From: Alphaproteobacteria bacterium
GTDB lineage: Bacteria; Pseudomonadota; Alphaproteobacteria; CACIAM-22H2
Length of the DNA stretch: 64,000 nt
Direction of reading: 5' to 3'
Assembly (NCBI GenBank): GCA_016793165.1
Contig: JAEULA010000031.1
Location: 1-64,000, forward strand
Shown: positions 1 to 64,000 of the stretch, piece after piece
Layout of the letters: each line of letters starts with the position of its first letter
How positions within the stretch are numbered: position 1 is the first letter of the stretch
The notes under the pieces: model-generated
What the model was told of the DNA's origin: nothing
What the model saw: only the letters and a program-made list of their open reading frames with translations
Databases searched by the model: none
Translations under genes and position numbers: made by a program

Positions 1-1642
1 CTCGTCCCATTCCCGGCTCCATCAGAAGCCGAGAACTCTTCCGCACGAGAAACTCAACGAGAACGTCCCATCACCGCGCGTCAGGCCGGACGCTTACGAT
101 AGGACCGATAACCTTCCTTTAGGTTGGTCCGATGAGTTGCGTTGCCGCACCGCTTGCCGAGGACGGCAACGGCGTCGATAGACCGGGCACGGGTTGCGTT
201 CTGCACGATGGCGGACTTTGGCTGAGCGTGGCGCAAAGGGCTTGCAGATGCAATTTCCTTTGTTTCGTCCGAGTGACGGATTGGACCACGACACGGTCAA
301 GGGGCCGCACAAACTTCCCAAGTATGGATTAGGTGCCTGTTTGATTTCGCAGCTGGTTGATCGTGTTCCAAGTCATGTGCGGACCTCGTCATGCGGTGAG
401 TATCGCTTTGGCGCGCAGCCACTACGCACGTAAGATTCCCCCGGAATTTGGCGCATCGGCTGACGGCCGAGCGTGGAGCTTGGTCTAAGATCGACGGTCA
501 TGGGTGCCACCAACCCCGTAGCCTAAAGCCGGCGCTCGCAACGCACGGACCGTCACCTCGAACGACTGGTCGCATTACAGGCGGTACGGGTCGGTCGCCT
601 CGGTGCCGTAAGGGGCCAACTCGAGAGGCTCGCGGACGTTCTCGTCAGTTTGGGCCATTGCGTTGCTCCGCCACGAGTTCGTGCTCGAGTCGACGATTAT
701 CGCCGCCTGCTCAGCATATGGTTTGGCGATCCGGGCGGGCGTGCTCCGTGCGGGAGTGAGTGACCGTTCCGGACTGCGCTTCACTTCGGCAGTTTTCGAT
801 CGTCAGGTCGGATTCCGCGATTGCCGATTCGAGCTTCTCCGTGCCGTGTCAGACACCGGCCACATCTTTCCCTTGTCGAGATCCGCGTCTCGATCTTGGG
901 CCGCTGGGGCGAGCGACCCGCTATTGCACCAAATTCGTCTCAAGCTGAGTTCGCTTCGGCATCATCTGGTTCGCCTGCACCTTTGGATTCCGCGCCACGG
1001 GAATTGGCGAACGCGACGATGCGCCTCACCCGGATCGCCCTTAGTCGTCAGCCAGGTTGGCATTAGCCTACGATAAGTCCGCGCATTGCGTCGTTGTGCC
1101 GCACTTAGATCGACTCACCTGAGCGAGTTGCCCATCGTCGCGACTTTTGCTGGCCGCGCCGACTGTGCCAGGAATCTCGCCGAGCGATGCTCGATGAAAG
1201 AATTGCGCCGGCGCAGTGCCGATCGGACGCATCCCATATGCCTCCACGGTCGGCTCGTTGCGTTGATCGGGGCGCCTTCGTCATCCCCGGAGCCTTGGGG
1301 ATCTCGGACGGCACGCGTCAAGCGACCGCAGGCTAGTGAGCGCGTTGTGACCCGGCGGCAACTGGGCATTAACCGTTTGCGTGTTTGTGTCGGCTGTCGG
1401 CACCACGTGTTGAAGCGTTGTCGCTCGATCGCGGCTGCGAGCCGACGACCTTCGCAAACCGGCCAGAGCCGCCCTTTTTTTGTCACGTTGTAGTTGAGGT
1501 CCATGTTGCTAGTTGTCGCAGACTTTAGGTGGAGTTCAGGCACTCGGGCTGCCAGTCGCCGGGCCGCGGACTTGAATCTGCGGGTCGGGCAAACGGCGGG
1601 CAGTCAGGGTTGGTCGAGAGGGGTCCTCATCGAGGAACCGCT
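1..1642. other. Gene-poor region, no supportable gene
   Basis: Open frames of up to about 140 codons occur in several frames on both strands, but none shows a recognisable domain, a consistent ribosome binding site or the codon pattern of the neighbouring genes. The base composition looks less GC-rich than the rest of the window by eye. There is one stem-loop near the left end (102-130). The stretch could be decayed coding sequence or an intergenic region beside the PEP-CTERM module; I cannot tell which. Confidence 0.5.
102..130. other. Imperfect stem-loop in the gene-poor region
   Basis: GGACC (102-106) and AACCT (110-114) can pair with GGTCC (126-130) and AGGTT (121-125), leaving a three-base bulge (GAT) and a six-base loop (TCCTTT). 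No T tract follows, so a terminator role is doubtful. The motif GGACCGAT at 102 also recurs as GGTCCGAT at 126. Confidence 0.3.
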
Positions 1643-2500
1643 GTGAACGCGCTCGGAACGGGTGCTGTCGTGGCGGGCGCTCCCGTTCATCGTGACGATC
1701 GCCACGGGCCGGACGCCTTCTGTAACCCGTACTTCAGGGCGCGTCAGGTCATGGTGGCTTCTCAACTCGAGGCAATCTTCGAGCTCCGATACCAAGTCTA
1801 TTGCGTCGAACGTGGATTTCTCGATCCCGCAGACTACCCGGACAGGCGCGAGCGCGACGGGTACGATGATCTATCGCTACACTACGGGCTCTACTCCCTC
1901 GACGACGAACTTGCCGGGACGATGCGGCTCGTTCGCGGCCGGCTTTCGCAGCTTCCGCTTGTCGAGCATTGCCCCCTAGCCGCCGACGCAGAGCGGTTGC
2001 TTGCTCCGCTCGGTCTGATCGGGGAAATCTCACGTCTGGCGGTCAGCCGCAATTTTCGCCGCCGTACCGGCGATGGCTTCTACAGCCTGCAGGTCGCTCC
2101 ACCGAGACAGACCTTGCCGCGCGGCGACATCTCCGCGACGCCGGAACGACGCGGAAGCGCCCCCTTCGTCCTGCACCTGTATCGCGAGGCCTATCAGGCG
2201 TGTCGCCGTTCGGGGATCAACTTCCTCCTTGCTGCCGTCGAGAGGCCGCTTGCGCGCCTTCTCAATGCGCTCGGCTTCACGTTCGAACAGATCGGCCCCG
2301 AGGTCGATTACTACGGTCCCGTCGCTCCCTTCATGCTTGATCTCGATCGATTTGATCGCCTGGTCGTTCGCCGCCGCGCCGGGCTCTTGAGATTTCTCGC
2401 CGAAGGGTTGGAGCCTTCGCTCTATCCACCCCCCCTTCGCCTGCTCGACGAGGCGCCAGAATGCACCAGCCAAGCTCACCCGTCTCAACCGCCCGCCTGA
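1643..2500 (+). CDS. PEP-CTERM/exosortase-associated GNAT-type N-acyltransferase
   Basis: Predicted 285-residue acyltransferase of the FeeM/N-acyl-amino-acid-synthase-like GNAT group that accompanies exosortase systems. The diagnostic core begins with RYQVYCVERGFLDP and continues through a GTMRLV segment, an EISRLAV strand and a C-terminal LYREAYQ...LLAAVERPLARLL block ending in a GPxVDYYGP motif. These enzymes are thought to move an acyl group from an acyl carrier onto an amine; the substrate here is unknown. I chose the GTG at 1643 because GAGGA lies six bases upstream; the frame stays open to 1529, and an ATG at 1751 is also possible. It overlaps the next gene by 40 bp, so the two are probably co-translated. 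No exosortase gene is visible in the window. Confidence 0.75.
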   Translation: MNALGTGAVVAGAPVHRDDRHGPDAFCNPYFRARQVMVASQLEAIFELRYQVYCVERGFLDPADYPDRRERDGYDDLSLHYGLYSLDDELAGTMRLVRGRLSQLPLVEHCPLAADAERLLAPLGLIGEISRLAVSRNFRRRTGDGFYSLQVAPPRQTLPRGDISATPERRGSAPFVLHLYREAYQACRRSGINFLLAAVERPLARLLNALGFTFEQIGPEVDYYGPVAPFMLDLDRFDRLVVRRRAGLLRFLAEGLEPSLYPPPLRLLDEAPECTSQAHPSQPPA

Positions 2501-3927
2501 AGTCGCTTGCGACGGAGGCGGACAAGGCCGAGCGCCGCGAAATTATTGCGGCGCTGGCCCGAACTTCGCCCGGCGATCTTCTGGCGGCGGCCGAGCACGG
2601 AGCGCTCGCAGCCTATGATCGCGCGATCGCGACAGTGCCGGCCTATCGTCGAATCGTCGCCGCGCACAACGAGGGCAGAACGCCAATCGTCGCCGACATC
2701 GAGGGCTTCCGCCGCGCTGCACCGCTGCTCGACAAGCACAACACGTTCGGCGCGTTCGACATCTCCTCCCTGTGTCTCGACGGTACGCTCGAGGGCGTGC
2801 GGTCGATCCTCACGAGTTCGGGACATTCCGGTGTGTTCTCCTTCGGCGTAAATACGGCCGAGAATCTGCAGCGCTCCGCGCGTTCGATCGACACCGGACT
2901 GCAATACCTATTCGGGGTCGATGAGCGAACGACATTGCTGATCAACGCGTTGCCGATGGGCGTGAAGGTCAATACCCGGGCCACGGTGCTGGCGGAGACC
3001 AGCGTCCGCGACGACATGGTCTATGCGCTGGTGAAAAAGTTCGGGCCCGAGTTTGACCAGATCGTGCTCGTCGCCGAGGGATCGTTCGCCAAGAAGATCG
3101 TCGAGGACGGTGCGGAGATCCATGGCATCGATTGGACCCGGCACCGAGTGCATATCGTGACAGGCGAAGAGGGCATCGCGGAGAACTACCGCGCTTACAT
3201 CGAGCGGCAGCTCGGGATCTCCGATCCCGACCGTGCGGATTCGCAGCTTGTCGCCTCGTCGATGGGCGTCGCCGAGCTCGATCTCAACATCTTCCATGAG
3301 ACGCGCGACACGATTCGCTTGCGCCGCGCAGCGCATCGTGACCTGGCCCTCCGTGAGGCATTGTTCGGTCCCGACACCCGGGCGTGCCCAATGTTCTTCA
3401 TCTACTACCCGCATCGGACGCTGGTGGAAGAACTCGCCGTGGCGGGCGGCACTGAATTGGTGATCTCGATGCTCAGCGAGGAGATGAAGATCCCGCTGCT
3501 CCGGTACCGGTCCGGCGACTTCGGCCGGATCCATGATCACGCCGCGGTCCGCGACGCTGCGCTGCGCTTCGGCTTGCCGGCGCCGCATTGGCAACTGCCG
3601 TTCGTCTGGGTGTCCGGTCGCGGCAAGACGCTGCGGTTGGCCGACGGGGACCTTTCGCCCGAGGCGGTGAAAGAGGCGATTTACAGCGATGACGGCGTCG
3701 CCAATGCCGTGACGGGAAACTTCCGGCTGTCATCTGGGCGCGACGGCAAGGCCGAACTGGACCTGCAACTTCGGCGAGACCGCGACTTGCCGCCCGCCGG
3801 CGCTGACAGGCTCGGCGCCGCCCTGGACGGGTTTTCCGATGTCCTCCCGAGGATCCGCTTCCATGCCTATGCGGAATTTCCGTGGGCGATGGAGGTCGAT
3901 TACGAGCGAAAGTTCCGCTACCTCTGA
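2461..3927 (+). CDS. PaaK/LuxE-like AMP-dependent acyl-activating enzyme
   Basis: 488-residue member of the adenylate-forming superfamily, related to phenylacetate-CoA ligase and LuxE-type acyl-protein synthetases. The phosphate loop is a variant, SSGHSG at residues 119-124, where relatives have TSGTTG. A clear YRSGDFGR motif (ribose-binding region) lies near residue 350. Members of this superfamily activate a carboxylic acid as an acyl-AMP and pass it to CoA, a carrier protein or an amine. The start ATG has GAGG seven bases upstream and lies inside the end of the acyltransferase gene, which suggests that the ligase supplies the activated acyl donor for that enzyme. This pairing is inference. 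The exact family and substrate are uncertain. Confidence 0.65.
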   Translation: MHQPSSPVSTARLKSLATEADKAERREIIAALARTSPGDLLAAAEHGALAAYDRAIATVPAYRRIVAAHNEGRTPIVADIEGFRRAAPLLDKHNTFGAFDISSLCLDGTLEGVRSILTSSGHSGVFSFGVNTAENLQRSARSIDTGLQYLFGVDERTTLLINALPMGVKVNTRATVLAETSVRDDMVYALVKKFGPEFDQIVLVAEGSFAKKIVEDGAEIHGIDWTRHRVHIVTGEEGIAENYRAYIERQLGISDPDRADSQLVASSMGVAELDLNIFHETRDTIRLRRAAHRDLALREALFGPDTRACPMFFIYYPHRTLVEELAVAGGTELVISMLSEEMKIPLLRYRSGDFGRIHDHAAVRDAALRFGLPAPHWQLPFVWVSGRGKTLRLADGDLSPEAVKEAIYSDDGVANAVTGNFRLSSGRDGKAELDLQLRRDRDLPPAGADRLGAALDGFSDVLPRIRFHAYAEFPWAMEVDYERKFRYL

Positions 3928-3983
3928 ATGCGCGGTTTTTGCCAACCTCCTAGTTTTGTTAACGAATTCCATGCGGCTTAGCC

Positions 3984-4001
3984 TGTAAGAGTTTTCTTAC
4001 A
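3984..4001. promoter_or_regulatory. Palindromic upstream element of the PEP-CTERM gene
   Basis: TGTAAGA and TCTTACA form a perfect 7-bp inverted repeat around a GTTT spacer. Its centre lies about 97 bp upstream of the transcription start predicted from the sigma-54 promoter at 4065-4078, a normal distance for an enhancer-binding activator. PEP-CTERM genes in several bacteria are controlled by the PrsK/PrsR pair with RpoN, and PrsR-type proteins were named after a conserved upstream PEP-CTERM box. That this palindrome is such a box is inference. Confidence 0.55.
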
Positions 4002-4064
4002 TTTCCTGGTTGCTCGCCGCTGCGGCAACGCAAAAGCCGAGAAGAATCAACGCGAGCGTGTGCC

Positions 4065-4078
4065 GGCACGGATCTTGC
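4065..4078 (+). promoter_or_regulatory. Sigma-54 (RpoN) promoter for the PEP-CTERM gene
   Basis: The sequence GGCACG-GATC-TTGC matches the -24/-12 consensus of RpoN promoters. GG is at 4065-4066 and GC at 4077-4078, with the required 10 bases between them. Transcription would start near 4090, giving a leader of about 50 bases before the ATG at 4139. No comparable match was noticed at the other promoters examined. Confidence 0.7.
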
Positions 4079-4138
4079 TCAATTAAGGGGGAAGGGCGAC
4101 TCCTCATCTGGGTTGTCCCGCTTCAGGAGTTAATGACG

Positions 4139-5032
4139 ATGCAGTACCTCGGTCGTTTCATTCGTGCGGGAGCACTTGGGGCCGTGTTGGCGCTGCCGTT
4201 GGCGCCGGCCGCAGATGCCGCCTTCTTCATCTACAACGCGTCGCCCGGCGATGCTTTTTCGCTGAAGTTCCAGGGCGTCACGACGGAGTTCGCCACGACC
4301 GCGCTTTCGAACGAGACGACGTGGGGATGGGGCTACGTCACGTCGATCGAGAACTCGTCGACCTTCGGCACGATCTGGCAGCAGGACAACGCCGCCTTCG
4401 GCAACGCCCGCCTCGGCTTCATGATCTACGGAATCGCCGACTTGAGCATCGTGCCCGGCGGCACTTTCGGTCAGCAGATTTACAATGTCGGCTGCACCGG
4501 CGGTTCCTGCGACGGCAAGATCCACATCGACTTCTACCTGGACAGCAGCACGGCGACCGGCGGGACCAATCCGGGGGCCACTGCCGGTGGCCTGACGACC
4601 GCCGATCGGACGGGGTTCGGTTCGTTGAACCAGATCACGACGGACGGCAGCTTGTTCATGAAGTGGGAACTGACCGCGGGGCACATCCTCGATAACCCGG
4701 ACACCGGGCTCATCGATGAGTCGGTGTCGACGCTGTTCCAGGACGTGTCGGCGGCGACATTGCCGGCACGTGGTCGCGGCTTCTTCTTCGCCGATTGCGT
4801 GGCCGGGCCGGGGTGCAACATTTTCGGCGACAGCGATCTGATCGATGAACTCGCCGGCCAGTTCACTTTGGCGCCGATCGTTTCGCCCGACCCGCGCTTC
4901 GCCAACGGCTGGCGCGGGGCGGTCAATGATCCGGTCGAAGGTTTCATCGCGGCCCCTGTCCCCGCAACAGTCGTCGTGTTCGGCACGGCCCTGATCTGCC
5001 TTGCGGGTCTGGGCAGGCGCGGTCGCGCCTGA
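4139..5032 (+). CDS. PEP-CTERM-type secreted protein (variant sorting signal)
   Basis: 297-residue exported protein. Residues 1-27 form a signal peptide with a likely cut after ADA. The last 26 residues form an exosortase sorting tail: a PVPAT motif, a hydrophobic segment, then the basic end RRGRA. The usual VPEP is replaced by VPAT. The middle part is beta-rich with a cysteine pair (GCTGGSC) and resembles no enzyme I know. Exosortase would cut the tail and anchor or release the protein at the cell surface. I chose the ATG at 4139 because AGGAG lies nine bases upstream; the ATG at 4133 is too close and the in-frame one at 4010 would precede the promoter. Expression is probably RpoN-dependent. 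Confidence 0.75.
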   Translation: MQYLGRFIRAGALGAVLALPLAPAADAAFFIYNASPGDAFSLKFQGVTTEFATTALSNETTWGWGYVTSIENSSTFGTIWQQDNAAFGNARLGFMIYGIADLSIVPGGTFGQQIYNVGCTGGSCDGKIHIDFYLDSSTATGGTNPGATAGGLTTADRTGFGSLNQITTDGSLFMKWELTAGHILDNPDTGLIDESVSTLFQDVSAATLPARGRGFFFADCVAGPGCNIFGDSDLIDELAGQFTLAPIVSPDPRFANGWRGAVNDPVEGFIAAPVPATVVVFGTALICLAGLGRRGRA

Positions 5033-5055
5033 GACGGTAATTCCGCGCGGAATCG

Positions 5056-5089
5056 AACAGGGGGCCTCTCGGCCCCCTGTTTCTTTTTG
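5056..5089 (+). terminator. Rho-independent terminator
   Basis: An 11-bp perfect stem (AACAGGGGGCC with GGCCCCCTGTT), a TCTC loop and a following TTCTTTTTG tract lie 24 bases after the PEP-CTERM stop codon. The T tract is on the plus strand only, so it serves that gene rather than the converging aldehyde dehydrogenase. Confidence 0.9.
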
Positions 5090-5102
5090 ACCGCGCCGCT
5101 CG

Positions 5103-6542
5103 TCAGGCCAGCGTGTAGGCCGTCTTTACCTGCGTGAAGAACTCCGCCGCGTAGCGGCCCTGCTCGCGCGGACCATAGGACGAGCCCTTCCGGCCGCCGA
5201 ACGGAACATGATAATCGACGCCGGCCGTCGGCAGATTGACCATCACCATCCCGGCCTCGGCATTGCGCTTGAAGTGCGTCGCGTACTTCAGGCTCGTCGT
5301 GCAGATGCCGGACGAGAGACCGAAGTTCGTATCGTTCGCCAAGGCGAGGGCTTCGTCGTAGTCCTTGGCGCGGATCACCGAAGCGACGGGCCCGAAGATC
5401 TCTTCCCGGCTGATGCGCATGGCATTCGTCGCTTCCGTAAACAGCGCCGGCGCGAGGTAGAAGCCGGGCGTGTCGCGGTTCAGACGCTGGCCGCCGGCGA
5501 CCAGCCTCGCTCCCTCCTGCGTGCCGATCTTGATGTAGTCGACATCCTGGTCGAACTGGCCCTGATCGACGACCGGGCCGATATGCGTCCCGGCCTTGAG
5601 CGCATCGTCGATGACCAGGCCCTTCATGCGTTCCGTCATTGCGGCGACGAACCTGTCGTGAATTCCGTCGGTGACGATCAGTCGCGATGAGGCCGTGCAT
5701 CGCTGTCCAGTCGAGAAGAATGCGCCGTTCACCGCGCACTCGACCGCAACCTTCAGATCGGCGTCGTCCAGGACGACCATCGGGTTCTTGCCGCCCATCT
5801 CGAGCTGGAACTTCGCCATCCGCGCGACGCAGGCTGCCGCGACGTGGCGCCCGGTCGCGACCGATCCGGTGAACGTGACGGCATTCACGTCGGGGCTCTG
5901 GAGGATCGCCTCGCCGACCACGGAGCCCCGCCCCATCACGAGGTTGAAAACCCCCTTGGGCAAGCCGCTGCGCGAGATGATGTCGGCGATCGCCCAGCCG
6001 CAGCCCGGAACGAGATCGGCCGGCTTGAACAGCACCGCATTGCCGTAGCAAAGCGCGGGCGCGATCTTCCAGGCCGGGATCGCGATGGGGAAATTCCAGG
6101 GTGTGATGATGCCGACGATCCCCATCGGCTCACGGGTCATCTCGACATCGACGCCCGGGCGGACCGAAGCGATCTTCTCGCCGGCAAGCCGCAGAGCTTC
6201 GCCGGCGAAAAACGCGAAGATCTGCCCTGCGCGGATCGTTTCGCCGATCCCCTCGGCGAGCGTCTTGCCTTCCTCGCGGCTGAGCAACCGGCCGAGCTCG
6301 TCCTTCCGCGCCAGGATCTCGTCGGAGACCTTGCGCAGCGCGTCGTGCCGCTCTTGCGGCGTCGAGCGGGCCCAGCCGGGCGCCGCCGCCTTCGCAGCCG
6401 CTATTGCCCGGGCTACGTCGGCGGCCGAGGCGCGCGCGTACTCGCCGATAACATCGTTGGTGTTCGACGGGTTGAGGTTCCGGGTGACATCCGGGCTCTC
6501 GATCCAGTCGCCGCCGATCAGGTTCGCGAATTGCTTGGCCAT
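5103..6542 (-). CDS. NAD(P)-dependent aldehyde dehydrogenase, ketoglutarate-semialdehyde type
   Basis: 479 residues, the normal length for the ALDH superfamily. Visible are the ITPWNFP motif with Asn150, the general base in LEMGGKN (Glu248) and the nucleophile in GQRCTA (Cys282). The sequence resembles 2,5-dioxopentanoate (alpha-ketoglutaric semialdehyde) dehydrogenases. It follows an enolase-superfamily dehydratase gene by 38 bp on the same strand, which fits a non-phosphorylating sugar-acid route ending in 2-oxoglutarate. The ATG is preceded by GAGGGG eight bases upstream. The substrate is inferred from context; succinate-semialdehyde or other aldehydes remain possible. Confidence 0.8.
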   Translation of the reverse strand: MAKQFANLIGGDWIESPDVTRNLNPSNTNDVIGEYARASAADVARAIAAAKAAAPGWARSTPQERHDALRKVSDEILARKDELGRLLSREEGKTLAEGIGETIRAGQIFAFFAGEALRLAGEKIASVRPGVDVEMTREPMGIVGIITPWNFPIAIPAWKIAPALCYGNAVLFKPADLVPGCGWAIADIISRSGLPKGVFNLVMGRGSVVGEAILQSPDVNAVTFTGSVATGRHVAAACVARMAKFQLEMGGKNPMVVLDDADLKVAVECAVNGAFFSTGQRCTASSRLIVTDGIHDRFVAAMTERMKGLVIDDALKAGTHIGPVVDQGQFDQDVDYIKIGTQEGARLVAGGQRLNRDTPGFYLAPALFTEATNAMRISREEIFGPVASVIRAKDYDEALALANDTNFGLSSGICTTSLKYATHFKRNAEAGMVMVNLPTAGVDYHVPFGGRKGSSYGPREQGRYAAEFFTQVKTAYTLA

Positions 6543-6580
6543 GAGTGCATCCCCTCGCTGTGATGGCGTTGCGCCGCGGA

Positions 6581-7765
6581 TCAGACCCGCGGCGTCCGGT
6601 AGAGCATCCGTCCGCCGATCTTGATCTCGACGTCGAGCAGGTAGGGTTTGAAGCGCGCCGGGTCGACGGTCATCCCGAGCCCGGGCTTCTCCGGCAGGCG
6701 GACGAAGCCGTCGGCGCCGCGGTCGAGGCGCTCGACCGTGATCGCGTAGGCGACGTCCCGCGCCTCGATCGGGTATTCGCAGATCTCGTCCTTCTCGATG
6801 CCGGCAAAGGGCTGCATCGAGCCGCACAAGGCCAGCTGCGACTGGAAGGAGTGGTTCACGAAAGTGACGCCCTTCGCCTGCGCGTAGTCGGCGACGCGTT
6901 TCGCGTCCGTGAGGCCGCCGATGCGGCCGGCATCGATCTGGACGAAGCCGATCCCGCCGTAGTCGATCATGTTCCGGGCGACATGCCAGTCGTGCGCGCC
7001 TTCGCCGCCGGCCAGCCGGACCTTCCCGGAGACCTTGGCGAGCGCGCCATAGGACCCAAGCGCGCTCGAGATGAAGGGCTCCTCGAGCCAGGTCGCCTTG
7101 ACGGCCTCGAGCGCCGGCAGCGACTTTTTGGCCCGCTCGACATCGTCCACCCAGACCGTGCCGGCGTCGACGAGGAGCCGCGCGTCCGCTCCGAGCCCCT
7201 CCCGGGCGGCAACGAGGTGGTCGGAATCGTACTTCGCGTCCTTCGTGCCGAACGGTCCCCAGCCGAACTTGGCGGCCCGAAAACCCTTGGTGCGGATCGC
7301 CGTCGCCTTGCCGAGCGTCTCCTCCGGCGAGTCGCCGAAGAGCACCGACGCGTAGGGCAGCTTCGGATAGGCCTTGGCATAGCCGAGCAGCTTCCACGCC
7401 GGTTCGTCGCGCAGGCGCCCGAGAAGGTCCCACAGCGCCATGTCGATGCCGGACAGCGTATGCGAAGCTTGCAGCGAGTCGGCGCTGCGGGCGCGGACCT
7501 TGGCGCTGATGCGTCGTATGTCGTCCGGGGTCTCGAGGGGCTCGCCCAGCACCGAGGCGGAGACGGGGTGGCATGCGCTGTGCGACATCGGGCAGACGAA
7601 GGCGGCGATCGACGGCAGCGGCGCCGCCTCGCATTCGCCCCATCCCACTTGGCCGCCTGCCGCGACGCGCACGACGCAGGCATCCTGGCTGCCATCGCCG
7701 ATGTCCTCGATATGCGGCATGGCGACGTAGAAGAAGTCGACGGACTCCACGCGCGTGCTTGCCAT
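6581..7765 (-). CDS. Mandelate racemase/muconate lactonizing enzyme family protein
   Basis: 394-residue enolase-superfamily enzyme, probably a sugar-acid dehydratase. The N-terminal capping domain is followed by a barrel with Lys166 (AAKFGWG), metal ligands Asp200, Glu228 (LEEP) and Glu255 (GGEGAHD), and the Asp278/His305 pair typical of mandelate-racemase-like members. These enzymes remove the alpha proton of a carboxylate using Mg2+. The gene probably heads an operon with the aldehyde dehydrogenase. It diverges from another enzyme of the same superfamily across only 62 bp, so the two likely share a control region. The exact substrate cannot be read from the sequence. Confidence 0.8.
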   Translation of the reverse strand: MASTRVESVDFFYVAMPHIEDIGDGSQDACVVRVAAGGQVGWGECEAAPLPSIAAFVCPMSHSACHPVSASVLGEPLETPDDIRRISAKVRARSADSLQASHTLSGIDMALWDLLGRLRDEPAWKLLGYAKAYPKLPYASVLFGDSPEETLGKATAIRTKGFRAAKFGWGPFGTKDAKYDSDHLVAAREGLGADARLLVDAGTVWVDDVERAKKSLPALEAVKATWLEEPFISSALGSYGALAKVSGKVRLAGGEGAHDWHVARNMIDYGGIGFVQIDAGRIGGLTDAKRVADYAQAKGVTFVNHSFQSQLALCGSMQPFAGIEKDEICEYPIEARDVAYAITVERLDRGADGFVRLPEKPGLGMTVDPARFKPYLLDVEIKIGGRMLYRTPRV

Positions 7766-7827
7766 GTCCCCTCGTTCCTCCGCATGTTTCTTCCCGTGCC
7801 GCGTCCGGCGGCAGGGGGAATGACGCG

Positions 7828-9030
7828 ATGAAGATTACTGCAATCGAGACGATCCAACTCGAAGAGTTTCCGAACCTCCTGTGGCTGCACATCCATACCG
7901 ACGAGGGCATCGTCGGGCTGGGCGAGAGCTTCTACGGCGTCGCCTCGACGGCCGCCTATCTGCACGACACGGCGGCGCCCTACCTGCTGGGAAAGGATGC
8001 CCTCCACATCGACCGGCACATCCACACCCTGCGCAACCACTATCTCGGCTTCGCCGGACCGGGCGCCGAGATGCGCGGCGTGTCGATGGTCGACATCGCG
8101 CTGTGGGACGTGTTCGGCCAGTCGGTCGGCCACCCGATCCATCAGCTGCTGGGCGGCCTGAGTCGCGAGCGGATCCGGATCTACAACACCTGCGCCGGCT
8201 ACCAGTACGTCAGGTCCAGCAAGGGCCAGCTGACCGCGAATTTCGGCCTCAGCTCGAAGGCCGGCCCGTACGAGGATCTCGACGCCTTTCTCAATCGCGC
8301 CGACGAGCTCGCCCACTCGCTGATGGAGCAGGGCATCACGGCGATGAAGATCTGGCCGTTCGACTACGCGGCCGAGGCCTCCAACGGCTGCTATCTCGGG
8401 GCCGAGGACGCCGAGAAGGCGATCGAGCCGTTCAAGAAGATCCGCAATGCAGTCGGCAGCAAGATGGACGTGATGCTCGAGCTGCATTCGCTTTGGAACC
8501 TGACGGGCGCCAAACAGGTCTTCCGCGCAGCCGAGCCGTACAATCCGTTCTGGTTCGAGGATCCGGTCAAGATGAACAATCTCGACGCGGTGGCCGAGCT
8601 GGCGCAGTTCACGCGCATCCCGATCACCGCGAGCGAGACGCTGGCGACGCGCTACGCCTTCCGCGAGCTGATGGCCAAGAAGGCGGCCGGCATCGTCATG
8701 CTCGACCTCGCCTGGTGCGGCGGCATCGGCGAGGCGAAGAAGATCGCGACGATGGCCGAGGCGCACCACCTGCCGGTGGCGCCGCATGACTGTACCGGCC
8801 CGATCACGTTGATCGCCTCGATCCATCTGTCGCTCAACTGCCCGAACGCGCTGATCCAGGAGACGGTCCGCGCCTATTACACGGGCTGGTACAAGGAGCT
8901 CGTAACCGATCTGCCGCGCATCGAGAAGGGATTCGTCTATCCGATGACGAAGCCTGGACTCGGCACCCGACTCTTGCCCGACATCGCGAAGCGCAAGGAC
9001 GCCATCGTTCGCAGGACGATCGACGCCTGA
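7828..9030 (+). CDS. Mandelate racemase/galactonate-dehydratase-like enzyme
   Basis: 400-residue enolase-superfamily protein. It has a KIW motif (Lys174), an E-L-H motif at 218-220 where galactonate dehydratases have Asp-x-His, Glu244 (FEDP), Glu270 (ASET), Asp293 and His320 (APHDCTGP). The full set of barrel ligands argues for an active dehydratase or epimerase of a sugar acid, with Glu218 replacing the usual Asp as first metal ligand. The start has a purine-rich AGGGGGAA upstream. It diverges from the paralogue at 6581-7765. The reaction is inferred from the family. Confidence 0.8.
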   Translation: MKITAIETIQLEEFPNLLWLHIHTDEGIVGLGESFYGVASTAAYLHDTAAPYLLGKDALHIDRHIHTLRNHYLGFAGPGAEMRGVSMVDIALWDVFGQSVGHPIHQLLGGLSRERIRIYNTCAGYQYVRSSKGQLTANFGLSSKAGPYEDLDAFLNRADELAHSLMEQGITAMKIWPFDYAAEASNGCYLGAEDAEKAIEPFKKIRNAVGSKMDVMLELHSLWNLTGAKQVFRAAEPYNPFWFEDPVKMNNLDAVAELAQFTRIPITASETLATRYAFRELMAKKAAGIVMLDLAWCGGIGEAKKIATMAEAHHLPVAPHDCTGPITLIASIHLSLNCPNALIQETVRAYYTGWYKELVTDLPRIEKGFVYPMTKPGLGTRLLPDIAKRKDAIVRRTIDA

Positions 9031-9059
9031 GCGCCGAGGGCGCGCCGCGGTTCGAGGCG

Positions 9060-10292
9060 TCAGCGTCGGCCGTGGCGCGTTAGCACCGCAATGAAGATGC
9101 CGTGGTTGGCGGCCACGATGAGCCACACCACGACGAAGGCGATGACGTAGTTGCCCGTGCCTTCGGCGATGAGGGCGGTCAGGGGCGGGCCGAAGGCGAC
9201 CCCGAGCCCATAGATCAGTCTCAACGTGGCGTAGACCACGGTGAAGGCGGCGCCCTGGACCATGGCCCGGGCCGTCGCCGCGTAGATGATCCCGGTCGAG
9301 CTGTATCCGATCGCGAAGACGATGGGGTAGACGACGGCGAGCGTCTCGCTGGACGTCGTCGCGACGGCGAGGAGGATGCCCACGGCGGCCGTCGCGGCGA
9401 GGGCGATCACGATCTCGGCGAATCGAATGCCCTTGGCGTCGATCAGGGCCCCGAGGGCGAGCCGCGCGAAGAAGAATGTCAGGCCCATCGCCGAGACGAT
9501 CGCGACGCTGAGGTCGGCATCCAGCCCGCCCTCCTGCATGAAGGCGATCTGGTGGGCGTTGATCGCGTGATAGGCGAGCGGGGCGGTCAGGAAGATGACC
9601 GCGAGCCAGCGCAGCAGTCCGTCGCCCAGGATCGCCTGGATACCGGCGCGCAGCGACGCGCTTTCGCCCTGGCGCGGGGCCATCGGCTCGGGGCTGAGCC
9701 TCAGCAGCGCCGAGAGCGGCAGCAGGACGGCAACCGCGGCGATCGCGAGCGCTACATAGGCGCTGCGCCAGTCGCGGGCGGCGATCACCTCCTGGAGAAG
9801 CGGCAGTGCGATCAGCGTGCCGATGCCGGACCCGGAGTCCATGAAGGCCATCGCCGTGGCCTGCCTTCGGAACCAGTTCGCGGCGATGATGAACAGGACG
9901 TACGTGCCGCAGGCCTGCGACCCGATTCCGCCGACGAGACCGAAGGTGAGGTAGTAGGCGACGGGGTCCCGGCTGAGCGATCCCAGCGCCAGTCCGAGCG
10001 CCAGGATCGTGCCCAGGACCGCGACGACGATCCGCGAACCGAACCGGCCGAGCGCGAGGCCGATGACCGGGACCGCCAAGGTCCCGGCGAGGGTGAAGAC
10101 GGTGAAGGCGAGCGAGATCGCGGTCTTCGACCACCCGGTGTCGCGTTCGATCGCCACCAGGAAGAGGCTGAAGGATCCCCATACGGCGCCCGAGACGAGC
10201 ATGGCGGAGAAGCCGGCGATCGCGACGAGGATAGCGCTCCACGACGCCCGTCCTCCGCCGGGCGCCGACGGCCCGGGCCCCGGCGCCGTCAT
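9060..10292 (-). CDS. Major facilitator superfamily transporter
   Basis: 410-residue inner-membrane protein with about twelve hydrophobic helices in two halves and a central hydrophilic loop near residues 195-215. An RRQATAM segment in the first half fits the MFS cytoplasmic loop. The gene converges on the dehydratase gene (29 bp between stops). With the neighbouring sugar-acid enzymes it may import their substrate, but MFS specificity cannot be read from sequence. The first 16 residues are Gly/Pro-rich and could be trimmed by a later start. Confidence 0.8.
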   Translation of the reverse strand: MTAPGPGPSAPGGGRASWSAILVAIAGFSAMLVSGAVWGSFSLFLVAIERDTGWSKTAISLAFTVFTLAGTLAVPVIGLALGRFGSRIVVAVLGTILALGLALGSLSRDPVAYYLTFGLVGGIGSQACGTYVLFIIAANWFRRQATAMAFMDSGSGIGTLIALPLLQEVIAARDWRSAYVALAIAAVAVLLPLSALLRLSPEPMAPRQGESASLRAGIQAILGDGLLRWLAVIFLTAPLAYHAINAHQIAFMQEGGLDADLSVAIVSAMGLTFFFARLALGALIDAKGIRFAEIVIALAATAAVGILLAVATTSSETLAVVYPIVFAIGYSSTGIIYAATARAMVQGAAFTVVYATLRLIYGLGVAFGPPLTALIAEGTGNYVIAFVVVWLIVAANHGIFIAVLTRHGRR

Positions 10293-10471
10293 CGGGGGTG
10301 CATCGAATCGTCGCGCATCATCGCCGACGAGTACACCATGTCCGGCGCCGCGGGCGCTGCGCCGCCTTTGCCGATCGCCCCTGCGTCCTGCGCCGCAACG
10401 CCGGAAGGCTTCCTTCGCCGCCGGATCCGGCGTCTGATGCGGGGCCTGCCGACCCTGAACGCGATTTCGCC

Positions 10472-11401
10472 ATGCAGCTCAAGCAGCTCGAAGCCTTCTA
10501 CTGGATCGCGCGCCTCGGCAGTTTCCACGCCGCCGCCCGCCATCTGCGCGTGGCGCAGCCGTCGATCTCCGCCCGCGTGCGCGAGCTCGAGCGACATCTC
10601 GGCATCAAGCTCTTCGAGCGCGTGGGCCGGGCGGCGCGGCCGACGGCGAAGGGGCGCGAGCTCCTCGCGCATGCCGCTCGGATGATCGAGATCGCGGGCG
10701 AGATCGCGCAGCGAGTGGGCGAGCGCGATGCACTCGCCGGTCGCGTGCGCTTCGGCGTGACCAGCATCCCGGCGGTGACGTGGATGCCGCGCGTCATGCG
10801 TCGCCTGGCCCAGGCCTATCCCGGGATCCAGGCGGAGTTCGTCGTGGACTCGAGCGAGAGCATGCGCGACCAGCTGCTGCGGGGCGACCTCGACATCGCC
10901 TTCCTGGCCGGGCCGATCCTCGATCCCAGCCTCGCGACGCGCCTGCTCGGGCGCACGACAATGGCCTGGGTCGCGGGGGCCGGCCTTTCGCTGCCCGGCG
11001 GCGCGCTCGGCCCCGCCGACCTGGTCGACGTGCCGATCATCACCGACGTCCGGGGCAGCTTCCTTCACGGGCTCGCGATCGATTGGTTTCGCACGGGCGG
11101 CGTCGAGCCGCGATGCCATCACGCCTGCTCCAGCCTGCAGACACGCCTGCAGCTGGCGCGCGACGGTCTCGGCCTCGCGATCGCGCCGCCGACGATGACG
11201 GCGCGCGAGCTTGCCGAGGGGACGCTGCGCATGGTGCCGACGAGTCCGAGCCTGCCTTCCCTGGATTACGTCGCGGCGATCGCGGGCGGCACGCCAGGCC
11301 CGGTCGTGCGCGCGCTGCTCGATCTCGCCCTCGACGTCCTCGCCGCCGAGCCGAACCTCACCATCAGCGTGGCCACGCATCAGCGCACTGCGGCGGGATG
11401 A
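10472..11401 (+). CDS. LysR-family transcriptional regulator
   Basis: 309 residues. The N-terminal winged helix-turn-helix (about 1-60, MQLKQLEAFYWIARLGSFHA with an AQPSISARVRELE recognition segment) is followed by a periplasmic-binding-protein-like effector domain from about residue 90. The start at 10472 gives the standard LysR length; the frame stays open to 10298, but that part does not fit the family. It lies between the sugar-acid block and the peptide-ABC operon. Either could be its target; the palindrome just after its stop codon and ahead of the ABC operon favours the latter. Confidence 0.85.
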   Translation: MQLKQLEAFYWIARLGSFHAAARHLRVAQPSISARVRELERHLGIKLFERVGRAARPTAKGRELLAHAARMIEIAGEIAQRVGERDALAGRVRFGVTSIPAVTWMPRVMRRLAQAYPGIQAEFVVDSSESMRDQLLRGDLDIAFLAGPILDPSLATRLLGRTTMAWVAGAGLSLPGGALGPADLVDVPIITDVRGSFLHGLAIDWFRTGGVEPRCHHACSSLQTRLQLARDGLGLAIAPPTMTARELAEGTLRMVPTSPSLPSLDYVAAIAGGTPGPVVRALLDLALDVLAAEPNLTISVATHQRTAAG

Positions 11402-11420
11402 TCTATCGCAAACGATAGAT
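11401..11420. promoter_or_regulatory. Perfect 8-bp inverted repeat ahead of the peptide-ABC operon
   Basis: ATCTATCG and CGATAGAT are perfect inverted repeats around a CAAA spacer, in an unusually AT-rich stretch. The position, directly after the LysR gene and about 50 bp before the -35 candidate at 11467, suits an operator. It could also form a weak hairpin ending the LysR transcript (ATTTTC follows). Which protein binds it is unknown. Confidence 0.45.
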
Positions 11421-11466
11421 ATTTTCGATCGGAGATCGGAATTTTCGTGAATTTCAGCTCGGATCC

Positions 11467-11496
11467 TTGACCAATCGAGCGCGGTCTCGGTAAGCG
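11467..11496 (+). promoter_or_regulatory. Candidate sigma-70-type promoter of the peptide-ABC operon
   Basis: TTGACC (11467-11472) and TAAGCG (11491-11496) are separated by 18 bp. It lies about 70 bp before the start codon of the binding-protein gene and just downstream of the 11401-11420 palindrome. The -10 match is partial. Confidence 0.4.
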
Positions 11497-11567
11497 GGAG
11501 TCCGGCGCGACTGCGGGGTCGAAGCTTGTGGGCGCGCCTTCAAAATCCACTCAGGGGGAGATTGCCC

Positions 11568-13097
11568 ATGCGCAAGACACTGCTCGTTGCAGGCGTGGCC
11601 GCTGCCGCGCTCGTCGCGATCCGAGCCGAGGCCGTGGATCTGCGGGTCGGCTACTCGTCCGACGTCGTGACGCTCGATCCCGGCAATCACCGCAGTCGCG
11701 TGACCGAGAGCGTCCTGCTCAACGTTTACGATGCCGTCGTCGCCCGCACCGACGACATGCGCATCGTGCCCGAGATCGCGGAGAGCCTCGTCCAGATCGA
11801 CGCCAAGACCTGGGAAGCCAAGCTTCGCAAGGGGATCAAGTTCCATGACGGCAGCGAGCTCACCGCGGCCGACGTGAAATTCTCCTTCGATCGCCTGACC
11901 AAGGACGGCGCGATGGACGGCAAGACGAGCCCGCGAAAGAGCCTCGTCGGCCCGCTCGCCGACACGCTCGTCGTCGACTCCCACACCGTGCGCTTCGTCC
12001 TCGAGACGCCGTGGCCGATCTTCGCCGCGTATCTTCCGTTCAACCAGGTCGTCAGCAAGGCCTTCGTCGAGCGGGTGAAGACCGACGGCCTCGCGACACA
12101 GGCGATGGGGCCGGGTCCGTTCAAGCTCGTCGAATGGCGGCGAGGCGATTCCGTGATCCTCGAGCGCTTCGCGGACTACTACGGCGGCGCGGCCGCGGTT
12201 CCGCCCGTGGGGCCGGCCCGCGTCGACCGCGTGATCTTCAAGATCATCCCCGAGCCGTCGTCGCGGGTTTCGGCGCTGCTTGCGGGCGAGGTCGACCTGA
12301 TCGACGAGCTGCCGCACCATGCGATCAAGCAGATCGAAGCCAATCCCCGCACGCAGGTGCTGCGCACCAACGGCACGCGCAGCTTCTTCGTCGACTTCAA
12401 CACGACCAAGCCGCCGTTCAACGACGTGCGCGTGAGACAGGCGGCGAACCACGCGATCAATCGCAAGCTCATCATCGACCGAATCCTCAGCGGCCTCGCG
12501 GTCCCGCTTGCGACCCTGATCAGCCCCGACTCCTACGGCTACAACAAGGATCTGCAGCCCTACGCCTACGACGTCGCGAAGGCCAAGGCGCTGCTCGCCG
12601 AGGCGGGCCACCCCAACGGCGTCGACGTGACTCTCGACGTGCCCAACGCGTTCAAGGAGCAGGCCGAGGCCGTCGGCGCGATGCTCACCCAGGCCGGTCT
12701 GCGCACGAAGGTGCAGCTCTGGGAGGCGACGGCGCTCGCCGCCTTGTGGAAGGAGCCGGAGAAGCACGACCGCAACATGCAGTTCCGGTCGTGGGGCGAC
12801 GGCGCCCTCGATCCGGTCGGCATCTTCGTGCCGGTGCTCAAGACCAGGGATCGGGGCAACAACTCGGGCTACAGCAACCCCGAGGTCGATCGTCTGCTGA
12901 CCGCGGCGGACACCGAGACCGACGTGGCGAAGCGCTCGAAGATGTACGAGGACGCCCAGGCGATCATCCATCGCGAGGCGCCGCTGCTCTATCTGTGGCT
13001 GCCGCAGGACGTCTACGGCGCCAGCAGGCGTCTGAAGGACTGGCAGCCCTCGCCGCGCGGCGTCGTCAAGCTGCACGACGCGCGGATCGAGAACTGA
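11568..13097 (+). CDS. Peptide/nickel-type ABC transporter substrate-binding protein (family 5)
   Basis: 509-residue periplasmic protein. Residues 1-22 are a signal peptide ending in AEA. The mature start, DLRVGYSSDVVTLDP, and the later KLRKGIKFHDGSELTAADV block are hallmarks of the DppA/OppA family. It captures peptides or similar solutes for the permeases encoded next. I chose the ATG at 11568 for its AGGGGGAG seven bases upstream and the intact signal peptide. It is the first gene of an operon that runs to at least 19885. Confidence 0.9.
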   Translation: MRKTLLVAGVAAAALVAIRAEAVDLRVGYSSDVVTLDPGNHRSRVTESVLLNVYDAVVARTDDMRIVPEIAESLVQIDAKTWEAKLRKGIKFHDGSELTAADVKFSFDRLTKDGAMDGKTSPRKSLVGPLADTLVVDSHTVRFVLETPWPIFAAYLPFNQVVSKAFVERVKTDGLATQAMGPGPFKLVEWRRGDSVILERFADYYGGAAAVPPVGPARVDRVIFKIIPEPSSRVSALLAGEVDLIDELPHHAIKQIEANPRTQVLRTNGTRSFFVDFNTTKPPFNDVRVRQAANHAINRKLIIDRILSGLAVPLATLISPDSYGYNKDLQPYAYDVAKAKALLAEAGHPNGVDVTLDVPNAFKEQAEAVGAMLTQAGLRTKVQLWEATALAALWKEPEKHDRNMQFRSWGDGALDPVGIFVPVLKTRDRGNNSGYSNPEVDRLLTAADTETDVAKRSKMYEDAQAIIHREAPLLYLWLPQDVYGASRRLKDWQPSPRGVVKLHDARIEN

Positions 13098-13123
13098 GGC
13101 CGGCCGGCGCGGGTTGCCGCGAC

Positions 13124-14131
13124 GTGAGTCCCCTCGCGCTCGTCGAGCGCCTGCTCCAGCTCGTCCCGGTGCTGCTCGGCATCAGCGTCATCGTCTTCGC
13201 GATGATGACGCTGACCCCGGGCGACCCCGTCGACGTGATGCTGGGCGACTCGCTGGCGACGCCGGAGCAGCGCGCCACGCTGCGCCGCGAGATGGGGCTC
13301 GACCGGCCGGTCCACGAGCGCTTCGTGCGGTTCCTCGGCAAGGCAGTCACCGGCGAGTTCGGGACCAGCTTCCATCATCGCCGCCCCGTCGCCGAAGTGA
13401 TCGCGGAACGCCTGCCGGCGACCATCGAGCTGACGCTCGTGGCGATGGTGATCGCGCTCGCCGTCGGCATCCCGCTCGGCATCGTCGCCGCGGTGCGCCG
13501 CGACAGCTGGTTCGATCGGCTCGCAACCTTCGCTTCGCTGCTCGGCGTCTCGATGCCGGGGTTCTGGTTCGGGATCCTGGCGATCCTGCTCTTCGCGGTG
13601 ACGCTGGGACTGCTGCCGGTCTCGGGACGCATGGGCTACGAGTCCGAGGTCCGGCTCGTGACGGGCTTCGCGCTCATCGACACACTGATCGCGGGCCGCC
13701 CCGCGAGCTTCCTCGATGCCCTGCGCCACCTGCTGATGCCGGCGGTCACGCTCGGCCTCGCCATGGCGGCGCTGCTGGCGCGCGTCACCCGCACCGCCAT
13801 GATCGACGTCCTGCACCAGGACTACATCACGTTCGCCGAGGCGAAGGGGCTGTCGCGCGCGCGCGTGCTCCTGCGGCATGCCCTCAAGAACGCGCTCGTG
13901 CCGACGGTGACGGTCGCGGCGATCGAGACCGGCACGCTGCTCGGCGGCAACATGATCGTCGAGACGGTGTTCGGATGGCCGGGACTCGGCCGGCTGGTCG
14001 TCGAGGCGATCTTCGCGCGCAACTACCCGATCGTGCAGGCGGCGGTGCTGCTCTACGCCGTGACCTACGTGCTGCTGAACCTCGCGGCCGACATCCTCTA
14101 CACGATCCTCAACCCGCGGGTGCGGCTGTGA
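13124..14131 (+). CDS. Peptide ABC transporter permease, DppB type
   Basis: 335-residue inner-membrane permease with about six helices. The N-terminus (LLQLVPVLLGISVIVFAMM) and the FWFGILAILLF and GWPGLGRLVVEAI segments are typical of DppB/OppB. The EAKGLSRARVLLRHALKNAL block is the cytoplasmic coupling loop that contacts the ATPases. The start is a GTG 26 bp after the binding-protein stop; the open frame extends much further upstream only because the binding-protein gene lacks stops in that frame. The stop overlaps the next start (GTGA). Confidence 0.88.
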   Translation: MSPLALVERLLQLVPVLLGISVIVFAMMTLTPGDPVDVMLGDSLATPEQRATLRREMGLDRPVHERFVRFLGKAVTGEFGTSFHHRRPVAEVIAERLPATIELTLVAMVIALAVGIPLGIVAAVRRDSWFDRLATFASLLGVSMPGFWFGILAILLFAVTLGLLPVSGRMGYESEVRLVTGFALIDTLIAGRPASFLDALRHLLMPAVTLGLAMAALLARVTRTAMIDVLHQDYITFAEAKGLSRARVLLRHALKNALVPTVTVAAIETGTLLGGNMIVETVFGWPGLGRLVVEAIFARNYPIVQAAVLLYAVTYVLLNLAADILYTILNPRVRL

Positions 14132-15036
14132 GCGGCGGGCGCGGGGCATCGCCCGGGGCCGTCGCCGCCGGGGACGGCGAGTCGCCGATCGCGGCAAACC
14201 TGCGCAGCTTCGCGGCGAACCGCACCGCCGTCGCCGCCAGCCTGGTGATCGTCGCGTTCGCCCTGGTCGCGATCGCCGCACCGCTCATCGCGCCGCATGA
14301 TCCCTACGAGAGCGACCTGCTGCGCCGGCTGCAGCCGCCGGGCTGGAGCGAGGGCGGCGAATGGGCCTACGCGCTGGGTTGCGACGCGCTGGGCCGCGAC
14401 ATCCTGAGCCGCCTGATCTACGGCACGCGCGTTTCGATGTTCATCGGCGTCGTGGTCGTCCTCGTGTCGACGGTGATCGGCACGGCCCTCGGACTGGTCG
14501 CCGGCTTCCGCCGCGGCGGCATCGACGTCGCGGTATCGCGGGTCGTCGACATCCTGCTCGGCTTCCCGTACCTCATCTTCGCGATCGGCCTGATGGCGGT
14601 GATGGGGCCCGGGCTCGCGAACATCGTCCTCGTGCTCGTCGTGAAGGAGTGGGTGCTGCCCTGCCGGGTGGTGCGGGCCGAGACGCTCGCGGCACGCGAG
14701 ATGGAGTATGTCGAGGCCGCTCGCGCGCTCGGCGACACCGGTCTCCACATCATGCTGCGCGAGATCCTGCCCAACATCCTCTCGACCGTGATCGTCGTCG
14801 CGACGTTCCGGATGGCGTCGATCATCATCGTCGAGGCGAGCCTGTCGTTCCTCGGGCTCGGCGTGCAGCCTCCGGTGCCGTCCTGGGGGTCGATGGTCGC
14901 CGACGGCCGCCAGTTCCTGCTGGACTCCTGGTGGGTGAGCACGCTTCCCGGCGTCGCCATCCTCGTCCTGGTGCTGGCCATCAACCTCGCGAGCCAGGGG
15001 CTGCGCGACGCGTTCGATCCGGGGCTGCGCACGTGA
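14128..15036 (+). CDS. Peptide ABC transporter permease, DppC type
   Basis: 302-residue second permease of the same transporter. Family marks are an N-terminal cytoplasmic stretch, the first helix, GCDALGRDILSRLIYGTRVS, the EAARALG coupling loop, and the ASLSFLGLGVQPPVPSWGSM block near the end. Translation starts at a GTG overlapping the DppB-type stop by four bases. It is a useful intact comparison for the decayed permease at 33900-34557. Confidence 0.88.
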   Translation: MSGGRGASPGAVAAGDGESPIAANLRSFAANRTAVAASLVIVAFALVAIAAPLIAPHDPYESDLLRRLQPPGWSEGGEWAYALGCDALGRDILSRLIYGTRVSMFIGVVVVLVSTVIGTALGLVAGFRRGGIDVAVSRVVDILLGFPYLIFAIGLMAVMGPGLANIVLVLVVKEWVLPCRVVRAETLAAREMEYVEAARALGDTGLHIMLREILPNILSTVIVVATFRMASIIIVEASLSFLGLGVQPPVPSWGSMVADGRQFLLDSWWVSTLPGVAILVLVLAINLASQGLRDAFDPGLRT

Positions 15037-16022
15037 CCGCCGCGGTGCCATTGCTGCGCATCCGCGGCTTGCGCACCGTGTTCCCGACGCGCGCCGGCGA
15101 CGTCGTCGCCGTCGACGGCGTCGACCTGGAGGTCGCGGCGGGCGAATGCCTCGGCGTGGTCGGCGAGTCGGGCTCGGGCAAGAGCGTCACGTTCCACTCG
15201 GTCCTCGGCCTCGTGAAGCCGCCGGGCAGGATCGCGGCGGGCGAGATCCTGTTCGACGGCCGCGACCTGCGCGGATTGTCGCCGTCGACGATGCGGGCCC
15301 TGCGCGGCCGCGACATCGCGATGACGATGCAGGACGCGCTCACCGCGCTGAATCCCGCGTTCACCATCGAGACCCAGATCGTCGAGACGCTCCGTGCGCA
15401 CGACGTGACGCTCCCGGCGGGCCGCGCCGGGAGCCGCGCCGCGCGCGACAAGGCGATCGAGATGCTCGCCCTGGTAGGCATTCCCGACGCGCCGCGTCGC
15501 CTCTCGGAGTATCCGCATCAGTTTTCCGGCGGCATGCGCCAGCGCGCGATGATCGCCATCGCGCTCGCCTGCCGGCCGAGGCTGCTGATCGCCGACGAGC
15601 CAACCACGGCCCTCGACGTGACGATCCAGGCCCAGGTTCTCGACCTGCTCGCGTCGATGCGCGCGCAGCTCGGGATGGGAATGGCGCTGATCAGCCATGA
15701 TCTCGGCGTCGTCGCGGAACGGTGCGCGCGTGTCGCAGTGATGTATTGCGGCCAGGTCGTCGAGACGGGGCCGACGGCCGCGGTGATCGCGGCGCCGCGG
15801 CATCCCTACACGCAGGGCCTGCTCCGCTCGATCCCCAGCCTCGAGGATCCCGATCGCGCAATCGAGCCGATCGCCGGCCAGGTTCCCGATCCCGCGACCA
15901 AGATCGAGGGCTGCAGGTTCCGGCCGCGATGTCCGATGGCGCGGAGCGGGTGCGAGCAGCCGATCGAGCTGCGTCCGATCGGCGACGCGCGCCAGGTGCG
16001 CTGCGTAAGGGTCTCTGCATGA
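15033..16022 (+). CDS. Peptide ABC transporter ATP-binding protein, DppD type
   Basis: 329-residue ATPase. Visible are Walker A (GESGSGKS), the signature FSGGMRQR, Walker B (LLIADEPT) and the switch histidine (SHD). The C-terminal oligopeptide-transporter extension carries the cysteine motif [10 protein letters not shown]. It pairs with the next gene product to power import. The GTG start overlaps the upstream stop by four bases. Confidence 0.9.
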
Positions 16023-17020
16023 GCACCGCCCCGATCCTCAGCGTGCGTCGACTGCGCAAGGACTTCGACCTGCGGCGCGGGCTGCGGCGCCTGGTCCACG
16101 GCCCCGAGGGCTACACCGTCCACGCCGTCGACGACGTCAGTTTCGACGTGCGGCGCGGCGAGACGCTGGGCGTGATCGGCGAGAGCGGATGCGGCAAGAG
16201 CACGCTCGGCCGCACGATCCTTCGCCTGCACGAGCCCAGCGGCGGCGAGGTCCGCTTCGACGGCGTCGACCTGGCGACGCTCGACGCGGCCGGCCTCAAG
16301 GCGATGCGCCGGCGCATGCAGATCATCTTCCAGGATCCCTACGCGTCGTTGAATCCGCGACGCACGGTCGAGCAGATCGTCGGCCGCGGCCTGCGGCTCC
16401 ATGCCGGCGCGGCCGCGGGCGAGATCCGGTCGCGCACGGAGGCCATCCTGGCCCGCGTCGGCCTGTCGACGGCGCATCTGCGGCGCTACCCGCACCAGTT
16501 CTCGGGCGGCCAGCGCCAGCGGATCGGCATCGCGCGCGCGCTCGCCGTCGGTCCGGACTTCGTCGTCTGCGACGAGCCCGTCTCGGCGCTGGACGTGTCG
16601 ATCCAGGCCCAGATCCTTGCGCTGCTCGGCGAGCTCAAGCGCGAGCTCGGCCTGACCTACCTGTTCATCAGCCACGACCTGTCGGTCGTCGCGCATGTCA
16701 GCGACCGCGTCGCGGTCATGTATCTCGGGCGGATCGTCGAGATCGGCCCGGCGCGGGCGCTGCTGTCGCGTCCGGCGCATCCCTACACGCAGGCCCTGCT
16801 CGCCGCCGTGCCCCGGGTCGCGGCAGCTGCCGGCGGCGAGACCCGGCCGGCGCGCCTCGCCGGCGAGATTCCCTCGCCGTTACGGCCGCCGCCGGGCTGC
16901 CGCTTCCACACCCGCTGCCCGCAGGCGATGGCGCGTTGCCGCAGCGTCGTTCCGCAATTCGTCGAGGTCGCCGCCGGTCATCTCGCGGCGTGTCACCTCC
17001 ATGGGGAGAAGGCTGCATGA
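16019..17020 (+). CDS. Peptide ABC transporter ATP-binding protein, DppF type
   Basis: 333-residue partner ATPase with Walker A (GESGCGKST), signature FSGGQRQR, Walker B and D-loop (DEPVSALD), and the C-terminal CRFHTRCPQA cysteine motif. The ATG overlaps the DppD-type stop by four bases. With the four genes before it, it completes a five-component importer of the dipeptide/oligopeptide class. Confidence 0.9.
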   Translation: MSTAPILSVRRLRKDFDLRRGLRRLVHGPEGYTVHAVDDVSFDVRRGETLGVIGESGCGKSTLGRTILRLHEPSGGEVRFDGVDLATLDAAGLKAMRRRMQIIFQDPYASLNPRRTVEQIVGRGLRLHAGAAAGEIRSRTEAILARVGLSTAHLRRYPHQFSGGQRQRIGIARALAVGPDFVVCDEPVSALDVSIQAQILALLGELKRELGLTYLFISHDLSVVAHVSDRVAVMYLGRIVEIGPARALLSRPAHPYTQALLAAVPRVAAAAGGETRPARLAGEIPSPLRPPPGCRFHTRCPQAMARCRSVVPQFVEVAAGHLAACHLHGEKAA

Positions 17021-18189
17021 AGCCGATCGACGCCGAGCCGAGTCGCGCTCTCGATCTCGCGGGCGACGCCTATTCGCGCGGCCGCGCCCAGGCCGCGGCC
17101 TGCCCGGACCAGGTCGAGCACGTGCGGCACGCGATCGCGCATCGCCTCGAGGAGACACGCGCGGCGCTGGAGCGTTCCGACGTGCGGGCATTCATCTCGG
17201 GCCAGCGGAATGCGACCGAGCGCCTCTATCCCGAAGTGCTCGACGAGATCCGCGGCATCGCCGACGGATTCGGCCTGAGCGCCGAGTCGGTGTTCGACTA
17301 CCTGCACTGCTCGAGCGCGATGGACCTCGCGCAGCTCGAGGAACACCGGCCGGACGGCTGCACGTCCTTCGCCGTCACCGCGCAGGACGGATCCGCGCTG
17401 GTCGCCAAGAACCGCGACTATCGCCCCGAGCACATTCCCATCCAGCGCGTGATGCGCCATGTCGATCCGAGCTGGAACGGCCGCCAGCTGCTCGTGATCG
17501 GCTCGCTCGGCAGCCCGGGCAACTTCTCATCGGGGATGAACAGCGACGGCCTCGCGGTGACGGACACCGCGAGCCGCACGACCGACATGGGTGTCGGGAT
17601 GCATCGCTACTTCCTCCTGACATGGCTCCTGATCCATTGCCGCACCGTCGACGAGGCGATCACCGCGATCCGGCGCATGACCCACACCGGCAGCGGCCTG
17701 CTGCTGCTCGGCGACGCCGGCGGCATGGTCGCCGCGGTCGAGCTCGGCCACCGCGCCGTCGGCTTCGAGCTCAAGTCGAGCGGCCGCGTCGGCCGCAGCA
17801 ACCACTTCGTCACGCCCGCCATGGCGCCGCGCAATCTTGCGGTGCCGTCGAGCACGTCCAGCCGCGCGAACTCGATCGCGCGGTTCCCCTGCCTCGAACG
17901 CCTGCTCGACGCGCTCCCCGAGCCGCCGTCGGTCGATCACGCGCGCGCGGTCCTCGCCTACCACGGCGCCGACGGCGGCACGGCGTTCTGCCGCCACGGC
18001 GGCGACGATCTCTCGACCACGATCGCGGGTGCCGTCTGGGACACCCGCCGGCGCCGCCTCGTGGCGGCGGCCGGGAATCCCTGCCAGGCGCCGTGGCGCC
18101 GCTACGACCTGGTCTCATCCGCGGGCGCCGGTGCGTCCGCGTCTTCTCGCAACCCAAATCCATCACACGCCAGCCGGAGCCTTCCATGA
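17017..18189 (+). CDS. C45-family autoproteolytic acyltransferase/amidohydrolase
   Basis: 390-residue Ntn-hydrolase related to isopenicillin-N acyltransferase (peptidase family C45). The proenzyme would cleave itself between Gly114 and Cys115 (DGCTSFAV), freeing Cys115 as nucleophile; the VAKNRDY motif fits the family. No signal peptide is seen, so it probably acts in the cytoplasm on the solute brought in by the ABC importer, cutting or forming an amide bond. It is coupled to the transporter by a four-base ATGA overlap. The natural substrate is unknown; N-acyl amino acids or small peptides are reasonable guesses. Confidence 0.8.
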   Translation: MKPIDAEPSRALDLAGDAYSRGRAQAAACPDQVEHVRHAIAHRLEETRAALERSDVRAFISGQRNATERLYPEVLDEIRGIADGFGLSAESVFDYLHCSSAMDLAQLEEHRPDGCTSFAVTAQDGSALVAKNRDYRPEHIPIQRVMRHVDPSWNGRQLLVIGSLGSPGNFSSGMNSDGLAVTDTASRTTDMGVGMHRYFLLTWLLIHCRTVDEAITAIRRMTHTGSGLLLLGDAGGMVAAVELGHRAVGFELKSSGRVGRSNHFVTPAMAPRNLAVPSSTSSRANSIARFPCLERLLDALPEPPSVDHARAVLAYHGADGGTAFCRHGGDDLSTTIAGAVWDTRRRRLVAAAGNPCQAPWRRYDLVSSAGAGASASSRNPNPSHASRSLP

Positions 18190-19574
18190 CCGTCAAGACG
18201 ATCCTCTGTCCCACCGGGCACCTGTCCTTCACGCCGCTCGAGAAGGGCAGCTTCCTGCTCGGCTGTGCGGAAAGGCCCGACTACATCATCGCCGACGCAG
18301 GCTCCTGCGACATGGGGCCCCGCCCGCTCGGCGCCGACCAGCATGTGAGCCTGGAAGCCTGGCAGCGGCACGATCTCGAGGTCATGCTCGTCGAGGCGCG
18401 CAGGATCGGCGCGCCGATGATCATCGGCTCCGCGTCGGACACCGGCACCGATCGCGGCGTCGACCAGTTCGTGCGCCTGATCCAGGAGATCGCGGCCGAG
18501 CATCGTCTCCCGCCCTTCAGGCTGGCGGCCATCCATGCCGAGCAGGATATCGAGGACCTCAAGCGCCGCGTGCGCGCGGGCGCGCGCATCGAGGGGCTCG
18601 ACGGCCGGACGGATGCCGACATCGCGACCCTCGATCGCACGAGCCGTGTCGTCGCGGTGATGAACGCCGATCCGATCCGTGCCGCGCTGCGCGCGCGTGC
18701 CGACGTGGTGATCGCCGGCCGCTCCAGCGACTGCGCGATCTTCGCGGCGCCGCTGCTCGAGGACGGGTTCTCGCCCGCGATCGCCTACTACACGGGCAAG
18801 CTGATGGAGTGCGCGTCGTTCTGCGCCGAGCCCTACATGGGCAAGGAGTCGATCTGGGGCCGCGTGGAGGGCGAGATCGTCGACGTGACGGCGATGCATC
18901 CCGGCCAGCGCTGCACGCCGGCGTCGATCGCCAGCCACGCGATGTACGAGCGGACCAATCCGTTCCGCGAGTACGTCGCCGGCGGCTATGTCGACATGAC
19001 CAACTGCCGCTACGAGCAGATCGGTCCGAAGACCACCCGCGCCTCCGGCCAGGTCTTCGTACCGTCGCCGACCTGCAAGGTGAAGCTCGAGGGCTCGGGC
19101 CTGGTCGGCCAGCGGCGGGTCGCGATCGTCGGCATCCGCGATCCCAACACGATCCGGCTGATCGACAAGGCGATCGACTGGGCCAAGGGCAAGCTCGCCG
19201 AGCGTTTCGGCCCGGTCGGCGAGGGCTATCAGGTCTTCTACCACCTCTACGGCCGCGGCGCCGTGATGCGCGAGCTCGACCCCGCGCCCGCCATGGCGCC
19301 GCACGAGCTCGGCATCGTCGTCGAGGCCGTCCACAAGGACGGCCGGAAGGCGGAGGAGATCTGCGCGCTCGCCGCCCGCAACCTCTTCTACGCCCGGCTG
19401 CCGGAGACCAAGGGCACCGCGGGTGCCGCCGCGCTGATGTCCGACGAGATCCTCATCGGCGAGCCCGGCTACGAGTGGACGCTCAACCACACCATCGAGG
19501 TCAAGGACGCCATGGAACTCTTCCGCACCCGGCATTTCTCGGTCGACTCCGGCCGCATCAGGGAGGTCGCGTGA
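18186..19574 (+). CDS. AtuA-like (DUF1446) family protein
   Basis: 462 residues. The N-terminal half carries the AtuA/DUF1446 pattern: an ADAGSCDMGP motif near residue 38, GSASDTGTDR near 80, and VVIAGRSSDCAIFA near 175. AtuA itself belongs to acyclic terpene breakdown, but most relatives have no proven reaction. The gene overlaps the C45 gene by four bases and is followed directly by a DUF4387 gene, a pairing I recall as common for this family. A role in degrading the imported compound is inference. Confidence 0.75.
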   Translation: MTVKTILCPTGHLSFTPLEKGSFLLGCAERPDYIIADAGSCDMGPRPLGADQHVSLEAWQRHDLEVMLVEARRIGAPMIIGSASDTGTDRGVDQFVRLIQEIAAEHRLPPFRLAAIHAEQDIEDLKRRVRAGARIEGLDGRTDADIATLDRTSRVVAVMNADPIRAALRARADVVIAGRSSDCAIFAAPLLEDGFSPAIAYYTGKLMECASFCAEPYMGKESIWGRVEGEIVDVTAMHPGQRCTPASIASHAMYERTNPFREYVAGGYVDMTNCRYEQIGPKTTRASGQVFVPSPTCKVKLEGSGLVGQRRVAIVGIRDPNTIRLIDKAIDWAKGKLAERFGPVGEGYQVFYHLYGRGAVMRELDPAPAMAPHELGIVVEAVHKDGRKAEEICALAARNLFYARLPETKGTAGAAALMSDEILIGEPGYEWTLNHTIEVKDAMELFRTRHFSVDSGRIREVA

Positions 19575-19885
19575 TGACCCGGCTTCGCGATCTCGCCTCG
19601 ACGATCCGGTCCAAGAACGCCGGCGTCGACCACATCACCTTCGACGTGATCTTCCGCGAGCGCGGCAACTACGAGCGCGTGCGCGACAGCGGGGTGCTGT
19701 CGCGCGACAAGGTCGCGGCGCTGTTCGGGATTCCCGAGGCACGCATCTCGCATCACACGGTCTTCGAACCGGCGAACGCGATCAAGTTCACGATCCGGCG
19801 GCTCAAGCCGAGCGGCACGCCCGGCGAGACGGACGTGTTCGGCTCGCAGCAATACGCGCCGCTGTTCGACGTCGAGGTGCCGTAG
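19574..19885 (+). CDS. DUF4387-family small protein
   Basis: 103-residue protein with the DUF4387 look: IRSKNAGVDHITFDVIF near the start, then a VAALFGIP segment. It has no signal peptide or membrane helix. The ATG overlaps the upstream stop by one base; an adjacent GTG at 19571 is an alternative. Because it always seems to sit beside the AtuA-like gene in such operons (from memory), it may be a second subunit. It ends the tight operon; 108 bp separate it from the glycosidase. Confidence 0.7.
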   Translation: MTRLRDLASTIRSKNAGVDHITFDVIFRERGNYERVRDSGVLSRDKVAALFGIPEARISHHTVFEPANAIKFTIRRLKPSGTPGETDVFGSQQYAPLFDVEVP

Positions 19886-19993
19886 GTCCGGCCGGCCGCG
19901 GCCGGCGCGACGGCGCCGCCGTCGCTGGACGCGTTTGCGCGCGTCGCGCGAGACTGCATCCACCTGCGCCGTCCCGGGCGCGAGGAGGCGTGG

Positions 19994-21658
19994 GTGGCTC
20001 TCAGCATCGAGGCGTTCGGCGCGAGTCCCGACGGCGGCGGCGATGCCACGCCGGCGGCCCGGCTCGCGCTGGCGCGGCTGCGCGAGGGCGGCGAGCGGCG
20101 CCTCGTGCTGCCGGCGGGGCGGCTCGACTTCTGGCCCGACCGGGCCACGGAGCGCTACGCCTTCGTCGCCAACAACGACGAGGGGCTGAAGCGCATCGCC
20201 TTTCCGATCCTCGACATGAACGGCGTCGAGATCGTCGGCGAGGGCACGCGCCTCGTCTTCCACGGCCGCCTCGTGCCGTTCCTCGTCGACCGCTCGCGCC
20301 ATGTCCGGCTGAGCGGCTTCAGCATCGATTGGGAGCGCAGCTTCCACAGCGAGGCGGAGATCCTCGCCGAGCATCGCCTCGGGCTCGATCTCCGGATCCC
20401 CGCTCGATTTCCCTATCGCATCGTCGGCGGCCGCCTCGTCTTCGAAGGCGAGGCGGGGGCCGAGCACGCCCTCGGCAACGCGCTGGAGTGGGATCCGGTG
20501 CGAAGGGAGACCGCCCCGTTCGCCGCGGACAACTACGGGATCGGCGAGCGCTATGCCGCCGAGGCGATCGGCGCGCGCGAGGTCCGGCTGACGACGCGCC
20601 TGAACCGGCCGCTGCCGCGGGTCGGAAACCGGATGGTGCTCGTGGACGAGAGGCGCGACTGCCCTGCCATCGTGGTCGGCGGCAGCACCGACGTGACGAT
20701 CCGCGACGTCGACATCCATCACGCCGGCGCGATGGGGGTGATCGCCCAGCGCAGCGAGACGATCCGGCTTGAGCGCGTGCGGGTCACCCCGCCTCCCGGC
20801 AGCGACCGCCTCGTGTCGACGCAGAACGACGCCACGCATTTCGTCCAGTGTCGCGGCGAAGTCGCGCTGATCGACTGCCTGTTCGAGAACCAGATGGACG
20901 ACGCCACGAACATCCATGGCGTCTATGCGCAGGTCACCGAGCGGATCCGTGCCGACGCGGTCGAGCTGCGGCTGATGCATCGCCAGCAGCACGGGCTCGA
21001 GTTCGTGACCGCCGGTGAGTTCCTGCAGCTCGCGCACGCCGACACGCTGGAAACCTTCGCCGAGGCCGGCGTGAAGGCCGTGCAGCGCGTCAACAAGGAG
21101 TTCTTCCGCGTCACGTTCGAGCGCCCGCCCGCAGTCCTTCCGCGGCCGGGCGATGTCGCGACGAACCTGAGCTGGACCGCGGATGCCACGATCCGCGGCT
21201 GCACGGCCCGCGCGAACCGCGCGCGCGGCTTCCTGATCTCGACCCCGGGGCGCGTCGTCGTCGAGGCGAACCGGTTCCACGTCCCGGGCGCGGCGATCCT
21301 GATCGAGGGCGACGCGCGGTCGTGGTACGAGGCCGGACCGGTGCGCGACGTCGCGATCTGCGGGAACGTGTTCGACGACTGCAACTACGGCGTCTGGGGC
21401 CGTGCGGCGATCCAGATCGGGCCCGCCGTCGACGCGGTGCGCCAGCCGACGCTGCGCTACCACGCCAATGTCCGGATCGAGGGCAACGCCTTCATCGCGT
21501 TCGATGAGCGGCTCGTGCACGCGCGCTGCGTCGACGGACTCGTCATCCGCGGCAACACGCTGCGCCGGTCGACGACCCATGCGCCCGGCGGGCAGGGTCC
21601 GGTGCTCGACATCGACCACTGCTCGCGGGTCGAGACCGAACCGCCGGCCCCCGCATGA
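19994..21658 (+). CDS. GH110-like alpha-1,3-galactosidase (parallel beta-helix protein)
   Basis: 554 residues of right-handed beta-helix sequence. The best family match is glycoside hydrolase 110: an IRDVDIHHAGAMGVIAQ coil, NDATHF near residue 278 and MDDATNIHG near residue 300, the last two being the Asp-rich motifs of the family. GH110 enzymes remove terminal alpha-1,3-linked galactose. No signal peptide is visible, so this copy is predicted cytoplasmic, which would require small imported substrates. The start is a GTG with GAGGAGG upstream. It may be co-transcribed with the ABC operon. Confidence 0.7.
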   Translation: MALSIEAFGASPDGGGDATPAARLALARLREGGERRLVLPAGRLDFWPDRATERYAFVANNDEGLKRIAFPILDMNGVEIVGEGTRLVFHGRLVPFLVDRSRHVRLSGFSIDWERSFHSEAEILAEHRLGLDLRIPARFPYRIVGGRLVFEGEAGAEHALGNALEWDPVRRETAPFAADNYGIGERYAAEAIGAREVRLTTRLNRPLPRVGNRMVLVDERRDCPAIVVGGSTDVTIRDVDIHHAGAMGVIAQRSETIRLERVRVTPPPGSDRLVSTQNDATHFVQCRGEVALIDCLFENQMDDATNIHGVYAQVTERIRADAVELRLMHRQQHGLEFVTAGEFLQLAHADTLETFAEAGVKAVQRVNKEFFRVTFERPPAVLPRPGDVATNLSWTADATIRGCTARANRARGFLISTPGRVVVEANRFHVPGAAILIEGDARSWYEAGPVRDVAICGNVFDDCNYGVWGRAAIQIGPAVDAVRQPTLRYHANVRIEGNAFIAFDERLVHARCVDGLVIRGNTLRRSTTHAPGGQGPVLDIDHCSRVETEPPAPA

Positions 21659-21679
21659 GCCCGGCGCGATCCCCCGGCT

Positions 21680-22729
21680 TCAGCGCGCGCGCAGCGCGGC
21701 GAGGTCGAGGGCGAGCGACGCGCGGATTCCGCCGTCGATGCCGCGCAGGGCCATCGCGGCCCGGCCGGCGTTCCAGTCGATATCGATGGTCCCGAAATTC
21801 GCCTCGCCGACCACCTCGCCGAGGCGGTTCGGACCGGGCTCGCGCGAGCGGAAGGCCTTGTTGATGCCGCTGGAGGTGGCTTCCGGCAGGGGATAGGGCG
21901 TTCCCGCCGTCTCGCGATAGAAGGCGCCGAGATGCCGGTCGCCGGACAGGAAGACGACACCGTTGGCCGCGGTCGCGGCGATCAGGTCGAAGAGCCGCTG
22001 CCGCTCGCGCGGGAAGTTTCCCCAGCGCTCCCAGCCGTGGCCCTCGGCGAGGACCTGGATCGACGACACGATCAGGCGCAGGGCCGCGGGCTCGCGCAGC
22101 CTGGCCGCCAGCCAGTCCCATTGCGCCGCGCCGAGGACGGTCTTCGCCGGATCGTCGTCGGCGACGTAGCGCTCGCGGCCTGCGGCGCCCCGGCGATCGG
22201 TGGGTTTGAGCGGCGAGCGGAACCACCGCGTGTCGAGCAGGACGACCTGGACCCGGCGCTCCGGCGGCCCGAATGTGGCGGCGTGATAGAGGCCCTCGCG
22301 TGCGCGCCGCGGATCGTCGGCCGGGACGCCCCAGAACGACAGGAACAGCTCCTTGCTCGCCTGCTTCCATGGGAACTCCGCACCGGCATCGTTGGCGCCG
22401 TAGTCGTGATCGTCCCAGGTCGCGAGCAGCGGCGTCTCGCGACGCAGGCGCGCGTAGCCCGGGATCTCGGTCGCCGCGGCATAGGCGGCCCGGAGCTCGC
22501 GCAGATCCCCGGACGACACGTCGCCGTAGACGTTGTCGCCGGCGAAGATGAACAGCTCCGGGGCGTAGTCGTGGACAGCCGTCCAGATCGGCTGCGGCTG
22601 GCCCTGGTCGGCGCAGGACGCGAACGCAATGCGCGTGAGGCTGGCCCCGCCGGCAGGCGGCGGCGCGGAATGCCCGGCACGGGGCAGGAGCAGCGCCGCG
22701 GATCCGGCGATCAGGCGACGTCGAAGCAT
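21680..22729 (-). CDS. phoD: PhoD-like metallophosphatase, Tat-exported
   Basis: 349-residue alkaline phosphatase D-family enzyme acting on phosphate esters outside the cytoplasm. The N-terminus MLRRRLIAGSAALLL looks like a twin-arginine signal. Metal-binding motifs are visible: SCADQ, FAGDNVYGD, WDDHDYGAND and SGDRHLG. Starting at the ATG at 22729 (GAGG nine bases upstream) gives the signal peptide directly; a longer open frame to 22906 would bury it. The gene stands alone, ending 21 bp from the converging GH110-like gene. Confidence 0.82.
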   Translation of the reverse strand: MLRRRLIAGSAALLLPRAGHSAPPPAGGASLTRIAFASCADQGQPQPIWTAVHDYAPELFIFAGDNVYGDVSSGDLRELRAAYAAATEIPGYARLRRETPLLATWDDHDYGANDAGAEFPWKQASKELFLSFWGVPADDPRRAREGLYHAATFGPPERRVQVVLLDTRWFRSPLKPTDRRGAAGRERYVADDDPAKTVLGAAQWDWLAARLREPAALRLIVSSIQVLAEGHGWERWGNFPRERQRLFDLIAATAANGVVFLSGDRHLGAFYRETAGTPYPLPEATSSGINKAFRSREPGPNRLGEVVGEANFGTIDIDWNAGRAAMALRGIDGGIRASLALDLAALRAR

Positions 22730-22835
22730 CGTGGCAATCCTCGGTTGGGCGGCGGCGAGTGTGGCGAGGGTCGGAGGCTCGTCGCAAGCCCGGTTCCCCG
22801 ATAGACTGCTCGAATCGTTCCTTGGGGGAAACGCG

Positions 22836-24038
22836 ATGAAGAAGAAGGATGCGACGCCCGCGGCTGTTGCCGGCGGGGGGCGCAAGGATTGCCGGGTCAC
22901 GCGCATCGACGCCTACGTGGTCGACGCGAAGTGGCGCAATTTCGTGTTCGCGCACGTGCATACCGACGACGGGATCTCCGGGATCGGCGAGGGCAGCTGC
23001 GAATGGCAGCCGCAGATGGTCGCCGCCGGCATCGAGATGCTCGCCCGCCGCGTCGTCGTCGGCCGCTCGGCGTTCCAGATCGAGGCGCTGTGGCAGGACA
23101 TGTTCCGCAACGAGTTCGCCCGCGGCGGCCCGCTGCTGAACAGCGCCATCGGCGCGATCGAGCAGGCGCTGTGGGACATCGTCGGCAAGGCGCTCGACCG
23201 GCCCGTCTACGACCTGATGGGCGGCCGCATCCACACCAGGCTGCCGGCCTACGCCAACGCCTGGTACGGCGCGGGCTCGAGCGTGGCCGACATTGCCAAG
23301 GCGGCGAAGGCGGTGGCGCGCAAGGGCTACCGCGGCCTCAAGCTCGACCCCTTCACGCATGCCGGCCGTGATCCCGATTCCCGGATGATCGCCCATGCCG
23401 TCGACATCATCGGCGCCGTCCGGGACGCCGTCGGCCCGCATGTCGAGATCCTCATCGACTGCCACGGCCGCTTCAGCCCGGGCAGCGCGATCGCGATCGC
23501 GCAGGAGATGGAGCCGTTCAAGCTCTACTGGTTCGAGGAGCCGTGCGATCCGGAGAATGTCGGCGCATTGCAGAAGATCGGCCGCTCCATCAAGACGCGG
23601 CTGGCGACCGGCGAGCGCTGCTACACCAAGTATCACCTGCAGGCGCTGCTCGCGACCAACGACATCGACGTGCTGCAGCCCGACCTCATCCATGTCGGCG
23701 GTATGCTCGAGGCAAAGAAGATCGCCGCGATCGCCGACGCGTCTTACATGCCGGTCTCGTTCCACAATCCGTTCGGGCCGGTGGCGACGGCGGCGGCGGT
23801 CCAGCTCGACGCCTGCACGACGAACATCATCATGCAGGAGTCGTTCTGCGAATACTGCGTGCCCTGGCGTTGGGACCTCCTCGAGCACGCGCCACGGCCC
23901 GCCGGCGGCCATTACGAGTTCCCGGCGCGGCCGGGCCTCGGCGTGGGCGAGTTCGTCGTCGAGGCTGCGAAAGCCCATCCGTACAACCCCGACGCCTTCC
24001 TGCCGATGTGGAAGGAAGGCTGGATGAAGGAGTTCTGA
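22836..24038 (+). CDS. Mandelate racemase family, galactonate-dehydratase-like
   Basis: 400-residue enolase-superfamily enzyme with a full galactonate-dehydratase-type active site: Lys169 (LKLDPF), Asp208-x-His210 (DCHGR), Glu234 (FEEP), Glu260 (TGER), Asp283 and His310 (FHNPFGP). It should dehydrate an aldonic acid to a 2-keto-3-deoxy acid. The first 20 residues are charged and non-conserved. A TRAP transporter, hydroxyacid dehydrogenase, aldolase and SDR follow on the same strand, forming a plausible sugar-acid pathway. The next gene has its own promoter candidate at 24042-24070. Confidence 0.82.
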   Translation: MKKKDATPAAVAGGGRKDCRVTRIDAYVVDAKWRNFVFAHVHTDDGISGIGEGSCEWQPQMVAAGIEMLARRVVVGRSAFQIEALWQDMFRNEFARGGPLLNSAIGAIEQALWDIVGKALDRPVYDLMGGRIHTRLPAYANAWYGAGSSVADIAKAAKAVARKGYRGLKLDPFTHAGRDPDSRMIAHAVDIIGAVRDAVGPHVEILIDCHGRFSPGSAIAIAQEMEPFKLYWFEEPCDPENVGALQKIGRSIKTRLATGERCYTKYHLQALLATNDIDVLQPDLIHVGGMLEAKKIAAIADASYMPVSFHNPFGPVATAAAVQLDACTTNIIMQESFCEYCVPWRWDLLEHAPRPAGGHYEFPARPGLGVGEFVVEAAKAHPYNPDAFLPMWKEGWMKEF

Positions 24039-24041
24039 GGT

Positions 24042-24070
24042 TTGACGCCGGCGATCGGCGATCGATAGTC
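24042..24070 (+). promoter_or_regulatory. Candidate sigma-70-type promoter of the TRAP operon
   Basis: TTGACG (24042-24047) and GATAGT (24064-24069) are 16 bp apart, or ATAGTC at 17 bp. It falls in the 76-bp gap before the TRAP binding-protein gene, and the predicted start lies about 40 bases from the ATG. Confidence 0.5.
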
Positions 24071-24114
24071 TCGCGCGCGATAATCAAGACGATGACCCAC
24101 GGGAGGAACCGAGC

Positions 24115-25146
24115 ATGTCGAATTTGAGGAGCGTCCTGGCCGCCACCGCGCTGATCGCCGTCGGCGGATTGTCGGCGATCGCCGACCGCGCGGCGGCGCA
24201 GGTGAAGATCGGGATCGCGACGGCGGTGCCGAGCATGGAGACCGCAGAGCTGCGTGCATTCCAGGCCTTCAAGGCCTATGCGGAATCGCGCACGAACGGC
24301 GGCATCCAGGTGCGTCTGTTCAACGGTCAGCTCGGGGGCGAGCGCGAGATCACCGAGCAGGTCCGCCAGGGCACGCTCGAGATGGGGCTCGCCGCCGACG
24401 GCGCGATCGCCGGCTTCTACAAGCCCATCCAGGTCTTCTCGATTCCCTACCTGTTCCCTTCGTCGCCGGTGGCCTGGACCTTCTTCGACCAGCCCTTCGC
24501 CAAGAAGCTCGCGGAGGACATGCGCCAGAAGACCGGAATCCGCGTCCTCACCTGGTCCGAGAACGGCTTCCGGAACCTGACCAACAACGATCGCCCGATC
24601 CGATCGCCCGACGACATGAAGGGCCTGAAGATGCGGACGATGGAGAGCCCCGTCTACATGACCTTCATGCGGTCGCTCGGTGCGACGCCGACGCCGATCA
24701 GCGCGGCCGAGCTCATCCTGGCGCTGAAGCAGGGCATCGTCTCCGGCCAGGAGAACGGCGTCCAGACGGTGTTCGATTTCGGCATCGCCGACGTGCAGAA
24801 GTTCATGTCCGTCAACGAGCACATCTACGGTCTGCATGCCGTGATGATCAACGACGAGTTCTACAAGAAGCTCTCGTCGGACCATAAGGCGGTGGTGATG
24901 GAGGGCGCGCGCATCCTCGCCTCCGTCTCGAGCACCGCCAAGGGAGCCCTCGCGAGCGAGTATCTCGAGAAGATCAAGGCCAAGGGCGTCCAGATCCACT
25001 TCACGACCGCGGCCGAGAAGGAGGCCTTCCGCAAGGCGACGCAGGAGCCGGTGCGGAAGTTCATCGAGCAGCAGGTCGGCGAGCCCCTGGTCAAGGAGCT
25101 CATGGCCGCCGTCGACGAGGCGCGCAAGACGTTCTACGGCGAGTGA
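24115..25146 (+). CDS. dctP: TRAP transporter substrate-binding protein, DctP family
   Basis: 343-residue periplasmic protein. Residues 1-29 form a signal peptide (cleavage near AAAQ). The mature part begins VKIGIATAVPS, followed by FNGQLGGEREITEQVRQG, a typical DctP block, and the ligand-contacting region around ENGFRNLTNN. DctP proteins bind carboxylates such as sugar acids and hand them to the DctQM membrane pair. GGAGGAA precedes the ATG. A large hairpin separates it from the downstream membrane genes. Confidence 0.9.
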   Translation: MSNLRSVLAATALIAVGGLSAIADRAAAQVKIGIATAVPSMETAELRAFQAFKAYAESRTNGGIQVRLFNGQLGGEREITEQVRQGTLEMGLAADGAIAGFYKPIQVFSIPYLFPSSPVAWTFFDQPFAKKLAEDMRQKTGIRVLTWSENGFRNLTNNDRPIRSPDDMKGLKMRTMESPVYMTFMRSLGATPTPISAAELILALKQGIVSGQENGVQTVFDFGIADVQKFMSVNEHIYGLHAVMINDEFYKKLSSDHKAVVMEGARILASVSSTAKGALASEYLEKIKAKGVQIHFTTAAEKEAFRKATQEPVRKFIEQQVGEPLVKELMAAVDEARKTFYGE

Positions 25147-25186
25147 CGCTTCGCCGTCGGATGGCCGCATCGTCGCGCGCCGAAAC

Positions 25187-25222
25187 GGGCCCCATCCCGG
25201 CCTCGCGTCAGGGATGGGGCCC
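25187..25222 (+). other. 12-bp perfect intercistronic hairpin between dctP and dctQ
   Basis: GGGCCCCATCCC (25187-25198) pairs perfectly with GGGATGGGGCCC (25211-25222) around a 12-base loop. No T tract follows. In this position it would stabilise the dctP message or partly terminate it, giving more binding protein than membrane protein. That role is known for other transport operons and is inferred here. Confidence 0.65.
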
Positions 25223-25258
25223 TCGTCGTTCCGGGGCTCGTCCCCGCCTTCCAGTCCG

Positions 25259-25777
25259 GTGACCGTCGTGCAGCAGACCATCCATCGGGTTGCCTCGTCG
25301 CTGACACGCGCCGTCGAGGTGATTGCCGGGATCCTCGTCGGGATCGCGGTGGCCGTGAACCTCGCCCAGGTCGTCTATCGCCGCCTGCTTGGCGATCCGC
25401 TGGAATGGAGCGAGGAGGTGATGCGCTACACCATGGTCTGGGTGGCGTTCCTCGCCGGCGCGGCCGCCGTGTTCCGCGGCGAACACATGGCCGCCGGCAT
25501 CCTCGACGGCGTCGGCTCGCGGGCGGTGAAGCTGGTGCTCCACTACGTGATCCTGGGGGCGATGGGCGCCTTCAGCCTCGTCCTGGCGTGGTGGGGCACG
25601 ATCTACGGCCTCAACACGGGGCAGGTCTCGCCGGCGGCCCAGATCCCCATGAACTACGCCTATCTCGCGGTCGGCGTCGGCGGCATCCTCATGTCGTTCA
25701 AGACGCTGTGCCTGCTGCTGCTGCCGCCCAATCTCGACGAGCGCTCCGACGAATTGCGGCCGGAGGACATGGTATGA
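25259..25777 (+). CDS. dctQ: TRAP transporter small permease, DctQ family
   Basis: 172-residue membrane protein with four predicted helices (roughly 20-42, 58-78, 95-117 and 140-162) and the DctQ-typical WSEEVMRYTMVWVAF segment. I chose the GTG at 25259 because the only upstream ATG (25214) lies inside the right arm of the 25187-25222 hairpin and would add a non-conserved Ser/Pro-rich leader. A GTG at 25268 is also possible. Its stop overlaps the dctM start by four bases. Confidence 0.82.
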   Translation: MTVVQQTIHRVASSLTRAVEVIAGILVGIAVAVNLAQVVYRRLLGDPLEWSEEVMRYTMVWVAFLAGAAAVFRGEHMAAGILDGVGSRAVKLVLHYVILGAMGAFSLVLAWWGTIYGLNTGQVSPAAQIPMNYAYLAVGVGGILMSFKTLCLLLLPPNLDERSDELRPEDMV

Positions 25778-27048
25778 CCGCGCTCGGCGTCGCCTTCGCC
25801 CTGCTGCTCGCGATCGGCGTTCCCATCGCGTTCGCGATCGGGCTCGCGAGCGTGATCGGGATCCTTGCCCTCGACATGCGGATGGTCGCCGTCCCGACCC
25901 GCATGTTCACGGGCATCGACAGTTTCGTGCTGCTCGCAGCGCCGTTCTACATCCTCGCCGGCGAGATCATGTCGCGCAGCGGCATCACCGAGCGCCTCGT
26001 GCGGTTCTCGATGATGGTGACGCGCAACGTTCCGGGCGGCACGGCCTACTCGGTCGTCGTCGCGGCGATCATGTTCTCAGGCATCTCCGGGACCGCCGTC
26101 GGGGACGCCGCCGCGCTCGGGCAGATCTACATCAAGGAGATGCCGAAGGAGGGGTACTCGCCCGCCTACGCCGCGTCCGTCGTCGTCGCGTCGTCGATGA
26201 TGGGACCGATCATCCCGCCCTCGGTCATCATGATCGTCTACAGCCTGATCGCGCGCGTGTCGGTGATCGACCTCTTCGTCGCGGGCGTCGTCCCGGGACT
26301 CATGCTCGGCCTGGCGATCGCGCTTGTGATCTTCATCCAAGGGCGCGGTGGCAAGCTGCCGGTGCCGCAGTTCAAGGTCGAGAAGGGGACCGGGCTTCGC
26401 CTGCTGATCGAGGGGCTTCTGATCCTGACCCTGCCCGTCGTCATCATCCGCGGCGCGACCGTCGACTGGTTCACGACGACCGAGGCCGGCGGCATCGCCT
26501 GCGTCTACGCCGGCCTGCTCGGCACGTTCGTCTTCCGACAGCTGACGCTGCGGGAAGTCTGGACGGCCCTGGTCGTCACGGCGCAGGTGACGGCGTCGAT
26601 CTATCTCGTGCTCGCGGCATCCGAGGTCATGTCGTACGTGTTCGCGCGCGGCGGCATCGGCGACTACGTCCAGGGCTTCGGCGCGTTGTTCGCGGGCAAC
26701 AAGATCCTCTTCCTGCTGGCCGTGGCCGTCCTGCTGACGGTGATCGGGACCTTCCTCGAGCCCGGACCGGCCGTGATCCTTTTCGTGCCGATGCTGCTGC
26801 CCGCGGCGACCGTCCTCGGCGTCGACCCCCTGCAGTTCGCCATGGTCTGCATCCTGACGCTGACCCTGGGCCTGATCACGCCGCCCGTGGGCGTCTGCAT
26901 GTTCGTGGTCTGCAAGATCGCGAGGATCAACATCTGGCAGCTGTTCGCCGTGACCTGGCCCTTCCTCGTCGCCGAGACGATCGTCGTCGTGCTGCTGTGC
27001 CTGGTGCCGGAATTCTCGAGCTGGTTGCCTCGGTTCATGAAGTCCTGA
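25774..27048 (+). CDS. dctM: TRAP transporter large permease, DctM family
   Basis: 424-residue inner-membrane protein with about twelve helices. Family motifs include FVLLAAPFYILAGEIM, GISGTAVGDAAALG and MGPIIPPSVIMI, with a repeat of the last type near the end (LGLITPPVGVCMFV). It is the sodium- or proton-coupled transport channel of the TRAP system. The ATG overlaps the dctQ stop. It is followed after 22 bp by the dehydrogenase gene of the same presumed pathway. Confidence 0.9.
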   Translation: MTALGVAFALLLAIGVPIAFAIGLASVIGILALDMRMVAVPTRMFTGIDSFVLLAAPFYILAGEIMSRSGITERLVRFSMMVTRNVPGGTAYSVVVAAIMFSGISGTAVGDAAALGQIYIKEMPKEGYSPAYAASVVVASSMMGPIIPPSVIMIVYSLIARVSVIDLFVAGVVPGLMLGLAIALVIFIQGRGGKLPVPQFKVEKGTGLRLLIEGLLILTLPVVIIRGATVDWFTTTEAGGIACVYAGLLGTFVFRQLTLREVWTALVVTAQVTASIYLVLAASEVMSYVFARGGIGDYVQGFGALFAGNKILFLLAVAVLLTVIGTFLEPGPAVILFVPMLLPAATVLGVDPLQFAMVCILTLTLGLITPPVGVCMFVVCKIARINIWQLFAVTWPFLVAETIVVVLLCLVPEFSSWLPRFMKS

Positions 27049-27070
27049 AGGAGCCAGGAAGGGCCTGACC

Positions 27071-28093
27071 ATGACGAAGCTGCGTGTCGCCATCTCTCCC
27101 GACGTCGTCAGCAAGGAGGGGGTGCCGATCTACGACCCGTCCGTGCTGTCGCTCCTCGACCATCCGCGGATCGAATGGTCGTACATGAAGGCGCCGCTGG
27201 CGGAGGTGACACCGGACTTCGCGGCCGAGCACGACGTGCTCTGCGCGATGCTCGAGCGCGTCACGCCGCGGTCCTTCACGCGCGGCGACCATCGCATGAG
27301 GCTCGTCGCGCGCTTCGGCGTCGGCTACGACACGATCGACGTGCCGACCTGCACGGCGGCGGGCGTGATGCTGACGCTCGCGCCGGACGGCGTGCGGCGC
27401 CCGGTGGCCACCAACGTGATCACCTTCATCCTGGTGCTCGCGCAGAAACTGTTCCTCAAGGACCGGCTCACCCGCGAGGGGCGCTGGAACGAAAAGACGA
27501 GCCACATGGGCATGGGGCTCACGGGGCGGACGCTGGGACTGGTGGGTGTCGGCAATATCGGCGCCGAGGTCTTCCGCCTCGCGATGCCGTTCGAGATGAA
27601 GCACATCGCCTACGACCCCTACGCCGACCCGGCGAAGCTCAGGCACCTCAACGTCGAGATGGTGCCGAGCCTCGACGAGCTCATGCGCAGGTCGGACTTC
27701 GTGTCGATCAACTGCATGCTCAACGACAAGACGCGGGGCCTCATCGGCCCGCACGAGCTCGCGCAGATGAAGCGGACGGCCTTCATCATCAACACGGCGC
27801 GCGGCCCGATCATCCAGGAGAAGGCGCTCCACGAGGCCCTGGCGAGCGGCCGGATCGCCGGTGCCGGGCTCGACGTGTTCGAGGTCGAGCCCACGCCGAA
27901 GGACAACCCGATCCTCAAGCTCGACAACGTGGTCGTGACGCCGCACGGACTCTGCTACACGGACGAGTGCTTCACCGGGATCGCGCGCAACACCTTCGAG
28001 GCCGTGCGCGCTCTCGCCGACAGGCAGGCGCCGAGATACGTCGTCAACCGCGAGGCGTTGCGGCACCCGTCGCTCGCCGGACTCAAGCAGTGA
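27071..28093 (+). CDS. D-isomer-specific 2-hydroxyacid dehydrogenase
   Basis: 340-residue NAD(P)-dependent dehydrogenase interconverting 2-hydroxy and 2-oxo acids. The nucleotide-binding GVGNIG is at residues 159-164, and the catalytic Arg244 (NTARG), Glu273 and His292 (TPHGLCY) are all present. It lies between the TRAP genes and the aldolase. With the aldolase it could reduce or oxidise a 2-oxo acid such as glyoxylate, hydroxypyruvate or tartronate semialdehyde; which one is unknown. Confidence 0.85.
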   Translation: MTKLRVAISPDVVSKEGVPIYDPSVLSLLDHPRIEWSYMKAPLAEVTPDFAAEHDVLCAMLERVTPRSFTRGDHRMRLVARFGVGYDTIDVPTCTAAGVMLTLAPDGVRRPVATNVITFILVLAQKLFLKDRLTREGRWNEKTSHMGMGLTGRTLGLVGVGNIGAEVFRLAMPFEMKHIAYDPYADPAKLRHLNVEMVPSLDELMRRSDFVSINCMLNDKTRGLIGPHELAQMKRTAFIINTARGPIIQEKALHEALASGRIAGAGLDVFEVEPTPKDNPILKLDNVVVTPHGLCYTDECFTGIARNTFEAVRALADRQAPRYVVNREALRHPSLAGLKQ

Positions 28094-28104
28094 AGGGGAT
28101 CCAG

Positions 28105-28992
28105 ATGCGCAACAATCCAGTCAAGACCAAGATCATGGCCGGCGGCAGCGCCTTCGGCGTCATGGTCTTCGAGTTCTTCACGCCCGGCATCGCCCAGATC
28201 TGCAAAGCCGCCGGAGCCGAGTTCATCCTCTACGACATGGAGCACACGGCGGTCAGCACCGAGACGCTGCGCCAGCAATTCGCGATGTGCCGCGGGCTGG
28301 GCATCGCGCCCTTCGTTCGCGTGCCGGCGACCGAGTACGACTTCATCGCGCGCATGCTCGATGTCGGCGCGATGGGGATCATGGTGCCGATGGTCGACAC
28401 GGCCGAGCAGGCGGCGTTCATCGCGGCATGCTGCAAGTACCCGCCCGTCGGGCGTCGCGGCGCGGCTTTCGGCGTCGCCCACGACGATTTCCTGCCGGGA
28501 TCGCCGCTCGACAAGATGAAGGCCGGCAACGAGCGCACGCTGGTGATCTGCCAGATCGAGACCGCCAAGGGCGCCGAGAATTGCGATGCGATCGCGGCGG
28601 TGCCGGGTGTCGACGTCCTCTGGGTCGGGCATTTCGACCTGACCAACTTCATGGGCATCCCCACTCAGTTCCAGAACCCCCGCTACCTCGCGGCGATCGA
28701 TGCGGTGGTCGCGGCCTGTGCGAAGCACGGCAAGGTCCCGGCCTTCATGGCCGCCGACCAGACCTGGATGAAGGACTACCTCGCCAAGGGCTTCCGACTG
28801 ATGGCCCATGGGGTCGACAGTGCCATCTTCCAGGGGGCGCTCGCCCAGGGCATCGAATTCATGAAGGCCGAGACCCGCAGCCTCGCGCGCGAGGCGGCGA
28901 AGGCGAAGCGCGCCGCCGGCCGCGCGGCCAAGCCCGCGACCAAGTCGGGGCCGGCCGCGAAGGCCAAGCCCCGGCCGAAGGGCAGGCGATGA
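28105..28992 (+). CDS. HpcH/HpaI-type class II aldolase with basic C-terminal tail
   Basis: 295 residues. The first 255 or so match HpcH/HpaI metal-dependent aldolases: YDMEHTAVS, MGIMVPMVDTAEQ and CQIETAKGAENCDAI. These enzymes split 2-keto-3-deoxy acids into pyruvate and an aldehyde, which fits the upstream dehydratase. The last 35-40 residues are an unrelated Lys/Ala/Arg/Pro-rich tail resembling histone-H1-like bacterial tails. Its role is unknown; RNA, DNA or membrane contact is possible. The stop overlaps the next start by four bases. Confidence 0.82.
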   Translation: MRNNPVKTKIMAGGSAFGVMVFEFFTPGIAQICKAAGAEFILYDMEHTAVSTETLRQQFAMCRGLGIAPFVRVPATEYDFIARMLDVGAMGIMVPMVDTAEQAAFIAACCKYPPVGRRGAAFGVAHDDFLPGSPLDKMKAGNERTLVICQIETAKGAENCDAIAAVPGVDVLWVGHFDLTNFMGIPTQFQNPRYLAAIDAVVAACAKHGKVPAFMAADQTWMKDYLAKGFRLMAHGVDSAIFQGALAQGIEFMKAETRSLAREAAKAKRAAGRAAKPATKSGPAAKAKPRPKGRR

Positions 28993-29735
28993 GCGGAGTC
29001 ATCCTGATCACGGGCGCGTCGCGCGGGATCGGCGCGGCAGCGGCGCGCATCGCCGCGCGCGAGGGCTATGCCGTGTGCCTGAACGCGGCGCGCAGCCTCG
29101 CCGATGCCCGCAAGGTGGCCGACGAAATCGTGCGCGGCGGCGGCAAGGCGATCGCGGTGCAGGCCGACGTCAGCCGGCGGGACGAGGTCGACTCCCTGTT
29201 CGCGACCGTCGATCGCGAGCTCGGCACGCTCGATGCATTGATCAACAACGCGGCGATCGTCGGGCCCGAGCGCAAGCTCACCGAGGTCGACGCCGACCTC
29301 CTGCGCCGGATCTTCACGACAAATGTCGACAGCGTCTTCTTCTGCACGGCGGCGGCGACGCGGCGGATGTCGACGCGCCACGGCGGCAAGGGCGGGGCGA
29401 TCGTCAACATCTCCTCGGCGGCGGCGCGCATGGGCGGCGTCGTCGGCTGGGCCGCCTATGCGGCGAGCAAGGGTGCCGTCGACGCCTTCGTGATGAACGC
29501 GGCCAAGGACCTCGGCCCGCAGGGGATCCGCATCTGTGGCCTGCGTCCGGGCATGACGCGCACGGAGATGCTCGCGGAGATCGGCGGCGACGCGCGCATC
29601 CAGGCCGGCATCTCGACGGTGTCGCTGGGCCGTGCCGCGGAGCCCGAGGAGATCGCCGAGGCTGCCGTGTTCCTGGCCTCGCCCAAGGCATCGTACATCC
29701 ACGGCACCACGATCGACGTCACCGGCGGCCGTTGA
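28989..29735 (+). CDS. Short-chain dehydrogenase/reductase
   Basis: 248 residues, the classical SDR length. The cofactor motif TGASRGIG lies at 8-15, NNAA near 88, a catalytic serine in NISSAAARMGG, and YAASK near 160. It oxidises or reduces a hydroxyl/keto group with NAD(P). It is the last gene of the TRAP/aldolase operon (four-base overlap with the aldolase), so it probably acts on a sugar or sugar acid. Confidence 0.85.
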   Translation: MSGVILITGASRGIGAAAARIAAREGYAVCLNAARSLADARKVADEIVRGGGKAIAVQADVSRRDEVDSLFATVDRELGTLDALINNAAIVGPERKLTEVDADLLRRIFTTNVDSVFFCTAAATRRMSTRHGGKGGAIVNISSAAARMGGVVGWAAYAASKGAVDAFVMNAAKDLGPQGIRICGLRPGMTRTEMLAEIGGDARIQAGISTVSLGRAAEPEEIAEAAVFLASPKASYIHGTTIDVTGGR

Positions 29736-29819
29736 AGCCCGTGCCGTGGCCCGGTGGGGAGGTGGCGACCAGAGGCGTCCGGGTGAAGCCTCCGCCGAAC
29801 CGTATCCTCGGTTGCGGCG

Positions 29820-31625
29820 TCATCGTTCCATGCGTCGTGCCGCGCGCGTGGCCGTCGTTGCGGCGTGGTCCACGGACCGCGCGGGCGTGATCACGACGCC
29901 GTAGTCGACCGCCGCCTGCGCGGTCGTGATCAGCTCGTCGAGCACGTCGTCCAGCACGCGCTCGGGATCCCGCGCGAGAGGATCGCCGTAGCCGCCGCCG
30001 GCGGGACCATGGCACTCGAAGCGCGTGCCGGCGCCGAGCCGCATGTGCGGGACCTTCGAAGGCAGGTCGCGACGGCGTCCGTCCGGCGCGATCACGTCGA
30101 GGCGGGCGGGCTGGCCGTCGACACCTCCGAGGAAGCCCCAGGGGCGGTAGCGATGGCCTTCGCCCTCGACCGAGGCGCCGCCGTCGGAGAGGAAGGCGAA
30201 CTCGCGCACCGAGCCCAGGCCACCGCGCCATTGCCCCGGGCCGACGACGCCGTCGCGCAGCTCGTAGCGGAGCACTCGCAGCGGCAGATGGGTCTCGATG
30301 TCTTCGATCGGATTGTTGCGCGTGTTGGCATAAAGCGTGTCGACCGCGTCCATTCCGTCCATGCCGCGACGGCCGCCGTAGGCGCCCTCGAAGATCTCCA
30401 TGTGGACCCAGTGCGTGCCGGCCTGCAGCCCCGAGAAGGCGATGACCTTGAGGTTGCCGATGCCGGCAGACACCTGGCCAGGAACCGCCTGGGCCAGCGC
30501 CTTCATCACCGTGTCGGCCAGCTGGTTGCCGGGGCAGAAGCGGGCAATCGTCGGTGCCGGGAAGACCGGGTTGGCGAGGCAGCCCTTCGGGGCGACGATG
30601 GTGATCGGCCGGATCAGCCCGGCGTTGACCGGGATATGTCCGTGCACGGCCGTGTCGAGGAGGACGGAGCGGATCGTCAGCCAGATCGCGATGTCGGCGG
30701 TGCCCTCAAGCGGCATGTTGATCGGCCGGTCCGGCACCTGCGGGGCCGTGCCGGTGAGGTCGACGGTGAGCGCATCGCCCTGCTTGGTGATCGTCACGAC
30801 GATCGGCAGCTCGCGCTCGCCCGGAACGTCGCTGTCGAGGTAGCCGTCGATCGCCGTCTCGGCGCGGTACACGCCGTCGGGCAGCCGCGCGATCGCCTGG
30901 CGCATCAGGCGCTCGGCGTGGTCCATCATCGCGGCGCAGGCGGCCTCGAAGCGCGCGAGGCCGTGGCGCGCGACGAGCTCGCCGAGGCGCTCGGCGCCGA
31001 TGCGCGCCGCGGCGATCTGCGCGTTCATGTCGCCGACGACCAGGTCGGAGGCGCGGATGTTGTCGCGCAGGATCTGCCACACCGCCTCGTTGCGCACGCC
31101 GCGGTCGTAGACCTTGATCGCCTTGAACTGCAGCCCCTCGGCATAGGCGTCGATCGCGTCGACGATGCCGCAGGACCCGGGCGACAGCGCGCCGATGTCG
31201 AGGTGATGCGCGGTCGTCGCGGCGAAGCCGATCAGGCGATCGGTGGCGAAGACCGGGACGATGAAGGCGACGTCGGGCCCGTGGCTGGCGCCGGAATAGG
31301 CGTCGTTGTGCATCACGACGTCGCCCGGCCGGAACGTGTCGCCGCGCGACTGCAGCGTGGCCAGCACGCCCTTCACGTAGCCCGGGATCGGTCCGGACTG
31401 CAGCGGCGTCGACTGCGCGGACTCGGCGAGGCCGCGCCCCTGCGCGTCGACGAGCGCGGCACCGAAGTCCTCTGACTCGCGGATGATCGACGAGTAGCTC
31501 ATGCGCATGAGCTTGAAGCCCATCTCGACGGCGATGTTCTCGAGCGCGCCCTGGATCACGCTGACCGTGATCGGGTCGATGCGCTCGTGCGCGGCCGCGG
31601 GACGAGGCGGGGTGGCGGATTCCAT
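29820..31625 (-). CDS. hyuB: Hydantoinase/oxoprolinase subunit B
   Basis: 601-residue HyuB-family protein: DPITVSVIQGALENIAVEMG at the start, then DFGAALVDAQG, and MHNDAYSGASHGPDVAF near residue 105. HyuB works with HyuA in ATP-dependent opening of hydantoin- or oxoproline-type rings, or in related carboxylations such as acetophenone carboxylase. AGGAGG lies eight bases before the ATG, and 13 bp separate it from hyuA. The substrate cannot be told from sequence. Confidence 0.85.
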   Translation of the reverse strand: MESATPPRPAAAHERIDPITVSVIQGALENIAVEMGFKLMRMSYSSIIRESEDFGAALVDAQGRGLAESAQSTPLQSGPIPGYVKGVLATLQSRGDTFRPGDVVMHNDAYSGASHGPDVAFIVPVFATDRLIGFAATTAHHLDIGALSPGSCGIVDAIDAYAEGLQFKAIKVYDRGVRNEAVWQILRDNIRASDLVVGDMNAQIAAARIGAERLGELVARHGLARFEAACAAMMDHAERLMRQAIARLPDGVYRAETAIDGYLDSDVPGERELPIVVTITKQGDALTVDLTGTAPQVPDRPINMPLEGTADIAIWLTIRSVLLDTAVHGHIPVNAGLIRPITIVAPKGCLANPVFPAPTIARFCPGNQLADTVMKALAQAVPGQVSAGIGNLKVIAFSGLQAGTHWVHMEIFEGAYGGRRGMDGMDAVDTLYANTRNNPIEDIETHLPLRVLRYELRDGVVGPGQWRGGLGSVREFAFLSDGGASVEGEGHRYRPWGFLGGVDGQPARLDVIAPDGRRRDLPSKVPHMRLGAGTRFECHGPAGGGYGDPLARDPERVLDDVLDELITTAQAAVDYGVVITPARSVDHAATTATRAARRMER

Positions 31626-31638
31626 GGGCGGATCCTCC

Positions 31639-33714
31639 TCAGGCCGGGATGCGGCGGATGACGAGATTGCCGCCGCGATCCGCCTGGAGCGCGTGGCGCG
31701 GCGGGACGACGGTGGTCGAATCCATCTGCAGCACGATGGCTGGGCCGGGGATCGGCGTGTCGAGCGGCAGCTTGTCGCGCAGCAGGAACGTGGTCGAGTG
31801 GTCCTCGAGCACCCCGTCCACGCGGAAGCTGCAGGTGCCGGTTCGCACGAGCGCCTCCGCCAGCGAGCCGCCCGTCGGCGGCGCCGGCCGGCCCAGGGCA
31901 GGGGCGCCCGTCGTGCCGACGAGGCGGATGTTCACGATCTCGATCGCGCTCTGCGCGAAGTGGTGGCCGTATTCGCGTCGATGCAGCGCATGGAAGGCAT
32001 CGAAGGCGTCCGCGATCGCTGCGGCATCCAGCGGGCCGTCGGGGAACGGGACGCGCAGCTCGTACCCCTGGCCGGCGTAGCGCAGGTCGCCCGCGCGAGC
32101 GAATCCGACGTCGGCGAGCGCGACACCGTCGGCCTCGAATCGTCCGGCGAGTTCGTCCGCCATGGCGCCGAAGTCGCGGTTGAGGCGATCGAGATCGACG
32201 GCTGTCGAGACCTGGAAGGCCGTGCGGACGGCGTCGTAGCGCAGGTCGCTGATCAGGAGCCCGAAGGCCGAGGTGATGCCCGGATGCGGCGGCACGATCA
32301 CCTCGGGTATGCCCAGGAGCTCGGCGACCTCGGCGCCGTGCAGCGGCCCGGCGCCGCCGAAGGCCACGAGCGCGAAGTCGCGCGGATCGATGCCCTTCTG
32401 CACGGTGCGGCTGCGGATCGCATTGGCCATGTTTGCGTTGAGGACGGTGATCACGCCTTCCGCCGCCTCGCGCAGCGGCAGGCCGAGCTGGGCGGCCAGC
32501 TCGCCGACGACGCGGTGCGCCGCCGCCTCGTCGAGCGGCATGCCGCCGCCCAGGAAATGCGCGCGGTCGAGGCGGCCGAGAACGACGTTGGCGTCGGTCA
32601 CTGTCGGCCTGGAGCCGCCGCGGCCGTAGGCGGCCGGCCCCGGCTTGGCGCCGGCGGAGCGCGGCCCCACCTTGAAAGCGCCGGCGCCGTCGACATGGGC
32701 GATCGACCCGCCGCCTGCCCCGATCGTGTGCACGTCGATCATCGGCACGAGCACCGGGAAGCCGGCGATCCAGGTGTCGCGCGCCGTCGCCTCGCCGAAC
32801 CGGCCCTCCGCGACGATGCCGATATCGGCGGAGGTGCCGCCGACATCGAAGGTGATCAGGTTGCGCCGGCCCGACAGCGCGCCGGCCCAGTCGCCGCCGA
32901 TCACCCCGGCCGCCGGGCCCGAGAGCAGGGTGAGGACCGGTCGCTCGGCGACCATCGCCGGGGTCGCGACGCCGCCGTTCGACGCCATGATGCGCAGCTC
33001 GGCATCGAAGCCGCCGGCCGCCAGCTCGCGCTCGAGCTGCGCGACGTAGTCGCGCACCTTCGGTCCGACGAAGGCATTGAGCGCCGTGGTCGTGAAACGC
33101 TCGAACTCGCGAAACTGCGGCGAGACGGACGACGACGTCGTGACGAAGCAGCCCGGGAACTCCTCCGCGACGATCGCTCGCGCCCGCTGCTCGTGACGTG
33201 GATCCAGGTAGGAGAAGAGGAAGCACACTGCGATCGCCTCGACGCCGGCGGCCTTGAGCTCGCGCGCGCAGCGGCGCACCGCCGCCTCGTCGAGCGGTTC
33301 GAGCACGTCGCCGCGCGGCGGCACGAGGCGCTCGCTCACGGTCTTGCGGTGCCGGCGCCGGACCAGCGGCCGGTTCTGCCAGGGGATCTCCTGCATGATC
33401 GAGTAGTGCTGCGGGCGCTGGTGCCGCCCGATATGCAGGATGTCGCGGTATCCGGCCGTCGTGATCATGCCGGTCGTGGCGCCGTCGTGTTCCAGGATGG
33501 CGTTGGTCGCGATCGTGGTGCCGTGGAAGATGACGTCGATGCCCGCGCGGGCGACGCCATGGCGCTCGCAGAGCTGCGCGATGCCCGAGATGATCCCCTT
33601 CGACGGATCGGCGGGCGTGGTCGGCACCTTGTGGGTGAGCACGCGTCCGGACGAGGTGTCCGCGAACACGAGATCGGTGAAAGTCCCGCCGACGTCGACT
33701 CCGATCAGATTCAT
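31639..33714 (-). CDS. hyuA: Hydantoinase/oxoprolinase subunit A
   Basis: 691-residue HyuA-family ATPase-like subunit. The N-terminus MNLIGVDVGGTFTDLVFADT is the actin-fold phosphate motif of the family. GTTIATNAILE follows near residue 90, and NLITFDVGGTSADIG near residue 275 repeats the phosphate motif. It phosphorylates or activates the substrate for HyuB. It is first in the two-gene operon and faces away from the decayed peptide-ABC genes. Confidence 0.87.
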   Translation of the reverse strand: MNLIGVDVGGTFTDLVFADTSSGRVLTHKVPTTPADPSKGIISGIAQLCERHGVARAGIDVIFHGTTIATNAILEHDGATTGMITTAGYRDILHIGRHQRPQHYSIMQEIPWQNRPLVRRRHRKTVSERLVPPRGDVLEPLDEAAVRRCARELKAAGVEAIAVCFLFSYLDPRHEQRARAIVAEEFPGCFVTTSSSVSPQFREFERFTTTALNAFVGPKVRDYVAQLERELAAGGFDAELRIMASNGGVATPAMVAERPVLTLLSGPAAGVIGGDWAGALSGRRNLITFDVGGTSADIGIVAEGRFGEATARDTWIAGFPVLVPMIDVHTIGAGGGSIAHVDGAGAFKVGPRSAGAKPGPAAYGRGGSRPTVTDANVVLGRLDRAHFLGGGMPLDEAAAHRVVGELAAQLGLPLREAAEGVITVLNANMANAIRSRTVQKGIDPRDFALVAFGGAGPLHGAEVAELLGIPEVIVPPHPGITSAFGLLISDLRYDAVRTAFQVSTAVDLDRLNRDFGAMADELAGRFEADGVALADVGFARAGDLRYAGQGYELRVPFPDGPLDAAAIADAFDAFHALHRREYGHHFAQSAIEIVNIRLVGTTGAPALGRPAPPTGGSLAEALVRTGTCSFRVDGVLEDHSTTFLLRDKLPLDTPIPGPAIVLQMDSTTVVPPRHALQADRGGNLVIRRIPA

Positions 33715-33899
33715 CGCTTACCCAGCCGAGGCGCCGCCCCGGTCCCCCGATTGACCTTGCGGCCCGGCGCATCGCCGCCGGATCCCGCGGTGTTCGTCCG
33801 GCGTGCGATCCCTCTGGTCGCCGGCCGCTCGTCGCCCGATCCCTTGCAATCAGCGCGCCACAATAGGCGCAAATGTCGCGCGGCGCGTGCGTGCCTCGG

Positions 33900-34557
33900 G
33901 TCGCGTCGCGGATGCGTGGCTTGACCCTCACCGGACCCGGACCGAGCATCCGGCAGCACCTGACGGGCGCGAGCTTCCCGGCCGTCATAGCGATGACGAT
34001 CGGGACCGTCCTGGACATGGTTGCCGGGTTCCAGCTCGGCGGGGTGAGCTGCGGATCATCCTCGACGCAGACATGACGTTGTCGAACCCTGCGCTCCTGC
34101 TGGAGCTCATCACGGTTGCCGTCGTCGGCCAGGGCTGGTGGGCGCCGGCGCGCGTGCTCGGCTTCAAGCACCGGCCGCGCCATGCCCGCGTGGCCGACGG
34201 CCAGATCCTGGGCGGCGTGACCCTGCCCGACATCCGCGCGAGGCGCCCCTACGTCACGGGCCCGGCGCGCTCGATCCCGCGGCACGTGCTGCCGAGCATC
34301 TGCAGGACGATCGTCATCGCGACGTTCGGCTTCTGCATGCCGGTGCCGGCGGAGGGGGCCCCGAGCTTCGTCGGTCCGGGCGTCGTGCCGCCGACTCCCG
34401 GCCGGGGCGGCATCATGTGCAATGGTCGCCACGAGTTGACCACGGCCGGATGGATCGCCGTATTCGCGATTTCTGCCTGTTCCTTCTCATCCTGTCGGTC
34501 GACATGATCGGCGACCGGAAGCGGGACCTCGTCGACCCGCGCACCTCCAAGGAGTGA
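33900..34557 (+). pseudogene. Decayed DppC-type peptide ABC permease
   Basis: Three pieces in three frames line up in order with DppC permeases. First, about 33915-34050: a stretch like LTGA...TIGTVL.MVAGF (frame of 33873). Second, about 34050-34465: DMTLSNPALLL, PRHARVADGQILG, RHVLPSICRTIVIATFG and VGPGVVPPTPGRGGI, matching RHVLPN..TIVIATFG and LGLGVQPPTPSWG. Third, to the stop at 34557: LFLLILSVDMIGD...DLVDPRTSKE, the normal DppC end. At least two frameshifts and many substitutions separate the pieces (EASLSFLG has become EGAPSFVG). The N-terminal part is unclear. The SDR gene starts seven bases later and uses the AAGGAG at the relic end as ribosome binding site. Confidence 0.8.
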
Positions 34558-34563
34558 CAACGC

Positions 34564-35355
34564 ATGTTCGAGCCCGAGTTCAAGGACAAGGTCGTGGTGA
34601 TCACCGGCGCCGCCGGCGTGATCGGACGCTGGATCGTGCAGGGCTTCGCCCGCGCCGGCAGCCGGCTCGTCCTGTCGGACCATCGCCCCGATGTGCTTGC
34701 CGCGGACGCGCGCGCGCTCGGCCTGCCGGCGGACCGCGTGCTGACCCACGCCACCCAGCTCCAGGATGCCGCCGATATCGGCCGGCTCGTCGAGGCGACG
34801 ACTGCGCGCTTCGGCGCGCCCGACATCGTCGTCAACAATGCCGGCGTCTATCCCTCCGGCTTCCTCCTCGACATCGATACCGAGGAGTGGGACCGCATCA
34901 TGGACGTCAACTTCCGAGCCCCGTTCATCGTCAGCCGCGACTACGCGCGCACGATGGTCAAGGCGGGGAAGAGCGGGTCGATCGTCAACATCTCCTCCGG
35001 CGCCTCGCGCAAGATGCGGACGACGGTGGTGCCCTATTGCGTGTCGAAGACGGCGCTCGACCGGCTCACCAAGGGCTTCGCCCTCGAGCTCGCGCCCTAC
35101 CGCATCCGCGTCAACGCCCTGGAGCCCGGTTTCGCGCCCGGCAGCGAGGTGAGCCCGCTCACCGAGGCGCATGTCAAGGCGACGAGTGCCGCGGTCCCGA
35201 TCGGACGGCCGGCGACCGCCGAGGACATCTGCAACGGCGTATTCTATCTCTGCTCGTCGGCCGCGAGCTTCGTCACCGGCACGACGCTCAGCGTCGACGG
35301 CGGCAACTCGATCGGGACGACGAACGTCTACCAGGACAAGAAGACGGCGCTGTGA
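34564..35355 (+). CDS. Short-chain dehydrogenase/reductase
   Basis: 263-residue SDR. Cofactor motif TGAAGVIG near residue 14, NNAG near 93, the serine in NISSGASRK, and YCVSK near 160 as the catalytic Tyr/Lys. The TTLSVDGG end is typical. It sits intact between two decayed peptide-ABC genes and starts seven bases after the permease relic, so it may once have belonged to that operon. The substrate is unknown. Confidence 0.85.
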   Translation: MFEPEFKDKVVVITGAAGVIGRWIVQGFARAGSRLVLSDHRPDVLAADARALGLPADRVLTHATQLQDAADIGRLVEATTARFGAPDIVVNNAGVYPSGFLLDIDTEEWDRIMDVNFRAPFIVSRDYARTMVKAGKSGSIVNISSGASRKMRTTVVPYCVSKTALDRLTKGFALELAPYRIRVNALEPGFAPGSEVSPLTEAHVKATSAAVPIGRPATAEDICNGVFYLCSSAASFVTGTTLSVDGGNSIGTTNVYQDKKTAL

Positions 35356-35365
35356 GGCCGCGCGC

Positions 35366-35587
35366 ATGAGGCGGAACGTCCTCGCCGTCCACGACCCCGT
35401 CGTGGCGGCGCACGGGCAGCGCGCCCTCGACGGGGTGTCGTTCGACGTCGAGGCTGGCCTGCGCAGCTTGCGGGCGGACTTCCGCTTCGTGCCGCGCCCT
35501 CCGCTCGCCACCGAGGTCTGCCGCATCGAGCAGACGGCCCTGCGCGGCGCGGGCGCCCGCGCGACGGCGTGCCACTACCGCGGCGCC
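35366..35587 (+). pseudogene. DppD/F-type ABC ATPase relic with core deleted
   Basis: An ATG-initiated frame of about 74 codons joins two ends of an oligopeptide-transporter ATPase. Residues 1-31 resemble the N-terminal strand region (NVLAVHDPVVAAHG, RALDGVSFDVEAG). Residues 38-72 resemble the C-terminal cysteine region (FRFVPRPPLATEVCRIEQ...TACHYRG, against CRF.PRCPLATEVCR...ACHY). Everything between is missing, including Walker A, signature and Walker B. The frame continues open to 35683 into the antisense of the next gene. It cannot be an ATPase. Confidence 0.75.
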
Positions 35588-35637
35588 CGGGCCGGTCTTG
35601 TCGGAGGCGGCCCGGACGTCGCCGTCGGGTCAGCGCG

Positions 35638-36486
35638 TCACGACGCCTTGCGGGCGATCACGGCCTCGACGTCGGGGACGTAGGGTTTGCTGGTGAAGTG
35701 CTCGGCATTGGCGTCGGTCGCGAATTTCAGGCCGGCGGCCTTGAGCGCGCCGTCGTCGACCTTGTCGAGCCTGACGTAGGAGCGATCGTCCTCGCGCCTG
35801 AGCGCGTCGTTGCGCGCGGCGTTGTAGCAGATCAGCAGCGTCCAGCGCCGGTCGCGGGAGCGATTGGCGTCGGAGCGGTGCAGCATGTTGCAGTGGAAGA
35901 ACAGCGCGTCGCCGGGCTCGAGCTCGGCGTGCACGAGCTCGTGCCGCTCGAGGATCAGCTTCATGCGCGCGGGATCGGCCTCGTTCTGCGTCTTGGTCAG
36001 CGGCACGTGGTCGACGCGCCCGAGCCTGTGCGAGCCCTTCACGAGCTGCAGGCAGCCGTTCTCGCGCGTCGTGCGGTCGAGCGCGATCATGCAGCTGAAC
36101 ATCAGCGGCTCGAGGCAGCCGTTGTAGTACCAGTAGCCGTAGTCCTGGTGCCATTCCCAGGCGCCGCCGACCTCGGGGTCCTTGGCGGTGAGCTTCGACT
36201 GGAAGTGATAGACCTCGCCGCCGAGCAGCGCCTCCGCGGTGTCGACCATGCGGGCACAGCGCGCGGCGAGGCCGTAGATGCTGTCGCCGGCGCGGTTCCA
36301 CAGGGCGATGCGCGTCGATCTACCCTCCTGGTCGCGGCGGTCGATGACGTGGTCGCGGACGGCGGGATCCTCCTCCATCGCGCGGCGCAGCAGGCCGGTC
36401 TCCTCGGCGTCGAAGAAGCCGCGCACGATCACGTAGCCGTCGCGGTCGTAGGCGGCCATCTGGTCGGGCGTCATCGCGTTCGGCAT
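35638..36486 (-). CDS. Phytanoyl-CoA dioxygenase (PhyH) family protein
   Basis: 282-residue Fe(II)/2-oxoglutarate oxygenase. The iron triad is visible: His113-x-Asp115 (WHQDY) and His203 (MLHRSD), with an Arg a few residues later for 2-oxoglutarate. These enzymes hydroxylate small molecules; relatives act on many metabolites besides phytanoyl-CoA. The ATG at 36486 has GGGGAG upstream; an open frame to 36690 would add a low-complexity leader. Monocistronic. Confidence 0.82.
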   Translation of the reverse strand: MPNAMTPDQMAAYDRDGYVIVRGFFDAEETGLLRRAMEEDPAVRDHVIDRRDQEGRSTRIALWNRAGDSIYGLAARCARMVDTAEALLGGEVYHFQSKLTAKDPEVGGAWEWHQDYGYWYYNGCLEPLMFSCMIALDRTTRENGCLQLVKGSHRLGRVDHVPLTKTQNEADPARMKLILERHELVHAELEPGDALFFHCNMLHRSDANRSRDRRWTLLICYNAARNDALRREDDRSYVRLDKVDDGALKAAGLKFATDANAEHFTSKPYVPDVEAVIARKAS

Positions 36487-36714
36487 GGCGTTCGCTCCCC
36501 GGGGTCTCGCGTCTGCGGTCGTCGCCGTCGAGACTAGCCGCCGGGCCGTGCGGCCGCCAACTGGCGATGGCGCGCATCGAGCGCTTGCCAGTCCGCGCTG
36601 CGGCACGCTTGCCGGACCTTCCCCGCAGCCACGCGAGGCGCGAGGATGTGAGGCGGCGGCGTGGCGCGCGCGGCGGGCCCGGCCGCCCACGTCATCGGGT
36701 CGCGGAGGCCGGTC

Positions 36715-36930
36715 ATGCGGAGGTGCTTGGGGCGATGGGCTGCGGGACTGGCGGCGGCGGCGATCGGGCTGGCGGCGTTCTCGTGGTGGGGATTGTTCAC
36801 GGTGGCCGGGAACCGGCGCTTCGACGAGATGGACGGCCTCTATCCGGCCGGCGCCGGACTTCTCGCGGCGGCCCTGCTGTTCGCCTCGGCCGTCCTCGTC
36901 CTGCTGGCGTGGCGACGCCGGCGTCCGTGA
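36715..36930 (+). CDS. Small two-helix membrane protein, unknown
   Basis: 71-residue protein with two hydrophobic helices (about 8-28 and 42-62), Arg-rich ends (MRRCLGR and WRRRRP) and the short connecting loop NRRFDEMDGLYPAG. GGAGG precedes the ATG at a good distance. It is not recognised. The codon bias and ribosome binding site make it a likely real gene, with its function open. Confidence 0.5.
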   Translation: MRRCLGRWAAGLAAAAIGLAAFSWWGLFTVAGNRRFDEMDGLYPAGAGLLAAALLFASAVLVLLAWRRRRP

Positions 36931-36951
36931 GCCTGCCTGCCCGCCGGCACG

Positions 36952-36979
36952 TTGCGCCCGACCCCCCGTCGGCTAAGCT
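36952..36979 (+). promoter_or_regulatory. Candidate sigma-70-type promoter of the binding-protein gene
   Basis: TTGCGC (36952-36957) and TAAGCT (36974-36979) are 16 bp apart. The predicted start falls about 47 bases before the ATG at 37033. The pattern resembles the candidates at 11467 and 24042. Confidence 0.45.
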
Positions 36980-37032
36980 TCGGGCCCTCGCGGACGGGAG
37001 TCGCGCGGCCAACGAAATCATTGGGGGTTGAA

Positions 37033-38316
37033 ATGCTCAGACGGACGATGATGGCGCTCGCCATGGCCGGGGGCCTCGCCGGAGGCGCACTGGCGCAGAC
37101 GACCGAGCTCACCATGTACTACCCGGTGCAGGTCGGCGGGCCGATCACCAAGATCATCGACGGCTATGTGGCGGACTTCCAGGCGGCCAATCCGGACGTG
37201 AAGATCCAGGCCGTCTACTCCGGCTCCTATGCCGACACGCACACCAAGGCGCTCACCGCGCTCAAGGGCGGCCAGCCGCTGCATCTCGCGGTGCTGCTCG
37301 CGGCGGACCTGCATTCCTATGTGACCGACGGGCTCGTCGTCGCGGTGGACGACCTCACCACGGCCGCCGACGAGAAGGCGTGGCTCAACGGCTTCTACCC
37401 GGCGTTCCTCGCCAACTCCAAGCGCGAGGGCAAGATCTGGAGCGTGCCGTTCCAGCGCTCGACCGCGGTCATGTATTGGAACAAGGCGGCCTTCAAGGAT
37501 GCCGGCCTCGATCCCGAGAAGGCGCCGCGGACCTGGGCCGAGCTCGCCGCGATGGGCGAGAAGGTCATGAAGCGCGACGCCTCGGGGAACGTGACGCGCT
37601 GGGGCGTGTTCATCCCGTCGAACCAGGGCACGGCGCAGTGGCTGTTCGGCGCGCTGGCCTACCAGAACGGTCGGCAGCTGCTGATGAACGAGGCCGGCAA
37701 CGAGGTCTACCTGAACGCGCCGCGCACGATCGAGGCGCTGCAGTACTGGGTGGACCTGTCGCGCAAACACAAGGTGATGCCCGAGGGTGTGGTCGAGTGG
37801 GCGACGACGCCGGCGGCCTTCCTCGAGGAGAAGGTCGCGATGATCTGGCACACGACCGGCAACCTCACCTTCATCAAGGAGCGCGCGAAGTTCGACTTCG
37901 GCGTGGCGCACCTGCCCGGCAGGGAGTCGCCGCACTCGGTCGTCGGCGGCGGCAACTTCTACATTTTCAAGAACGCCACGCCCGCGCAGCAGAAGGCGGC
38001 CCTGCGCTTCGTGAAGTTCCTGACCGAGCCGGCGCGGGCCGCCGACTGGAGCATCAAGACCGGCTACGTCGCGGTCGTGCCGGCGGCCTACGAGGTCCCC
38101 GAGATGAAGGCCTACGCCCAGACCCTGCCGGCCGCGACCGTCGCGCGCGACCAGCTGCCGCTGGCGACCGGCGAGATCTCCGTGCTCGACAACCAGCGCG
38201 TCTGGAAGATCCTCAACGACGGCGTGCAGGCGGCGATCCTCGGCCGGCAGACGCCCGAGCAGGCGATGAACGCGGCGCAGCAGCAGGCGGCGCAGGCGCT
38301 CAAGCGCAGCCAGTAG
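37033..38316 (+). CDS. Extracellular solute-binding protein, UgpB-like (family 1)
   Basis: 427 residues. A signal peptide (1-21, ending ALAQ) is followed by TELTMYYPVQVGGP and YVADFQAANPDVKI, which match binding proteins for sn-glycerol-3-phosphate and sugars. The aromatic segments and FQRSTAVMYWNK are also typical. It should deliver a solute to an ABC importer, but no matching permease or ATPase genes are nearby, so it is an orphan here. A purine-rich GGGGGTTGAA precedes the ATG. Confidence 0.85.
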   Translation: MLRRTMMALAMAGGLAGGALAQTTELTMYYPVQVGGPITKIIDGYVADFQAANPDVKIQAVYSGSYADTHTKALTALKGGQPLHLAVLLAADLHSYVTDGLVVAVDDLTTAADEKAWLNGFYPAFLANSKREGKIWSVPFQRSTAVMYWNKAAFKDAGLDPEKAPRTWAELAAMGEKVMKRDASGNVTRWGVFIPSNQGTAQWLFGALAYQNGRQLLMNEAGNEVYLNAPRTIEALQYWVDLSRKHKVMPEGVVEWATTPAAFLEEKVAMIWHTTGNLTFIKERAKFDFGVAHLPGRESPHSVVGGGNFYIFKNATPAQQKAALRFVKFLTEPARAADWSIKTGYVAVVPAAYEVPEMKAYAQTLPAATVARDQLPLATGEISVLDNQRVWKILNDGVQAAILGRQTPEQAMNAAQQQAAQALKRSQ

Positions 38317-38388
38317 CCGGCGACGGGCGCGCGCCCGCGCCCGCGCTTGTGCCGAAGCGCGAGCCGCGCCGCGACGGATCGGTTGTCG

Positions 38389-39303
38389 TCACGGGGCGGC
38401 GAGCGCCCCGGGCGACATCCGGACCGTCGCGACTGCGCGCTCGCCGGGAGCCAGCACGATGAGGCCGGTGTCGTCCCGGCCGGCCGCGGAGAGATTGAAG
38501 GCATCGGTCGCGTTGCTCACCGGCTCCGCGCAGAAATAGGGCTGGCCCGGCGGCGCATAGACGACGAGGAAGCGCAGCGGCGGGGTCGCGGAGATCGTCA
38601 GCCGCGCGCCTTCCGCCGGCCGCTCGAGGACGGCATGGCCGTCCCAGCCCGTGAACACGTTGTCGAGATCCAAGGCATCGATCGTCGCGCCTGCCGTCAG
38701 ATCGGCGTCCGGCGGCACGGGGCCGAGCGCGGTCGGCAGCACGGCGGCATCCGTCCGCCACATGCCTGCAACTGCTGCGCGCAGCCGCATGCCCGGCGTG
38801 CGGGTGAAGAACGGATGCAGCCCGAGGCCGACCGGCATCGGCGCATGCCCGCAGTTCACCACCGCGAGCTCGACGACCAGGTCACCCGCCTCGAGCGCGA
38901 TCGCCTGCATCGCCTCGTATGGCCAGGGCCAGGCATCGGCCTCGTGGCGGAACTGCAGGAGCGCGTGGCGCGTGCCGCGGTCGACCACACGCCAGGGCTC
39001 CCGCCAGCCATGGCCGTGCTCGAAATGCGGGTCGCTCGCCGGGTCGGTCGGCAGCGCGACGATGCGGTCCGCGAAGGGGAACCGACCGTCGCGGATGCGA
39101 TTCGAATAGGGGACGAGCGGGAAGCACCCGACGGCGCCGGCATCGCGCGAGCCCGCCGGCGGGGCGGCGATCCATTCGACCCGGCGACCGGCGATCCGGG
39201 TCGCGTATGCGGCGATCGCGCCGCCGGCCCGCGGGTCGATGGTGGCGCAGGCTCCGTCGTCCTCGAGGTCGAATCGAGCGGTCGCGTCCGGCGTGGGGGT
39301 CAT
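38389..39303 (-). CDS. Aldose 1-epimerase family protein
   Basis: 304-residue galactose-mutarotase-like protein. Visible landmarks are a CFPLVPYSNRI segment with the substrate Asn-Arg pair, FEHGHGWREPW with the conserved His, and a GLGLHPFF motif. The family interconverts alpha and beta sugar anomers; divergent members act on other sugars. The ATG at 39303 has GAGGA seven bases upstream. It diverges from the SDR at 39393 across 89 bp. Confidence 0.78.
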   Translation of the reverse strand: MTPTPDATARFDLEDDGACATIDPRAGGAIAAYATRIAGRRVEWIAAPPAGSRDAGAVGCFPLVPYSNRIRDGRFPFADRIVALPTDPASDPHFEHGHGWREPWRVVDRGTRHALLQFRHEADAWPWPYEAMQAIALEAGDLVVELAVVNCGHAPMPVGLGLHPFFTRTPGMRLRAAVAGMWRTDAAVLPTALGPVPPDADLTAGATIDALDLDNVFTGWDGHAVLERPAEGARLTISATPPLRFLVVYAPPGQPYFCAEPVSNATDAFNLSAAGRDDTGLIVLAPGERAVATVRMSPGALAAP

Positions 39304-39392
39304 CTCGGGGTCCTCGTCGTCTTGCCGCATTGACGCCGGAGGACGGGCTCGACGACGCTGCGTGCGAGTGGTCAATACGCCGGGGAGCCGCC

Positions 39393-40166
39393 ATGGTCGA
39401 GATCGAACGCGCCGTCTATCCGAGCCTGAAGGGCCGGACCGTCTTCATAACCGGCGGCGGCTCGGGGATCGGGGCGAGCATCGTCGAGCATTTCTGCGAG
39501 CAGCAGTGCCGGGTGGTCTTCGTCGACATCGCCGTCGAGCCGTCGCGCGGGCTGGTGGAGTCGATCGCGTCGACGGGTGCGCCGGCGCCGCGCTTCGTCG
39601 AATGCGACCTGCGCGACATCGCCAGGCTCCAGGGCATCGTGACGCGCACGGGCGAGGAGCTCGGGCCGATCCGGGTGCTCGTCAACAACGCCGGCAACGA
39701 CGATCGGCATCACTTCGCAAAGGTGACGCCCGAGTACTGGGACGACCGCATCGCGGTGAATCTTCGCCACCAGTTCTTCACCGCGCAGGCCGTGCACCCG
39801 CAGATGAAGGCGGCCGGCGGCGGCTCGATCATCAACTTCGGCTCGATAAGCTGGATGAACGCCGAGGGCGGCTACGCCGCCTACACGGCATCGAAGGCGG
39901 CGGTGCATGGCTTGACGCGCAGCCTGGCGCGCGACTTCGGCCCCGACCGGATCCGCGCCAACACGGTCGTCCCGGGCTGGGTGATGACCGAGCGGCAGAT
40001 CAAGCTGTGGCTCGACGACGACGGCGAGCGCCAGATCCGCGAGTTGCAATGCCTTAAGGAGAAGGTCTATCCGCCCGACATCGCGCGGATGGTGCTGTGG
40101 CTCGCGGCCGACGACAGCCGGCTGTGCACGGCGCAGAACTTCGTCGTCGACGCCGGCTGGACCTGA
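39393..40166 (+). CDS. Short-chain dehydrogenase/reductase (sugar-type)
   Basis: 257-residue SDR with TGGGSGIG near residue 20, NNAGN near 97, the serine region NFGSISWMN, and YTASK near 160. It is close to the L-rhamnose/galactose-dehydrogenase-like SDRs. GGGGAG precedes the ATG. The neighbouring aldose-epimerase-like gene suggests an aldose as substrate: mutarotation, then oxidation to a lactone. This is inference. Confidence 0.83.
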   Translation: MVEIERAVYPSLKGRTVFITGGGSGIGASIVEHFCEQQCRVVFVDIAVEPSRGLVESIASTGAPAPRFVECDLRDIARLQGIVTRTGEELGPIRVLVNNAGNDDRHHFAKVTPEYWDDRIAVNLRHQFFTAQAVHPQMKAAGGGSIINFGSISWMNAEGGYAAYTASKAAVHGLTRSLARDFGPDRIRANTVVPGWVMTERQIKLWLDDDGERQIRELQCLKEKVYPPDIARMVLWLAADDSRLCTAQNFVVDAGWT

Positions 40167-40178
40167 GCGCGCGCACGC

Positions 40179-40970
40179 TCAGCGCGGCCAGATCCCGAGG
40201 CCGTCGCCGAGGATCTTCACCGCCAGCGCGGTGAGCATCAGCTTGAAGGCCAAGGCGAAGCGTCCCTCCCGGGTGCGGTCGAGCAGGCGGCGCCCGAGCA
40301 TCGTGCCGAGGAAGCCGAGCCCGACCATCAGCGCCAGCATCGGCAGCCAGTCGATCAGCGCGAAGCCGAGCGCGGTGAAGGCGGCGACCTTGAGGCCGTG
40401 CTGAAGGGTCATCAGCGCGCCGTGCGTGGCGACGATCTGATGGCGGGTGAGCGGATCCGGCACGAGGAAGGCGGCGACCAGCGGCCCGGTCGAGCCCACG
40501 AACATGGTGCAGAAGCTCGACACCGCGCCCACGACCGTGAACCAGGGCGCCGGCAGCTGTGCCGGACGCAGCTTGGGCGACCACACGGACCACAGGATGA
40601 AGGCGGCGAGGATGACGAGCATCAGCGGCCGCGACACGTATCCGACGATCTGCGCGCCGATCGCCACGCCGGCGATCGAGCCCAATAGGAAGGGCAGGAC
40701 GAGGGTGCGCGCGACGTCGCGGCGCATCAGCACGGCGCGGCCGAAATTCGATCCGACCTGCACCATGCCGTGAACCGGCAGCAGCACGGCCGGGGGCAGG
40801 ATCTGGGTCATGACGCCGAGCATCAGCACGCCGCCGCCCAATCCGAGCGCCCCGGACATCGCCGAGGTGACGAAGGACAGGGCGATCAGGATCGCCGCCC
40901 CGCCGGGCGAGACGTCGGCGGGCAGCAGGAACTCGACCAGCGACTGGAACATGCGGGGACGGCCGATCAT
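40179..40970 (-). CDS. TauE/SafE-family membrane permease
   Basis: 263-residue inner-membrane protein with about eight hydrophobic helices. SAMSGALGLGGGVLMLG in the first helix pair is the family motif, and a second such half begins near residue 140. Members export sulfite, sulfoacetate or related anions, though most are uncharacterised. An internal ATG 18 bases downstream of the first is an alternative start. It converges on the SDR, with 12 bp between them. Confidence 0.8.
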   Translation of the reverse strand: MIGRPRMFQSLVEFLLPADVSPGGAAILIALSFVTSAMSGALGLGGGVLMLGVMTQILPPAVLLPVHGMVQVGSNFGRAVLMRRDVARTLVLPFLLGSIAGVAIGAQIVGYVSRPLMLVILAAFILWSVWSPKLRPAQLPAPWFTVVGAVSSFCTMFVGSTGPLVAAFLVPDPLTRHQIVATHGALMTLQHGLKVAAFTALGFALIDWLPMLALMVGLGFLGTMLGRRLLDRTREGRFALAFKLMLTALAVKILGDGLGIWPR

Positions 40971-41047
40971 TTCGCGGCGCGCCCGCCGTCCGTCCGGCTA
41001 GGATTGGTCGGACGGGCCGCGGCAGGCGCGCCCCAAGGAGGGTTTCG

Positions 41048-41992
41048 ATGGAACTTCGCAGACTAGGCAAGTCCGGTCTTCTCGTCTCGGCGGTCGGGCT
41101 TGGATGCAACAATTTCGGCGGCCGGATCGACCTGGAGGCGACGCGCAAGGTGGTCCACCGGGCGATCGACCTCGGAATTACGCTGCTCGACACCGCCGAC
41201 ATCTACGGCAACAAGGGCGGCTCCGAGACGCTGATGGGCGAAGTGCTCGGCGCTCGGCGCAAGGAGATCGTGCTTGCGACCAAGTACGCGAAGCCGATGG
41301 ACGACGCCGGCCGCAAGCGCGGCGCCTCGCGCCGCTACATCATCGAGGCCTGCGAGGCGAGCCTGCGCCGCCTCAAGACGGACTGGATCGACCTCTACCA
41401 GCAGCATGAGCCCGACCCGGAGACCCCGATCGAGGAGACGCTCGGCGCGCTCGACGATCTCGTGCGCCAGGGCAAGGTCCGCTACATCGGCTGCTCCAAC
41501 CTGCCGGCCTGGCAGGTGGTCGAGGCGCAGCATGTCGCGCGCGCTGCCGGCCGCGAGCCGTTCATCTCCTGCCAGGACGAGTACAGCCTCGTCGTGCGCG
41601 GCCTGGAGAAGGAGCTGATGCCGGCGATGGAGCGCTACGGCCTCGGCCTGCTGCCCTATTTCCCCCTGGCGAGCGGCCTGCTCACCGGCAAGTACAAGCG
41701 CAATGCCGCGATGCCGGCCGGCGCGCGGCTCACCAACACGCCGCGCCTCGCCGACACCTACATGACCGAGGCGAACTGGACGATCGTCGAGCGGCTGGAG
41801 GCGTTCTGCGCCGAACGGGGCCGCACGATGCTCGAGCTTGCCTTCAGCTGGCTGCTCGCCCGTCCGACGGTCACGAGCGTGATCGCCGGGGCCACCAGGC
41901 CCGAGCAGCTCGAGCAGAACGTCAAGGCGGCCGAATGGAGGCTGTCGGCGGAGGAGCTGAAGACGATCGACGAGATCACGCGCAAGGCCTGA
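41048..41992 (+). CDS. Aldo/keto reductase
   Basis: 314-residue NADPH-dependent reductase of the AKR superfamily. The catalytic tetrad is intact: Asp48, Tyr53 (DTADIYG), Lys79 (LATKYA) and His120 (LYQQHEPD). The C-terminal NADP-binding SVIAGATRPEQLEQN is present. AGGAGGG lies ahead of the ATG. The substrate is unknown; the surrounding genes favour a sugar or sugar derivative. A possible -10 element (TAGGAT at 40999) was seen without a good -35. Confidence 0.87.
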   Translation: MELRRLGKSGLLVSAVGLGCNNFGGRIDLEATRKVVHRAIDLGITLLDTADIYGNKGGSETLMGEVLGARRKEIVLATKYAKPMDDAGRKRGASRRYIIEACEASLRRLKTDWIDLYQQHEPDPETPIEETLGALDDLVRQGKVRYIGCSNLPAWQVVEAQHVARAAGREPFISCQDEYSLVVRGLEKELMPAMERYGLGLLPYFPLASGLLTGKYKRNAAMPAGARLTNTPRLADTYMTEANWTIVERLEAFCAERGRTMLELAFSWLLARPTVTSVIAGATRPEQLEQNVKAAEWRLSAEELKTIDEITRKA

Positions 41993-42106
41993 GTCGCTCG
42001 GCTCCGGGTCGCTCGGCCTCCCCCGACCGGTCGACCCGGAAGCCATCGACACGGGGTGTCGGTGGTTCGACAGTGCGTTGCAGGACATCCGGTTGACGGG
42101 GGCGAG

Positions 42107-42751
42107 ATGCGGAGGCGTGGAATCCTGGCGTGGTGCGTCGGCGTGCTTCTCGCGACCGCGGGGCAGACCTCGGCGCAGCAGTCGCCGCCGACGACCCTGG
42201 TGTCCCGCGCGCAGTCGCAGATCCTGCTCGACATGCCGGGCCTCGCGAACGGGCGCGAGACCTATCAGTATTTCGGCTGGGACAGCTCGTATGCGATCGA
42301 GACGTCATACGCCGCCGTCGTCGCATCAGGCGGCGAGTTTCCCCGCGCCCAGATCTACATGCGCCAGCTCGGCAAGGGGCGCCTGTGGACGCTGTCCAGG
42401 CTCGACGAGAACTGGATCCGTTCGATGGGCACGTTCTTTCGCAACGTCGTGATCGTGCTGCCGGACGGGCCCAGGTCCAGCACCGAGTACGTCACGACGC
42501 TCCGTTTCACGGTGAACGGATCGTCGTGCGTCGGGTTCTCGCTTCGACCGGTGTCGCATGATCGCGGCGGCAGCGCGACGGGCAACGGACCGGTCTCGTT
42601 CGACGGCGTCTACTGTGCCGCGCCGGGGCCGACGTCGGGCCCCATCGACGAGCAAGCCGTCCTTCGCGGCGTCTACTTTCGACGAGACGGCGCGGTCGCT
42701 CGCGCCTACGAGGGCGACGCGTCGCCGATCCCGGATCGCCTGCGGCGGTAG
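42107..42751 (+). CDS. Secreted protein of unknown function
   Basis: 214 residues with a clear signal peptide (MRRRGILAWCVGVLLATAG, cleavage near TSAQ). The mature part is Ser/Thr/Tyr-rich with two widely spaced cysteines that could form a disulfide (SSCVGF and GVYCAAP). No domain is recognised. A GTG at 42056 in the same frame would hide the signal peptide, so the ATG at 42107 is preferred. It faces the PEP-CTERM gene tail-to-tail. Confidence 0.65.
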   Translation: MRRRGILAWCVGVLLATAGQTSAQQSPPTTLVSRAQSQILLDMPGLANGRETYQYFGWDSSYAIETSYAAVVASGGEFPRAQIYMRQLGKGRLWTLSRLDENWIRSMGTFFRNVVIVLPDGPRSSTEYVTTLRFTVNGSSCVGFSLRPVSHDRGGSATGNGPVSFDGVYCAAPGPTSGPIDEQAVLRGVYFRRDGAVARAYEGDASPIPDRLRR

Positions 42752-42758
42752 CACGAGC

Positions 42759-42790
42759 GGACCCGCGATGGCGCGTGCCGTCGCGAGTCC
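42759..42790. terminator. Strong stem-loop between convergent genes
   Basis: A 14-bp stem (42759-42772 with 42777-42790) with one C-A mismatch, one wobble pair and a four-base GCGT loop lies between the converging unknown secreted protein and PEP-CTERM genes. There is no T tract on either side. A bidirectional terminator is the likely role. Confidence 0.5.
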
Positions 42791-42816
42791 TCGTCGAGTG
42801 TCGTCACCAGTGCGCG

Positions 42817-43545
42817 TCAGCGCTGCTTGCGCCGCCGCAGGACGAGGCCGGCGAGCGCGGCCGGGCCGAGCAGCGTCAGCCCTGCCGGCGCGGGAACCGT
42901 GGACGGCGGCGGGGCTGTGCCGGTGTCGACGGTCAGGTCGTCGATCCAGATTCCAGCCGAACCGGCACCGGGAGTCAGCAGGATGCGCCGGATGTCGGCA
43001 CCCGGCGAGGTGAACTCGACGAAGCCGTCGACCGTGATGGCGGTGTCGACCAGCGTGGTGCCGGCGAGCAGGTCGTCGGTGACCAGCATGCGGGCGCTGC
43101 CGCCTTCGATGGCGCCGACCCAGACCTTGACCGACTTGTAGCCGGGGTCCAGCACGCGGATCTCGATGAAGTTCGTGAAGTCGACGTCGAGGCTCGTGGC
43201 GCCGAACGTCGCGCCGGCGATGACATTCGTGCCGGAATGCGCCGCGTGCGGCGACTTGAGGCTGACCCAGGCGGCGACGGCGCCGAAGCTGTCGCCCGCA
43301 TTCGATGTGGCGACGCCGGAGGTGATGCGGAAGATCTTGAACTCGTCGTTGATCTCGCTGTTGACGTCCAGCGCGACGCCGATGGTCGGGGATCCCACAA
43401 TCGTCGGCACGGGCGCCGCCGGAACCAGGACGCTGTCGACGGCCTCGAAGTCGGTGAACACCGGCGCCGCCTGGGCGAGCCCCGACAGTGCGGCGATCGA
43501 GGCGCCGAACAGCAGGCGGGTGGCAAGCGAAGTGCGATTCTTCAT
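42817..43545 (-). CDS. PEP-CTERM-type secreted protein (VPAPA variant)
   Basis: 242 residues. A signal peptide (1-27, cleavage near LAQA) leads a beta-rich body of jelly-roll appearance (PVFTDFEAVDS, IEIRVLDPGYKSVKVWVG). The exosortase tail occupies about 217-242: VPAPAG, a hydrophobic Leu/Ala stretch and RRRKQR. It should be processed by an exosortase encoded outside the window. GGAG lies six bases before the ATG. Unlike the gene at 4139, no sigma-54 promoter or TGTAAGA palindrome was found upstream. Confidence 0.8.
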   Translation of the reverse strand: MKNRTSLATRLLFGASIAALSGLAQAAPVFTDFEAVDSVLVPAAPVPTIVGSPTIGVALDVNSEINDEFKIFRITSGVATSNAGDSFGAVAAWVSLKSPHAAHSGTNVIAGATFGATSLDVDFTNFIEIRVLDPGYKSVKVWVGAIEGGSARMLVTDDLLAGTTLVDTAITVDGFVEFTSPGADIRRILLTPGAGSAGIWIDDLTVDTGTAPPPSTVPAPAGLTLLGPAALAGLVLRRRKQR

Positions 43546-43634
43546 AGCGGGCTCCGAATGAGCGCGACGCGCATCGGCGATCGCGTGATCTTCGGCCGTG
43601 CGGGCGACGGAGCCTGTCGCCGCCGCCCCGCGGT

Positions 43635-43659
43635 CGAAGGCCGCACACTCCGGCCTTCG
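43635..43659. other. Perfect 9-bp stem-loop upstream of the PEP-CTERM gene
   Basis: CGAAGGCCG (43635-43643) and CGGCCTTCG (43651-43659) are perfect inverted repeats around CACACTC. The site lies between the stop of the small gene at 43737 and the start of the PEP-CTERM gene, both on the minus strand. It could terminate the ubiD operon without a T tract, or serve as an operator. Confidence 0.4.
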
Positions 43660-43736
43660 CTCGATCATGTCGTCATCCAGGCGGTCGGGCCATTCGTTCG
43701 GAGGACGGCGCCGGTGACTTCGGCGTGACCGGCCGG

Positions 43737-44084
43737 TCAGAGTTCGCAGAAGGGACCGGCTCGGCGAAGCAGATCCTTGAGCGTGGCGTGCGTCGGCACC
43801 GCGAGCCCGCGGCATGAGAGGAATGTCGCGATCCGCGTGCGCAGCGCCTCGGCGTCCGACGGCGCGTCGTCGGCGGGGACGAGCCGCAGCGTCTCGTGGC
43901 CCCAGCCGTCGTCGTGGATCTGGAAACGCAGGCGGCGACCATTGCGCGTGAACGCTCCCGTGCAGCGCCCGCTGCGCACCTCTTCGGGCGCGATGCGGGC
44001 CTCGGCCGCGTCGGCCGAGGAGAAGAGTCGCAGGTCGTCGCCGGCGACGACGACGATCGCGACGGCGCGCGGCCCGCCGGTCAC
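43737..44084 (-). CDS. Small protein translationally coupled to ubiD, unknown
   Basis: 115 residues, starting at a GTG that overlaps the ubiD stop by four bases (GTGA). It contains no signal peptide, membrane helix or recognised domain. Features are a beta-like N-terminus ([17 protein letters not shown]), a [20 protein letters not shown] segment and a single C-terminal Cys. The tight coupling argues for a real gene, perhaps a partner or accessory of UbiD, but nothing in the sequence says what it does. Confidence 0.55.
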
Positions 44085-45598
44085 CGCCAGATCGGCTTGC
44101 CCGAGCCCGGCAGCCCGAGGCGGCTCCACTTCTCCGTGACGCGGCGCACGACGTCCTCGTCCATGCGCAGCTTCTCGCCCCACTCGCGTTTGGTCTCGGG
44201 CGGCCACTTGTTCGTCGCATCGAGCCCGATCTTCGAGCCGAGGCCGCTCTCGGGGCTGGCGAAGTCGAGATAGTCGATCGGCGTGCTCTCCACGACGGTG
44301 ATGTCGCGCGCCGGATCCATGCGCGTGGACACCGCCCACATCACGTCCTTCCAGTCGCGCGCGTCGACGTCGTCGTCTACGACGATCACCCACTTCGTGT
44401 ACATGAACTGGCGCAGGTATGACCACACACCGAGCATCACGCGCTTGGCGTGGCCGGGATAAGCCTTCTTCATCGACACCACGGCGATGCGGTAGGAGCA
44501 GCCCTCGGGCGGCAGCCAAAAGTCGACGATCTCCGGGAATTGCTGGCGCAGCAGCGGGATGAAGACCTCGTTGAGCGCCTCGCCGAGCACGCTGGGCTCG
44601 TCGGGCGGCCGGCCCGTGAAGGTCGAGAGGTAGATCGGGTCGCGGCGCATCGTGATCGCCGACACCGTGAAGACCGGGAACTTCTCGACGCTGTTGTAGT
44701 AGCCGGTGTGGTCGCCGTAGGGACCCTCGTCGCCGTAGTCGTCGAGCGACACGTGGCCCTCGATCACGATCTCGGCCTCGGCCGGCACCTTGAGCGGCAC
44801 GGTCTTGCACTCGACGAGCTCGACGCGCTTGCCGCGCAGCAGGCCGGCGAACTGGTACTCGGAGAGCGTGTCGGGCACCGGCGTCACCGCCGCGAGGATC
44901 GTGCCGGGATCGGCGCCGATCACCGCGGCCGCCGGCAGCGGCTCGCGCTTGCCGGACTTCTGCCAGCGCTGGTGATGCTGCGCGCCGCCGCGATGCTTGA
45001 GCCAACGCATCAGCGTCGTGTTCCGCCCCGTCACCTGCATGCGGTAGATGCCGAGGTTGAACGAGTCCTCGCGCTTGTCGGTCGGGCCCTTGGTGACGAC
45101 CAGCGGCCAGGTGATGAGCGGCGCCGGCTCGCCCGGCCAGCAGCTCTGGATCGGCAGCTGGCCGAGATCGACCGCGTCGCCGGTGAGCACGACCTCCTGG
45201 CAGGGCGCGCCGCCGAACATCCGGCCGCCAGGCTTCATCGCCAGCACCGTCTTGGCGAGCGGCAGCAGCTCGAGCGCCTCGCGCCAGCCCTCGGGCGGCT
45301 GCGGCTGGCGCAGGAAGGCGAGCGTCTTGCCGACCTCGCGCAGCTGCGCTGGCTCGCGGTCCATGCCCCAGGCGACGCGCTCGACCGTGCCGAAGAGGTT
45401 GACCAGCACCGGGATGGGCGAGCGCGTGCCGTCGGCGCGGATCGCGTTCTCGAACAGCACGGCCGGCCCCTTCTCGGCGAGGAGGCGGGTCTGGATCTCG
45501 GTCATCTCGAGCACGGTCGAGACCGGCTCGCGCACGCGCACGAGACGGCCGTCGCGCTCGAGGCGGGCGATGAAGTCGCGAAGGGAGGCGTAGGGCAT
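44081..45598 (-). CDS. ubiD: UbiD family decarboxylase
   Basis: 505 residues, close to the length of E. coli UbiD. The [20 protein letters not shown] block and RGGAQH match the prenylated-FMN and metal site, and [20 protein letters not shown] includes the conserved acid cluster. UbiD decarboxylates 3-polyprenyl-4-hydroxybenzoate in ubiquinone synthesis; relatives act on other aromatic acids. The prenyl-FMN supplier UbiX is not in this window. Because catabolic genes precede it, a degradative role cannot be excluded, but the sequence looks like the ubiquinone-type enzyme. Confidence 0.87.
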
Positions 45599-45655
45599 CG
45601 GTCCGGCGCGTCGAGGACGGGGTCCGGATCGTAGCCCGGATCGGCGCGCGCCGCC

Positions 45656-46489
45656 TCACTCCCGCGCGTCGCGCCACGCGAGCGCGGCCGCGAGGCCCTC
45701 GGCCTGGCGGATGCGATTGAACTCGGCGCGCACGGGGTTCTCCTCGGCCTCCAGCGCGATGTCGATCTCGAGCGCCTCGCGCAGGGCCTCGCGCAGGCCC
45801 ATCCGCTCGTAGCTTCGATTGATCGCGCGCTTGGTGAGGCGCACCGCCTCGGGCGAGGCGGCCGCGAGGCCGCGCGCCATGGCGAGCGCGGCCGCGGGCA
45901 GTTCGGCGTCGGGGACGACCTGATTGACGACACCGATGTCGTGCATCCGCGCCGCCGTCAGGCGGTCGGCGCCGGTGAGCAGCATCTCCTTGGCGTGCTT
46001 CGGCCCGACGATCCAGGGCAGCAGCATGGCGACGATGCCGGACCCGAAGCGGACCTCGGGCTCGCCGAAGCGCGCGTCCTCGCCGGCGACGGTGATGTCG
46101 CAGGCGAGCGCGAGCTCGAAGGCGCCGCCGAGGCAGTAGCCGTGCACGGCCGCGACGGTCGGCTTCGGGCAATCCCAGAATTGCATGATGAAGTCGAAAT
46201 CGGCCTCGAGCACCTGGCGCCACGCGGCGTGTCCGCGCGTGCCGCGCGCGGCACTCTCCTTGAGATCGAAGCCCGCCGAGAAGGCGCGCCCCTCGCCCCG
46301 GACGACGATCGCCAGCACGCGCGGGTCGGCGACGAAGTCGCGCAGGATCGCGGTCGCCTCCGCCATCAGGGCGCTCGAGAAGGCGTTGAGCGCGCGCGGC
46401 CGGTTGAAGGTGAGGATGCCGATGCGGCCGTCGCGCGCCGCGGTCGCGGTCGGCACGTCGGTGGCGCTCGGCGAGGAGGGCTGGGTCAT
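45656..46489 (-). CDS. Enoyl-CoA hydratase/isomerase family protein
   Basis: 277-residue crotonase-fold protein. NRPRALNAFSSALM starts the CoA-binding part, and the oxyanion hole is formed by GRAFSAGFDLKE and VHGYCLGGAFELALACD. The acid in FGEPEVRFG corresponds to a catalytic Glu position. It hydrates or isomerises an enoyl-CoA. GAGG lies eight bases before the ATG at 46489. It lies 35 bp after the dimethylglycine-dehydrogenase-like gene on the same strand. Confidence 0.85.
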   Translation of the reverse strand: MTQPSSPSATDVPTATAARDGRIGILTFNRPRALNAFSSALMAEATAILRDFVADPRVLAIVVRGEGRAFSAGFDLKESAARGTRGHAAWRQVLEADFDFIMQFWDCPKPTVAAVHGYCLGGAFELALACDITVAGEDARFGEPEVRFGSGIVAMLLPWIVGPKHAKEMLLTGADRLTAARMHDIGVVNQVVPDAELPAAALAMARGLAAASPEAVRLTKRAINRSYERMGLREALREALEIDIALEAEENPVRAEFNRIRQAEGLAAALAWRDARE

Positions 46490-46524
46490 GGTCGCAACCT
46501 CGTCGGATCGCACACGAATGCGCG

Positions 46525-48957
46525 TCAGGCCTTGAGCCGCGCGTTGGCGGGGTCGTAGAGCGGTTCGGTCGTCACCGTGGCGCGGGTGCGCGTGCCGTAG
46601 ATGTCGATCGCGAGTTCCCGGCCGGGTGTGGCGAGTTCGGCGCGGACATAGGCGAGCGCCAGCGAGCGGCCGAGACGATGGCCCCAGCCGCCGGAGGTGA
46701 CGATGCCGACCGGCATGCCACCGTCGAGCACGCTCGCCGTCACGGGCGCATCGGCGCCGACGTCGTCGACGAGCAGCGGCACGAGGCGGTCCGCCGGCCC
46801 GCCGCGCGCCGCCTCGGCGAGGAGCGCGGCGCGGCCGGGGAAGTCCGGCTTGTCGAGGCGCACGAAGCGATCGAGGCCGGCGGCGAGTGCCGAGTACTCG
46901 GTCGTCAGGTCCTGCTTCCAGGAGCGATAGCCCTTCTCGAGCCGCAGCGAGTCGACGGCGTAGATGCCGACATCCGCGAGGCCGAGCTCGCCGCCGGCCG
47001 CGCGCAGCCGCGCGAGCACGGCGGGCGCCTGCGCCATCGTGACGTGCAGTTCCCAGCCGAGCTCGCCGACGTAGTTGACGCGCAGCGCGGCCACGGTCTC
47101 GCCGCCGATCGCGATCGGACGCCAGCTCAACCAGGGGAAGGCGGCCGACGAGAGATCCGCGTTCGTCACGCGGGCGAGCAGCGCGCGCGACCCGGGGCCG
47201 GCGACGACCAGGGTCGTGTAGGCGGCGGTCTCCTCGTCGATGCGTACGCCGGGGCCGGCGACGTTCTGCGCCAGCAGGTCGCGGTCATGCCACTCGCCGC
47301 TGCTCGCCGAGAGCAGCCAGAACGAGTCGGCGGCGAGGCGCGTGATCGTGAACTCGGTCAGCACGCCGCCGCGTGCGCCGAGCACGTAGGCGAGACCCAC
47401 GCGGCCCGGCGAGGGCAGGCGGCCGGCGATCAGTCGGTCGAGTGCCGCCGCGGCGCCAGCCCCGGACACGCGGAAGCGCGAGAAGCCCGGCAACTCGACG
47501 AGGCCGATGGCCCCGGCAACGGCGCGGCATTCGCGCGCGATCGCGGCCGTGAAGGGCGGCCGCCGCAGCGTGAGGGCGTCCTGGAGCTTCGCTTCCGCCG
47601 CGTCGCGCGGGAACCAGACGGCGCGCTCCCAGCCGTTGCGCGCGCCGAACAGCGCGCCGCGAACGGCGAGTTCGCCATGCAGCGACGACGTCTTGGCCGG
47701 GCGACCGGCAGGTCGCTCCTCGAAGGGGAAGCCGATCGCGTATTCGCGCTGGTAGAGCTCGATCGCCTTCGTCCGGGTGTACGTCGGCGTCACATGTGCG
47801 GTGAAGCGGCGCGGATCGAGCGACCACAGGTCCCACTCGGGCTCGCCGTCGATGACCCAATCGGCGAGCGTCTTGCCGGCCCCGCCGGCCTGCACGATCC
47901 CGAACGAGAAGACGCAGGCCTCGAACATGTTGCGCAGGCCCGGCGCGGGGCCGATCAGCGGATTGCCGTCGGGCGTGTACGGGATCGGGCCGTTGATCAC
48001 CTTCTTGATGCCGACGGAGCCGAGGATCGGCACGCGCCCGCAGGCGAGCTCGATGTGGCGCTCGAGGCGCTCGACGTCGTCGGGGAAGAGCTGGAACGCG
48101 AACCGCTCGGGCACGCCGTCGGGCCAATGCGCCGTCGCCTTCCACTCGTAGGGCCCGAGCAGGAGGCCCTTGCCTTCCTGGCGCAGGTAGTAGCTGTCGA
48201 GCGGATCGCGCAGCAGCGGCAGCTTCTCCGTTCGCGCCGCGAGCTCGGGGATGTCGGCGGTGACGAGATACTGGTGGCTCATCGCCACGCAGGGGATCCT
48301 GCGCCCGACCATCGCGCCGATCTCGGCCGCGCGGTAGCCCGCCGCGTTGACGACGATCTCGGCGACGATCTCGCCCTGGCTGGTCGAGACCCGCCAGCTG
48401 CCGTCGGGCCGCTGCGCGAGGCCGGTCACGCGGCAGAAGCGCACGATGCGCGTGCCCGCATTGCGCGCCCCGCGCGCCAGCGCCTGGGTCAGCTGGGCCG
48501 GGTCGATGTCGCCGTCGAGCGGATCCCACTGGCCGCCCTCGAGGTCGTGCAGCTCGATGAACGGGTAGCGCTGCTTGATCTCGGCCGGCGTCAGCATCGC
48601 GAAGTCGATGCCCTGGTGGCGCGCCATCGCGGTCACGTGGCGGAATTCGTCCATCCGCTCGCGGTCCTGCGCGAGCCGCACCGCGCCGGTGACGTGGTAG
48701 TTGATCGGGTAGCCGGTCTCCTCGGCGAGGCGGGCATAGAGCCGCGTCGAGTAGCGCTGCAGCTTCATGATGCCCCAGCTGCCCGAGAAGTTGGGGCAGT
48801 TGCCGGCGGCGTGCCAGGTCGAGCCCGAGGTGAGCTCGTCCATCTCGAGCAGCACGCAGTCGCGCCAGCCGCGCCGCGCGAGGTGGTAGAGCACGCTGCA
48901 TCCGACGGCGCCGCCGCCGATCACGACGACGCGTGCATGGCTTGGCAGATCGGTCAC
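46525..48957 (-). CDS. Dimethylglycine/sarcosine dehydrogenase-like FAD enzyme with GcvT domain
   Basis: 810 residues in two parts. The first 400 or so form a DAO-type FAD oxidase domain (VVVIGGGAVGCSVLYHL) with GSTWHAAG; His49 is where mammalian relatives bind FAD covalently. From about residue 430 comes an aminomethyltransferase (GcvT/folate-binding) domain ending in a barrel near residues 730-800. Such enzymes demethylate N-methylated amino acids and pass the one-carbon unit to tetrahydrofolate. The adjacent polyamine-type importer could supply the substrate. The exact amine is unknown. Confidence 0.82.
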   Translation of the reverse strand: MTDLPSHARVVVIGGGAVGCSVLYHLARRGWRDCVLLEMDELTSGSTWHAAGNCPNFSGSWGIMKLQRYSTRLYARLAEETGYPINYHVTGAVRLAQDRERMDEFRHVTAMARHQGIDFAMLTPAEIKQRYPFIELHDLEGGQWDPLDGDIDPAQLTQALARGARNAGTRIVRFCRVTGLAQRPDGSWRVSTSQGEIVAEIVVNAAGYRAAEIGAMVGRRIPCVAMSHQYLVTADIPELAARTEKLPLLRDPLDSYYLRQEGKGLLLGPYEWKATAHWPDGVPERFAFQLFPDDVERLERHIELACGRVPILGSVGIKKVINGPIPYTPDGNPLIGPAPGLRNMFEACVFSFGIVQAGGAGKTLADWVIDGEPEWDLWSLDPRRFTAHVTPTYTRTKAIELYQREYAIGFPFEERPAGRPAKTSSLHGELAVRGALFGARNGWERAVWFPRDAAEAKLQDALTLRRPPFTAAIARECRAVAGAIGLVELPGFSRFRVSGAGAAAALDRLIAGRLPSPGRVGLAYVLGARGGVLTEFTITRLAADSFWLLSASSGEWHDRDLLAQNVAGPGVRIDEETAAYTTLVVAGPGSRALLARVTNADLSSAAFPWLSWRPIAIGGETVAALRVNYVGELGWELHVTMAQAPAVLARLRAAGGELGLADVGIYAVDSLRLEKGYRSWKQDLTTEYSALAAGLDRFVRLDKPDFPGRAALLAEAARGGPADRLVPLLVDDVGADAPVTASVLDGGMPVGIVTSGGWGHRLGRSLALAYVRAELATPGRELAIDIYGTRTRATVTTEPLYDPANARLKA

Positions 48958-49033
48958 GACGACGGTCCCGGAGCAATGGGGCGGGTTACGGGCCCGGCCG
49001 GCGCCCGCCTGCGCGGACGCCGGCCGGCGCGCC

Positions 49034-50107
49034 TCACTTCTTCAGCTGGAACTTCTGCCAGTCCGACTCGTACTTGGTCAGGTACGCCGCCGACTGCTCG
49101 TCGTCGAAGATCACCGCCTCGCGCGCGTTGCTGGGATGCGTGACCATCGTCAGCGCCTGCTCCGGCGTCGCCTTGGCCGCCGACTTCTCGAGCACCGGGC
49201 CGTAGGTGCCGATCGGGATCAGCCGGTCCTGCGCCTCTTCGGTGATCGAGTAGTTGATCAGCTCCATGGCCAGCGCCTTGTAGGGCGAGCCGCGCGGGAC
49301 GATGAACGCGTTGCCCCAGGCGATGCCGTCCTTGAGAGTCATGTCGACCGGGCTGTTGCTCTTCTGCGCGTCGAGGATGCGGCCGTTCCACGCCATCGCC
49401 AGCACGACCTCGCCGGTCGACAGCAGCTGCGGCGCCTGCGCGCCCGTCGTCCACCACACGGCGACGTGCGGCTTGATCTCCTCCAACTTCTGGAACATCA
49501 GCCGGACCTTCTCCTCGGTCTGTGGGTAGATCTGGTCGCGCGGCACGCCGGCCGCTCGCAGGGCGGCCTCGTAGTTGTAGTGCATGCGCGAATAGAGGCT
49601 GCGCGGCCCGGGGAAGTCCTTCACGTTCCAGAAGTCGGCCCAGGAGTTCGGCTGCCTGCCGCCCTTGGGGAAGGTCTTGGTGCTGTAGGCGACGACGGTG
49701 GCGCCCGTGCTGGTGTAGACGCCGTACTCGGCCTTCCACGCCTTGTTGAGGTCGTCGTTGCGGATCACCGAGTAGTCCATCTTCTCGGCGAGGTTCTGGT
49801 CGCGCGCCTGGTACATCCACTGGCCGCCGACGGTGACGAGATCCCATTCGACGGCGTTCGCCTCGACCTGCGCCTTGATCTTCGCGTAGGTCGTCGGCGA
49901 GGCCTCGGCGAACTTGAGGCCCTTCTTCGCCATGAACGGCTCGACGAAGGCCTTCTTCTCGGTCTCCTGCAGGGCGCCGCCCCAGGAGCAGAACGTGAAG
50001 GGGCGCGAGGCCTGCGCGCGCGCCGGTCCCGCGGCGATCGGCAGGGCGGCGCTGGCGCCGAGCGCGGCACCGGTCTTCAGCAGCGTACGACGGTCGAAAC
50101 GGTTCAT
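49034..50107 (-). CDS. Polyamine-type ABC transporter substrate-binding protein, Tat-exported
   Basis: 357-residue PotD/PotF-like periplasmic protein. The N-terminus FDRRTLLKTGAALGASAAL is a twin-arginine signal with cleavage near ARAQ. The mature start FTFCSWGGALQETEKKAFVEPF and the DLVTVGGQWMYQA region are typical of the family. It overlaps the ATPase gene by four bases and ends the importer operon. The ligand could be a polyamine, betaine-like amine or another cation. Confidence 0.87.
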   Translation of the reverse strand: MNRFDRRTLLKTGAALGASAALPIAAGPARAQASRPFTFCSWGGALQETEKKAFVEPFMAKKGLKFAEASPTTYAKIKAQVEANAVEWDLVTVGGQWMYQARDQNLAEKMDYSVIRNDDLNKAWKAEYGVYTSTGATVVAYSTKTFPKGGRQPNSWADFWNVKDFPGPRSLYSRMHYNYEAALRAAGVPRDQIYPQTEEKVRLMFQKLEEIKPHVAVWWTTGAQAPQLLSTGEVVLAMAWNGRILDAQKSNSPVDMTLKDGIAWGNAFIVPRGSPYKALAMELINYSITEEAQDRLIPIGTYGPVLEKSAAKATPEQALTMVTHPSNAREAVIFDDEQSAAYLTKYESDWQKFQLKK

Positions 50108-51216
50108 GTCTCTGGTCCTCCCTGTGGGCCCGTGCTGCCGGCTGTTTCCAGCAGACGGGCGTTGCCCGGATCCCATCGGATCCGAATCGTGTCGCCGGCC
50201 GTCAACGCCGGCAGGCGCGTCCGGCGCAGCCAGACCTCCTGGCCGGTCGTGAGGCGCGCGCGGATGGCGGTGATCTCGCCGAGATAGACGACCTCGAGCA
50301 CGGCGGCGTCGAGCCCCGGCTCGCCGCCGCCGACGATCTCCAGGTCCTCCGGTCGCACGAGGAGCAGCGCCTCCTGGTGTATCGGCAGCGCGTCGAGCTG
50401 CGCGACCTGCCATAGGCCGTCGATGCCCTCGAGCGACAGCTCCGTGGCGTGCGTCCCGCGCGCGCGGATGCGCGCCGGCATCAGGTTGGACTCTCCCAGG
50501 AAGGCGGCGACGAAGGCGTTGGCCGGCGTGCGATAGAGCTCGGCCGGGGTCCCGACCTGCTCGAGCCGACCGTGGCTCATCACCGCGATGCGGTCGGACA
50601 TGACCAGGGCCTCCTCCTGGTCGTGCGTGACGTAGATCGTCGTGCGCCGCGTCGCGACGTGCAGGCGTCGGATTTCGAGCTGGACGTGGCGCCGAAGCTG
50701 CCGATCGAGCGCGCCGAGCGGTTCGTCCATCAGCAGCAGGTCGGGCTCGATGACCATCGCGCGCGCCAGCGCCACGCGCTGTTGCTGGCCGCCGGAGAGC
50801 TCGTGGATGGCGCGCCGCTCGAAGCCGTCGAGCCTGACCATCGCCAGTGCCGCCCCGACGCGCGCTGCGACCTCGGCCGCCGGCCGCTGTCGGACGCGCA
50901 GTCCGTAGGCGACGTTCTCGAGGACGCTGAGATGCGGGAACAGCGCGTAGTTCTGGAACACCATGCCGATGTTGCGTTGGCGCGGCGGAAGGTCGGTGAC
51001 GTCGCGCGCGCCGAGGCGGATGCGCCCGCCGTCGGGCACGACGTAGCCGGCGGCGATGTTGAGCAGCGTCGTCTTGCCAGAGCCCGACGGGCCGAGCAGG
51101 GTGAGGAACTCGCCCTCGCGGACCTCGAGCGTCGTCGGCATCAGCGCCCGCACGGGTCCGAAGCGCTTGTGAACGCCGTCGAACTGGATGCGAGCGCCGT
51201 GCGCCGCGCCGCTCAT
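50104..51216 (-). CDS. Polyamine-type ABC transporter ATP-binding protein
   Basis: 370-residue PotA-like ATPase. Walker A is GPSGSGKTT, the signature is ELSGGQQQRVALARA, Walker B is LLLMDEPLGALD, and the switch histidine is in VTHDQEEAL. A C-terminal TOBE domain runs from about residue 280 (LLLVRPEDLEI). It overlaps the permease gene by four bases and powers the importer. Confidence 0.9.
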   Translation of the reverse strand: MSGAAHGARIQFDGVHKRFGPVRALMPTTLEVREGEFLTLLGPSGSGKTTLLNIAAGYVVPDGGRIRLGARDVTDLPPRQRNIGMVFQNYALFPHLSVLENVAYGLRVRQRPAAEVAARVGAALAMVRLDGFERRAIHELSGGQQQRVALARAMVIEPDLLLMDEPLGALDRQLRRHVQLEIRRLHVATRRTTIYVTHDQEEALVMSDRIAVMSHGRLEQVGTPAELYRTPANAFVAAFLGESNLMPARIRARGTHATELSLEGIDGLWQVAQLDALPIHQEALLLVRPEDLEIVGGGEPGLDAAVLEVVYLGEITAIRARLTTGQEVWLRRTRLPALTAGDTIRIRWDPGNARLLETAGSTGPQGGPET

Positions 51217-52010
51217 GCGCGCCTCGCCGCGCGGGCGGAGATCGCCTGGAGGACCAGGAACAGGACGACGGTCACCGCGAGGATGACGGCGGATCCTGCG
51301 GCGGCGACCGGCGTGAACTCGACGCGGATCTGCTCCCACAGCTTCACCGGAAGCGTCTTCGTGCCGGCGCCCGCGAGGAAGATCGACAGCACGACCTCGT
51401 CGAAGGAGGTGATGAAGGCGAAGGCCGCGCCCGCGGCGAGGCCGGGGCGGATCGCCGGCAGCGTCACGGTCCGGAACACGCGCGCGGGCGTCGCGCCCAG
51501 GCCCTCGGCGGCGCGCAGCAGCGACGGATCGAGCCGCGCGAGCGACACGCCCACGTTCAGCACGACGAAGGGCAGGCAGAGAAGCGCATGGCCCAGCGCG
51601 AGCGCCAGCAGCGTCCCGTTCAGCCCCAGGCGCCGCATGACGTAATACAGCGCGATGGCGATCATGATGACCGGCACGATCATCGGCGCCAGCACCAGGC
51701 CGGTGAGCAGGCTGCGCCAGCGAGGCGCCAGGCGCTCGAGCCCGAGCGCCGCGGCGGTCCCGACCACGACGGCGACGAGGGTCGCGAGCAGGGCGATCTC
51801 GGCGCTGGTGACGATCGCGCTGGTCCATCCGGCATCGCGCAGCAGCGCGTCGTACCAGCGCGTCGACCAGGCGGCCGGCGGGATCTTGATGAACGAGGAC
51901 TGGTTGAACGACGCGGGCACGACCGCGAGGATCGGCAGCACGAGGAAGGCAAGGACGACGGCGCCCACCACTTGCGCCGTCCCGCTCGCGATGCCGCCGC
52001 GCGCGCTCAT
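51213..52010 (-). CDS. Polyamine-type ABC transporter permease, PotC type
   Basis: 265-residue inner-membrane protein with about six helices. The EGLGATPARVFRTVTLPAIRP block is the coupling motif that contacts the ATPase. LSIFLAGAGTKTLPVKLWEQIR near the end is typical of PotC. Overlaps with both neighbours are four bases. Confidence 0.88.
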   Translation of the reverse strand: MSARGGIASGTAQVVGAVVLAFLVLPILAVVPASFNQSSFIKIPPAAWSTRWYDALLRDAGWTSAIVTSAEIALLATLVAVVVGTAAALGLERLAPRWRSLLTGLVLAPMIVPVIMIAIALYYVMRRLGLNGTLLALALGHALLCLPFVVLNVGVSLARLDPSLLRAAEGLGATPARVFRTVTLPAIRPGLAAGAAFAFITSFDEVVLSIFLAGAGTKTLPVKLWEQIRVEFTPVAAAGSAVILAVTVVLFLVLQAISARAARRA

Positions 52011-52873
52011 CGCAGCGCCGCCATCTGGCCGAGCGACAGGAAGCGCGCGGCGCCGGCGAGGATCGCGAGGACGATGAACAGCAGGATGAACGACGCCGCG
52101 GCCGCCAGCGGCCAGACCAGCCGCTCATTGACGAAGTTGTCGATCAGCATGGCGGCGGTGAGGTTGTGCAGGCCGCCGAGCAGGGCCGGCGTGATGTAGA
52201 AGCCGAGCGACAGCAGGAAGACGAAGATCGCTCCAGCCGCGATCCCGCGCGCGGTCAGCGGCAGGTAGACGCGCCGGAACGTCTGCAGGCCGGAGGCGCC
52301 GAGCCCGTCGCTCGCCTGCAGCAGCCGCGGATCGACCTTGAGGATCGCGGCGTAGATCGGCAGCACGGCGTAGGGCAGGAGGACGTGGACCATGCCGAGA
52401 TGGACCGCGAAGTCGTTGAACAGCAGCTTCAGCGGGCGCTCGACGAGCCCGAGGCCGAGGAGCGCCTGATTCACGGGGCCGTTGCGCTCGAGCAGCAGCA
52501 TCCAGCTGAACGTGCGGACGAGCACACTGATCCAGAACGGCACGAGGACGCAGTAGAGCGCCACGGTCAGCCAGCCGCGCCGCAGGCGCGACAGCAGGAA
52601 CGCGGTCGGATAGGCGAGCAGGACGCAGATCGCCGTGACCGTCAGCGCCAGGGTCAACGTGTTCCAGAACACGATGACGAACACCTCGCTCGTGAGGAGC
52701 TCGGCATAGGCCGCAAGCGGACCTTCCTTGGCCTCGAAGCTGAGGACGAGCAGGCGCAGCAGCGGCGCGACGAACCAGGCGCCGAGGAAGATCAGGATCG
52801 GCGCCAGCAGCAGCGCCGTGGTGGCGCGCCGCCGCAGCGCGAGGCCGATCGCCGGTCCCGCCGCCGCGCTCAT
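52007..52873 (-). CDS. Polyamine-type ABC transporter permease, PotB type
   Basis: 288-residue membrane permease with about six helices. FVAPLLRLLVLSF lies in the first helix, YPTAFLLSRL follows, and the DGLGASGLQTFRRVYLPLTARG coupling motif is present. The ALLGGLHNLTAAMLIDNFV segment is PotB-like. It is the first gene of the importer operon, 32 bp after the acyl-CoA dehydrogenase stop. Confidence 0.88.
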   Translation of the reverse strand: MSAAAGPAIGLALRRRATTALLLAPILIFLGAWFVAPLLRLLVLSFEAKEGPLAAYAELLTSEVFVIVFWNTLTLALTVTAICVLLAYPTAFLLSRLRRGWLTVALYCVLVPFWISVLVRTFSWMLLLERNGPVNQALLGLGLVERPLKLLFNDFAVHLGMVHVLLPYAVLPIYAAILKVDPRLLQASDGLGASGLQTFRRVYLPLTARGIAAGAIFVFLLSLGFYITPALLGGLHNLTAAMLIDNFVNERLVWPLAAAASFILLFIVLAILAGAARFLSLGQMAALR

Positions 52874-52905
52874 CCCGCCCCTCCCGTCCGTCGCGCCATC
52901 CGCCC

Positions 52906-54072
52906 TCACCAGCCCGTGTAGACGTCGAGGCCGCGCTTGCGCAGCTGCCCGCCGATGACGACGCGCTGGATCTCCGAGGTCCCCTCCCAGATCCGGTCGA
53001 CGCGCACGTCGCGATAGAGCCTCTCGACCGGGTTCTCGCGCATGTAGCCGCGACCGCCGAGGATCTGCAGCGCCTTGTCGACCACCCGTCCGGCCATCTC
53101 CGAGCAGAACAGCTTCAGCGCGCTGGCGCGCGCATGGATGATCTTGCGGTCGAGGCCGCGATCCATCTCGGCCGCCAACCGGTAGAGCATGGACTTCGCC
53201 GCGTAGATGTCCACCGCCATGTCGGCGAGCATGAACTCGACGGCCTGGAAGTCCCGGATCGGCTTGCCGAACTGGACGCGCGAGCCGGCATGCGCGTTGG
53301 CGATCTCCGCCGCCCGCGTCGCAGCGCCGAGCGTGTGCGAGGCGATCTGCAGCCGGGTCTCCACGAACCAGTCCTTGGTCAGCTCGAAGCCCTGGCCGAT
53401 CCGGCCGAGCATGCGTTCGTCCCCGACCTCGACGCCCTCGAGCCGCAGCTCGGCGTGGTCGAAGGCGTAGTTGTGCATGAACTTCGGCGAGCGCAGGTGG
53501 CGCAGCTTCGGGGCGCTGCTGTCGACCAGGAACAGAGTTGGCTTGTCCGGATCGCCGTCGACATGGGCGTGGACGATGACGAAGTCCGAGGTGTTGTAGG
53601 AGGTGACGAACCACTTCTCGCCGTTGAGCACCCATTTGTCGCCGCGCCGGTCGGCGCGCGTCTCGACGGCGCGGTTGTCGGAGCCCGATCCCGGCTCGGT
53701 GATCGCGAAGGCGCCGCGGCGGCGGCCCTGGTTCGACGGCAAGAGGTAGTCGCGCTTCTGCTCGGGCGATCCGAACCGCAGGCTGACCGGCGGACGCCAG
53801 ACGCAGGTCCACAAGCCGTTGGTCGTGCGGCCGAGCTGCTCCTCGATCACCGTCTGCTCGAGCATCGTCAGCCCGAGTCCGCCGTCGGCCTTGGAATGGT
53901 TGATTCCCGCCAGGCCCCAGTCGCGAACCGCCTGGCGCACGCCCTCGCGACGATCGTGCGGCAGCTCGCCGTGCTCCTCGACCACCATCTCGAGCGGCAG
54001 GAGCACCTTGTCGCAGAACTCGCGGCCGAGCTTGGCGAGCTCGCGCTCGCGCGGGGAGAGGTCGAGGTTCAT
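52906..54072 (-). CDS. Acyl-CoA dehydrogenase
   Basis: 388-residue flavoenzyme of the ACAD superfamily. FAITEPGSGSDN contacts FAD and substrate, and RIWEGTSEIQR contains the catalytic Glu. It introduces a double bond into an acyl-CoA and passes electrons to ETF. The ATG overlaps the CoA-ligase stop by four bases, so the two steps are linked. With the downstream enoyl-CoA hydratase it suggests short-chain or branched acyl-CoA breakdown. Confidence 0.87.
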   Translation of the reverse strand: MNLDLSPRERELAKLGREFCDKVLLPLEMVVEEHGELPHDRREGVRQAVRDWGLAGINHSKADGGLGLTMLEQTVIEEQLGRTTNGLWTCVWRPPVSLRFGSPEQKRDYLLPSNQGRRRGAFAITEPGSGSDNRAVETRADRRGDKWVLNGEKWFVTSYNTSDFVIVHAHVDGDPDKPTLFLVDSSAPKLRHLRSPKFMHNYAFDHAELRLEGVEVGDERMLGRIGQGFELTKDWFVETRLQIASHTLGAATRAAEIANAHAGSRVQFGKPIRDFQAVEFMLADMAVDIYAAKSMLYRLAAEMDRGLDRKIIHARASALKLFCSEMAGRVVDKALQILGGRGYMRENPVERLYRDVRVDRIWEGTSEIQRVVIGGQLRKRGLDVYTGW

Positions 54073-56192
54073 GGCGTGCTCCGTTGCCTGGGAATGACCA
54101 GGGCATCGACGGCGACGGCGCCGTGCGGCCCTGCGATGAGCGGATTGACGTCGATCTCCGCGATGACGTCCGACAGCGCCGCGATCATCGCGGAGAAGCC
54201 GGCGACGATGCGTGCGAGTGCGTCGAGGTCGGCGGCGGGACGGCCGCGCAGGCCGCGCAGCAGGCGGTGGATGCGCAGCTCGGCAAGCAGCGCCGCGGCC
54301 GTTGCCGCGTCGAACGGCGCCAGCGCGGCCGCGCGGTCGGCGAGGAGCTCGATCATCACGCCGCCGGCGGAGACGACGACCAGCGGCCCGAGGCCCGGAT
54401 CGACGACGGCGCCGAGCCCGATCTCCGTGCCCCGCGGCGCCATCGCGGCCACCACGACCTCGGGACCGAGGCGGCGCGCGAGATCCTCATAGGCGGCGGC
54501 GACGGCTTCCGCGGAGGCGAGGCCGAGATGGACGCCGCCCACATCCGACTTGTGCGCGTGGCCCGCCGCGGTCTTGAGCGCGACGGGATAGCCGACAACC
54601 GTCGCCGCCTCGGCAGCCGCAGCGAGCGAGCCGGCGCGGCGCGTCGTCACGACCGGCAGGCCGAACTCCGCGAGCATGGCGAGCCCGTCGTGCTCGTCGA
54701 TCGGGGCGCCGGTCTCGAGGCGCGCGCGCCAGCGGCGGACCGCCGCCGCCGGCGCGGACAGTGGCGGTACGACGGATGGCCGGTGGTCGCGCCAGGCCAT
54801 GGCGTGACGCACGGCAAGCAGCGTCGCGCGCGAGCCCTCGAGCACCGGGATGCCCTCAGCGCCGAGATCGCGCGCCATCTGGTGGTTGAAGGACTTCGAG
54901 TAGTTCGTCGCGATGACGACGGGCTTCGCGGCGCTGCGCGCCACGCGCCGCGTCGCCTCCGCGACGCCGGTCGAATACCAGTAGTTCTCGCGCACGTCGG
55001 AGAAGAAGATGCCCAGCGCCACGCCGGGATCGGCGACCAGTGCGCCGAAGCCTGCGGCGAAGCGGTCGACGTAGTCGCGGGCCGTGCCCCAGGCGTCGAG
55101 CGGGTTCTCGGCGACGAGGCCGGGATCGAGATGTGGAGCGATCGCCTCGCGCGTCGCCGCGCCGATCTCGGCATAGGGCACCCCCAGGCGCTCGGCGATG
55201 TCGACGATCATCTCGCGCTCGCCGCCGGAGTCGTGGATGCTCGCAAGCCCGCCCGGCGCCAGCCGATGCCGGTGGTCGAACAGCAGCAGCGTCGCCGCGA
55301 GTTCGTCGAGATCCTCGACCAGCGCCACGCCGTGACGGCGGCACATCGCGACGAAGGCGAGATCGCTGCCGGCCATGGCGCCGGTGTGGCTCACCGCCAT
55401 CGCGGCGCTGCGCGCCGTGCGTCCGACCTTGAGGACGACGACCGGAATCCCGCGCGCCGCCGCCGCCTGCAGGGCCGCAACGAAGCGCGCGGGCTCGCGG
55501 ACCTCCTCCAGGAACAGGCCGACCACGCGGGTCTGCGGCTGCGCGACCGCCCAGTCGAGGTAGTCGGCAGCGCTCGTGGTCAGCTCCATGCCGCTGGAGA
55601 TGCAGGCGACGAAGCCGAGCCGGCGATCGTTGTGGGCCAGCGCCGAGAAGGCCGAACCGGACTGCGCGATGAAGACGATACCGCCGGCGCGCAGGCCGGG
55701 CGGGGAGGGGAAGCCGGCGACGCGCAGGCCCGCGAGGCGGCAGTAGAATCCCATCGAGCTCGGACCACACAGCGCGATGCCGGCTTCGCGCGCCCGGTGC
55801 GCCAGGCGCCGGGCCAGGCGAGGTTCCGTATCGACGTCCAGCTGTGCCGTGGCGAAGATGGTCGCGGCGCGCGCGCCATGCGTGATCGCCTCTTCGAGCG
55901 CCGCCTCGAGCTGCGCGCTGGCGAGGCCGATCACGACATGATCGACGCGCCCGGGAAGTTCGGCGAGCGAGGCGTGGCAGGCGAGGTCGGCGATGCGCTG
56001 GTAGCGCGGGTTTACCGGATGGACGCGGCCCGCATAGCCGTCGATGCGACACATCTCGACCATCGCGAGGCCGGCCGACTCCGCGCGCGGCGACGCGCCC
56101 ACCAACGCGATGCTCGCCGGGCTGAGCAGCGGATCCAGGCGATGCGGCGGCGCGGCCGCGGCCCGAAGGCCTAGCTGATCGCGATCGTCCAA
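54069..56192 (-). CDS. NDP-forming acyl-CoA ligase (acetate--CoA ligase family)
   Basis: 707 residues with the domain order of ADP-forming acetyl-CoA synthetases: CoA-binding Rossmann domain (SPASIALVGASPRAESAG, about 25-140), ligase-CoA domains (about 155-460, with the IHDSGGERE loop in the phosphohistidine region) and a C-terminal ATP-grasp domain (from about 490, YPVALKTAAGHAHKSDVGGV). It makes an acyl-CoA from a carboxylate and a nucleoside triphosphate. Coupling to the acyl-CoA dehydrogenase suggests the same substrate, which remains unknown. Confidence 0.82.
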   Translation of the reverse strand: MDDRDQLGLRAAAAPPHRLDPLLSPASIALVGASPRAESAGLAMVEMCRIDGYAGRVHPVNPRYQRIADLACHASLAELPGRVDHVVIGLASAQLEAALEEAITHGARAATIFATAQLDVDTEPRLARRLAHRAREAGIALCGPSSMGFYCRLAGLRVAGFPSPPGLRAGGIVFIAQSGSAFSALAHNDRRLGFVACISSGMELTTSAADYLDWAVAQPQTRVVGLFLEEVREPARFVAALQAAAARGIPVVVLKVGRTARSAAMAVSHTGAMAGSDLAFVAMCRRHGVALVEDLDELAATLLLFDHRHRLAPGGLASIHDSGGEREMIVDIAERLGVPYAEIGAATREAIAPHLDPGLVAENPLDAWGTARDYVDRFAAGFGALVADPGVALGIFFSDVRENYWYSTGVAEATRRVARSAAKPVVIATNYSKSFNHQMARDLGAEGIPVLEGSRATLLAVRHAMAWRDHRPSVVPPLSAPAAAVRRWRARLETGAPIDEHDGLAMLAEFGLPVVTTRRAGSLAAAAEAATVVGYPVALKTAAGHAHKSDVGGVHLGLASAEAVAAAYEDLARRLGPEVVVAAMAPRGTEIGLGAVVDPGLGPLVVVSAGGVMIELLADRAAALAPFDAATAAALLAELRIHRLLRGLRGRPAADLDALARIVAGFSAMIAALSDVIAEIDVNPLIAGPHGAVAVDALVIPRQRSTP

Positions 56193-56312
56193 TGCGTCCC
56201 CTCCCGCGACGGATGATCGAGGGCCCGTGCGCCCCCGGATAGGCCCGGCTTGGACACCCGAATGTCGGATTTGGACATGGTGGCCGCTGGTGGCCGCTGG
56301 CGGCCGCGCGGC

Positions 56313-57338
56313 TCACAGCAGGCGCTCGGGGTCGTGCTGGGTCTGGTCGGGATGCAGGTCGAAGAGCGGCATCAGCCGCAGCGCCGGGGCCGTCGCGCCG
56401 CGCGGGCCGCGCCGCTCGCGGCTCGGCGTGTTGCCGAACACCCTCTTGTAGGCGCGCGAGAAGTTGGCGTAGCTGGCGAAGCCGCAGGCCTCCGCCACCC
56501 CGTTCAGGCCGATCACGGTCGAGCGCAGCAGCTTGCGTGCCCGCGTGACGCGGATATGCATCTGCACCTCGGCGGCGGTGGTGTCGAACACGCGCTGGAA
56601 GAGGCGGTCGAGCTGGCGGCGCGACAGCCGCAGCTTGCGCGCGATCGCGGCGATCGGCTGCGGCGCGTCGATGCGCTGCTCCATCAGTCGGCAGGCCTCC
56701 TGGACGGGCTGCGGCACCTGGCTCCCCGACAGCGCCATGAGCCCGCTCTGCGCCTCGCCTTCCTCGCGCAGCCATGGCGCCTGCAGCAGGTTGGCGACGC
56801 GCCGCGCGAAGGCCGGCCCGAAATCGCGCCGCACCAGCCACGCCATCAGGTCGAGGCCGCTGAGCCCGCCGGCGCAGCTCACGCGCTTGTCGGCCGCGGT
56901 GAACACGTCGCGTACGAAGCGGACCTTCGGGAAGAGCTTGGCGTAGACCGGCATGTTCGCCCAGTGCGCGGTCACGGTGTGGCCGTCGAGCGCGCCCGAC
57001 TGCGCGAGGTGGAAGACGCCGGCCTCCATGCTGCCGAGCATGCGGCCGTGGCGCGCGAAGCGCCGCAGCAGGCGCTGGGTCTGCGCATTGAGATGCTTGT
57101 GCGGCTTGAAGCTGCCGCAGACGAGCAGCAGGTCGAATTCCTTCAGCTCGGCAAGGGTGGAGTCGCAGGCGAGGGCGAGGCCGGCGCTCGACGGAACCTC
57201 TCGCGTCGTGTCGGTGACCAGGATCCAGGCGTAGTGGGGACGGTCGAGCAGGGTGTTGGCGACGCGCAGCGTGTCGATCGCCGAGGCGACGTTGACCAGG
57301 GAGTACTCGGGGGTGAGGAGGAAGGCGACCCTGAACAT
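56313..57338 (-). CDS. GlxA/CdhR-family AraC transcriptional regulator
   Basis: 341 residues. The N-terminal part (about 1-180) is a DJ-1/PfpI-type domain, in which the nucleophile-elbow Cys is absent (GSMEAGVF), as is usual for regulators. Two AraC-type helix-turn-helix motifs follow near 235-330 (IAAIARKLRLSRRQLDRLF and GVAEACGFASYANFSRAYKRVFG). The family includes CdhR and GbdR, activators of carnitine and glycine betaine breakdown, which fits the amine/acyl-CoA genes downstream on the same strand. The regulated genes are inferred. Confidence 0.82.
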   Translation of the reverse strand: MFRVAFLLTPEYSLVNVASAIDTLRVANTLLDRPHYAWILVTDTTREVPSSAGLALACDSTLAELKEFDLLLVCGSFKPHKHLNAQTQRLLRRFARHGRMLGSMEAGVFHLAQSGALDGHTVTAHWANMPVYAKLFPKVRFVRDVFTAADKRVSCAGGLSGLDLMAWLVRRDFGPAFARRVANLLQAPWLREEGEAQSGLMALSGSQVPQPVQEACRLMEQRIDAPQPIAAIARKLRLSRRQLDRLFQRVFDTTAAEVQMHIRVTRARKLLRSTVIGLNGVAEACGFASYANFSRAYKRVFGNTPSRERRGPRGATAPALRLMPLFDLHPDQTQHDPERLL

Positions 57339-57352
57339 GCCCGCCTGCGTGC

Positions 57353-58948
57353 TCAACCTGCGCGCTTGCCGAGGTCGCGCAGGATCTCGCGCGCGGCATT
57401 GTGGCCGGGCAGGCCGCTGACTCCGCCCCCGGGATGCGCGGAGGAGCCGCACTGGTAGAGGCCCTTCAGCGGGCTGCGGTAGTCGGCGTAGTGCGGCGCC
57501 GGGCGCTTCAAGAACAGCTGATCGGCGAGGATCTCGCCATGGAAGATGTGGCCCTGGGGCGATCCGATGATGCGTTCGATGTCGGGCGGCGTGAGTACCT
57601 GCATGTCGATGATGCCGGCGGAGAAGCCCGGCGCGAAGTCGTCGAGGGTGCGCAGCGCGTTGCGCGCGAAGCGCTCCTTCGTCGGCGCGTCCCATTCGCC
57701 GTCGTCGAGCCGGTAGGGCGCGTGGCCGCCGAAGAGATGCAGCACGTGCTTGCCCGGCGGCGCGATCGTGTCGTCGACGAAGCTGGGGGCGACGGGCGTG
57801 ATGAACGGGTTGGTCGACCACCGCCCGTGGCGGGCGTCCTCGTAGGCCGCTTCGAGATACTCGATTGTCGGCCCGACATGGCAGTAGGTCGGATAGGCGA
57901 AGCCGGCGCGCGCGGGGTCGAAGCCCCGGTACTGCGGCAGGCGCTCGCAGGCGATGTTGATCTTGAACGCCGTGGAGAAGGTCCGATAGCGCCGGATCGC
58001 GTCGACGAAGTCCGTGGGCAGCTTCGCCGGCTCGATCAGCTTGAGGAACGTGACCTTGCAGCTCGCGTTGCTCGCGATGACCGGCGCCGCGACGCGGGTG
58101 CCGTCGGCGAGCGTGACGCCGGTGACGCGCCCGCCGTCGCTGTCGATCGCGACGACCTCGGCCTCGGTGCGCACGACCATGCCGTGCTCGCGGCCGCTGC
58201 GCGCGATCGCCTCGCTGATCGTGCCCATGCCGCCGCGGATGAAGCCCCACCCGCCCGCGCCGGCGTGCTCGCCCAGCAGGTGATGGGCGGTGACGTAGGC
58301 GGAGCCGGGCGTGCGCGGCCCCGCGAACGTGCCGATGCCCGAGTAGTAGGCGAGCACGGCGCGGATCTCGGTGCGCTCGAACCAGTGCGAGAGGAAGTCG
58401 TCGGCGCTCAGCGTCAGCAGGTCGATGAGACGATGCAGCGTCTTGCCGATGCGGCGGTACTTCCACAGGAAGGCGATGCCGTCCCTGAACTCGCGCCAGC
58501 TGCGCTTCGTCGGATCGACGGGCGTGTCCAGGATGAGCCTGCGGATGACGCGCACCGCCTCGCCGAGATAGCGATCGAACTCCGGATAGATGTCGGCATC
58601 CCGCCGCGAGAAGCGCGCGAAGCTCGCCTGCGTACGCTTCATGTCGTCGGAGAAGATGATGCCGTCGCCGTTCCCGAGCGGCCCGTACATGTCCGAGGCC
58701 GGCAGCACCTCGAAGCCGTGCCGTCGCAGCTCGAGGTCGGCGATCACCTTCGGGTGCAGCCAGCTCATGAGGTAGGAGAAGACCGAGAACTTGAACCCCG
58801 GGACGATCTCCTCGCTCACCGCCGCGCCGCCGATCACGTGGCGGCGCTCGAGCACCAGCGTGCGCAGCCCGGCGCGCGCGAGGTAGCTGCCGCAGGTCAG
58901 GCCGTTGTGCCCGCCGCCGATGATGATCGCGTCGAATCCTTCCGCCAT
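57353..58948 (-). CDS. PYROXD2-like/phytoene-desaturase-family oxidoreductase
   Basis: 531-residue FAD-binding protein. The dinucleotide motif IIIGGGHNGLTCGSYLARAG opens the sequence, ERRHVIGGAAVSEE follows, and the C-terminal GVSGLPGHNAARE closes the FAD site. It belongs to the phytoene desaturase superfamily, but the closest pattern is the PYROXD2 group, whose substrates are unknown. It precedes the regulator by 14 bp, so the two are probably co-transcribed. No carotenoid genes are nearby. Confidence 0.8.
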   Translation of the reverse strand: MAEGFDAIIIGGGHNGLTCGSYLARAGLRTLVLERRHVIGGAAVSEEIVPGFKFSVFSYLMSWLHPKVIADLELRRHGFEVLPASDMYGPLGNGDGIIFSDDMKRTQASFARFSRRDADIYPEFDRYLGEAVRVIRRLILDTPVDPTKRSWREFRDGIAFLWKYRRIGKTLHRLIDLLTLSADDFLSHWFERTEIRAVLAYYSGIGTFAGPRTPGSAYVTAHHLLGEHAGAGGWGFIRGGMGTISEAIARSGREHGMVVRTEAEVVAIDSDGGRVTGVTLADGTRVAAPVIASNASCKVTFLKLIEPAKLPTDFVDAIRRYRTFSTAFKINIACERLPQYRGFDPARAGFAYPTYCHVGPTIEYLEAAYEDARHGRWSTNPFITPVAPSFVDDTIAPPGKHVLHLFGGHAPYRLDDGEWDAPTKERFARNALRTLDDFAPGFSAGIIDMQVLTPPDIERIIGSPQGHIFHGEILADQLFLKRPAPHYADYRSPLKGLYQCGSSAHPGGGVSGLPGHNAAREILRDLGKRAG

Positions 58949-59034
58949 CGCCGTGCCCCCGCATCCCCCGATCGGATCGCGCTACGGGGATTGGACACGC
59001 CTTCGGGCCGTTTGCCCAGTCCCGCCGCGGCGGC

Positions 59035-59973
59035 TCAGGCGCCGGCGGGCCGGCGCGTCGCGAGGAAGATGCCCGGCAGCACGAGCGCGGCGCCGAGCAC
59101 GTGGTGGAGCGCGAGGCGCTCGCCGAGGAAGGCGTAGGCCAATGCCGCCGTGTAGAGCGGGATCACGTAGAGGATCAGCCCGGCCCGCGCCGGCCCGAGG
59201 ATCCGCTGGACCAGGCCATAGGTCTGGAAGGCGCCGGTCGAGGCGACCGTCGCGAGGATCGCGATCCAGGCGAGCGTGGCCGGCGTCAGCGCCGGCGTGC
59301 CGACGAGGATGCCCTCGGCGATGGTGAAGGGCAGCATTGCCGCCAATCCGCCGACGATGATCCACGCGAAGCGAAGGTTGAAACCGAGCTGCGTCGGCCA
59401 GTGCTTGAGCAGCACGGTGTAGAACCCCCAGCCGGTCGCGGCGGCGACGGTCCACAGATCGCCGACGGTGAAGCGCAGCCCGAGCAGGGCGGCCGGCGAG
59501 CCCTTGAGGATGACGACGAGGACGCCCGCGAGGCTCATCGCAACGCCGATGCCCTGCACGATCGTGAGCCGTTCACCGAACAGGATCCGCCCGAGCAGGA
59601 TGATCAGCACCGGCGCGGCCGCATAGATCAGCCCGAGATTGGTCGCGGTGGTGGTCTGAGCGCCGATATAGACGAAGGCACCGCAGATCCCCATGCCGAT
59701 CGCGCCGAGCACGAGCAGCTGGCGCCACTCGGCGCGCGCGACCGTGCGGCTGGTCCACAGCGAGCGGCGCAGGACCAGCGCCATCAGCGCGAGCGTCGCG
59801 GTCCAGCGCCAGAAGGACAGGGCGACCGGCGGGAAGATCTCCACCGTCGCGCGGGCGACCAGCATATTGGTCGCGAACATCGCCGGCGAGATCAGCATCA
59901 GCGCATAGGCGAGCCGTTCGCCCGACGCGCGGCGCGGGGGCGCGTCGTCGCGGGGGTCGGACGGGGCAGCCAT
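59035..59973 (-). CDS. EamA/DMT-family transporter
   Basis: 312-residue inner-membrane protein with ten predicted helices in two EamA repeats (about 25-150 and 165-300). FWRWTATLALMALVL lies in the first repeat and PLYTAALAYAFLGERL in the second, the usual DMT end motif. Members move metabolites out of (sometimes into) the cell. The substrate is not predictable. It is the upstream end of the long minus-strand run. Confidence 0.83.
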   Translation of the reverse strand: MAAPSDPRDDAPPRRASGERLAYALMLISPAMFATNMLVARATVEIFPPVALSFWRWTATLALMALVLRRSLWTSRTVARAEWRQLLVLGAIGMGICGAFVYIGAQTTTATNLGLIYAAAPVLIILLGRILFGERLTIVQGIGVAMSLAGVLVVILKGSPAALLGLRFTVGDLWTVAAATGWGFYTVLLKHWPTQLGFNLRFAWIIVGGLAAMLPFTIAEGILVGTPALTPATLAWIAILATVASTGAFQTYGLVQRILGPARAGLILYVIPLYTAALAYAFLGERLALHHVLGAALVLPGIFLATRRPAGA

Positions 59974-60012
59974 GGCGGCGCGGATATAGGCCGCCGCGGC
60001 CCATCAGGAGCA

Positions 60013-60041
60013 TTGCCCGATCGACGGGGCCGCGTTAGCCA
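60013..60041 (+). promoter_or_regulatory. Weak promoter candidate placing transcription start at the start codon
   Basis: TTGCCC (60013-60018) and TAGCCA (60036-60041) are 17 bp apart. The predicted start coincides with the ATG at 60048, which has no Shine-Dalgarno sequence. Both elements are partial matches. Confidence 0.25.
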
Positions 60042-60047
60042 GCGTGC

Positions 60048-60833
60048 ATGGCCGGCCCCGATTTTCCCACGGAATTCGAGCAGATGCTGACGGCGCGGGC
60101 ACGCGCCGACGTCGCGTGCGGTGCCGGACCCGGACGAACGCCGTCCGGCCGTGACCGCGGTCGGAGCGCGGAGGTACTGGCTGGCGCCCTGGCCGATGCG
60201 TCGCGGCCTTTCGTGGTGCTCCCGGGCCGGCTCGACGCGCGACGCTGCGCGCGCGGGCTCGCAGCCCTCGAGGGCGGAATGCGCGACGTCCTGGCGCCGC
60301 TCGCCGCGTCGATCCCGCCGGAGTCGATCTGGAACCAGACCCGCAGCTTCCAGGAGCGCCTGCCCAAGGTCGCGCGCATGCGCAGCGCCTATCTCGGTCG
60401 GCGCGGCGGTCGCGCCTGGGCGCGCGCCGATGCGACCGGGCTGCTCGCGATGCTGGGTTCGGACTCGCTGCGCCGCCTCGGCGAACTGCTCACCGGTCGC
60501 CGCCTCGCGCCCCGGATCGGGCGCCAGGTGCTGTGCTATGGACCCGGCGACTACATCGGCCCGCATCACGACCACCATCCGGACATCCCCGGCGCGCGCG
60601 ACGGCTATCTCGACATCCACATCAGCTTCGTCACGCCCGCGGTGCGGCGCCAGCTGCTCGTCTACGCCAAGGACGGCCACCTCACCGAGACCGTCGACGT
60701 TGCGCGCAATGGCCTGATCACCGCCTATCGCCTGCCGTTCTGGCACTACACGACGCCGCTGGAGGCCAAGCGCGGCCGCGAGGCTGAGGCGCGCCGCTGG
60801 GTGCTGCTGGCGAGCTATCAGTTCGCGGATTGA
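60048..60833 (+). CDS. 2OG-Fe(II) oxygenase superfamily protein
   Basis: 261 residues. The C-terminal half carries an oxygenase site: CYGPGDYIGPHHDHHPD offers His173-x-Asp175 (or His177-x-Asp179), followed by distal His233 (FWHYTTPL) and Arg249/250 (RRWVLLASY) for 2-oxoglutarate. The first 50 residues are low-complexity, so a later start is possible. The target is unknown; it converges on the sensor kinase gene. Confidence 0.68.
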   Translation: MAGPDFPTEFEQMLTARARADVACGAGPGRTPSGRDRGRSAEVLAGALADASRPFVVLPGRLDARRCARGLAALEGGMRDVLAPLAASIPPESIWNQTRSFQERLPKVARMRSAYLGRRGGRAWARADATGLLAMLGSDSLRRLGELLTGRRLAPRIGRQVLCYGPGDYIGPHHDHHPDIPGARDGYLDIHISFVTPAVRRQLLVYAKDGHLTETVDVARNGLITAYRLPFWHYTTPLEAKRGREAEARRWVLLASYQFAD

Positions 60834-61016
60834 GCGCCTGGCTCGGGGGCCGCCGTGTCCGCCGGCGATCGCCGCTCGTCGCGGCGATGACGTCCGCGAC
60901 ATTCCCGGCGAAAGCGGCGTCGATCACGGCCGTACGCTGTCGCCGGCTTGGCGGCTCGGCGGAGTACATGTTGCGCCGAGGCAGGCGTCTCGCCCGATCC
61001 GGAGCTGCCCGGCGGA

Positions 61017-62381
61017 TCAGCCCGACGGTGCCAGAGGCAGTTCGACGCAGGCGGCGGTGCCGCCGAGCGGGCTGGTCTCGATCCATACCCGGCCGCCGCA
61101 GCGATCGACGATCTCGCGCACGATGGCGAGGCCGAGGCCCGAGCCCGGCGACTGCTCGTCGAGACGCTTTCCGACATCGAAGACGATCTCGCGCGCGGCC
61201 TCCGGCATTCCGGGCCCGTCGTCGTCGACGCGTGCCGTCAGCGTCGCGTCGTCGCGCTTGCTGGCCGTGACGCGCACGCGGCCGCGCGCCCATTTGGCGG
61301 CGTTGTCGATCAAGTTGCCGAAGATCTCGTGGATCTCCTCGCCGCCGCAGGCCGCGGCGACGTCGTCGCCTGCCGCGGCGTACTCGAACGCCAGCGCCTT
61401 CTCGCGATGGAGCCGCGTCAGCGCGGCGATGATCGATCGGATCGCCGGGTCGACGGGCGTCGCCGCGCCGCGGCCGGTGCGCGTCGCCGTCGCCTGGGCC
61501 TGTGCCAGATAGTATTCGATGTGGCGGCGCATGCGTTCGCATTGCTGCGCCAGCGTGTCGGCCGCCTCGCGCTGGCCGGCCGTCCCGAGGCTCGCCGCCT
61601 CGTCCATGATGATGCTGAGCGGATTCTTGAGCGCGTGCGCCAGGTTGCCGGCCTGCACGCGACCCTGGCGGGCGATCTCCTGGTTCGCGCTCATCAGCGA
61701 GTTGAGCTCGCCGACCAGCGGGCCGATCTCGGTCGGCAGATCGCCGGGGAGGCGGTCGGCGCGGCCGGTGCGCACCGCGGCGATCGCGGCCCGGACGCGG
61801 TCGAGCGGCCGCAGCCCGATGCGTATCTGCAGGCCGGCGGCCAATGTGTGGCCGAGCGCCATCAGCACCAGCGTGACGACGAGCGTCCGCTCGAAATGTT
61901 GGACCACGTCGTCGCGGTACCGGCGGTCCACACCGACGCCGACGAGCATCTTCTGGTCGCCGCCGGCGGCGGGCACCTCGCGCAGCAGGAGCGCGAGCGG
62001 CCCGCTCGGGCCGTCGACGAGGATCTGTCGGCCCGCGCCCACGCCGCCATCGGCGCGCCGGCGCAGCGCGAGGTCGTTGTCCTGCAGCGATTCGGATCGC
62101 AGATCGACGCCGCCGGGCGCGGCGACCTGCCAGTAGAAGCCGGAGCCGGGCGGGGTGAAGCGCGCGTCGCTCAGCTCATGCGTCAAACGAAGCGTGCCGT
62201 CGGCATTGCGCACGATCAGACGCTCGAGCTCCGAGGAGTGGTCGCTGAGCTCGGAATCGAACTGCTCGTCGACATGGCGCTCGAACAGGCCCGAGAGGAT
62301 CAGGGCGCTCGCGACGAGGCCGCCGGCGACCCAGACCAGGGCGCCGATGAACAGGCGGAACTGGAAGCTGCGACGCCACAT
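61017..62381 (-). CDS. Two-component sensor histidine kinase
   Basis: 454-residue membrane kinase. Helices at about 8-30 and 166-186 bracket a periplasmic sensor of about 135 residues. HAMP-like linker follows, then the H-box with His249 (NLAHALKNPLSII), N-box (FGNLIDNAAKWA), G1 (DDDGPGMP) and G2 (GSGLGLAIV). It resembles PhoQ/QseC-type kinases. It starts eight bases after the stop of the response regulator gene. The signal sensed is unknown. Confidence 0.88.
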   Translation of the reverse strand: MWRRSFQFRLFIGALVWVAGGLVASALILSGLFERHVDEQFDSELSDHSSELERLIVRNADGTLRLTHELSDARFTPPGSGFYWQVAAPGGVDLRSESLQDNDLALRRRADGGVGAGRQILVDGPSGPLALLLREVPAAGGDQKMLVGVGVDRRYRDDVVQHFERTLVVTLVLMALGHTLAAGLQIRIGLRPLDRVRAAIAAVRTGRADRLPGDLPTEIGPLVGELNSLMSANQEIARQGRVQAGNLAHALKNPLSIIMDEAASLGTAGQREAADTLAQQCERMRRHIEYYLAQAQATATRTGRGAATPVDPAIRSIIAALTRLHREKALAFEYAAAGDDVAAACGGEEIHEIFGNLIDNAAKWARGRVRVTASKRDDATLTARVDDDGPGMPEAAREIVFDVGKRLDEQSPGSGLGLAIVREIVDRCGGRVWIETSPLGGTAACVELPLAPSG

Positions 62382-62389
62382 GCGCGGGC

Positions 62390-63043
62390 CTATTCGAGCT
62401 TGTAGCCGAGGCCGCGCACGGTGCGGATCGCGTCGCGGCCGAGCTTCTTGCGCAGCCGAGCGATGAACACCTCGATCGTGTTCGAATCGCGCGCCTCGCC
62501 CTGCGGGTAGATCTGGTCGGCCAGCTCGTCCTGCGAGACGATGTGGCCGGGCCGACGCATCAGGCGCGCGAGGATCTTCAGCTCGCGCGCGGTCAGGTCC
62601 AGCGTGGCGCCGCCGAGGGCGACGGTGCCCGCGCCGACATCGAGCGTGATGTCGCGATAGCGCAGCACCGGGCTGGAATGGGCGGCGGAGCGCCGGATCA
62701 GCGCCCGCACGCGTGCCAGCACTTCGGGCGCGTGGAAGGGCTTGGTCAGGTAGTCGTCGGCGCCGGCGTTCAGGCCGGCGACACGCTCGGTCCATGCGCC
62801 GCGCGCGGTGAGCACGAGGACCGGCAGGTTGCGGCCTGCCCGACGCCAGCGTGCGAGCAAGTCGAGTCCCGGGACGCCGGGCAGGCCGAGATCGAGGATG
62901 GCGGCATCGTAGGTCCGGGTCTCGCCGAGCTCCCAGCCCGTCTCGCCGTCGCTTGCATGGTCGACCGCGAAGCCCGCGTCCTCGAAGGCCGCGCATAGCC
63001 GGCGCGCGATCTCGAGGTCGTCCTCGATCAACAGGACTCGCAT
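62390..63043 (-). CDS. OmpR/PhoP-family response regulator
   Basis: 217 residues. Receiver domain 1-115 has acidic residues 8-9 (EDD), phosphoacceptor Asp51 (ILDLGLPG) and Lys in TKPF. The winged-helix DNA-binding domain spans about 125-217 (ELKILARLMRRPGHIVS and SNTIEVFIARLRKKLG, RTVRGLGYKLE). Starting at MRVLLIEDD (63043) gives the standard length; eight extra codons are possible. It probably binds the TTCAG repeats upstream of its own gene at 63162-63188. Confidence 0.9.
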   Translation of the reverse strand: MRVLLIEDDLEIARRLCAAFEDAGFAVDHASDGETGWELGETRTYDAAILDLGLPGVPGLDLLARWRRAGRNLPVLVLTARGAWTERVAGLNAGADDYLTKPFHAPEVLARVRALIRRSAAHSSPVLRYRDITLDVGAGTVALGGATLDLTARELKILARLMRRPGHIVSQDELADQIYPQGEARDSNTIEVFIARLRKKLGRDAIRTVRGLGYKLE

Positions 63044-63161
63044 AGCGCTTCCGGCCTCGGTCGCCATCGCCGCCGTCTAGCACGGCGGCCCCTCGGGCGG
63101 CACGTGGTGCGCCGGGGCCGGGGTCGCTCGTCCCCTGCGACAAATTGGTGCAACCGCCGGA

Positions 63162-63188
63162 TTCAGCCTGGGTTCAGCTTCGGTTCAG
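63162..63188 (+). promoter_or_regulatory. Three TTCAG repeats with 11-bp spacing
   Basis: TTCAG starts at 63162, 63173 and 63184, with GGTTCAG at the last two. A spacing of one helical turn (11 bp) in direct repeat is the binding mode of OmpR/PhoP-type regulators. The array lies in the 240-bp gap between the divergent response-regulator gene and the RTX gene, so it may control both. The binding protein is inferred to be the adjacent regulator. Confidence 0.65.
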
Positions 63189-63283
63189 GTCGCTGACAGC
63201 TCCGTCTTCCAAGTTCCGCCGATCCATCGCGAATCCGGATCGGCGCGCCGTGCTGCGTCCGGTCCAACCCGGGAGCGTTCCTC

Positions 63284-64000
63284 ATGGCGACCTATGTCTT
63301 CTCGCAGCGCGCAGGCACGGCGATCGCGTTCAAACCCGGAGTCGATGTCCTGCAAGTGGATGTCGGCGACGCTGCCTCCCTGCACATCGACGTGGTCGGG
63401 TCGAGCCTGGTCCTGAGTCTCGGCGGACAGTCGGTGACCCTGTCGAAGACGGGTCTCAACCGCCTGACCACCAGCAATATCACCTTCTCCGACGGATCGG
63501 CGCTGCTGGTCGGCGACAACCTCGCGACCACCAAGAACGACGCCGCGGCGAACACGCTCACCGGCACGGCGCACGCGGATAAGTTGATCGGTCTCGGCGG
63601 CAACGATCAGCTCGACGGCCGCGACGGCGGCGACACCTATCTCGTGAGCGGCACGGGCAACGGCTTCGACGCGTACCACGACACCGGCACGAGCGGCGTC
63701 GACCGGATCGTCGCCGGGTCCAACGACACGAATATCGGGCTCGCCGGCAGCTTCGATGCGACGACGAGCGGCATCGAAGCGATCTCGTCCGACGGCCATG
63801 CGAACGTCCGGATCGTCGGCAGCGGCAGCGCCGATCGGCTGGACTTCTCCGGCCTCGTCCTCGACGGCATCGCGCAGATCGACGGGGCCGCGGGCGCCGA
63901 CAGCATCACCGGCAGCGCCGGTGCGGACGTGATCCATGGCGGCGCCGGCAATGACGCGATCGACGGCGGCGCGGGTATCGACGTCGCGGTCTTCGACGGG
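63284..64000 (+). CDS. RTX calcium-binding repeat protein (partial, runs off window)
   Basis: The frame is open from the ATG at 63284 to the window end, giving 239 residues so far. There is no N-terminal Sec signal (MATYVFSQRAGTAIAFK), as expected for type I secretion. Glycine/Asp-rich nonapeptide repeats appear at about residues 103-118 (GLGGNDQLDGRDGGD) and 207-239 (GSAGADVIHGGAGNDAIDGG), typical of Ca2+-binding beta-rolls. No catalytic domain is seen yet. It should be exported by a type I secretion system after Ca2+-dependent folding outside the cell. Confidence 0.8.
   Translation, partial: MATYVFSQRAGTAIAFKPGVDVLQVDVGDAASLHIDVVGSSLVLSLGGQSVTLSKTGLNRLTTSNITFSDGSALLVGDNLATTKNDAAANTLTGTAHADKLIGLGGNDQLDGRDGGDTYLVSGTGNGFDAYHDTGTSGVDRIVAGSNDTNIGLAGSFDATTSGIEAISSDGHANVRIVGSGSADRLDFSGLVLDGIAQIDGAAGADSITGSAGADVIHGGAGNDAIDGGAGIDVAVFDG

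Follow-up and report, generated by a model that had tools for sequence, protein, structure and literature searches.

We analysed a 64,000-nucleotide window of alphaproteobacterial DNA in which two enzyme genes and the gene of a secreted protein follow one another on the forward strand. The first gene (AT, 1643..2500; GTG start in a reading frame open from 1529) encodes an N-acyltransferase of the FeeM-like TIGR03694 family, and the second (LIG, 2461..3927) encodes a PaaK-type adenylate-forming ligase of 488 residues. The two genes had been read as overlapping by 40 bp (2461..2500), which holds if ATG 2461 is the start of LIG. Close LIG homologues, however, begin at the position equivalent to residue 13, here the codon CTG 2497, which overlaps the TGA stop of AT (2498-2500), and the real overlap could therefore be just a few bases. 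The third gene (4139..5032) encodes a PEP-CTERM-like secreted protein; it is preceded by a sigma-54 (-24/-12) promoter-like site (4064..4079), and the interval is closed by an intrinsic terminator (5058..5088), read from the sequence as the hairpin cagggggcc/ggccccctg followed by a T run.

AT scores above the curated threshold of TIGR03694 (exosortase-associated acyltransferase/N-acyl amino acid synthase; 173.9 bits, cut-off 112) and also matches Pfam FeeM (41 bits). The top structural match of the AT model is the N-acyl amino acid synthase FeeM (PDB 2G0B, E 7e-9), shortly followed by the CoA-dependent acyl-homoserine lactone synthases RpaI (p-coumaroyl-CoA) and BjaI, which a search of PDB sequences with the AT profile also ranks near the top. 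The catalytic residues are retained (R49, E70, D72, D75, R95, E128 and R131), an essential Glu of this synthase family having been described (PMC4897644). These relatives also differ from AT: the FeeM donor is acyl-ACP, whereas AT comes with an attached ligase; RpaI and BjaI are LuxI-type transferases supplied with acyl- or aryl-CoA, but their amine substrate is S-adenosylmethionine, to which nothing points in the case of AT.

No curated model in Pfam or NCBIfam names the family of LIG. In single-sequence searches, the top Pfam match was LuxE (E = 0.15) and the top NCBIfam match PaaK (E = 0.004). LIG remains below the LuxE gathering score (PF04443; 11.3 bits vs 24.9, best family member E 0.0015) and below the PaaK equivalogs TIGR02155 and NF041878 (E 0.004; 15.9 bits vs 700 for NF041878), whose cut-offs are reached by none of 33 LIG members (best E 1.6e-11). 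Assignment became possible with a profile of these 33 members (A2), which matched PaaK structures with an E-value of 1.5e-10 and LuxE far more weakly (E 0.018). Foldseek likewise placed the LIG structure model (pLDDT 90) with 4r1m (8e-20) and PaaK1 (1e-17), and the LuxE label was thus dropped in favour of PaaK. SSG 119-121, E272, D353 and the C-terminal K484 are invariant across the 33 sequences; by analogy, SSG 119-121, D353 and K484 would be the P-loop, the ribose-binding Asp and the C-terminal Lys. As modelled, LIG folds like PaaK and keeps the adenylation residues of the ANL superfamily; the fold, the P-loop (SSGHSG in place of SSGTTG), the RYRSGD motif and the C-terminal lysine are features in common with PaaK1 (2Y27), BT_0428 (4R1L) and NatL2 (6SIX). 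It nevertheless departs from PaaK-type ligases by an identity of only ~15% in structural alignments, by its unique partner gene and in that none of the 33 members attains the threshold of any curated family. LuxE (PDB 7XC6) is a more distant adenylate-forming relative, and no LuxC or LuxD homologues stood out among the recurrent neighbours of LIG loci. The enzyme classes proposed by the sequence-only reading are thus borne out for both genes.

Exosortase A clusters are accompanied by another AMP-forming ligase, the exosortase A-associated acyl-CoA ligase TIGR03098, and we considered whether LIG could be this enzyme. TIGR03098 gave no match to LIG at E ≤ 10 and to 0/33 members at E ≤ 0.01; it is not above cut-off in the host genome and is present together with LIG in 11 of the 21 genomes searched. 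LIG is therefore a different enzyme.

The protein encoded at 4139..5032 carries a signal peptide and ends in PVPATVVVFGTALICLAGLGRRGRA, a C-terminus with a Pro-x-Pro, a hydrophobic stretch and an Arg cluster, which we read as a degenerate sorting signal made up of PVPAT, a transmembrane stretch and GRRGRA. The protein was absent from the matches of the TIGR02595 sorting-signal model in its own genome, even with the limit at E ≤ 10. It does, however, share 40% identity across 271 aligned columns with a PEP-CTERM protein that adjoins AT-LIG in another genome (G023) and carries TIGR02595 above cut-off, and its family was found again in nine AT-LIG loci. Its description as a PEP-CTERM protein hence stands on the signal peptide, the C-terminal features and homology to a true carrier, but not on the sorting-signal model itself. 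The promoter-like site upstream, CGGCACGGATCTTGCT, has one mismatch to TGGCACGNNNNTTGCW, and 0.42 matches are expected per window. Across related loci, a sigma-54-type site precedes 18 of 24 PEP-CTERM genes, vs ~1.8% of random stretches, and such sites stand before the PEP-CTERM genes only.

Comparison of neighbourhoods confirmed that homologues of the two enzymes are linked elsewhere. AT is present at 36 of 41 LIG-bearing loci. In 35 of these it lies no more than 1.5 kb from LIG and in 29 no more than 300 bp, the median gap being under 100 bp; of the five loci that lack AT, four are truncated contigs. The linkage spans Alpha-, Beta- and Gammaproteobacteria to Omnitrophota, and on the LIG tree the relative order of the genes changed about eight times while their closeness was retained. 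In two samples drawn independently of LIG, 3/3 LIG genomes fell among 10 AT genomes of 385 (p 1e-5) and 2/2 among 31 AT genomes of 399. Distant LIG homologues (~30% identity) from another alphaproteobacterial genus have no adjoining AT and branch outside, and the linkage is therefore a property of the clade. This adjacency in distant bacteria suggests a dedicated two-enzyme unit. A crude motif scan of the loci found no acyl carrier protein gene beside the pair. Genes of a Lol-type ABC exporter adjoin the pair in Halieaceae, Rhodocyclales and Omnitrophota, and in Undibacterium pigrum a LytTR response regulator and a histidine kinase follow it on the opposite strand.

The LIG-paired ATs form a single clade (47/47, SH-aLRT 99) that contains 0/37 ligase-less ATs, and an AT-first search added one new clade member, in which the ligase is present too. 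No ligase lies near the TIGR03694 members that were sampled from elsewhere in the family. The clade departs from these relatives at many otherwise fixed positions: residue 227 is V in 47/47 clade members vs R in 38 of 39 others, and residue 60 is L inside vs E outside. These changes suggest that the transferase reaction itself has been altered.

Like other TIGR03694 synthases, AT adjoins a PEP-CTERM-like gene and has an exosortase A in its genome. When searched, the host genome yielded XrtA (312.8 bits, G000:C72:81968-82744) in a cluster away from AT-LIG, with PrsT, an amidotransferase and a glycosyltransferase as neighbours. That the exosortase owes its presence to a binning error was rejected: tetranucleotide profiles of the window and XrtA contigs are in agreement (0.84-0.86 for stretches of the window beyond 16 kb) and mark neither contig as foreign, although contamination of the assembly is listed at 7.8%. 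Across loci, 18 of 41 pairs have a PEP-CTERM gene as neighbour, with two recurrent PEP-CTERM families, and U. pigrum and several Chromatiaceae keep AT-LIG with neither a PEP-CTERM neighbour nor exosortase A. The enzymes and the PEP-CTERM gene had been taken as one module; this holds for the AT-LIG pair, but the PEP-CTERM gene is more loosely attached and has its own sigma-54 site. For these reasons, modification of a protein appears less likely than synthesis of a small molecule. The link between such synthases and PEP-CTERM genes was published in 2011 (Craig, Cherry and Brady, as cited in PMC4897644 and PMC7293339), and in the literature consulted the dedicated ligase alone appears undescribed.

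Altogether, we favour, with a probability of about 0.55, the view that exosortase-associated N-acyl amino acid synthases have a ligase-coupled branch, represented by AT-LIG, in which LIG activates an acid for AT. LIG would adenylate a carboxylic acid, either a fatty acid or, as for most PaaK relatives, an aryl acid, and load it onto CoA or a carrier protein, from which the FeeM/LuxI-type enzyme AT would transfer the acyl group to an amino acid amine or a similar amine. The product would probably be an amphiphilic N-acyl amine, bound for the cell surface and of service to the exopolysaccharide/PEP-CTERM matrix, the PEP-CTERM protein being a matrix protein under a separate sigma-54 switch and outside the fixed enzyme unit. 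That LIG acts upstream of AT is inferred, as are the nature of the acid and the amine and the purpose of the product; that LIG makes the acyl donor of AT is the likeliest of the roles considered. N-acyl amino acid synthases use acyl-ACP as donor (PMC8762209), so the fact that AT has a ligase of its own suggests an acyl group not supplied by fatty acid synthesis. In Methylomonas, the polysaccharide band was lost when an N-acyl amino acid synthase associated with PEP-CTERM was knocked out (PMC11072679). Against this view count the negative motif scan for an acyl carrier protein gene and the many fixed positions at which the AT branch departs from ligase-less relatives.

Because ligase-less family members evidently function with no such partner, LIG could instead act after AT. 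AT would then use ordinary acyl-ACP, and LIG would adenylate the carboxylate that N-acyl amino acids leave free and transfer it to an alcohol or amine acceptor such as an exopolysaccharide sugar, a lipid head group or a protein. NatL2, a PaaK-family enzyme among the nearest folds of LIG, forms esters directly from adenylates without CoA (PMC7204872). This order is nonetheless rather unlikely, since the changes at fixed positions point to the transferase reaction and no acceptor-specific gene common to all loci was found among the recurrent neighbours. Production of a diffusible N-acyl amine signal in the manner of LuxI would fit the LuxI-like fold and invariant residues of AT and the regulators beside the U. 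pigrum pair, but we hold it improbable, as such regulators are not general and the exporter and polysaccharide context favours a bulk surface product.

A reading in which AT N-acylates the PEP-CTERM or another surface protein with a group activated by LIG is slightly less probable still. LuxE acylates proteins, and PEP-CTERM genes recur beside the pair; against this stand the pairs without PEP-CTERM neighbour and exosortase A, the separate sigma-54 control and the fold of AT, which is that of small-molecule synthases. Even less expected, the product may be an N-acyl amine lipid, which the Lol-type exporter would move to the outer membrane and which would act as the acceptor (membrane anchor) for exosortase-joined PEP-CTERM proteins. 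The module has a G+C of 0.63 vs ~0.70 for the genome and LIG is absent from the 22 other genomes of the host family, so that it was probably acquired, but that the two genes are neighbours merely by chance or as passengers of a mobile block, with no common pathway, is very hard to reconcile with their repeated rearrangement at retained closeness and the split of AT clades by ligase presence.

The pair thus marks off a separate group of N-acyl amino acid synthases. Its members come with an activating enzyme of their own and with fixed residue switches, joined in several lineages by a lipid-type exporter, and their partner brings to light an uncurated ligase family. LIG offers a direct handle on the identity of the acid used, and genomes that have the pair but lack exosortase A allow the function of the pair to be separated from that of the exosortase. 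If the membrane anchor reading were true, the lipid would be, for these lineages, the anchor still missing from the picture of the exosortase system.

The three genes at the left end of the contig lie where the sequence-only reading had placed them, all on the forward strand: a FeeM-like N-acyltransferase (AT, 1643-2500) that scores above the TIGR03694 cut-off, a ligase (LIG, 2461-3927) whose start overlaps the AT end, and a secreted protein with a PEP-CTERM-like C-terminal tail (4139-5032), followed by a terminator. The overlap itself is confirmed; its supposed size of 40 bp holds only if ATG 2461 is the LIG start, and comparison of N-termini showed that LIG homologues start at the position of residue 13 of the window LIG. 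The third protein had been taken for a PEP-CTERM protein; its sorting signal is degenerate (PVPAT in place of VPEP) and below detection by TIGR02595 (no match), yet it shares 40% identity with a true PEP-CTERM protein adjoining the AT-LIG pair in another genome (G023). Inspection of the 1.6 kb upstream of AT (1-1640) revealed no convincing gene. The G+C content of 1-5500 is 0.58-0.65 vs about 0.70 for the remaining contig and LIG was not found in any of the 22 other genomes of the host's family, suggesting that this region was acquired by transfer.

LIG is an adenylate-forming ligase of the PaaK type, and its family has no curated model: the window protein falls below every Pfam and NCBIfam cut-off and none of 33 relatives comes close to any of them. 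A profile of these 33 relatives matched phenylacetate-CoA ligase structures (E 1.5e-10) and LuxE at just 0.018. The top structural matches of the AlphaFold model (mean pLDDT 90) are all PaaK-type (4r1m, E 8e-20; NatL2, 9e-19; PaaK1, 1e-17); conservation is complete at the P-loop SSG (119-121), at E272 and D353, and at the C-terminal K484. In Thiocapsa sp. KS1 (L060, 9821-11463), LIG is broken into two overlapping frames, by a frameshift or a sequencing error. A distant relative (about 30% identity), which is another uncurated PaaK-like subfamily, occurs without AT in one alphaproteobacterial genus (L026, L027, L005-L008), near a large protein (about 1,175 aa).

Scanning 84,980 species genomes for LIG yielded 40 loci, mostly in Alpha-, Beta- and Gammaproteobacteria and Omnitrophota; a Bacteroidales MAG and an Acidobacteria fragment contributed one each. 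The pairing proposed from this single locus recurs elsewhere: counting the window, AT is present at 36 of 41 LIG loci (the gap is at most 300 bp in 29, at most 1.5 kb in 35 and 4.3 kb in one, measured between stop-to-stop frames), and the five loci lacking it are four truncated contigs and the Bacteroidales MAG. AT lies upstream or downstream of LIG, on the same or opposite strand, with about eight changes of arrangement on a quick LIG tree. In two samples drawn blind to LIG, TIGR03694 scored above cut-off in 10 of 385 class genomes (including 3/3 LIG-clade genomes) and in 31 of 399 phylum genomes (including 2/2). A second AT lies close to the pair at L036, L037, L039, L040, L053, L057, L061, L062, L065, L067 and L070, hinting that one ligase serves two transferases; those of Halieaceae form a distinct sister group.

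On sequence grounds, the ligase-paired ATs are best regarded as a discrete subfamily. In a quickly built tree of 86 ATs with some long branches, all 47 ATs from LIG loci (35 are the copy nearest to LIG, 11 are second copies and one comes from a sample collected by AT) fell on one side of a branch (SH-aLRT 99, length 0.79), opposite all 37 ligase-less ATs and two extra Ectothiorhodospira ATs located about 7 kb from their AT-LIG pair. Most clade members were reached via LIG; among 28 ATs (besides the window's own) from the AT-first phylum sample, a test with few positive cases, the sole clade member adjoins a ligase and the 27 without one are all outside the clade. Residue 227 is V in 47/47 paired ATs vs R in 38/39 others, with further fixed differences at L60 (vs E), Y184, A198 and 201 (K or R for P). 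R49, E70, D72, D75, R95, E128 and R131 are conserved in all or nearly all relatives.

The link between this synthase family and PEP-CTERM/exosortase systems is already known (Craig, Cherry and Brady 2011, as cited in PMC4897644 and PMC7293339), and in Methylomonas sp. LW13 disruption of a PEP-CTERM-system N-acyl amino acid synthase abolished a polysaccharide band, which complementation restored (PMC11072679). The proposed module presupposed an exosortase, and the window genome does encode exosortase A (XrtA), with PrsT, an amidotransferase and a glycosyltransferase, on a different contig from AT-LIG; over 70 PEP-CTERM signals exceed the cut-off, with a short model that also matches in control genomes. 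This assembly is 7.2 Mb with a listed contamination of 7.8% (three congeners, 2.8-4.6 Mb), and the tetranucleotide profile of its contig C110 deviates somewhat. In G023, all three genes lie within the exosortase A cluster, flanked by XrtA with its glycosyltransferase and deacetylase on one side and PrsT, PrsK and PrsR on the other. PEP-CTERM genes adjoin 18 of 41 pairs and, among loci with enough flank, a strong exosortase match accompanied 15/18 with a PEP-CTERM neighbour vs 7/16 without (Fisher p 0.03). Sigma-54 -24/-12 sites (≤2 mismatches, ≤200 bp upstream) precede 18/24 of these PEP-CTERM genes, against about 1.8% of random stretches, 1/48 ATs and 1/42 LIGs, so the PEP-CTERM gene is probably transcribed apart from AT-LIG. 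Near-perfect sites specific to PEP-CTERM genes occur at L032, L036, L053, L057, L064, L065, L067, L070 and in the window (4064-4079, before the PEP-CTERM-like gene); at L039, a site precedes the second AT.

The best structural match of the AT model (ACYLTRANSFERASE) is FeeM, followed by homoserine lactone synthases, among them RpaI and BjaI, which depend on CoA, and the best PDB sequence relatives are also CoA-dependent homoserine lactone synthases. Given these relatives, the close pairing and the AT substitutions that accompany LIG, the simplest reading is that LIG would activate an acid which AT would then move onto an amine, where acid, amine, step order and destination are all inferred. 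Alternatively, LIG may act on the AT product, esterifying or amidating it, as PaaK-type ligases can form ester bonds (shown for NatL2, PMC7204872). Searches of a partial collection of papers turned up the synthase/PEP-CTERM link and no description of a PaaK- or LuxE-type ligase paired with the synthase.

The pair was also found where a strong exosortase match was not, in Undibacterium pigrum (L031) and several Chromatiaceae (the genomes concerned being those of L031, L046, L048, L049, L050, L056 and L060), so the two enzymes can probably function without PEP-CTERM sorting. Lol/MacB-type ABC exporter genes adjoin AT-LIG in at least three separate lineages (≤8 kb from LIG at L053, L057, L061, L062, L065, L066, L070, L035, L040 and L067). 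FtsX/MacB permeases and an ABC ATPase are found beside LIG in Halieaceae, one further gammaproteobacterium, one Rhodocyclales genome and Omnitrophota; the Haliea and Rhodocyclales loci (L062, L035) were confirmed to encode a LolA-like carrier (PF17131), and the Haliea locus also an AMIN/DUF1302 protein. An exporter beside the pair suggests that its product is lipid-like and located at the surface.
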